From NCBI GenBank assembly GCA_028821475.1, contig JAPPGB010000167.1, forward strand, positions 1-34,455: a stretch of DNA of 34,455 nt, written 5' to 3'. Origin of the DNA: Spirochaetaceae bacterium (GTDB lineage: Bacteria; Spirochaetota; Spirochaetia; SZUA-6; Bin103). Of the stretch, positions 1 to 34,455 are shown one piece after another. The position numbers and the translations under genes were made by a program. Below the pieces are notes generated by a model. That model worked only from the letters and a program-made list of their open reading frames with translations, was not told the origin of the DNA and did not search any database. Positions within the stretch are counted from its first letter, which is position 1. Each line of letters begins with the position of its first letter.

Positions 1-1287
1 CGGCGCCGCAGCGCCGCCGTCGCGCGAATGCGGGTTGCCGGCGCGGTGTGTGGTGGGAGGCGGCGGCCCACCGGGGGCCGCCGCGGGCGGCCGGGCCGGG
101 GCATCGGCGGCGCCGCCATCGCCACCGCCGCGGTCGTCGTCGCCGGTGAACTGGCCCTTGATGGCTCGCACCTCCGCCAACAGTTCGTCCGGGGCGACTA
201 TTCCAGTGACCCGCGCGAGCCGGCTCAACAGCAGCTCCAGCTCGAAGCGGGGGCTCACCGACTGCTTCAGATTGCGGTGCACCTCGAGCAGCAACTCCCC
301 GGCCAGCTCGAGCCGGCTTACCGGGATGCGGGACCGCACGTCGGCGCTGAAGCTGGCTTCCGGATATCCCAGGATTCCCGGCCGCGTGACGCCGTGGCGC
401 AGCAGAAGCAGCGAGCGCAGGTAGTCGGCGAGGGCGATGACGAACCGTTCCACCGACACGCCGCGCTCGAGTATTTCGTCGGCGAGGGCGAGCATGGCGG
501 CGGCGTCATCGCTGCCGATCAGCGTGCCGACCCGGTTGAGTTCGTCCATGCTCAGCGCCCCGATGGTGTCGCGAATGGCGTCGATGCTGATCCGCCGCCC
601 GCTGGCGAACGAGGCGATCTGGTCGAACGTGGTGTAGGCGTCGCGAAGCGAGCCGTCGGACTCCTTGGCAACCCAGATCAGCGCCTCGTCGTCCGTTTCG
701 AGGTTCAGTTCGGCCGCCACCTCGACGAGCCGGTCACGAATCTCGTCGGTGGAGAACAGCCGGAAGGTGAACTGCTGGCACCGCGAGCGGATGGTGGCCG
801 GCACCTTGTGGATCTCGGTGGTGGCGAAGATGAATACCACGTAGGGCGGCGGTTCCTCGACCGTTTTCAGCAACGCATTGAAGGCGCTCGTGGAGAGCAT
901 GTGCACTTCGTCAATGATGTACACCTTGTAGCGTGCCGACGCCGGCGGGAACAGCACCTCGTCCTTGATCGCGCGCACGTCGTCCACGCCGGTGTTGGAG
1001 GCACCGTCGATTTCGATCACGTCGAGCGACGCGCCGGCGGTGATCTCCCGGCACTGGTTGCAATCGTCGCACGGCGAGACGGTCGGCCCGGCCGCACAGT
1101 TCAGGGCGCGTGCGAGCACGCGCGCGGCCGAGGTCTTGCCCACCCCTCGCGGTCCCGAAAAGAGGAAGGCGTGCGCGATCTGCTGCCGTTCGATGGCGCC
1201 GCGCAGAGTGGCGACCACGAATTCCTGGCCCACGATCTGGTCGAACGAGCGCGGACGCTTGCGCGTAGCGGTTACTTCGTAGGCCAT
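1..1287 (-). CDS. dnaX: DNA polymerase III subunit gamma/tau, partial (3' end outside window)
   Basis: This is the clamp-loader ATPase of the replicative polymerase. 429 residues are visible from the ATG at 1287, and the gene runs off the left edge. Visible motifs are Walker A GPRGVGKT (about 45-52), a zinc module with Cys 64, 73, 76 and 79, Walker B YIIDEVHML, and the EEPPPYVVFIFATTE segment typical of DnaX. From about residue 390 the protein becomes a Pro/Ala/Gly-rich linker, as expected for the region leading into the tau C-terminus. No A-rich slippery frameshift site is seen in the visible part. It lies directly behind the SRP RNA gene and its weak terminator on the same strand, an arrangement common in bacteria. 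It may depend on read-through from the tRNA-ffs transcript. The identification is firm; only the C-terminal extent is unknown. Confidence 0.97.
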   Translation of the reverse strand, partial: MAYEVTATRKRPRSFDQIVGQEFVVATLRGAIERQQIAHAFLFSGPRGVGKTSAARVLARALNCAAGPTVSPCDDCNQCREITAGASLDVIEIDGASNTGVDDVRAIKDEVLFPPASARYKVYIIDEVHMLSTSAFNALLKTVEEPPPYVVFIFATTEIHKVPATIRSRCQQFTFRLFSTDEIRDRLVEVAAELNLETDDEALIWVAKESDGSLRDAYTTFDQIASFASGRRISIDAIRDTIGALSMDELNRVGTLIGSDDAAAMLALADEILERGVSVERFVIALADYLRSLLLLRHGVTRPGILGYPEASFSADVRSRIPVSRLELAGELLLEVHRNLKQSVSPRFELELLLSRLARVTGIVAPDELLAEVRAIKGQFTGDDDRGGGDGGAADAPARPPAAAPGGPPPPTTHRAGNPHSRDGGAAAP

Positions 1288-1300
1288 CGTCCCTCACCCA

Positions 1301-1322
1301 AAAGAAAAAGGCCCTCTGGCCG
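1301..1322 (-). terminator. Weak intrinsic terminator after the SRP RNA gene
   Basis: On the minus strand a short GGCC-AGAG-GGCC hairpin is followed by TTTTTCTTTT, ending 14 bp before the dnaX start codon. The stem is only 4 bp, so termination is probably partial and could allow read-through into dnaX. Confidence 0.5.
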
Positions 1323-1335
1323 CCGCCGATTGATT

Positions 1336-1408
1336 ACGGCTCCTGCTCGCATCGCTTACCGCTGCTACCTTCCGGTCCTGACGGGGTTGGGCGGACGAGC
1401 ACAGCGTA
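1336..1408 (-). ncRNA. ffs: Small signal recognition particle RNA (4.5S type)
   Basis: The minus strand holds the conserved SRP RNA domain IV core, GTCAGGACCGGAAGGTAGCA at about 1364-1383, with the GGAAGG tetraloop segment and the asymmetric AGCAGC loop that binds Ffh. The outer arms TGCTCG (1396-1401) and CGAGCA (1344-1349) pair, giving the expected long hairpin. No Alu domain is seen, so this is the short bacterial form. The exact ends are estimated from pairing. It lies between the tRNA genes and dnaX on the same strand. Confidence 0.9.
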
Positions 1409-1435
1409 GATCGGAGACGAACCAGATGGGCTTCT

Positions 1436-1523
1436 CGGAGAGAGTGGGATTCGAACCCACGGTACCCGGTTTGAGTACACACGCTTTCCAAGCGTGCACC
1501 TTCGGCCTCTCGGTCATCTCTCC
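1436..1523 (-). tRNA. tRNA-Ser(GGA)
   Basis: The acceptor stem GGAGAGA/TCTCTCC is perfect, and a long class II variable arm is present. The anticodon loop TTGGAAA gives anticodon GGA, which reads UCC and UCU. The discriminator is G, as usual for serine, and CCA is not encoded. It is the last of five tRNAs before ffs. Confidence 0.96.
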
Positions 1524-1581
1524 CGGCGCCGGCCCGTGCAACACCCGCGGTGGAACCGGGGTGTGGCGCGGCCGCCGGAGG

Positions 1582-1671
1582 CGGAGAGAGTGGGATTCGA
1601 ACCCACGGAGCCAGCATACGCGGCTCAACGGATTTCGAGTCCGCCCGATTCAACCGCTCTCGCATCTCTCC
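1582..1671 (-). tRNA. tRNA-Ser(CGA)
   Basis: A class II tRNA with acceptor GGAGAGA/TCTCTCC, discriminator G and anticodon loop CTCGAAA, giving anticodon CGA (UCG). The long variable arm is formed by the segment after GTTGAGCC. CCA is not encoded. It shares its acceptor stem with the neighbouring Ser(GGA) gene, suggesting tandem duplication. Confidence 0.96.
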
Positions 1672-1732
1672 GTGCACGACGCAACTACACTCCCGCGTAC
1701 GTTCCCGCGGAAACGGGTTGCGCTCGCATCTG

Positions 1733-1807
1733 CGTGCCCAAGAGGACTCGAACCTCTGACCTCTAGATCCGCAATCTAACGCTCTATCCGGACTGAGCTA
1801 TGGGCAC
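1733..1807 (-). tRNA. tRNA-Arg(GCG)
   Basis: The acceptor GTGCCCA/TGGGCAC is perfect, and the short variable loop and overall sequence resemble arginine tRNAs. The anticodon stem TTAGA/TCTAG encloses loop TTGCGGA, so the anticodon is GCG (+ strand 1770-1772), reading CGC and CGU. Most bacteria instead use an A34 (inosine) tRNA-Arg(ACG) for these codons. CCA is not encoded. It sits in the middle of four serine tRNA genes. Confidence 0.92.
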
Positions 1808-1841
1808 GAACAATGGCGCGACGGCTGGCCGCCGCACCGTT

Positions 1842-1928
<87 letters not shown>

Positions 1929-1956
1929 CGGTGGTGCATGCCCGAAGCGGTGGTTG

Positions 1957-2041
1957 CGGAGAGGGAGGGATTCGAACCCCCGGAGCACCTTGGCTCAACG
2001 GTTTTCAAGACCGCCTCCTTCGACCTCTCGGACACCTCTCC
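1957..2041 (-). tRNA. tRNA-Ser(TGA)
   Basis: A class II tRNA with acceptor GGAGAGG/CCTCTCC, discriminator G and anticodon loop CTTGAAA, giving anticodon TGA (UCA and, by wobble, other UCN codons). It is the first gene of the tRNA-ffs run, about 23 bp downstream of the predicted transcription start. Confidence 0.96.
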
Positions 2042-2070
2042 GAGGCTCAAACACGCTACCCGAGTGCCAG

Positions 2071-2099
2071 AATATATGTTCCTGCTCCGCGGCTGTCAA
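2071..2099 (-). promoter_or_regulatory. Sigma70-type promoter for the tRNA-ffs(-dnaX) transcript
   Basis: On the minus strand TTGACA (2094-2099), a spacer of exactly 17 bp and TATATT (2071-2076) make a near-consensus promoter. The predicted start lies near 2064, just upstream of tRNA-Ser(TGA). No comparably strong promoter was seen between the tRNA genes. Confidence 0.85.
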
Positions 2100-2146
2100 T
2101 TCTCTCTCCGCCGACATCGTGGACATGGTGCACACCCTTCGCCGTC

Positions 2147-2175
2147 GGGCGCCCGGGCCTCTCCACCCGGCGCCC
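2147..2175. repeat. Strong GC hairpin
   Basis: Arm 2147-2157 (GGGCGCCCGGG) pairs with 2166-2175 (CCCGGCGCCC) apart from one bulged C, with an 8-nt loop. No T-run follows on either strand, so it does not look like a standard terminator. Confidence 0.5.
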
Positions 2176-2230
2176 ACGCGGGTGGCTGGGAGCCCGCTCA
2201 CCGATGACGGCCCGTGCAACGCGAAAAGCT

Positions 2231-2260
2231 CCCACCTTCCCACCTTCCCGCCTTCCCGCC
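2231..2260. repeat. 8-bp tandem repeat, 3.75 copies
   Basis: Units CCCACCTT, CCCACCTT, CCCGCCTT and CCCGCC follow each other without gaps. The result is a pure pyrimidine strand apart from two A and two G. It lies in the non-coding gap before the LytTR gene. Confidence 0.75.
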
Positions 2261-2290
2261 GGCCGTCCGCGCAGGTTGAGTTCGAGTGTC

Positions 2291-2343
2291 CGCAACTGTC
2301 GCAATTTGCGACGCTTCCTGGTACAATCGGCGCAAACTGCGAC
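2291..2343 (+). promoter_or_regulatory. Palindrome cluster around a -10-like box
   Basis: A perfect 15-bp palindrome, GTCGCAATTTGCGAC, lies at 2298-2312. It is preceded by CGCAACTG (2291-2298) and followed by a related half-palindrome, CGCAAACTGCGAC, at 2331-2343. Between them sits TACAAT (2322-2327), a good -10 hexamer without a clear -35. The layout suggests operators flanking a promoter for the LytTR gene, about 240 bp downstream. The binding protein is unknown. Confidence 0.4.
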
Positions 2344-2568
2344 ACCCTCATGTTTTCCGCTCGCGCTCACACAACGTCCTCGAAGGGTTCCGGGGGAAGT
2401 CGCTTATTGTTATACTATTACATAAACTACGGTAGTTGGGGAGGTTCTTTTTCGGCCACGGCCGAGGGAGGATTCGGGGCCGTCGTCCGGGCGCGGGTGC
2501 TTGTGGACATGGAGGTTTGATTGAATGGTCGCGGTTGAAGACAGCGCTTTCGGCGCAGGTGCCGGAGC

Positions 2569-3567
2569 TTGAACAGCAAGGATGCGGCGAGCGGCATGCG
2601 GTTTGCGCATCGTGAAATGCTCAAGCCGGAGGTCGCCTTGCTGGTGGTCGGAATCATCGCCTACTTCCTGCTGCAGAGTGCGGTGTCTGGTTCCACCTAC
2701 GCCGACGCCGCCATGGGATGGGGGCAGCGGCTCGGTTACAGCGGTCTGGTAGCGTTGCTGCAATCCCCGATCAGCTACGCATGCTGCGTTCTCACGCTCT
2801 ACGTCGTGCGCGATCAGCGGCCTCTGGTTACGGCACTTGCCTTGCTGGCCATGGTGCTGGTCCTCGGGGCAACGTGCACGGCTATTGTGCTGGCGGTGTT
2901 CGAAGCAGTTCCGGGCGCCCCGGCACGGAACCTGCGGCTGGACAGGATATATGGCGCCTGCGTCTTCTACCTGCTCTCGGCAACGTCCCTGGTGTACTAC
3001 GTGCTGTGGGTACGGCTCAACCGCCGCACCGGGGCGGAGGAAGCGGAGGGAGCGGCAGCGGCGCATGTCGCGGAAGTGCCCGAAGAGGGGCCGCGCACGA
3101 TCACCACGCCCCACTCCGGGCGCCCTTCGCCTACTGCGGAGGTCCCGGCGACGGTTTCGGAAGATTCCGGCCGGCACGCTGTGGTGAAGGAGTCGAGATT
3201 CTTCGATCGGCTGCCGGACGAGTTGGGACGCGACATCATCTACCTTTCCGCGGCTGCACACTACGTGGACGTGGTCACCGCCGCCGGCAGTGCCTCCATC
3301 CTGTTGCGCTTTTCCGATGCGGTGGCCGAGCTCGGCGATCTGGGCATGCGCGTGCATCGCTCCTACTGGGCCGCATACGCCCACGTCAAGCGGGCGGTTC
3401 GGCGTGACGGACGGACGTTGCTGCTCCTGACGGACGACCACGAAGTGCGCGTCGGGCGAAATTACCTGGCCGAGGTGCGGGCGGCCGTGCCGAAGGCGTG
3501 GGTCCGCGCCAGGCGGCGCAGGACTACCGAGACGCGGCCGGACGCGGAGGCGTCGCTTCACGACTGA
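2569..3567 (+). CDS. Membrane-anchored LytTR-domain transcriptional regulator
   Basis: The predicted protein has 332 residues. Four hydrophobic segments lie at about 21-40, 55-80, 86-112 and 126-150. A polar Pro/Glu/Ala-rich linker (151-205) leads to a C-terminal LytTR DNA-binding domain (about 211-308). Family-typical elements are IIYLSAAAHYVDVVT, the HRSYW segment and GRNYL near the end. LytTR domains bind short direct repeats in promoters, and membrane-tethered versions are presumed to sense a signal at the membrane. No receiver domain or neighbouring histidine kinase is present, so the signal is unknown. The start is uncertain: a TTG at 2569 has GGAG too close, and an ATG at 2596 (residue 10) is an alternative. 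It is convergent with parB, with 33 bp between the stops. Confidence 0.82.
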   Translation: MNSKDAASGMRFAHREMLKPEVALLVVGIIAYFLLQSAVSGSTYADAAMGWGQRLGYSGLVALLQSPISYACCVLTLYVVRDQRPLVTALALLAMVLVLGATCTAIVLAVFEAVPGAPARNLRLDRIYGACVFYLLSATSLVYYVLWVRLNRRTGAEEAEGAAAAHVAEVPEEGPRTITTPHSGRPSPTAEVPATVSEDSGRHAVVKESRFFDRLPDELGRDIIYLSAAAHYVDVVTAAGSASILLRFSDAVAELGDLGMRVHRSYWAAYAHVKRAVRRDGRTLLLLTDDHEVRVGRNYLAEVRAAVPKAWVRARRRRTTETRPDAEASLHD

Positions 3568-3600
3568 TCCGCCGCGCGACGGGCGTGGGTCGAGGAGAGA

Positions 3601-4524
3601 TCAGTCGGGCGAGCGGCCGGTAATGTGCCGGTCGATGCGCTCAAGGTCGTCCATGTTGAAGAACGTGACCTCGATCTTGCCGTGCCGCACGGTACCGGTG
3701 ACCTTCACGCGGGTGCCGAGGGCGTCGATCAGGCGTTGCTGCAAGTCACGCAGATACGGGTCGGTGCCCTGCGCCGGGCGGGTGCCGGTCTGGCTGCCGG
3801 ACTCCGCCTCGCGGCCTGCCCCGGCGGAGTCGAGCCGCTCCCGCACGCGCGCCGCGTACGCCTCGGCTTCGCGTACCGAATACTGCGCGATGCGCTTGAA
3901 CAGCCGCTGGCGCTCGGCTGGATCGGGGATCATCAGTACGGCGCGCGCGTGGCCGGCGGTCATCACGCCGTCGGAGAGCGCGGTGCGCATCTCCTCCGGG
4001 AGCGCGAGCAGCCGCAGGCTGTTGGCGATGGTCGAGCGATGCTTGCCTACGCGCACGGCGAGGTCCTCGTGGCTGACGCCGGTGAGGTCGATGATGCGGC
4101 GGTAGGCGTTCGCCTCCTCGAGGGGCGTAAGGTCCTCGCGCTGGATGTTCTCGACCAGCGCCAGGGTAAGCCGGTCGTCTGCGTCGGATGCACGTATTGC
4201 CGCCGGTATCCTCTGCAGGCCGGCGCGCTGGGCGGCACGAAACCGCCGCTCTCCGGCGATGATGCGGTAGCGCCGGCCTACCGGTTCCACCATGATCGGC
4301 TGCAGCACGCCGTGCGCAGCGATCGATTGGGTCAACTCCGCGAGCGCGGCCTCCTCGAATCTGACCCGCGGCTGATCGCCGGTGGTGTCGATCTCGTCGA
4401 GGGCGATCTCGGCAACGCCGCCGGCCAATGGAAGGTCGGCCTGGTCGCCCATCAAGGCGCCGAGGCCGCGCCCGAGACCACGCTTCGGAGCCGAGCGGGC
4501 TGGACGGGATGGGCGTTTAGACAT
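3601..4524 (-). CDS. parB: Chromosome partitioning protein ParB (Spo0J family)
   Basis: A 307-residue parS-binding CTPase clamp that works with ParA in origin segregation. Visible features in order are the N-terminal ParA-stimulating GLGRGLGAL motif, the CTP-binding boxes GERRFRAA and ENIQRED, a helix-turn-helix (SHEDLAVRVGKHRSTIANSL) for parS recognition, and a C-terminal dimerisation segment. The start is the ATG at 4524, which overlaps the end of parA by 8 bp and has GAGGTGG upstream inside parA. A longer frame upstream is only read-through in the parA region. It is the last gene of a parA-parB pair. Candidate target sites, in split form, lie upstream of parA. Confidence 0.95.
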   Translation of the reverse strand: MSKRPSRPARSAPKRGLGRGLGALMGDQADLPLAGGVAEIALDEIDTTGDQPRVRFEEAALAELTQSIAAHGVLQPIMVEPVGRRYRIIAGERRFRAAQRAGLQRIPAAIRASDADDRLTLALVENIQREDLTPLEEANAYRRIIDLTGVSHEDLAVRVGKHRSTIANSLRLLALPEEMRTALSDGVMTAGHARAVLMIPDPAERQRLFKRIAQYSVREAEAYAARVRERLDSAGAGREAESGSQTGTRPAQGTDPYLRDLQQRLIDALGTRVKVTGTVRHGKIEVTFFNMDDLERIDRHITGRSPD

Positions 4525-5278
4525 GCTGGGCCACCTCACGGGCGAGTTCGTTGTAGCTGCGCGCACCGATGCACTTGGGATCGTAGAGCTGGATCGGCTG
4601 CGAATAGGATGGCGCTTCCCCCAGGCGGACGTTGCGCGGGATGATGGTCCGGAACACCTGGTGGCGGAAGAACCCGGTGACCTCCCGCACCACCTCCTGC
4701 GACAGCCGGGTGCGGACGTCAAACATCGTGAACAGAATCCCGCCCACCGTCAGGGCCGGGTTCAGGGTACCCTGCACTCTCTTGATCGTCTTCAGCAGCT
4801 CGCTCAGCCCCTCCAGGGCAAAATACTCGCACTGCAGCGGAATGATGACTTGCGACGCCGCCGTCAGGCCATTGATCGTCAGGATCCCGAGCGACGGCGG
4901 ACAGTCGATGAACAGGAAGTCGTAGGCGCTGTCGACGGCGTCGAGGGCGTCACTCAGGTAGAATTCGCGCCGCTCCAGGTTGACCAGCTCGACCGCGGCT
5001 CCCGCCAGGTTGATGCTCGACGGCACCACCTCGTATCCCGGTACCGCGGTGCGCCGGATTACCTCCTCCGGTGCAAGCTCACCGGTGATCATTTCATAGG
5101 CGCCGCCCAGTTCGCCGTCGCAACCGAGGCTGGTCGACGAATTGGCCTGTGGATCGAAGTCCACGAGCAACACCCGCTTCCCCGCCACCGCCAGTGCGGC
5201 GCCGAGATTCACGGCGGTTGTCGTTTTTCCTACGCCGCCCTTCTGATTCGCAAAGACGATTCGTCGTGCCCGTGCCAT
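4517..5278 (-). CDS. parA: Chromosome partitioning ATPase ParA (Soj family)
   Basis: A 253-residue ATPase that binds DNA non-specifically and moves ParB-parS complexes. The deviant Walker A, KGGVGKTTT, lies at the N-terminus (ANQKGGVGKTTTAVNLG), followed by the LLVDFDPQANSS motif and Walker B FIDCPPSLG. The length is typical of chromosomal Soj and there is no N-terminal HTH, so it is not a plasmid-type autorepressor. The ATG at 5278 is chosen over the in-frame TTG just before it. Upstream lies a 32-bp split-parS element (5340-5371) about 60 bp from the start, which could let ParB influence transcription. Confidence 0.96.
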   Translation of the reverse strand: MARARRIVFANQKGGVGKTTTAVNLGAALAVAGKRVLLVDFDPQANSSTSLGCDGELGGAYEMITGELAPEEVIRRTAVPGYEVVPSSINLAGAAVELVNLERREFYLSDALDAVDSAYDFLFIDCPPSLGILTINGLTAASQVIIPLQCEYFALEGLSELLKTIKRVQGTLNPALTVGGILFTMFDVRTRLSQEVVREVTGFFRHQVFRTIIPRNVRLGEAPSYSQPIQLYDPKCIGARSYNELAREVAQHV

Positions 5279-5339
5279 CAACGCGGCTCAACGATAGCCA
5301 TGTTGCCGGTCGATGGCAAACCGTGGCGATCCGCCCGGA

Positions 5340-5371
5340 GTTGTTTCACCGTCAGGTTTCCCGTGAAACGC
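5340..5371. repeat. Split parS-like element, copy 1
   Basis: TGTTTCAC (5342-5349) and GTGAAACG (5363-5370) are the two halves of the canonical parS palindrome TGTTTCACGTGAAACA. Here they are separated by exactly 13 bp (5350-5362). A second, overlapping parS-like palindrome, GTTTCCCGTGAAAC (5356-5369), is formed with the right half. Copy 2, at 5941-5972, is identical at 31 of 32 positions. It lies upstream of parA. No intact consensus parS was noticed elsewhere in the window. Confidence 0.75.
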
Positions 5372-5612
5372 CCGGCGCGCCGAGCCACCCGACCGCATCG
5401 ATGTCCTCACCGGGCGCCGGGCACTGCTGAGTCACGCGGCGTGCCGGGCATGCGCCCTCCAGCGTGCGGGCCAGGTACGGCGGCTCCCCGGTGGCAAGCC
5501 CTGCCCAGTGCGGCCAGACGCTTGCGTGAACCCGCGGCAGACGCGTTCTGCGCGCCGACGCGGCTTCCCGCTCGCATGCCCGCTCGTGCCACTCCGTCAG
5601 GCACCGATGCAA
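5352..5612 (-). CDS. Doubtful 86-aa ORF between the LAGLIDADG ORF and parA
   Basis: The ORF starts with an ATG at 5612 inside the last codons of the upstream LAGLIDADG-like ORF (16-bp overlap) and ends inside split-parS copy 1. Its last residues, VSRET, are therefore encoded by the parS-like sequence. It has no recognisable domain and no membrane segment, and it is rich in Arg, Ala and Pro. Third-position GC is only moderately high. The overlap with the previous gene and the open frame of 86 codons argue weakly for coding; the lack of any family resemblance argues against it. Confidence 0.25.
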   Translation of the reverse strand: MHRCLTEWHERACEREAASARRTRLPRVHASVWPHWAGLATGEPPYLARTLEGACPARRVTQQCPAPGEDIDAVGWLGAPGVSRET

Positions 5613-5950
5613 TAGCGCTCCTTCATCGCGGTGTAGCGATCGTAGCTGCGCCGATCCAGCTCCGGACTCAGGCAGGCGTCCAGGAGCGGGACGATCCGCT
5701 CACGCAGAACCTCACCGCGCGCCATCCACTGGTAGTAGTGCCGCCCGCCATGGTGGTAAGGCCCGTACAGGCGGCCGCCAAAGCGCGCCACGATCCAGTG
5801 GAACAACGCCTCGTGATCCACGTGCATCCGGAGCGTGACCTGCGGTTGCCGGCCGTCGCCTCCGAAGTGACCCTCGCCGATGAGCACGCCAACGAGAATG
5901 CCCTCGGCGACACCACGACCGCTACCGGGCGCCGTACTCTGTTGTTTCAC
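5597..5950 (-). CDS. Small LAGLIDADG-like protein (possible homing endonuclease or derived DNA-binding protein)
   Basis: The predicted protein has 117 residues if translation starts at the GTG at 5950, which lies inside the left half of split-parS copy 2. Residues 19-31, LVGVLIGEGHFGG, match the LAGLIDADG helix (LAGLIDGEGS type), with Glu26 at the catalytic acidic position. The rest fits one LAGLIDADG repeat: a beta segment VTLRMHV, FGGRLYGPY, YYQWMARG, a helix ERIVPLLDACL and a Tyr/Lys-rich end. One motif means it would have to act as a dimer. The open frame continues upstream into the antisense of the gyrA end, so the start is uncertain. It could be an active endonuclease or a domesticated DNA-binding protein; the sequence cannot decide. 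Confidence 0.7.
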   Translation of the reverse strand: MKQQSTAPGSGRGVAEGILVGVLIGEGHFGGDGRQPQVTLRMHVDHEALFHWIVARFGGRLYGPYHHGGRHYYQWMARGEVLRERIVPLLDACLSPELDRRSYDRYTAMKERYCIGA

Positions 5951-5972
5951 CGTCGGGTTTCCCGTGAAACGC
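5941..5972. repeat. Split parS-like element, copy 2
   Basis: TGTTTCAC (5943-5950) and GTGAAACG (5964-5971) are separated by 13 bp, differing from copy 1 by a single G for A in the insert. It lies 601 bp from copy 1 in the same orientation, between the gyrA stop and the LAGLIDADG-like ORF, and covers that ORF's probable start codon. Confidence 0.75.
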
Positions 5973-5994
5973 GCACGCCGCAACCCGCGTGGGG

Positions 5995-8445
5995 TCACTC
6001 CTCCTTGGCGACGCGCGCGACGCCGACTACCGTGTCGTCTTCGCCGAGACGCACGATGCGCACGCCGACCGCGGCCGCGCGCCCGGTCTCCCGCACGTCC
6101 TCCTGCGCCAGCTTCACCGCCTGCCCCTGCGTGGTGACGCACACCAGGTCATCGTCGGGATAGGTGCCGATCATGTGCACCACCGGGCCGCTCTTTTCCT
6201 GCCGCCGGTAGCAGAACTGGCCCATGGTGGCGCGCCGGTGCGGGGTCAGCTCTCCGAATGCCATGTACTTGCCGTAGCCGCGCTCGCTGATGATGAATAA
6301 GCGCCGGTGCTCGTCGTTGGCCGCCGCGCCCACGATCCGGTCGCCGGCCTGCAAGCGCATGCCGCGCACCCCGCGCGTGGCGCGCCCCATCGGCCGCACC
6401 TCCGACTCCGAAAAACGCAGCCCCTTGCCGGACTCCGCCATCAGCACCACGTCGCGCTTGCCGTCGGTCAGCATCGCCGCCACCAGGTGATCGCCGGGGC
6501 CGTCACCGTTTTCCTCGGGATCGAGGTTGATGGCAATCACCCCGCGCCGCCGGGCGTTGCTGAACTCGCTCGTGCGCACCTTCTTCACCACCCCCCGCTC
6601 GGTGGCCATGAACAGGTAATCCTCGCGCGAGAACTTGCTCAGCGAAACGATGGCGGTGACATCTTCCTCGTCCTCCATCTGCAGCAGCGCGCGTATGTCC
6701 TGGCCCGCCGCCTGGCGCGTGCGCTCCGGCAGCTCGTGCACCTTGAGCCAGTAGCCGCGGCCGGCATTGGTAATGAACAGGACGTAGTCGTGCGTGGAGC
6801 CGATAAAGATCTGGGTGATGAAGTCGGTGCCGCGCAACCGGCTGCCGGCGCCCTTGCCACCGCGTATCTGACGCCGGTAGCTGGACGACGGGATGCGCTT
6901 GATGATGCCGCGGTTGGAGATCACCACCACCATGTCCTCCTCCTCGATCAGGTCCTCGTAGTTGAAGTCCCCGACCTCGGTTTCGACGATCTCGGTGCGG
7001 CGGTCGTCGCCGTAGCGCCGGGCGATCTCCTGCGTCTCCTTCTTCACCACGTCCAGGATTCTCTGCTCGCTGGCCAGCAGCTCGCGCAGCTCGCCGATCA
7101 GCTTGCGCACCTGCGCGAGCTCCTCCTCCACCTTGCGCGTCTCCAGGCTGGTGAGCCGCTGCAGGCGCATGTCCAGGATCGCCTGCGCCTGCGCCACCGA
7201 CAGCTCGAAGCGCTCGCGCAATCCGCCGCGCGCAATCTCCACCGTGCGGCTGGCACGGATGATGCGCACCACCTCGTCGATGTTGTCGAGGGCGATTTTC
7301 ACGCCCTCCAGGATATGGGCGCGCTGCTCGGCCTTCTTCAGGTCGAAGCGGGCGCGGCGGATCACTACCTTGCGGCGATGCTGAATGAACTCCCACACCA
7401 TGTCGCGCAGCGTCAGCACCTGCGGCTTGCCGCCGACCAGCGCGAGCGCGTTGACGTGGAACGAATCCTGCAGCGGGGTCAGGCTGAACAACCGGTTGAG
7501 GACGATCATGGGATCGATGCCGCGCTTGATCTCGATCACGATGCGCATCCCGCGCCGGTCCGACTCGTCGCGCAAGTCGGAGATCCCTTCCAGGCGCTTG
7601 TCCTTGACCAGGCCGGCGATGCGCACGATCAGGTTCGCCTTGTTCACCTGGTAGGGCAACTCGCTGACGATGATCGCCTCGCGGCCGCCGCTGATCGGCT
7701 CGAGCGCCCACCGCGCTCGCACCACGACCTTGCCCTTGCCGGTCGTGTAAGCGTCCTCTATTCCCTTACGGCCAAATATAATACCGCCAGTCGGGAAGTC
7801 CGGCCCCCGGACGTGCTTGAGCAGGTCGCGGTCGCTGAGCCGGGGATCGGCGATCAGCGCCAGCGTGGCGCCCGTCACCTCGACCAGGTTGTGCGGCGGA
7901 ATGTTGGTAGCCATGCCGACCGCGATGCCGCTCGCGCCGTTGGCGAGCAGGTACGGGAACGCCGCCGGCAGCACGGCCGGCTCGGTGAGCGAATCGTCGT
8001 AGTTGGGACCGAAGTCAACGGTGTCCTTTTCGATGTCGCGCAGCATCGCCTCCGACACCGGCGCCAGCCGCGCCTCCGTGTAGCGCATGGCCGCCGGCGG
8101 GTCGCCGTCCACCGAGCCGAAGTTGCCCTGTCCGTCCACCATCGGGTAGCGCATGGAAAAGTCCTGCGCCAGCCGCACCAGGGCGTCGTACAACGCCTGG
8201 TCGCCGTGCGGGTGGTACTTGCCGAGCACGTCGCCCACCAGCCGCGCGGTCTTGCGGTAGGGGCGGTTCGGCAGCAGGCCCATGTCGTTCATGGCGTACA
8301 GCAGGCGCCGGTGTACCGGCTTCAGGCCGTCGCGCGCATCGGGCAGCGCCCGGCTCACGATTACGCTCATGGCGTAAGTCAGGTACGACTCGCGTACCTC
8401 CGTCTCGATGGGCCGCTCGATGACCTTCCCGGTCAGTTCAGCCAC
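5995..8445 (-). CDS. gyrA: DNA gyrase subunit A
   Basis: An 816-residue breakage-reunion subunit of DNA gyrase. The GTG at 8445 is chosen because GGAGG lies 6 nt upstream and the N-terminus MAELTGK then aligns with other GyrA proteins; a longer frame adds 32 unlikely residues. The catalytic tyrosine is Tyr122 in [10 protein letters not shown]. The GyrA box QIRGGKG starts at residue 526 and separates it from ParC. The C-terminal DNA-wrapping beta-pinwheel follows and no acidic tail is seen. In the quinolone-determining region Asp87 is kept, but the position equivalent to E. coli Ser83 is Gln83 (codon 8197-8199). It lies 58 bp downstream of gyrB, probably in one transcript. Confidence 0.98.
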
Positions 8446-8503
8446 ACGCTCCCTCCAATACCGTTCGAGAATCTCCGCGCACGACCGCCGTGCTGCGCCG
8501 CAC

Positions 8504-10501
<1,998 letters not shown>

Positions 10502-10504
10502 TCA

Positions 10505-10533
10505 ATTGTAACAGGAACCGGGCTCGAAGTAAA
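10505..10533 (-). promoter_or_regulatory. Probable gyrB-gyrA promoter
   Basis: On the minus strand TTTACT (10528-10533), a 17-bp spacer and TACAAT (10505-10510) lie about 80 bp before gyrB. The rest of the 181-bp jag-gyrB gap (10427-10607) shows a small GGGCT/AGCCC stem over the promoter spacer and -35 region, and nothing else recognisable. Confidence 0.6.
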
Positions 10534-10607
10534 GCCCCGAAGTACTGATATGGCTATGCTTTGCGGACTCCCCCGCCGGTTCTTTCGAGGTATCGTTGGC
10601 GCCGATT

Positions 10608-11261
10608 TCAGTCGGTGGAAGATACCCGAATCTGCTTGTACAGGCCGTCGCCTTCGCTCTCGGTGGCGACCCCGGCCATGTCGCCAAGGGCGGTATGAAT
10701 CAGCCGCCTTTCGAACGGGTTCAGCGGCGCGAGCAGGCGCGGCCTGCCGGTGCGGCGCACCTCCTGGGCGACGCGGTTTGCCATGCGCAACAGGCTCTGT
10801 TCACGGCGATAGCGGTAGTCCTCGGTGTCCAGAATGACGCGCACCGGGTCGCCCTCGTTTATGCGCCCGGCGTGGATGTTGCTGATCAGTTGCAGGGCCT
10901 CCAGCGTGGCGCCATACTTGCCGATCACGATGGCCGGATCGTCGGCCAGAATGTCGAGCGTCAGGCGCCCTTCCTCGCGCTGGTCGATGCGCACGTCAGC
11001 CGGCATGTTGGCCCGCTCGAGCAACTCGCCGACGAACGCCACGAGCTGCTCCTCGAACGCGTTCTCCGGCTGCAGCTCGGCGGCGTCCGGCTCGTCATCG
11101 GCCAGGTGCACGCGAATGCGGACCTTGCCCCCCTTGAGGAAACCGGGGCGCTGCTCGTCAACCACTTCGACGTCGATCTCGTCCTCGGCAAGACCGAGCG
11201 CCTCGATCGCCTTGTCGATCGCTTCCTCTTCGGTGCGTCCCTCGAATTCCCGTTCCGCCAT
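10608..11261 (-). CDS. jag: Jag/KhpB RNA-binding protein (Jag-N, KH and R3H domains)
   Basis: A 217-residue protein. The N-terminal Jag-N domain (about 1-55) is followed by a KH domain with the GKYG loop in DPAIVIGKYGATLEAL and a C-terminal R3H domain (ERRLIHTALGDMAGVATESEG). Family members bind RNA and are linked to cell division and envelope homeostasis; they are routinely encoded next to yidC. The start at 11261 has GGGGAGG 5 nt upstream. It lies 23 bp behind yidC on the same strand, so it is probably the last gene of the rpmH-rnpA-yidD-yidC-jag operon. Confidence 0.95.
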   Translation of the reverse strand: MAEREFEGRTEEEAIDKAIEALGLAEDEIDVEVVDEQRPGFLKGGKVRIRVHLADDEPDAAELQPENAFEEQLVAFVGELLERANMPADVRIDQREEGRLTLDILADDPAIVIGKYGATLEALQLISNIHAGRINEGDPVRVILDTEDYRYRREQSLLRMANRVAQEVRRTGRPRLLAPLNPFERRLIHTALGDMAGVATESEGDGLYKQIRVSSTD

Positions 11262-11284
11262 ACGGACCTCCCCTCTCTCATGAG

Positions 11285-13057
11285 CTAACGCGACTTGCCG
11301 CGCGGACCGCGGCCCTTGCCCGGCGTGCCGGCGTCCGGTCCGGCGCGCCGCCGGCGGTCATTGATGTACAGCTGCTGAGCAATGGACAGCACGTTCTGCA
11401 TCGTCCAGTAGATCACCAACCCGGACGGCATGCTGTACAGGATGAAGAAGAAGAATATCGGCATCGCGTACATCATCATCTTCATCTGCGGCTGCATGGC
11501 GCTCGGATTCTGCGAGATGCGCGACTGCAGCAACGTGGTGCCGAGCATGACGAACGGCAGAATGCGCAACTCGTCCCAGTTCAGCAGCGGCAGCGTGAAC
11601 CCGAACGGCAAAAAGCTCTCCGGCGCCGACAGGTCGCCGATCCACGGTGAGATGAACGGCGCCCCGCGCAGGTCGAACGCGTTGTTGAGCAGTTCGAACA
11701 GGGCGAAGAATATCGGCATCTGCAGCAGCAGCGGGAGACAGCCGCCAACCGGGTTCACGCCTTCCTTGCGGTACAGCGCCATCATCTCCTGGTTCAGCTT
11801 CTCCGGCTTGCCCTGGTACTTCTTCTTGATCTCTTCGATTTTCGGGCCGAGCATGCTCATCTTGCTGGTCGACTCGAAGCTCTTCTGGGTGAGTGGAAAG
11901 AACAGAATCTTGATCAGTACGGTGAGCAGAATGATGGCCACGCCGTAGTTGGGAATGAGGCGGTAGAAGAAGTCCAGGAAGAAACGCAGGATATTGGCCA
12001 GCCAGCCGATGATCGGATTGGTGCGCGCCGCCTCCTCGAAGTGGTAGTTGCCGATCGCGAACGGATCGGCCGCCGCGTTGTTGTAACGGTTCAGGATCTC
12101 CCGCTTCAGCGGACCGGCGTAGAACCGGAACGTGTCGCTGTTGCGGGAACTGGTGATCAGCGGGCGGCTGAAGAACAGGGCGGTGCGTTCGCCCAACTCC
12201 GGATCCTTGCGCTTGTCGTAGGTGATCGTGTACAGGGTGGCGTCGGGCACCGCGATGATGGCGAAGTACTTGCCAGCGATCGCGGTCCAGTTGACGCGCT
12301 TGGCTTCGGCCAGCACCGCTTCCCGCCGCATCCGCTGGTTGCGCGCCTTGCCGTCCACGTAGTTGCGGAAGTTGCGGAACTCGTTGCGGCCGTCCAGCGT
12401 CTCGTACTCGGGGCCGATCTGCGGGCCGATGCCGAGCGTGTAGGAACTGCCCTGGAAGTTCAGCGCGGGCAGCGCGTTGGCCGAGTTTTCGATGTCGATC
12501 TCGATCTCGAACAGGTACGAATTGGGCGGAAACGTGTACGTCTTGGCAAGCGTAAACGGCACGCCGTCCTCGGCCTCGAAGTCGCGCGTGAAGCGCCACG
12601 TATACTGGTCCACTTCCTGGAACGAAAAGGTGGCGTCCACCGGCTCGGTGCGAAAGCCGCCGAACGCCACGGTAAACAGGCGATGCTGCTCGGGCCGCAG
12701 CACCAGCTCCACCTCGGTGCCGTCGACGTCGTGGTGCTGCTTCAGCCTGATCGAAGTGAGGTCGCCGCCGGCGGTGGTAAAGGCCAGCGAGAACAGGTCG
12801 GTTTCCTTGACGATCAGCCGCGCGCCGACCGCCGAGTCTTCGCCGGCCGCGGCCACCGCGCTGGCAACCGGCGCGAACACGTCAGGACCGGCACTGGCGG
12901 CCGCGGCGTCCTCGCCGGCGGCGGGTGCCCGCGCGGCCGTGGGCGCCCCCAACCCGAGCGCACCGTCCGGCGCCGGGAACAGGAACGTCTGCACCAGCAG
13001 GCTGCCGACGATTACGACGACCGACAGGCCGACGGCGATCAGGGTTCTGCGATCCAT
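11285..13057 (-). CDS. yidC: Membrane protein insertase YidC
   Basis: A 590-residue insertase placing proteins into the inner membrane, alone or with SecYEG. The N-terminal transmembrane helix (about 6-27) is followed by a large periplasmic beta domain (about 70-340), as in Gram-negative YidC. The conserved core follows, with helices in FRLIPNYGVAIILLTVLIKI, the cytoplasmic hairpin KIEEIKKKYQGKPEKLNQEM, GCLPLLLQMPIFFALFELL and MPIFFFFILYSMPSGLVIYW. The C-terminus is Arg/Lys/Gly-rich, consistent with ribosome contact. The large periplasmic domain supports a diderm organism. It starts 6 bp after the yidD stop, with only a weak ribosome-binding site, suggesting coupling. Confidence 0.97.
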   Translation of the reverse strand: MDRRTLIAVGLSVVVIVGSLLVQTFLFPAPDGALGLGAPTAARAPAAGEDAAAASAGPDVFAPVASAVAAAGEDSAVGARLIVKETDLFSLAFTTAGGDLTSIRLKQHHDVDGTEVELVLRPEQHRLFTVAFGGFRTEPVDATFSFQEVDQYTWRFTRDFEAEDGVPFTLAKTYTFPPNSYLFEIEIDIENSANALPALNFQGSSYTLGIGPQIGPEYETLDGRNEFRNFRNYVDGKARNQRMRREAVLAEAKRVNWTAIAGKYFAIIAVPDATLYTITYDKRKDPELGERTALFFSRPLITSSRNSDTFRFYAGPLKREILNRYNNAAADPFAIGNYHFEEAARTNPIIGWLANILRFFLDFFYRLIPNYGVAIILLTVLIKILFFPLTQKSFESTSKMSMLGPKIEEIKKKYQGKPEKLNQEMMALYRKEGVNPVGGCLPLLLQMPIFFALFELLNNAFDLRGAPFISPWIGDLSAPESFLPFGFTLPLLNWDELRILPFVMLGTTLLQSRISQNPSAMQPQMKMMMYAMPIFFFFILYSMPSGLVIYWTMQNVLSIAQQLYINDRRRRAGPDAGTPGKGRGPRGKSR

Positions 13058-13063
13058 GGGAGT

Positions 13064-13312
13064 CTAACGCCGCGGTGCCGGCGGCACCGGGTCGTAGCCG
13101 CCGCGGTGGAACGGATGGCAGCGCAGAATGCGCCGCAGACCGAGACCCGTCCCGCGCACCACGCCATGGGTGGCGACCGCCTCGGCCATGTAGTGGGAAC
13201 AGGTCGGGTGGAAGCGGCAACTCGCCGGCAGCAGCGGCGACAGCAACAGTTGATAGCACCGGATCGCCGCTCGGAGCACCCGCCCGGCGCCGGTCGCCTG
13301 CACCCGGCTCAT
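13064..13312 (-). CDS. yidD: Membrane protein insertion efficiency factor YidD
   Basis: An 82-residue protein with the family signatures [28 protein letters not shown] and [14 protein letters not shown]. YidD is a small, probably membrane-associated protein that helps YidC-dependent insertion. Its ATG overlaps the rnpA stop (ATGA, 13309-13312), indicating translational coupling. The order rnpA-yidD-yidC is the classical one. Confidence 0.95.
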
Positions 13313-13695
13313 CGCGCTTCGCCCGCGCCGGCGCCGTCGTGTACCGCCGGACGCAGCAGGCCGGCACCGTCGAGCAGCCCGGCAAGTATGTCGCCGGCGG
13401 CGCGTACGCCCAGTTCACGGCGCCGCGGCCGGATCTGCAGCAGCAGGTCGTAGCCCGGCGCCACGCGGTGCTTCAGAAGACGGTACGCCTCACGCACCAG
13501 GCGGCGCTGCCGGTTGCGCGCCGGCGCATGGGCGAAACCACGCGCCGGACATACCACTACCCGGCTCAGATGCGCATGATTGGCGGCGTAGAATACCCGC
13601 AGACCGCCGCGGCGGGGCGTGGAGCGGGCGCGGAACAGCTTGCGCACGCGGCGCCGGTCGGTAACCCGTTCCTGCTTAGTAAGGCTTCTTTTCAT
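13309..13695 (-). CDS. rnpA: Ribonuclease P protein component
   Basis: A 128-residue basic protein that assists the RNase P RNA in tRNA 5' maturation. The conserved RNR motif is present as [14 protein letters not shown] at about 60-73, and the N-terminal part has the usual [17 protein letters not shown] substrate-contact segment. The C-terminal 25 residues are Ala/Gly-rich and probably disordered. The start lies inside rpmH (20-bp overlap) and the stop overlaps yidD. Confidence 0.95.
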
Positions 13696-13831
13696 CCGAC
13701 ACCGAGAGCTTGGTGCGCCCCTTCCGTCGCCGGCGTTTGAGAATGTTGCGCCCGGAACGCGTACTCATGCGTTCCCGGAACCCGAATCGCCGACGGCGGC
13801 GTGTACGGCTTGGTTGGTAGGTACGTTTCAT
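13676..13831 (-). CDS. rpmH: Ribosomal protein L34
   Basis: A 51-residue, very basic protein, [18 protein letters not shown] followed by [20 protein letters not shown], matching L34 along its length. The last residues, SVSDEKKPY, extend past the usual end and are encoded in the 20-bp overlap with rnpA. The start ATG at 13831 has AAGGA 4 nt upstream. It is the first gene of the rpmH-rnpA-yidD-yidC-jag run. Confidence 0.97.
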
Positions 13832-13878
13832 GAGATCCTTGGAATCCGGCTGGCGCCGGTCGCGAGTTCAGTCGTGCG

Positions 13879-13908
13879 AGTATACGGGCGCCGCCGCGCT
13901 CCTGTCAA
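13879..13908 (-). promoter_or_regulatory. Sigma70-type promoter for the rpmH operon
   Basis: On the minus strand TTGACA (13903-13908), 18 bp and TATACT (13879-13884) precede rpmH by about 48 bp. The TGA inside TTGACA is also the stop codon of dciA. Confidence 0.8.
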
Positions 13909-14318
13909 TCCGGATCCGGCCCGGGAGGCCCAGGGGGCCCGGCAGCAGCGCCCGTGCCGCCCGGACGGCGCTGCGAAGCGGGCGGCGCGGCCGGGCGCGC
14001 CGCAGCGCCCGCGGGCGACTCCGCCGCGGGCGGCACGCGGCTCACCACCAGGTGCAGGCGGGTAATGCCGAGCGCCGGAAACCGGCGCGCCACGCGGCGC
14101 AGAATCTGGCGCTGCCGCATCTGCACCAACTGCATCCACGCCGGGTGATCCACCTCCACCAGCAGGCGTCCGCGGTCGATGTCGCGCAGGCGCGCGCGGC
14201 CGGCCAGGTCGCGCCCGAGGATGTCGTCCCACACGCGGTAGATGCGCGCCTCCGGAGCCTGCGCATCGAACCCGGCGCGCGCGAGCACCTCCTTCAGCAG
14301 GTCGCCGGCTCGGTACAC
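13905..14318 (-). CDS. dciA: DciA-family (DUF721) replicative helicase loader
   Basis: A 137-residue protein. Residues 1-92 form the DUF721/DciA domain (LLKEVLARAGFDAQ, then RVWDDILGRDLAGRARLRDI, then LLVEVDHPAWMQLVQMRQRQ and ILRRV). The remainder is a disordered Pro/Ala/Gly tail. In bacteria without DnaC or DnaI, DciA recruits the replicative helicase DnaB. Its position directly behind recF in a dnaA-dnaN-recF block is the usual one. The likely start is a GTG at 14318 inside the end of recF (25-bp overlap), and no strong ribosome-binding site is seen. The function is inferred from family and context. Confidence 0.88.
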   Translation of the reverse strand: MYRAGDLLKEVLARAGFDAQAPEARIYRVWDDILGRDLAGRARLRDIDRGRLLVEVDHPAWMQLVQMRQRQILRRVARRFPALGITRLHLVVSRVPPAAESPAGAAARPAAPPASQRRPGGTGAAAGPPGPPGPDPD

Positions 14319-15391
14319 GGTGTGAATGCTCCCCCGGAAACGGCGAGGCTGATGGTTTCGGCGCGCCCGTAGCGCTGGTACGGCTCGTCGGGAAGAAAGG
14401 TAAAGAACGCCTGCTCGTACGCCGGCAGGTGGCGCAGGAACCGCTCCCGCTTGCCGGCGTCCAGCTCCAGCAGCACGTCGTCGAGCAGCAGGATCGGCCG
14501 CCGCCCGGTGGTGCGCTCGAAGAATGCCGCCTGGGCAACGCGCAGCACCAGCGACGCCAGCCGCTTCTGGCCGGTCGATCCCTGCGCCGCGAAGCGCGCC
14601 TGCCCGAGCGTAATCAGGAAGTCGTCACGGTGCGGGCCGCTGGTCGTGGTACCGGCGGCAAGGTCGCGCTCAAGCCGCGCGTGCAACTCGGCCTCGGCGT
14701 CGTCCGCGCACGCCGCCGTGCGCCACGACGGACGATACTCGATGTTGGCCTCCCCCATGCCGCCGATTCGGTCGCACAGATCCGCGAACACGGCGGCAAA
14801 CTCGGCGCACAGTTCGCCGCGCCGGGTGCGGATCTCCCAACCGGCCGCCGCCAGCACCGGCTCGTATACGTCGACGTGGCGGCCGTCACCGCCGCGCAGC
14901 AGCGCATTGCGCGCCCGCAGCGCGCGCCGGTAGCGCCGCAGCACGTCGATGAACGACGGGTTGAACAGCGACAGCGTGTGATCGAACAGGCTCCGGCGCC
15001 GCTCCGGATCTCCGTCGATGAAGCGCAGGTCCTCGTGGGTGAAGGCGATCGCCGGGGCGAACTCGATCAATGCGGCACGGTCGCGAATGCGCTTGCCATC
15101 TACCGCGATGCGCTTGCCGGCGCTTCGCCCCAGGCCGATGCCCACGCCGCGCTCCTCCTCGCCGGCCGCCAGCCGGCCCCACACGGCAGCCTCGCGGCTG
15201 CCGTTGGCAATCAGGTCGCGGTCGTTGCGGGTGCGGAACGAGGCGCCGTAGCACAGCAGGTACACCGCTTCCAGGAAATTGGTCTTGCCCTGCCCGTTGT
15301 CACCAATCAGGAACACGTCGCGGCCGTCGATGTCGATGCGCAGCGATGCGATGTTGCGGAAGTCGGTGAGCCGCACCGCCAGCAGAGCCAA
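14294..15391 (-). CDS. recF: DNA replication and repair protein RecF
   Basis: A 365-residue SMC-like ATPase that loads RecA at gaps with RecO and RecR. Walker A is IGDNGQGKTNFLEAVYLL, the ABC signature is STGQKRLASLVLRVAQ, and Walker B is RPILLLDDVLLELD. The chosen TTG start (15391) gives MALLAVRLTDFRN, matching the family N-terminus; an internal GTG at 15376 is possible. The longer frame upstream is read inside dnaN. It begins 14 bp after the dnaN stop and overlaps dciA at its end. Confidence 0.93.
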   Translation of the reverse strand: MALLAVRLTDFRNIASLRIDIDGRDVFLIGDNGQGKTNFLEAVYLLCYGASFRTRNDRDLIANGSREAAVWGRLAAGEEERGVGIGLGRSAGKRIAVDGKRIRDRAALIEFAPAIAFTHEDLRFIDGDPERRRSLFDHTLSLFNPSFIDVLRRYRRALRARNALLRGGDGRHVDVYEPVLAAAGWEIRTRRGELCAEFAAVFADLCDRIGGMGEANIEYRPSWRTAACADDAEAELHARLERDLAAGTTTSGPHRDDFLITLGQARFAAQGSTGQKRLASLVLRVAQAAFFERTTGRRPILLLDDVLLELDAGKRERFLRHLPAYEQAFFTFLPDEPYQRYGRAETISLAVSGGAFTPCTEPATC

Positions 15392-15405
15392 CGCTAGTCG
15401 CAGCT

Positions 15406-16512
15406 TCAGCTGCTCTGCATCGGCATGACAATGTGGAAGAAGTCGCCTTCCGGCTCCGGCCGCAGCGACAGCGCCTTGCCGCTGTCGGTGAACTCCAGTG
15501 CCACCTGGTCGCCGGACATCTCGCGCAGCGGCTCGAGCAGGTACTCGAAGTTGAACGCCAGCACGATCTCGGGGCCGTCGTATTGGCACGGAACCTCCTC
15601 GCGCGCCGCGCCGATCTCCCCCTCGCTCGACCGGATCACCAGGTTGTCGGGCCGGCTCTCCAGGTAGATGCGGCGCGACTTCTGCTCCACCAGCAGCGAC
15701 ACCCGGCGCAACGCCTCCTCGAACGCGCCGCGCTCGATCAGCAGGCGCTGCTCCTGGCGCTCGGGGATCACCCGCTGGTAGTTGGGAAACTGCGCCTCGA
15801 TCAGATTCGACGACAGGTGCTGGGTATCGAACGACACGTGGAAGCCGCGCTCGCTCACCGTCATCCGCAACTCGCCCTCGCGCGGCGCTTGCCGGCGCAC
15901 CACGCTCAGCACCTTGGGAGGAATGATCACCCCCTTGAAGTCGGCAACCGCGGCATCCACCTCCTTCGACGCGTATGCCAGCCGCCGCCCATCGGTCGCC
16001 ACCATGATTATCTGGTCGCCCTGCTTTTCCAGGAACACTCCGTTCATGAAGTACCTGGTCTCGTCGTCGGACACCGCGAACAGGGTGTGGGAGATCATCT
16101 CGATCAGATCCTGCTTCCCGAACGTGAACCCCTGCTCCTCGGCATCGCCCTGGAACGGCGGGTACTTGTCCGCCGCTATACCCTTGAGCTGGAAGCGGAT
16201 GTTCTTGAACACCGGACTGATGCGCAGCACCGTGTCCTCCGACAGTTCGAGTTCCACCTCGCCGTCGGGGAGCGAACGGAGAATACCGTGCAGCTTGTCG
16301 CAGAACACCGTCACGCTGCCGTGCTGCTTGACCTCCACCGGTATCGTCGACTCGTAGTTGACCTTCAGATCGGTGGCACGAATGGTCAGTTTCCGCTCCG
16401 AGACGTCAAGCAGCACGTTGGACAGAATCGACAGCGAGTTGCGTACCGAGATGATTTCGTAGGCGTTGGCGATCTCGTGCAGGATGGCCTCGCGCTCGCA
16501 GGTGAACTTCAT
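15406..16512 (-). CDS. dnaN: DNA polymerase III sliding clamp (beta subunit)
   Basis: A 368-residue protein with three clamp domains, from MKFTCEREAIL to the family-typical end FHIVMPMQSS. Recognisable segments include LSNVLLDVSERKLTIRATDL, MVATDGRRLAYASK and VNYESTIPVEV. The length is typical. The ATG at 16512 has AAAGGA 8 nt upstream. It is the second gene after dnaA on the same strand. The dnaA-dnaN gap holds a TATAAT box overlapping a DnaA-box-like sequence. Confidence 0.97.
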   Translation of the reverse strand: MKFTCEREAILHEIANAYEIISVRNSLSILSNVLLDVSERKLTIRATDLKVNYESTIPVEVKQHGSVTVFCDKLHGILRSLPDGEVELELSEDTVLRISPVFKNIRFQLKGIAADKYPPFQGDAEEQGFTFGKQDLIEMISHTLFAVSDDETRYFMNGVFLEKQGDQIIMVATDGRRLAYASKEVDAAVADFKGVIIPPKVLSVVRRQAPREGELRMTVSERGFHVSFDTQHLSSNLIEAQFPNYQRVIPERQEQRLLIERGAFEEALRRVSLLVEQKSRRIYLESRPDNLVIRSSEGEIGAAREEVPCQYDGPEIVLAFNFEYLLEPLREMSGDQVALEFTDSGKALSLRPEPEGDFFHIVMPMQSS

Positions 16513-16774
16513 CGTGTCATTCCTTTCTTCCTAGTTGATTGGTGGTTATGGTAGTAGTTGCCGAGGATATGTGCAAAAACTGTATAACCTACTGTAGTGT
16601 TTGATTTTAACCGTCCACCGGGGTGGCTGGCGATGGCTCGGGCCTATCCACATTATACCCAGCTCAAGTACTGCTGCCCCGGTTTGCCCACCCGCGATGC
16701 AGAGATCGCGCACAGGTTATCCCGGTACGTACCCGGGCTTTGCGGCCGCCACTGGGGCAGGCCGCGGCGGGCGC
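16513..16774. other. dnaA-dnaN spacer with promoter elements and weak DnaA boxes
   Basis: This 262-bp non-coding gap includes an AT-rich part next to dnaN. On the minus strand it has TATAAT (16652-16657), a DnaA-box-like CTATCCACA (16644-16652), and looser matches near 16570-16592. The dnaA-proximal third is very GC-rich, with a GCGGCC/GGCCGC stem near 16742-16766 that lacks a T-run. Confidence 0.55.
16644..16657 (-). promoter_or_regulatory. Consensus -10 overlapping a DnaA-box-like site before dnaN
   Basis: Read on the minus strand TATAAT is followed at once by GTGGATAG; the complement contains CTATCCACA, one mismatch from the DnaA box TTATCCACA. The two share one base. A -35 match is poor. 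The arrangement would allow DnaA to control dnaN transcription. Confidence 0.5.
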
Positions 16775-18142
16775 TCAGGCCACGCTCTTCTGGCGCAGGG
16801 TGTTGATGATCCGCTGCAGGGTGGGCTCGAGGGTGGCGTCGGTCTTGAGCCGGTCGGTGATGCGCTGGCATGCGTGCATGACGGTGGTGTGGTCGCGGCC
16901 GCCGAACTCGAGGCCCACCTCGGTGGTCGAGAAGTTGGTAAGCGAGCGCGATACGTACATCGCCACCTGGCGCGGAAAGGCGATCGCCTTGGTGCGCTTC
17001 TTGCCCTTCAGGTCAGCCGGTGTGAGCGAAAAGTAGTCCGCCACGGCGCGCTGGATACCGTCGATGGTGATGCTCAGGTGCTCGGGCTTGGCGAAGAACT
17101 CCTGCAGTTCGCGCTGCGCGATCGGCGGCGTGATGGTACGCTGCATCAGCTCGGTATACGCCGCGAGCTTGGTGAGCGCCTTCTCCAGGTCGCGGACGTT
17201 GGAGCGGATGTTGCGGCAGATCAGCTCGACGATGCCGTGCTCGAGGGACAATCCGCGCTCTTCGATCTTGCGGGTGACGATGGCGATGCGCGTCTCGTAG
17301 GTAGGCGGCTGCAGGTCCACGTTCAGGCCGCGCTCGAATCGGTTGATCAGGCGGTCCGGCAGGTTCATCAGTTCCGACACCGGGCGGTCGCTGCTGAACA
17401 CCATCTGCTTGTTGGCGTCGTACAGGGCGTTGAAGGTGTGGAACAGTTCCTGCTGGGTCTCCACCTTGCCCTGCAGGAACTGGATGTCGTCGATCAGCAG
17501 CACGTCCGCGGAGCGGTAGCGGTTCTTGAAGCGGTGCCCGGTCTTCTCCTTGATCGACTGGATGAACTCGTTGGTGAAGGTCTCCACGGTGACGTAGACC
17601 ACCTTGAGGTCGGGCAGGGAGGCGTGCACCCAGTTGCCGATCGCTTGCAGGAGATGGGTCTTGCCGAGGCCGACACCGCCGTATACCAGGCATGGGTTGT
17701 AGGCCCGGCCCGGGTTCTTGGCGATGGCCACGGCCGCGTTGAGGGCGAACGTGTTGCTTTCGCCTTCGACCAGTCGGTCGAACGTGTAGTCGGGGTTGAG
17801 CTGACGGTGCCGGCGCGGCGCCTCGACCAGCACGGTCGCCACCGGGGCGGCCGGGGCGGCGGCAGCGGCCGGCTGCGCCTGGCTCACGCCGCGTATCACG
17901 TAGGCAAGCTTGAGGTGGAGTGCCGACAGCTCGAACAGCGCCCGTTCGAGCGCGGGCTGGAATCGCTGGGCTACCTGGTCGCGGTAGAACGTGGAAGGGA
18001 CGCCGAGTTCGATGATCCCCTGCTGCGAACCGTGGTAGGTCATGTTGGCAAACCAGGTATCGAATTCCTGCCTGGTGATGGTGTCCCTGATGCGCTCGCG
18101 CGCCTCGTTCCAGAACGCCTCGTAATCCCAATGGTCAGCCAC
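16775..18142 (-). CDS. dnaA: Chromosomal replication initiator DnaA
   Basis: A 455-residue initiator with the usual four domains. Domain I is about 1-75 and II is a short Ala/Pro-rich linker. The AAA+ domain III has YTFDRLVEGESN, Walker A GGVGLGKTH and Walker B VLLIDDIQFLQGK. The DNA-binding domain IV has the signature GGRDHTTVMHACQ. The GTG at 18142 is chosen because AGGAG lies 7 nt upstream and MADHWDYEAFW is a typical N-terminus. It is followed on the same strand by dnaN and recF. Upstream is the presumed oriC with consensus DnaA boxes. Confidence 0.98.
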   Translation of the reverse strand: MADHWDYEAFWNEARERIRDTITRQEFDTWFANMTYHGSQQGIIELGVPSTFYRDQVAQRFQPALERALFELSALHLKLAYVIRGVSQAQPAAAAAPAAPVATVLVEAPRRHRQLNPDYTFDRLVEGESNTFALNAAVAIAKNPGRAYNPCLVYGGVGLGKTHLLQAIGNWVHASLPDLKVVYVTVETFTNEFIQSIKEKTGHRFKNRYRSADVLLIDDIQFLQGKVETQQELFHTFNALYDANKQMVFSSDRPVSELMNLPDRLINRFERGLNVDLQPPTYETRIAIVTRKIEERGLSLEHGIVELICRNIRSNVRDLEKALTKLAAYTELMQRTITPPIAQRELQEFFAKPEHLSITIDGIQRAVADYFSLTPADLKGKKRTKAIAFPRQVAMYVSRSLTNFSTTEVGLEFGGRDHTTVMHACQRITDRLKTDATLEPTLQRIINTLRQKSVA

Positions 18143-18212
18143 TATTCGTCTCCTGTCCACATGGAGCCAATTGCACCCGAAAAAACCGCCGAAAAGCGTT
18201 TATCGAACCATT

Positions 18213-18232
18213 TCATGCACAAGTTATTCACA
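18213..18232 (+). promoter_or_regulatory. DnaA box pair 1
   Basis: TCATGCACA (18213-18221, one mismatch to TTATNCACA), two bases AG, then a perfect TTATTCACA (18224-18232). Confidence 0.75.
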
Positions 18233-18329
18233 GGGAGTTGAACAGAGGTGCGAGCGAGTCGCGGGCCCCGCGGGGTGGAATCCTGTGCCGTTATCGCGCC
18301 TGAAAGTGCATCTGAATGACTCATAAGTT

Positions 18330-18358
18330 TTTGTATGGAAATAAGTTGTGACAAGCAA
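18330..18358 (-). promoter_or_regulatory. Possible dnaA promoter
   Basis: On the minus strand TTGCTT (18353-18358), 17 bp and TACAAA (18330-18335) lie about 190 bp upstream of dnaA, between the two DnaA box pairs. This is a moderate match only. Confidence 0.4.
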
Positions 18359-18440
18359 TACGATTTCATTCCGAGCCGTCTGCAATTCTGGAGAAGGTCT
18401 GTGGAACGCTGCAATTGCTTGTCCCCTGGGCACCTATCAG

Positions 18441-18460
18441 ATGTCCACAAGTTATTCACA
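18441..18460 (+). promoter_or_regulatory. DnaA box pair 2
   Basis: ATGTCCACA (18441-18449, two mismatches), AG, then a perfect TTATTCACA (18452-18460). It has the same orientation and 2-bp spacing as pair 1, which lies 228 bp away. Confidence 0.75.
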
Positions 18461-18543
18461 GCCGGTCCCCCAAGCAGTTGATAGTATCATCCGCAGACCG
18501 TAGCGGCAAGCCGCGGTACACGATAATCTGAGCGCGGAACACC

Positions 18544-19776
18544 ATGCCAGATTTGCCAGATTTACCAGATTCGAATGATTCACGTGATGCGCCGGCTTCC
18601 GTGCCCGTTACGGTGCCGCTTGGTGAGCGCTCGGTAGTCCTGATCGGCACCGCGCACATCTCGCAGCGCAGCGTTGCCGAAGTGCGCGACGCCGTCGCCA
18701 GGGAGCAGCCGGACTGCGTGTGCGTGGAACTCGACGCCAGTCGCTACGCGACCATGAGCAGCGAACGGAGTTGGATGGAACTGGACATCCGGCGTGTGCT
18801 CAAGCAGCGCAAGGGCTTCCTGATGCTCACCAACATCGTGCTGCACTCGTTTCAGCGCCGCCTGGGCATGGACCTCGGCGTGCAGCCTGGCGCGGAGATG
18901 GCGGCGGCGGTGGCGGCCGCGGAGGCGGACGGTATCCGTTTCGTGCTGTGCGACCGGGAGATCCAGGTGACGCTGCGGCGCGCGTGGCGCAAGACCGGCT
19001 GGTGGGGCCGCCTCAAGCTGCTCGCGGCATTGCTGGCGGCGGGATTCTCGAACGAGAAGCTGGATGGCGAGCAGGTCGAGGCGCTCAAGGAGCGCGGCGC
19101 GTTGCAGGGCATGCTCGACGAGCTCGCCGACTACCTGCCCCAGGTCAAGGAGGTGCTGATCGACGAGCGCGACCGGTACCTGGCGCAGCGCATCTTCGAG
19201 GCCGGCGGCGAGCGCGTAGTGGCGGTCGTCGGCGCCGGCCACGTACCCGGCATCCAGCGCTGGCTGTCCGCGTTTCGGCGCCGCACGCCGCGTGCCGAGG
19301 AACTGGACGAGTTGGATCGCGTGCCGCCTCCCGGCCGCCTGCCAAGGCTGCTGCCGTGGACCATCCCGGCGCTGTTCGTGGCGCTGGTGGGATACGGATT
19401 CCTGCGTGCCGGCGCCGAGGTGACCATCGAAAAGCTGGCCCAGTGGGTGCTGGTGAACGGCACGCTCGCCGCTCTGGGCGCGCTGGCGGCGCTGGCGCAT
19501 CCGGTCACCATCATCTCTTCGTTCGCGGCGGCGCCGATCACCTCCGTGAACCCCACCATCGGGGTGGGTATCGTGGCCGGGCTGATACAGGCGATGGTGC
19601 GCAAGCCGAGAGTGGTCGACTTCGAGAATCTGTCGCAGGACGTCAGCAGCGTGCGCGGCATTCTGCGCAACCGGGTGACCCACATACTGGCGGTGTTCTT
19701 CATGTCGAGCGTCGGCAGTGCGATCGGTACCTTCGTGGGCTTGTCGTTTCTCACCAGCCTGCTGCGCGGCGGATGA
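18544..19776 (+). CDS. TraB/PrgY-family membrane protein
   Basis: A 410-residue protein. The N-terminal TraB domain (about 28-240) starts with VVLIGTAHISQRSV and ends with VVAVVGAGHVPGIQRW; these two His-containing motifs define the TraB/PrgY/GumN superfamily. The C-terminal part has hydrophobic segments at about 275-300, 307-330 and 335-355 and a final one near 385-405, so it is membrane-bound. PrgY of Enterococcus reduces pheromone activity, and the superfamily is suspected to be metalloprotease-like; the role here is unknown. The first residues, PDL PDL PDS, come from a 9-bp tandem repeat. It is the only plus-strand protein gene right of the origin apart from a pseudogene, and it converges on rdgB with 14 bp between stops. 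Confidence 0.85.
   Translation: MPDLPDLPDSNDSRDAPASVPVTVPLGERSVVLIGTAHISQRSVAEVRDAVAREQPDCVCVELDASRYATMSSERSWMELDIRRVLKQRKGFLMLTNIVLHSFQRRLGMDLGVQPGAEMAAAVAAAEADGIRFVLCDREIQVTLRRAWRKTGWWGRLKLLAALLAAGFSNEKLDGEQVEALKERGALQGMLDELADYLPQVKEVLIDERDRYLAQRIFEAGGERVVAVVGAGHVPGIQRWLSAFRRRTPRAEELDELDRVPPPGRLPRLLPWTIPALFVALVGYGFLRAGAEVTIEKLAQWVLVNGTLAALGALAALAHPVTIISSFAAAPITSVNPTIGVGIVAGLIQAMVRKPRVVDFENLSQDVSSVRGILRNRVTHILAVFFMSSVGSAIGTFVGLSFLTSLLRGG
18547..18573 (+). repeat. 9-bp tandem repeat, three copies, in the traB start
   Basis: CCAGATTTG, CCAGATTTA and CCAGATTCG follow the ATG directly and encode PDL-PDL-PDS. Such a repeat could vary in number by slippage without breaking the frame. Confidence 0.8.
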
Positions 19777-19790
19777 ACGTGCGGCCCGGT

Positions 19791-20411
19791 TCAGGAGGGC
19801 GGCGGCGTCGGGCAGGCGAGCAACGCGGCGATCCGGCGCAGCGCTCGCCCCCGGTGCGAGAGCCGGTCCTTGTCGGCGGCGGTCAGCTCGGCCATGGTGC
19901 GCTCGCCGGCGTCGCCGGCGTCGCCGGCGCGGACAAGGAACACCGGATCGTAGCCGAATCCGCGCGCGCCGCGTGGCTGCGGCGCGATCCGTCCCGCCAC
20001 CGCCTCCTGCACCAACAACAGGCGCCGAGCATCGAGCACGACCGCGATGCAGCAGATGAACGCCGCCGAGCGGTCGGCGGCGGCGGCGCCGTGCAGCAAG
20101 GACAGCAGGTACGCGCAGCGTCCGGCGTCGTCCAGTGCCGCTCCCGGCGGTCCGAAGCGCGCCGATCGAACGCCCGGCGCTCCGCCGAGTGCCGCCACGG
20201 CGAGCCCGGAGTCGTCGGCGAGCGTCGGCATTCCGATCAGGCCGTGCAGGTGGCGTGCCTTGCCGAGGGCGTTCTGCTCGTAGGTGGAGCCGGTCTCCTC
20301 GAAGGCGAACGATACGCCGACCTCGGCGGGGGTGCGCACGGCGACCCCGACCAGGATGCGGCGCACCTCGGTGACCTTGTGCGGATTGTTGCTGGCCAGG
20401 ACCAACTCCAT
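19791..20411 (-). CDS. rdgB: XTP/dITP (non-canonical purine NTP) pyrophosphatase, RdgB/HAM1 family
   Basis: A 206-residue enzyme that hydrolyses dITP, XTP and related deaminated purine nucleotides to monophosphates, keeping them out of DNA and RNA. Family motifs are LASNNPHKVTE at the N-terminus (substrate phosphates), FEETGSTYEQNALGKAR, ADDSGLAVAALGGAPGVRSA and GFGYDPVF, with the ending LSHRGRALRRI. The ATG at 20411 gives the expected MELVLASNN start; the longer frame upstream is read in the next gene. It begins 10 bp after the sigma-like gene's stop, so the two are probably co-transcribed. Confidence 0.96.
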   Translation of the reverse strand: MELVLASNNPHKVTEVRRILVGVAVRTPAEVGVSFAFEETGSTYEQNALGKARHLHGLIGMPTLADDSGLAVAALGGAPGVRSARFGPPGAALDDAGRCAYLLSLLHGAAAADRSAAFICCIAVVLDARRLLLVQEAVAGRIAPQPRGARGFGYDPVFLVRAGDAGDAGERTMAELTAADKDRLSHRGRALRRIAALLACPTPPPS

Positions 20412-20421
20412 CGCGGCAAGG

Positions 20422-21396
20422 CTACCGCGTGTCATTGTCGTGCAGCAAGCGGTGCAACCCGGTATCGACCGTCCCCTTGGGTACGCCGAGGACGGCGGCG
20501 ATGTGGCGATTGCTCGGCGCCATCCGCACCCGTGACAGCTCGAATTGGGCCGCCGCGACCGTGTGGCGGCAGCGCGCCGCACGCCTCAGCAGCCGCCCGC
20601 GGAGGCGCGGGTCGGGTTCCATTCTCGCACGCACCACGCACAGGTGCACCGCCGTGAATGCCCGGTTGCGGCGGTCGCGCAGCATTTGCCGGCGCCGGTA
20701 CGCGGGCTCCCGGAGGCGGCCCAACCGGCTGAACAGCGGGTGCAGGCTGTCGGGATGGCAGCCGGTGGCATCGACGAGGGCGGCGAACTGCCGGTCGTCG
20801 AGCAGGTCGGCGGTTTTCAACAGTACGTACAATATGCGCTTCTGGAAGGGGTCCTCGGGCAACCGGAAGCGGCGCGTCCGCGCGCGCCGCCGCGAAGGCG
20901 TTGCGCCCGCGCGGAACGTGCCCGCCTGATCGGCCAGCCGCAACGCCGGCTCGCGCGCCGGGGACTCGGGGCCGGCCGCGGCCGGCGGCTGCGACGGTTC
21001 CGTACGTGCCGCGCCGCCGGCGGGATCGAACGAGCGTTGCCAGCGGGCCATGGACTCCTTGCTTTCCCACGCCAGGTTGTACAGTGCGACCTTCAACCGC
21101 TGATCGAGATACTTGCGATCTCGGAGATAGCTGCGCAGTTGCCAGCGCAGCACCGAATTGCAGTAGTGTTCGAACGGAATGCCGCGATCCTCGAACCGAT
21201 CGATTACCAGTTCCAGCTTGTCGTAGCAGTACAGGTAGAAGTCGCCCGGTACATCCTCGTCCAGGCACGCCACCGTGCTGTGCGGGAATTGATAGGCGTA
21301 AGCGGCCAACTTGCTTACCATGGCGCGCCGCAGCCGGCGCGACCGCTGAGCGGCGAATACCCGTTCGTTGCAGAACCCGGCGGGAAACTCCAGCAT
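20422..21396 (-). CDS. Divergent sigma-70-like protein (region 2-like and region 4-like segments)
   Basis: A 324-residue protein. Residues 51-93 (GDFYLYCYDKLELVIDRFED, then RGIPFEHYCNSVLRWQLRSY and LRD) have the pattern of sigma-70 region 2, where a helix with Phe-Asp is followed by pFexYxxxxLRxxLRxyLR. Residues 298-320 (HIAAVLGVPKGTVDTGLHRL) look like a sigma region 4 helix-turn-helix. Between them lies a disordered Ala/Pro-rich linker (123-170) and an unusual Arg-rich helical stretch (175-290) instead of a normal region 3. The ATG at 21396 has GGAGG 7 nt upstream; an upstream start adding 10 residues lacks this. The role as a sigma factor or derived regulator is inference from pattern only. 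It sits 10 bp upstream of rdgB. Confidence 0.6.
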   Translation of the reverse strand: MLEFPAGFCNERVFAAQRSRRLRRAMVSKLAAYAYQFPHSTVACLDEDVPGDFYLYCYDKLELVIDRFEDRGIPFEHYCNSVLRWQLRSYLRDRKYLDQRLKVALYNLAWESKESMARWQRSFDPAGGAARTEPSQPPAAAGPESPAREPALRLADQAGTFRAGATPSRRRARTRRFRLPEDPFQKRILYVLLKTADLLDDRQFAALVDATGCHPDSLHPLFSRLGRLREPAYRRRQMLRDRRNRAFTAVHLCVVRARMEPDPRLRGRLLRRAARCRHTVAAAQFELSRVRMAPSNRHIAAVLGVPKGTVDTGLHRLLHDNDTR

Positions 21397-21484
21397 GTCG
21401 ATACCTCCGTTCCCGCCTGGGAGCAAGCGTCATGCCAGAACGGGATGCGAACCGGCGCGCGGAGGGGCTCGAACGGCTGGAGAT

Positions 21485-22480
21485 TTACCCTGATTTACTC
21501 TGCGGAGCGAGGCGGCTGATCAGCCGGGGGCGCAACGTGTGCACGTTGCCGGTCCAGGTGAACCCGGCCGCCTGCCGGTGTCCGCCGCCGCCGAAGTGGC
21601 GTGCCACCGCCGCGACATCGACGCTCGGCGCGGAGCGCAGACTCACCGAGCACTCCCCCTCGCGCCGCTCGCGGACGAAGGCGAGCACGTCGCTGCCGTC
21701 CACCGTACGCAACAACTGGTAGAGCTCGTCCTGTCCGGCCGGACCCTCGCCGAGTTCGCGCAGATCGGCGAGCGACTGATAGGTAAACAGCACCCGGCCG
21801 CCGTGGAACCGTTCGGTACGCAGCAGCAGGGTGCCGAGCAGGCGGCGGTGGGCAAAGCTGCGCCCGCCGTAGATGCTCTGGTGGGTGGCGCGCGGGCTCG
21901 CGCCACTGGCCACCAGGCGGGCGGCGGCCTCGAACGCGGTGGTGTTGCCGGCCGCGACGTGGCAGAAGAAACCGGTGTCCGTGCAGAGGCCGAGCAGCAG
22001 CAGCTCGGCAAGATCGGTGCGCACCGCGGTGCCGCTCGACTCCAGGATGAGCTGCACGAGGCAGGCGGTGGCGGGCGCCGTCGGATCGACCAGGCGGAGG
22101 TCGCCGAAAGCGGCGTCGGGGCTGCCCGGCGGGCCGGGCGGATGGTGGTCGATCACCACCGAGCGCAACCCCGCCAGTTGCCCGGCCAGCGAACCGGTAC
22201 GCTCGGGCGAGGCGCAGTCGAGCAACACCGCGAGCGGGTTGCGGCGCAACGTTTCCGCCTCGATGGCCGGGCGGAAGCGCGGCGCGTAAGAACGAATTTC
22301 GTACCGGTTGAACGGCCCGGCCGAGTAGACCCCGACGCGCTTGCCGAGGCTGCTCAGGAACTCGGCCAGTGCCAACTGCGACGCGACACAGTCGCCATCC
22401 GGCTCTTCGTGGCCCAGCACCACCAGCGACTCGGCGGCACGCAGTGCATCCAGCACCTGCCGCGGGGTGGCGTTCGTCAC
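21485..22480 (-). CDS. DHH/DHHA1 family phosphoesterase (NrnA-like)
   Basis: A 331-residue protein. The N-terminal DHH domain has the metal motif GHEEPDGDCVAS (His24, Asp28, Asp30), a further Asp in LLDCASPERTG, and VIDHHPPG. The C-terminal DHHA1 domain ends with FGGGGHRQAAGF. NrnA-type enzymes degrade nano-RNAs and pAp, and relatives cleave cyclic dinucleotide products; the exact substrate cannot be told here. The usual Gly in the PDxDxxGS motif is Ala33. The GTG start overlaps the stop of the M24 gene by 4 bp (GTGA), so the two are probably translationally coupled. Confidence 0.9.
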   Translation of the reverse strand: MTNATPRQVLDALRAAESLVVLGHEEPDGDCVASQLALAEFLSSLGKRVGVYSAGPFNRYEIRSYAPRFRPAIEAETLRRNPLAVLLDCASPERTGSLAGQLAGLRSVVIDHHPPGPPGSPDAAFGDLRLVDPTAPATACLVQLILESSGTAVRTDLAELLLLGLCTDTGFFCHVAAGNTTAFEAAARLVASGASPRATHQSIYGGRSFAHRRLLGTLLLRTERFHGGRVLFTYQSLADLRELGEGPAGQDELYQLLRTVDGSDVLAFVRERREGECSVSLRSAPSVDVAAVARHFGGGGHRQAAGFTWTGNVHTLRPRLISRLAPQSKSG

Positions 22481-23649
22481 AGGTGCAGCACCTCTCGCTG
22501 CGGCGCACCTCCGGACACCACCAGTTCGCGCCCGTGTACGTAGGCGTTGATCTCGGTGCGCAGCCCGTACTCGGGCCGGTACACGCCGGGCTCGATCGAG
22601 AAGCAGGAGCCGTGCAGCAACAAGCGCGGGTCAGGGAACTCGACGGCGTCGAGATTGACGCCGATGCCGTGCAGCCGGGTGTCGATGGCGTGGCCGGTGC
22701 GGTGGCGCACCCACGGCAGCAGGCGGTGGCGGTCGAGAATGGCGCGCGTGTGGCGGTCCACATCCGCGCCGCTGACCGGCTGCGTCGCGGCGAGGCGTTC
22801 GCGAATGAACGCCACGGCGCCGTCGCGGGCGGCGCACAGCGCGGCGAAGGTCCGCGCCACCGGCTCCGGCACCGCGCGTCCGGTGTAGGCCACCCACGAA
22901 ATGTCGGCGTAAACGCCGTCGGCGCCCGGTTCGCGGGCCCACAGGTCGAACTGCACCACCTGGTCGGGCGCGATCGCCGCACCGGCGCCGGCCGGCTGGT
23001 AGTGCGGGTCGTTGCTGTGCGTGCCGGCCGCGACCAGGGGCGCCTCCTCGGTGATCAGCCCGTGGCGCGCGAACGCAGCGGCGATCCAGTCGCGCACCTC
23101 GCCCTCGCTGACCGCCGCGCGGCCGCGTATCCGTTCGGCCAGGCGTTGCCAGGCGTCGTCGAGCACCCCGCGCACCAGCACCGCCGCGCGATCGTGGCTG
23201 GCGCGGCCGGCCGCGGTGAGCACGCCGAGGACACGCTGAATCAGCGTCTCCGCCGGCAGCGTGGGGATGGCGAGTTGGCGCAGCAGGGCCACCAGGCCGT
23301 GGTCGACCAGGGACAGGGCGGGAATGGTGGCCGAGTAGTTGATCGCCACCGGGGTGCGGCGCGCACAGGCGGCGCGCAGGCAGGCCACGAACTCGCCGCG
23401 CGACGCGTAGGTGGCCACCGGCCCCGGCAGATGGCCGAGCACGCCCGCCTCGATGGCGTGCACGATGCGCGACACGGTGCCGTCGGCGGCGACCAGCGCT
23501 GCCCAGGGGCGGGTGTTCATGGCGTTGGCCGGCACCCCGAGGATCGCGTCGGCGACGTGGTCGCGGTGATAGACGTTATAGAACAGCCAGCCGTCGATGC
23601 CGGCGGCGCGCAGCGCGGGCGCCACGCGCCCGAGATGGTCCTCGCTCAC
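22477..23649 (-). CDS. M24 family metallopeptidase (Xaa-Pro aminopeptidase-like)
   Basis: A 390-residue protein. The N-terminal creatinase-like domain is at about 1-150, and the C-terminal pita-bread domain has all five metal ligands in order: Asp in VVQFDLWARE, Asp in VYADISWVAY, His in RTGHAIDTR, Glu in FSIEPGVY and Glu in LRTEINAYV. These point to a di-metal aminopeptidase or proline dipeptidase. The substrate is not clear, and the GHxxG motif has Ala-Ile-Asp after GH. The GTG start at 23649 is a best guess without a good ribosome-binding site; the frame stays open upstream into argF antisense and sense sequence. The gap to the argF stop is 83 bp. Confidence 0.88.
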   Translation of the reverse strand: MSEDHLGRVAPALRAAGIDGWLFYNVYHRDHVADAILGVPANAMNTRPWAALVAADGTVSRIVHAIEAGVLGHLPGPVATYASRGEFVACLRAACARRTPVAINYSATIPALSLVDHGLVALLRQLAIPTLPAETLIQRVLGVLTAAGRASHDRAAVLVRGVLDDAWQRLAERIRGRAAVSEGEVRDWIAAAFARHGLITEEAPLVAAGTHSNDPHYQPAGAGAAIAPDQVVQFDLWAREPGADGVYADISWVAYTGRAVPEPVARTFAALCAARDGAVAFIRERLAATQPVSGADVDRHTRAILDRHRLLPWVRHRTGHAIDTRLHGIGVNLDAVEFPDPRLLLHGSCFSIEPGVYRPEYGLRTEINAYVHGRELVVSGGAPQREVLHL

Positions 23650-23732
23650 CGCTACACGATATGCGCGTTCGTCGCGCCTTGTCAGCCGGGCGTGCTCGCC
23701 GCCGCCGGTGCGACGTCCGGTTCCACCACGGG

Positions 23733-24707
23733 CTACCGATCGGTGGAGCCGCGCCCGCCGGCGCGGGCAAGCGTGGCCAGCAGGAGCGCCCGGGCGGTGT
23801 GCTTGCGGTTCTCGGCCTGTTCCCACACCACCGAGGCCGGGCCTTCGAATACCTCTTCGGTAACTTCGTTGCCCTTCACCGCCGGCAGATCGTGCATGAA
23901 CACGCAGCCGGGGTTGCCGGTGCGGGCGAGCAGATCGGCGTCTACCTGGTAGGGGGCCAGCAGGGCGCGGCGTTCGGCGGACTGTTCCTCCTCTCCCATC
24001 GACACCCACACGTCGGTGTACACGGCGTCGGCGCCGGCCACCAGCGCGGTGTCGGGACCGCACTCGATGCGCGCGCCGCTGGCGCCGGCGAACGGCGCGC
24101 ACTGCCGGCGCAAGGCGTCGGGGGGCGCGAGCTCGGCGGGGCCGACGGCGGTGAAGTGCACCCCGGTCAGGCTGCAGCCGATCATCAGCGAGCTCGCGAT
24201 GTTGTTGCGGCAGTCGCCGACGTACGCCAGCTTGCGCCCGGCGAGGCGGCCGCAGTGCTCTTCCAGGGTCATCAGGTCGGCGAGCACCTGGGTGGGGTGG
24301 CGCGTATCGGTGAGGCCGTTGTACACCGGCACGCCGGACAGGCGCGCGAGCGCTTCCACCGTGGCCTGCTCGTAGCCGCGGAACTGGATGGCGTCGAACA
24401 TGCGGCCGAGGATGCGCGCGGTGTCCTCGAGCGACTCCTTGGCGCCGAGGTGGATGTCGTCGGCGCCGAGGAACACGGTGTGGCCGCCCTCTTCCCCGAA
24501 CGCGGTGTCGAACGCGCAGCGGGTGCGGGTGGAGGGCTTCTCGTACAGCAGCGCCAGGCTCATGCCGGCGAATCGGCGGTGTACCGCGCCGGCGCGCCGA
24601 TCCGCCTTGGCGCGCCGGGCGAGGGCGAGCAGCAGGCGAACGTCGTCGGGAGAAAAGTCGCTCAGCGTGAGCAGCGAGCGTCCGTGCAGATGGTCGGTAT
24701 CGTCCAT
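23733..24707 (-). CDS. argF: Ornithine carbamoyltransferase-like protein with Asp in place of the HCLP cysteine
   Basis: A 324-residue transcarbamylase. Carbamoyl-phosphate site: KPSTRTR (58-63), HPTQ (137-140) and SLED. The ornithine-type signature DVWVSMGEE (232-240) and the ending AENRKHTARALL support an ornithine enzyme rather than aspartate transcarbamylase. The motif normally HCLPA, whose Cys contributes to the ornithine site, reads HDLPA here (Asp273, codon GAT). Substrate use may therefore differ. The ATG at 24707 has GGAG 6 nt upstream. No other arginine-pathway gene is in the window, so anabolic or catabolic use cannot be decided. A promoter with TTGCGA and TACGGT lies upstream. Confidence 0.85.
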   Translation of the reverse strand: MDDTDHLHGRSLLTLSDFSPDDVRLLLALARRAKADRRAGAVHRRFAGMSLALLYEKPSTRTRCAFDTAFGEEGGHTVFLGADDIHLGAKESLEDTARILGRMFDAIQFRGYEQATVEALARLSGVPVYNGLTDTRHPTQVLADLMTLEEHCGRLAGRKLAYVGDCRNNIASSLMIGCSLTGVHFTAVGPAELAPPDALRRQCAPFAGASGARIECGPDTALVAGADAVYTDVWVSMGEEEQSAERRALLAPYQVDADLLARTGNPGCVFMHDLPAVKGNEVTEEVFEGPASVVWEQAENRKHTARALLLATLARAGGRGSTDR

Positions 24708-24748
24708 GATCGGCTCCGCAGTGTGCGAGGGTACGAAATAGAGGCAGG

Positions 24749-24777
24749 ACCGTACCGGATGCACCGCGCCTTCGCAA
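24749..24777 (-). promoter_or_regulatory. Possible argF promoter
   Basis: On the minus strand TTGCGA (24772-24777), 17 bp and TACGGT (24749-24754), about 42 bp before the argF ATG. No ARG-box-like palindrome was found. Confidence 0.45.
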
Positions 24778-24828
24778 GGGGCGCGCGCCATGCACATGGG
24801 TGACACGCGTAAACACGCGCAGGATCGT

Positions 24829-24865
24829 TGTTGACAGATGGGAGCGCAATGGGGCAACTTGCCCC
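24829..24865 (+). promoter_or_regulatory. -35 element and palindrome upstream of tRNA-Leu
   Basis: TTGACA at 24829-24834 is a consensus -35, but no good -10 lies at the right distance. Instead a perfect 15-bp palindrome, GGGGCAACTTGCCCC, covers 24851-24865 and ends 4 bp before the tRNA. It shares the core GCAANTTGC with the palindrome at 2298-2312. Confidence 0.45.
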
Positions 24866-24869
24866 GTCC

Positions 24870-24954
24870 GCTGCGGTGGTGGAATTGGTAGACACGCTAG
24901 CTTGAGGGGCTAGTGGGCGTTTAGCCCGTGAAGGTTCAAGTCCTTTCCGCAGCA
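24870..24954 (+). tRNA. tRNA-Leu(GAG)
   Basis: Acceptor GCTGCGG/CCGCAGC, the class II D-arm GAATTGGTAGACACG typical of leucine tRNAs, anticodon stem CTAGC/GCTAG with loop TTGAGGG (anticodon GAG, reading CUC/CUU), a long variable arm and discriminator A. CCA is not encoded; ACC follows. It is followed by a short non-coding stretch (24955-25077) with a CCCGG/CCGGG stem. Confidence 0.96.
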
Positions 24955-25077
24955 ACCCGGCTCAGACCGGGGGTTCCACCCGGCCCCGGACGGCGCCGCG
25001 GCCGACACCTCCCCACCTCCCGAACTGCACGCCTACCTGTTCGGCCCGGCCTCGGGCGCCACTCGCGGGGACTCCTC

Positions 25078-26040
25078 TCAGGGGATCAGCAGCAGCTTGC
25101 CGGTGGTGGAGCGGCCGGCCAGCGCGGCGTGCGCGGCGGCCGCCTCGGCGAGCGGATACTCGCGGTGGATCAGCACGTCCAAGTCGCCGGCGGCAACCCA
25201 GGAGAACAGCTCGGCGCTGCGCGCCGCCAGTTCGCTTCGCTCGGCGATGTAGTCGGCCAGGGTCGGGCGGGTGAGATACAGCGAGCCGCCCTGCGACAGC
25301 ATCGCCGGCTCGAAGCCGGTCACCGGTCCGCTCGACTGGCCGTAGCTCACCAGCACGCCGCGCCGGCGCAGCGCCGCCAGCGAGCCGGCGAAGGTGGCCT
25401 GCCCCACCGAGTCGTACACCACGTCGACGCCGGCGCCGCCGGTGAGGCGGCGCGCCTGCTCGGGTACGTCGCCGTAATCGAGCACGTGGTGGGCGCCGAG
25501 CGCGCGCACCATGGCGGCCTTCTCCGGCGTGGAGCAGGTTGCCAGCACGGTGGCGCCGCGGCGCCGCGCGGCCTGCACCAGGAGGCGGCCGACGCCGCCG
25601 GCGGCCGCGTGCACCAGCGCCGTGGAGCCGGCCTCCAGCGGCGCGGTGTCGGTGACCAGGTAGTGGGCGGTAAGGCCCTGCAGGAACACCGCCGCCGCCA
25701 GCCTGGTGGACAGCGTGTCGGGCAGCACCACCACCGCGCGCGCCGGTACCACGGCATACTCGGCGTAGGCGCCGGCGGTCATGGCGTAGGCGACGCGCGC
25801 GCCGGGCGGCACGGTGGTGACGCCGCTGCCGACGGCATCGATCACTCCGGCACCCTCCATACCGGGAGTGAAAGGGGTGGCGACGGGGTAGAGACCGGTG
25901 CGCTGGTAGATGTCGATGAAGTTGACACCCGCCGCTTCGATTCTGACGCGGACTTCGTGCGCACCCGGTTCGGGTACGGGTAGGTCGGTGATGCGGAGGA
26001 CCTCGGGTCCTCCGGGCGCAGAGACTTGTATCGCTTGCAT
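25078..26040 (-). CDS. Zinc-free MDR-family NAD(P)H:quinone reductase-like oxidoreductase
   Basis: A 320-residue medium-chain reductase. The N-terminal GroES-like domain has RIEAAGVNFIDIYQRTGLYP, a quinone reductase hallmark, and lacks the catalytic-zinc Cys/His pattern. The Rossmann domain has AAAGGVGRLLVQAARRRGA for NADPH. The protein ends in TTGKLLLIP, typical of the family. The physiological substrate is unknown. The start ATG at 26040 lies 5 bp after the nrdB stop, so it is probably the last gene of the nrd operon; a functional link to ribonucleotide reduction is only suggested by this placement. Confidence 0.92.
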   Translation of the reverse strand: MQAIQVSAPGGPEVLRITDLPVPEPGAHEVRVRIEAAGVNFIDIYQRTGLYPVATPFTPGMEGAGVIDAVGSGVTTVPPGARVAYAMTAGAYAEYAVVPARAVVVLPDTLSTRLAAAVFLQGLTAHYLVTDTAPLEAGSTALVHAAAGGVGRLLVQAARRRGATVLATCSTPEKAAMVRALGAHHVLDYGDVPEQARRLTGGAGVDVVYDSVGQATFAGSLAALRRRGVLVSYGQSSGPVTGFEPAMLSQGGSLYLTRPTLADYIAERSELAARSAELFSWVAAGDLDVLIHREYPLAEAAAAHAALAGRSTTGKLLLIP

Positions 26041-26045
26041 CGTGG

Positions 26046-27059
26046 CTAATCCCAGTCGAGGGCGCCGGCGGGCTGGTACTCGGTCACCCGGGTCTCGAAA
26101 AAATTCTTTTCCTTGTTCAGGTCCATGGTGTGCCCCATCCACGGGAACGGGTTCTCGGTCTCGTACTGGCGCTGCAGGCCGATACGCTCGAGCCTGCGGT
26201 CGGCGACGTACTCGACGTAGCGGGCGAACTGCACGGCGTTGATGCCGAGCAGCCCGTCGGGGCAGGCGTCGTGGGCGTACGCCTGCTCGAATTCCACGCC
26301 GCGCCGCACCAGGCCCACGACCTCCGCCTGCAGCTCGGCGGACCAGGCGGCCGGATACTCCTGCTTGATGGTGTTGATCAGTTCACAGCCGAACGCCAGG
26401 TGCACGCTCTCGTCGCGCATGATGAACTCGAACTGCTCCCCGATGCCGACCATCTTGCCCTGCCGTTTGAGCGCGAGCATCATGGCGAACCCGGCGTAGA
26501 AGAACACGCCCTCCATGATCACGTAGTAGCCGATCAGGTCACGCAGGAAGCGCTGCACGTTGACGGTGCGGTCGGCGGCGGCGGGCGAAATCAGGTCGAA
26601 CGACGGATCGAAAATCGACTTCGTGATCTCGATCACGAACTGGTCCTTCTCGCGGATGCTCGGGATGGTGTGGTACATGGTGTAGATGCGGTCGGGATCG
26701 AGGCCGAGCGAATCGCTGCAGTAGATGAAGGTGTCGGTGTGAATCGCCTCCTCGAACGCCTGCCGCAGCAGGTACTGGCGGCATTCCGGGTTGGTGACGT
26801 GGCGGTACACCGCGAGCACGATGTTGTTGGCGGTCAGCGACTCGGCGGTGGAGAAGAAGCCGAGGTTCCACAGGATCAGGCGCCGCTCGGTGCCGCTCAG
26901 CACGTCCGGCGCCTTCCACTGCTCGACGTCCTTCTGCATCGACACTTCTTCCGGAACCCAGTTGTTGGCCACGCCGTTCTTGTAGAACTCGCGCGCCCAC
27001 GGGTAGGTGAGCGGGAGAATCTTGTTCGGGTCGGTGGCGGAAGCGCCGATGATCGGCAT
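26046..27059 (-). CDS. nrdB: Ribonucleotide reductase class I small subunit, class Ic-like (no radical tyrosine)
   Basis: A 337-residue ferritin-like subunit. The predicted metal ligands are Glu73 (TAESLTANN), Glu104 and His107 (EEAIHTDTF), Glu183 (VIMEGVFFY), and Glu217 and His220 (RDESVHLAF). The position of the radical tyrosine (E. coli Tyr122) is Phe111, and the first ligand is Glu instead of Asp. Both are hallmarks of the Chlamydia-type class Ic enzyme, which uses a Mn/Fe cofactor in place of a tyrosyl radical. Tyr113, two residues on, matches a conserved class Ic tyrosine. The cofactor type is inference from these residues. It starts 3 bp after nrdA on the same strand. Confidence 0.95.
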   Translation of the reverse strand: MPIIGASATDPNKILPLTYPWAREFYKNGVANNWVPEEVSMQKDVEQWKAPDVLSGTERRLILWNLGFFSTAESLTANNIVLAVYRHVTNPECRQYLLRQAFEEAIHTDTFIYCSDSLGLDPDRIYTMYHTIPSIREKDQFVIEITKSIFDPSFDLISPAAADRTVNVQRFLRDLIGYYVIMEGVFFYAGFAMMLALKRQGKMVGIGEQFEFIMRDESVHLAFGCELINTIKQEYPAAWSAELQAEVVGLVRRGVEFEQAYAHDACPDGLLGINAVQFARYVEYVADRRLERIGLQRQYETENPFPWMGHTMDLNKEKNFFETRVTEYQPAGALDWD

Positions 27060-27062
27060 GGG

Positions 27063-29990
<2,928 letters not shown>

Positions 29991-30043
29991 CTACTCATGT
30001 ACCCCCTGTGGCCCTGTGGCTTTTGTCTTCGCTGCATGGTCCC

Positions 30044-30310
30044 TTACTGCTGTTCCGGCGTTGCGTGTTCCGGAAAGAGCTCGCGCTGCACGGCGGCGGC
30101 GTCCGCGCCCGCCTGCGCGGTCGCCGCGTCCGGTCCGCGCACGGGAACCGGCAGGTAGGTACCCTCGTCGATGGCGCGTTCCACGTCAGCCTCGATAAGC
30201 TGAATGAGCCGTCGAGTCATTGAGGTGCCGCGTAGCGCGCAGACTGCATGAAACTGGTCGCGCAGCCGTATTGGCACCTGCCTGAGGTTTATGGCCCCGT
30301 AGGCGCGCAT
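30044..30310 (-). CDS. Small ribbon-helix-helix (Arc/CopG-type) protein upstream of nrdA
   Basis: An 88-residue protein. Residues 5-45 fit a ribbon-helix-helix fold: a beta strand GAINLRQVP, helix A RLRDQFHAVCALRG and helix B SMTRRLIQLIEADVERA. The C-terminal 40 residues are Ala/Pro-rich without a toxin-binding motif I recognise. The ATG at 30310 has AAGGAG 4 nt upstream; the longer frame starting at 30379 lacks such a site. It lies 53 bp upstream of nrdA on the same strand and has three TGATAC repeats over its own promoter. It could be an autoregulating repressor of the nrd operon or an orphan antitoxin. No toxin gene is adjacent. Confidence 0.75.
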   Translation of the reverse strand: MRAYGAINLRQVPIRLRDQFHAVCALRGTSMTRRLIQLIEADVERAIDEGTYLPVPVRGPDAATAQAGADAAAVQRELFPEHATPEQQ

Positions 30311-30335
30311 CTTGCTCCTTCCTGCCATAGCTGCC

Positions 30336-30398
30336 GGTATCATAAGCACCTGATGCGGCAGGGGTATCAACCGTATCACTTGTATTATCGGCAGTCAA
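30336..30398 (-). promoter_or_regulatory. Promoter with three TGATAC repeats before the RHH-nrdAB genes
   Basis: On the minus strand TTGACT (30393-30398), 17 bp and TACGGT (30370-30375) form a plausible promoter. TGATACG (30372-30378) and TGATACC (30363-30369) are direct repeats 9 bp apart that cover the -10, and a third TGATACC lies at 30336-30342. Such repeats are typical of RHH operators. The remaining gap to the mutY-like gene (30399-30522) shows nothing clear. Confidence 0.5.
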
Positions 30399-30522
30399 CT
30401 TGATTCGTTCCATCGGTGACGCGGGAAAATGGGTCGCGCCATGCCGCCGGCGTGCCCCGCGGCGCGGCACCTTCCTGACGCCGTCGAAGCCTCGCACCCG
30501 GTCTGAGTGATTGCGGTGTAAC

Positions 30523-31359
30523 TCATGGTAGATAAATGGATTGTCGGGTGGCCGGGGGGGCGCGGTGCCCGGCGATGCAGACCAGGGCGCCGGTGTGGGT
30601 CAGGAACTGCTCGGCGGCCAGGTCGGCCACCACCGCGGCGAGCCGTTCGTCGGCGCAGCGCTCCTGCAACTCGGCGAGCGGCAGGCAGCGGCGGTCGGTG
30701 AGCAGGCGCAGCACGCGCCCGCGCAGCTCGCGCCGCGACCCGGCGAACGGTTCCTGCCGGCTGTAGTGGGCGCTGCGCCGGTTCGGGTTGCCGGGGCGCC
30801 GGCCGAGCACCGCGCCCCAGTCCATCAGCGCGTAGTACCAGTGCCGCGGCCGCCGGCGGTCGAGGGTGCGCGCCACCAGCGGCAGCAGGGCGGCATCCGG
30901 TACGTTGTCGGCGGCGGGGAAGAACTGGTGCAGGAACAGGCGTCGGATGTTGGTCTCGATGAACACCGCCGGTTGCGAGAAGGCGAACGCGAGCACGGCG
31001 CCGGCGGTGGCCGGGCCCACCCCCGGCAGGCGCAGCAGTGCGTCGCGGTCGGCCGGCAGCAGGCCGCCGTGCTCGCTCACCACGGCGCCGGCGGCGCGCT
31101 GCAGCGCCAGCGCCCGGCGGTTGTAGCCAAGGCCGGTCCAGCGTTCCAGGACCGCGGACAGCGGCGCCGCGGCCAGGGCGGCGGGGTCCGGGAAGCGCGC
31201 CAGGAAGCGTGCGTAGTGGTCGAGCGCGCGCGTCACCTGGGTCTGCTGCAGCATCACCTCCGACACCAGGATGGCGTACGGGTCGCGCGTATCGCGCCAC
31301 GGCAGAACGCGGTAGTGGCGCCGGCCGTGCCAGCACACGCGGCGCCGGAACCGTTCCAC
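30523..31359 (-). CDS. MutY-like HhH-GPD DNA glycosylase lacking the iron-sulphur cluster
   Basis: About 278 residues from a GTG at 31359; the start is uncertain because the frame is open upstream. It has LPWRDTRDPYAILVSEVMLQ with the MutY catalytic Glu (Glu34), the helix-hairpin-helix LPGVGPATAGAVLAFAF and the helix after FIETNIRRLFL. The catalytic Asp of MutY and Nth is replaced by Glu135. The four-Cys [4Fe-4S] motif is absent, replaced by NPNRRSAHYSRQEPFAGSRR, followed by a small winged-helix-like end. This looks like a separate FeS-free branch of the adenine-glycosylase family. The damage recognised is unknown. It is divergent from the pseudogene to its right. Confidence 0.8.
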   Translation of the reverse strand: MERFRRRVCWHGRRHYRVLPWRDTRDPYAILVSEVMLQQTQVTRALDHYARFLARFPDPAALAAAPLSAVLERWTGLGYNRRALALQRAAGAVVSEHGGLLPADRDALLRLPGVGPATAGAVLAFAFSQPAVFIETNIRRLFLHQFFPAADNVPDAALLPLVARTLDRRRPRHWYYALMDWGAVLGRRPGNPNRRSAHYSRQEPFAGSRRELRGRVLRLLTDRRCLPLAELQERCADERLAAVVADLAAEQFLTHTGALVCIAGHRAPPATRQSIYLP

Positions 31360-31439
31360 CGCGGCGTCGTCGAGCGCCGCCGTGCCGGCTTCGGGCGCGC
31401 TGACGGAGCGGACCGGTCCGCGGCCGGCGCCCGTCCCGC

Positions 31440-32068
31440 CGGCCCGGCGGGCTTCGCCGTGACGGTCCGGCAGCACGCCGCGCCCTGCGCGCTCGCGGCG
31501 CACACCGTGGCGGTGGCGACCGGCTTCTTCGACGCGCCGGTCCGGCTCGGCATTCCGGGTGAGGACCTGCCCAAGTGCTCGCACTGCTTCCATGACGGGC
31601 ACCCCTATTATGGCCGGCGGGTGGCGGTCGTGGGAGGCGGCAACTCGGCCGTGGAGACCGCTTTCGACCGGCAGCGCGCCGGCGCCCTGGTGACGCTGGT
31701 TCACCGCTCCGCCGAGTTGCGCCGCGGGGTCAAGTACTGGGTACGGCCGGAACTGGAGAACCGCATCGCCGACGGCGCCATCGAGGCGCGTTTCAACACG
31801 TCGGTGGAGGCCGTGGAGCCGGACGCCATCGTGGTGCGCGGCCCCGGCGGGCGCGAGCGGCTTGCGACGCCGTGCTGTTCCGGCGTTGGCAGCGACCCGG
31901 CAACCGCGGGTGCCGGAGCATGATCCGGCCACCTTGGAGACCGCGGTGCCGGGGCTGTTCGTATGCGGCGCGCTACTCGCCGGCAAACGTCGCCGGCAGC
32001 GTGTTTCATCGAAGACGGCCGGCACCACGGCGAGCGCATCGTCGCCGCCGTCCTGCGCCGCCCTCACT
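31440..32068 (+). pseudogene. Remnant of a thioredoxin reductase/YpdA-like flavoprotein
   Basis: An open stretch starting near 31450 reads VATGFFDAPVRLGIPGEDLP, then RRVAVVGGGNSAVETAFDRQ and GVKYWVRPELENRI. These are the NADPH-binding half of a YpdA/thioredoxin-reductase-like protein. The FAD-binding N-terminus (a GxGxxG about 110 residues earlier) is missing. After about 31870 the homology jumps frames: HDPATLETAVPGLFVCGALL in one frame, then GSVF and IEDGRHHGERIVAAVLR in others, caused by at least three small insertions or deletions (an extra C and an extra T near 31990-32010). It ends next to the aldo/keto reductase stop. Confidence 0.8.
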
Positions 32069-33140
32069 GCGCCGGGCGGCCGCCGGGTACGCGCGCTGCG
32101 TGCTCCACCGCAGCGGCGAGCAGGCGGCGCGCTGCGCCGTCGACGCTCAGGCCGGCGGCGGCCGCCGCGTGCTCGGCCTGGTGCGGTGAGCGGGCGCCCA
32201 CGATGACGCCGCGCACGGCCGGGTGGCCTGCCGCCCAGGCGATGGCGAGCTGTTCGGCACGCACGCCGCGCTCGGCGGCCAGCGTGCGCAGCGCGGCGGA
32301 CGCCCGCAGGTGGCGCGCCAGGAGCGGTTCGTTGAAGGCGGCGGCGTGCGCGCGCCAGTCGTCGCCGGGCAGGCGGCGCCGGCGGCGGGCGTCGAACGCC
32401 TCGGTGAGGATGCCGGACGCCAGCGGGCTGTAGGCCAGGGCCGCCACCCCGAGCGCGGCGCAGCGCGGCAGCAGTTCCGCCTCGGCGGCGCGGTCGAGCA
32501 GGTGGTAGGGAAGCTGCAGGGTCGCCACCGGACGCGCGGAATGCAGGCGCTGCAGGTCGTCGGCGGCCAGGTTGCATACGCCGCCGGCGACCACCTTGCC
32601 CTGCTCGATGAGGCGCCCGATCGACTCCCAGGCGGCGTCGATGTCGCAGTCGGGGCCGGGCCAGTGGATCTGGTACAGGTCGATGCGGTCGGTGCGCAGG
32701 CGGCGCAGGCTGGCCTCCACCTCGCCGAACACGCTCGCCGCGGTCAGCCGCGGATAGGGCCGCCGGCTGCCGGGCTGCCACAGAAAGCCGCACTTGCTCG
32801 CCACCCGCACCCGCGGGCGCAGGCCGTGGGCGGCGAGCGTGCGCCCGACCACCACCTCGGCGTGCCCGACCCCGTACACGGGAGCCGTGTCGATCCAGTC
32901 GATGCCCAGCTCCACGGCGCGCACGATGGTGGCCTCGGACTGGGCATCGTCCTGGCGCCCCCAGGAGTAGCGCCAGCCCTTGCCGCCCATTGCCCAGGTG
33001 CCGAGGCCGATCGCCGACCAGGACGCGAGGTCAGGCGCCAACGCCGAGGCGTCGGTGGGCTGTACACGCGGTTCGCCGGCCCCGCCGTGAGCGCCTCCGG
33101 CGACGGAGCCCCCCCGGCCGGCGTCCGCCGTTCCGGTCAT
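32064..33140 (-). CDS. Aldo/keto reductase
   Basis: A 358-residue NADPH-dependent reductase of the TIM-barrel family. The catalytic tetrad is visible: Asp and Tyr in DTAPVYGVG, Lys in VRVASKCGF and His in YQIHWPG. The cofactor loop near the end reads GVIVGARSP. The first ~38 residues are a Gly/Ala-rich extension before the usual barrel start (SAIGLGTWAMGG), so a later start is possible; the ATG at 33140 overlaps the RecD-like stop (ATGA), favouring coupling. It resembles the group that includes plant and bacterial L-galactose or pyridoxal-type reductases, but the substrate is unknown. Confidence 0.93.
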   Translation of the reverse strand: MTGTADAGRGGSVAGGAHGGAGEPRVQPTDASALAPDLASWSAIGLGTWAMGGKGWRYSWGRQDDAQSEATIVRAVELGIDWIDTAPVYGVGHAEVVVGRTLAAHGLRPRVRVASKCGFLWQPGSRRPYPRLTAASVFGEVEASLRRLRTDRIDLYQIHWPGPDCDIDAAWESIGRLIEQGKVVAGGVCNLAADDLQRLHSARPVATLQLPYHLLDRAAEAELLPRCAALGVAALAYSPLASGILTEAFDARRRRRLPGDDWRAHAAAFNEPLLARHLRASAALRTLAAERGVRAEQLAIAWAAGHPAVRGVIVGARSPHQAEHAAAAAGLSVDGAARRLLAAAVEHAARVPGGRPAQ

Positions 33141-34455
33141 CGCGCGCCGGCCGCGGCGGCGACGCGTTCGGCGAGCGCGGAGTGACGCCGGCGTTCGCCG
33201 CCGCGGCGCACCGCGATGGAGACCGCCATCTCGCTGCCGACCAGCACCACCAGCCGCTTGCCGCGGGTCACCGCCGTGTACAGCAGGTTGCGGCGCAGCA
33301 TGACGAAGTGCTGCGTGTGCACCGGGATCACCACGGCCGGGAACTCGCTGCCCTGCGAGCGGTGGATCGATATCGCATAAGCGAGCACCAGGTCGTCGCG
33401 GTCTGGCCCGCCGTACTCCACGTGGCGGCCGGCGAAGTCGACCCGCACCGCGCCGGCGTCGGCGTCCACGTCGATCACGCGGCCGATGTCGCCGTTGAAC
33501 ACCTCGAGCTGATAGTTGTTGCGGGTCTGCAGCACGCGGTCGCCGGTGCGCAGCCGGGCGCCGTCGCCGCTACCCGCTTCCGAACCGGCCGCGGAGGCGG
33601 GCGCCGAGGCGGGCGCGGAAGCGCGGGCCGGGTTGAGACGTTCGCGCAGCCGGGCATTCAATTGCGCGGTGCCGAGCGGGCCGCGGTTCATCGGCGACAG
33701 CACCTGGATGTCGGAGCGCGGGTCGAGGTCGAAGCGGCGCGGAATACGGGTGGTGACCACGCGTTCGAGCGTGTCGGCCACCTGCTCCGGCTCGCGCCGC
33801 GCGATGAAGTAGAAGTCGCCGCCGGCGTCGGACGGTGCGGCGGGCTCGAACTCGCCGCGGTTGATGGCGTGCGCGGTGCGCACGATCTGGCTGGCCGCCG
33901 ACTGCCGGAACACCTCCGCGAGGCGTACCGTGGGTATCGCCGCCACCAGCGCGAGGTCCGCCAGCACCGCGCCGGCGCCGACCGACGGAAGCTGATCGGC
34001 GTCGCCCACGAACAGCACGCGGCAGCGGTCGGGGACGGCGTCGAGCAGTGCGGCGAGCAGCACCACGTCGACCATCGACGCCTCGTCCACCACGACCAGG
34101 TCGGTGGCCAGCGGGTGTTCGCGGGTGCGGCTAAAGGTGCCGTCGCGCGGGCTGAACTCCAGCAGACGGTGGATGGTGCTGGCCGGCTGGCCGGTCGACT
34201 CCTCCAGCCGCTTGGCGGCGCGCCCGGTCGGGGCGGCCAGCGCCACGCGTGCCCCGACGCGGCGGAAGCTGCCCGCTATCCAGCGTACCAGGGTGGTCTT
34301 GCCGGTGCCGGGGCCGCCGGTGAGCACGCCCACCTTGCTGCGCAGCAGGCGCGCGGCCGCCGCCTGTTGCGCGCCGGACAGTTCGATTCCGGTATCGCCG
34401 GCGACCGCGGCGACGGCGGCGTCCGGGCCGCGGGCGGGCGCGGCCAGCAGTGCGG
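33137..34455 (-). CDS. RecD2-like superfamily 1 DNA helicase, partial (5' end outside window)
   Basis: The last 438 residues are visible; the N-terminus lies beyond the right edge. Motifs in order are Walker A TGGPGTGKTTLVRW, APTGRAAKRLEE, the Walker B DEASMVD, FVGDADQLPSVGAGAVL, a segment with VRLAEVFRQS, a C-terminal UvrD-like part with YAISIHRSQGSEFPAVVIPV and LLYTAVTRGKRLVVLVG. An inserted Ala/Ser-rich linker lies after NARLRERLNPAR. No recB or recC is next to it, so it is probably the RecBC-independent RecD2 type, a 5'-3' helicase. It is probably co-transcribed with the aldo/keto reductase. Confidence 0.92.
   Translation of the reverse strand, partial: ALLAAPARGPDAAVAAVAGDTGIELSGAQQAAAARLLRSKVGVLTGGPGTGKTTLVRWIAGSFRRVGARVALAAPTGRAAKRLEESTGQPASTIHRLLEFSPRDGTFSRTREHPLATDLVVVDEASMVDVVLLAALLDAVPDRCRVLFVGDADQLPSVGAGAVLADLALVAAIPTVRLAEVFRQSAASQIVRTAHAINRGEFEPAAPSDAGGDFYFIARREPEQVADTLERVVTTRIPRRFDLDPRSDIQVLSPMNRGPLGTAQLNARLRERLNPARASAPASAPASAAGSEAGSGDGARLRTGDRVLQTRNNYQLEVFNGDIGRVIDVDADAGAVRVDFAGRHVEYGGPDRDDLVLAYAISIHRSQGSEFPAVVIPVHTQHFVMLRRNLLYTAVTRGKRLVVLVGSEMAVSIAVRRGGERRRHSALAERVAAAAGAR

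Follow-up and report, generated by a model that had tools for sequence, protein, structure and literature searches.

Ribonucleotide reductase (RNR) makes every DNA precursor. The locus described here raises the question of what controls RNR transcription in a spirochaete family in which the familiar repressor is missing. NrdR, a Zn-ribbon/ATP-cone protein, represses bacterial RNR genes (PMC4009431, PMC12176259). It has been called the universal bacterial RNR repressor (PMC12051234), and it often controls its own gene too (PMC9110341). We analyzed a stretch of 34,455 nucleotides (the window) from one genome, G000, together with two other species of the same genus (G001 and G002) and a member of a sister genus (G003), all of one family.

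NrdR (models TIGR00244 and PF22811) was not found in any of these four genomes of the family. It is present in most of the class. Of the 61 genomes in the relatives set, 45 carry it, as do 9 of 14 controls. Of the six families sampled in the order, f1, f3, f4, and f6 lack NrdR in every sampled genome, and f2 and f5 have it. A preliminary description of this DNA had proposed looking for nrdR and for NrdR boxes. Neither is found: the gene is absent from the genome, and the box ACACWATATATWGTGT has no match in the window at up to three mismatches.

The minus strand of the window carries, in this order, a gene for a protein of 88 amino acids (P0001), nrdA, nrdB, and a zinc-dehydrogenase-like ORF (Table 1). 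This confirms the earlier statement that a small gene heads an nrdA-nrdB-oxidoreductase cluster. The true start of the dehydrogenase-like ORF probably lies inside the ORF as called. The nrdA product is the only match to PF02867 in G000. A second, partial RNR barrel match is seen in G001 only (G001:C314:3404-3787, L102), with no TGATAC nearby.

Table 1. Positions of the features of the nrd locus in the window. Regulatory assignments are predictions.
Feature	Position	Strand	Basis
Zinc-binding dehydrogenase/quinone-oxidoreductase-like ORF after nrdB	25078..26142	-	PF00107, PF08240
nrdB, ribonucleotide reductase small subunit	26046..27059	-	PF00268
nrdA, class I ribonucleotide reductase large subunit, N-terminal ATP-cone	27063..29990	-	Pfam PF02867, PF00317, PF03477
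Gene of P0001 (88 aa), likely RHH protein and candidate regulator	30044..30310	-	Start from ribosome site and conservation
Predicted parts of P0001: strand segment AINLRQV; helices 14-27 and 31-49; tail of roughly 39 aa			
Ribosome-binding site AGGAAGGAG	30315..30323	-	Sequence
Extra TGATAC copy, a further 27 bp downstream; not kept in G002	30337..30342	-	
Putative operator repeat 3, TGATAC, 9 bp from repeat 2	30364..30369	-	
Possible extended -10 TGATACGGT, overlapping repeat 2; 17-bp spacer to -35	30370..30378	-	Inferred
Putative operator repeat 2, TGATAC, without mismatch in all three species	30373..30378	-	
Putative operator repeat 1, degenerate TAATAC (TGATAC in G002), 9 bp from repeat 2	30382..30387	-	
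Possible -35 TTGACT (G002 TTGACG; G001 GTGACA)	30393..30398	-	Sequence comparison; inferred
mutY-like adenine glycosylase gene, upstream, start approximate	30523..31410	-	Translation; same mutY-nrdA order in G003

Elsewhere in the window, a frame-broken remnant next to mutY (31460-31990, plus strand) reads like a YpdA/thioredoxin-reductase-type flavoprotein, and its counterpart in G002 is an intact-looking ORF (L069 1725-2786, minus strand). Five clustered tRNA genes and a small SRP RNA lie at 1320-2041 (minus strand), and a further tRNA at 24870-24954 (plus strand).

The small gene had originally been read from a GTG at position 30379. We move its start to the ATG at 30310, which is likely to be the true one: the ribosome-binding site AGGAAGGAG lies 4 nt upstream of this ATG, and the orthologues resemble P0001 from there onward, so that both the ribosome site and conservation favor it over the GTG. 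With this start, the TGATAC repeats fall in the 5' non-coding region.

P0001 itself has no family match in Pfam, NCBIfam, or PHROG. Its affiliation was approached through relatives and through fold. When the three orthologues were built into a profile, it picked up short proteins of the same order (E 1e-5 to 1e-6), as well as one in G000 (E 0.0014) that passes the FitA-like_RHH cut-off (30.3 versus 27 bits). Several short relatives in the order match ribbon-helix-helix (RHH) models, namely, FitA-like (PF22513), RHH_5, RHH_10, and ParG, one of them above the curated cut-off, and the CopG-like model PF07878 is also matched by distant relatives there. The structural model of P0001 has a pLDDT of 63.5 (75-82 in the core), with the two helices placed as a strand-helix-helix fold of 45-50 residues would require and with the strand not formed in the monomer. 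Its structural neighbors are mostly RHH proteins (KacA, CopASO, TacA, Arc, MatP, and ParG; Z 4-6); the cleanest matches reach Z 5-6 and 1.5-2.4 Å over 40-48 residues, at Foldseek E-values above 0.5. All three orthologues share Asn8 and Arg10. Thus, the RHH assignment of the preliminary description gains weak support from the matches of relatives and from fold, and P0001 is likely to be an RHH protein.

The genome's second small RHH protein, which is FitA-like, is encoded near an IstB-like ATPase fragment (G000:C155:173-304, L082). Five weaker RHH matches (L004-L008) lie in unrelated contexts, none of them at nrd, and were set aside; matches of P0001 to retinol dehydratase among PDB sequences were judged to be due to chance.

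Upstream of the gene lies a core array, TAATAC-N3-TGATAC-N3-TGATAC, with three units at a 9-bp period. The three TGATAC copies first noticed in the promoter region, two of them 9 bp apart, are confirmed at their exact coordinates, and the degenerate copy adds a fourth. The hexamer is not unusual in the window as a whole (6 copies versus 4.6 expected); three same-strand copies within 42 bp were seen in none of 300 Markov-simulated windows. The sequence TGATACNNNTGATAC occurs without mismatch only once in the 5.73-Mb genome, at the nrd array. At up to two mismatches, there is no excess of sites in G000 (103 versus 115 in a reversed control), which lends no support to a broad regulon and suggests a dedicated local regulator. 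One such site with two mismatches (G000:C76, L112) lies among overlapping ORFs, collagen-like and adhesin-like, with no dNTP gene, and was rejected as a target.

A promoter might lie beneath the array. Within TGATACGGT, the hexamer TACGGT can be drawn as a -10 element 17 bp from TTGACT. A consensus promoter scan found no promoter here, and we treat this one as a weak candidate.

We find that gene and array are conserved together within the genus. The RHH gene stands directly before nrdA in all three species, with a gap of 2 bp to the nrdA start codon in the case of G002, so the neighborhood, whose loss would have spoken against a regulatory link, is kept. Among 26 genomes of the order, clear orthologues of P0001 occur in the same genus only (aligned identity 86% in G002 and 55% in G001), and a scan of GTDB genome contigs returned only the two sister species. 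Another 392 genomes of the phylum yielded no relatives at E 1e-6, and none were found in IMG/VR viral contigs, phages, or plasmids; on this last result, we rejected a phage or plasmid origin. In G003, mutY is followed directly by nrdA, with no RHH gene between them. Gene order thus indicates that mutY is the ancestral neighbor of nrdA, and the simplest history would be insertion of the RHH gene between the two in the ancestor of the genus.

The repeats are likewise conserved as a discrete block upstream of the RHH gene. Between G000 and G002, the upstream DNA shares one 45-bp block (41 of 45 positions identical, 91%; E 3e-13 in the pair), outside which it does not align; in G002, about 2.2 kb of additional sequence separates the RHH gene from mutY. 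The block in G002 reads GTTGACGTGCCGATGATACAAGTGATACGTTTGATACCCTGCCG, with three perfect TGATAC copies at exact 9-bp spacing. G001 has a weaker array at the same place, TGAGAC-N3-TGATAC, with one perfect copy. There is no array at nrdA in G003, where pair sites at one mismatch number 5, versus 6 in the reversed control.

Linkage of this kind is no proof of binding. The repeats might be the operator of another, unlinked factor, with the RHH protein acting elsewhere in a partition- or antitoxin-like role, and ParG-type and antitoxin-type RHH proteins do have a similar size and fold. We nevertheless regard this as unlikely, because gene and array occur together and adjoining in all three members of the genus, while the sister genus has neither at nrdA. 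Furthermore, no toxin or ParA gene adjoins the P0001 gene, whose neighbors are mutY and nrdA, and tandem direct repeats are a known layout of RHH sites, as in the heptads bound by ParB of pSM19035 (PMC9499535).

A search for the repeat elsewhere, also suggested by the preliminary description, led to the promoter region of a probable dNTPase gene in G002. In this genome, TGATACNNNTGATAC has two overlapping mismatch-free copies at the nrd promoter and a single one elsewhere. The 17-bp core GATGATACAARTGATAC has exactly two perfect matches in the 4.8 Mb of G002, one at the promoter of nrd and one at that of the dNTPase gene, and no other match has fewer than three mismatches; its best match in G000 is at nrd. 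About 1e-4 perfect matches to GATGATACAARTGATAC would be expected in G002, a figure to be read with the fact that the R in the query was set after both sites, including the dNTPase site, had been seen. With the nrd sequence alone at up to one mismatch, about 0.004 matches would be expected. The second site (G002:C9:9727-9741; L090 1501-1515) holds the putative operator pair without mismatch and in inverted orientation. It lies about 33 bp upstream of an HD-domain gene, and a possible -10 of that gene, TATCAT, overlaps it.

The HD protein of G002 carries PF01966 and PF19276 and matches 2hek (E 2.8e-47), EF1143 (2o6i; 1.7e-28), and SAMHD1 (3e-22). It is probably a SAMHD1/EF1143-like dNTP hydrolase; EF1143 of Enterococcus hydrolyses all four dNTPs (PMC12186491). 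G000 has no match to this gene, so the second link rests on one genome, G002. G001 and G003 have HD genes that are more distantly related, and the loci examined around these contain no TGATAC.

The second site also bears on whether the conserved block is a promoter only, consisting of a -35, a spacer, and an extended -10, with TGATAC as part of the -10 region and no operator at all. A TTGAC-17/18-TACnnT arrangement with a TG extension can be drawn in both G000 and G002, with repeat 2 inside it. We consider this reading very unlikely, since the block runs past the -10 over the third repeat and contains an exact 9-bp triple repeat. In addition, the perfect 17-bp site at the dNTPase gene is inverted relative to that gene, and thus shared promoter elements are not the cause of the match.

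Taken together, we propose that P0001 is a genus-specific, dimeric RHH autoregulator of the RHH-nrdA-nrdB operon, acting through the conserved repeats, and in G002 also of the dNTPase; on the sequence comparisons above, we hold this to be probable. Dimers of the protein would sit next to one another on the tandem 9-bp repeats (consensus GATGATACAARTGATACNNNTGATAC). Because the array covers the presumed promoter, bound P0001 would block RNA polymerase, and negative autoregulation would then keep nrdAB at a fixed level. The same site lies over the presumed dNTPase promoter of G002, and in that species the regulator may control both the synthesis and the breakdown of dNTPs. In this family without NrdR, P0001 would stand in locally for NrdR while having no ATP-cone, and dATP would still be sensed by the ATP-cone of NrdA. 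The order of the genes, the conserved gene and site, the uniqueness of that site, the second site, and the absence of NrdR are computed results; from these, we infer binding of P0001 to the array, repression, and a relieving signal, if there is one.

P0001 is probably a repressor, although the position of the sites alone does not decide this. It could instead activate nrd, and both activation and repression are described for the RHH protein AmrZ (PMC3325190). We think activation quite unlikely here, as the array lies over the inferred -10 of nrd and over the presumed -10 of the dNTPase gene, an arrangement that usually means repression.

A broader claim would be that, in one spirochaete genus, an RHH protein has replaced NrdR in regulating the dNTP pool, acting on nrd and, in one species, on a SAMHD1-like dNTPase through the same operator. 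We advance this only tentatively. G003 and families f3, f4, and f6 have no NrdR and also no P0001-type gene beside nrdA; the example of G003 indicates that the RHH gene is not an obligatory replacement. Nonetheless, groups without NrdR exist (four of the six sampled families of the order), and the locus offers a concrete candidate for a replacement. It supplies a named protein, a named putative operator, and a second putative target in dNTP breakdown. We found no papers linking an RHH protein to RNR control in the literature searched, which mostly did not include subscription journals. If the proposal is true, P0001 would be the first RHH regulator of RNR within that literature, and the locus would show how a bacterium can couple the making and the destruction of dNTPs independently of NrdR.

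Several known RHH systems resemble parts of this locus. P0001 shares with Arc a strand pattern recognizable by eye (FNLRWP in Arc, INLRQVP in P0001) and a fold match of Z 5-5.8 over 40-49 residues. However, the hhalign probability of 0.2% indicates no relation, and Arc is a phage repressor with other target genes. The models of FitA-like and CopG-like antitoxins (PF22513 and PF07878) are matched by distant relatives of P0001 and not by P0001 itself. Unlike RHH type II antitoxin genes, the P0001 gene has no toxin gene adjacent to it; in all three species, it is followed by nrdA.

The partition proteins offer an architectural parallel. Over the two helices, 25 residues of ParG (1p94) and P0001 are 40% identical (DQFHAVCALRGTSMTRRLIQLIE / TRFKAACARKGTSITDVVNQLVD; hhalign probability 71%), although the profile E-value to ParG is only 0.37 and, unlike ParG, P0001 has no ParA neighbor. 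As with the ParG and omega proteins, tandem repeats at the P0001 locus lie over the gene's own inferred promoter, a likeness of architecture only. The omega/ParB protein of pSM19035 is likewise an RHH protein on contiguous short repeats, in its case 7-bp heptads (PMC9499535). In contrast, the P0001 array has a period of 9 rather than 7 bp and fewer units, and no sequence match was found.

Like NrdR, P0001 would control nrd transcription at sites in the nrd promoter. Unlike NrdR, it is a protein of 88 amino acids with neither a Zn ribbon nor an ATP-cone (TIGR00244 and PF22811 tested), and it is encoded in the nrd operon itself. Finally, where NrdR has two palindromic boxes, the P0001 locus has tandem direct repeats of 9 bp.
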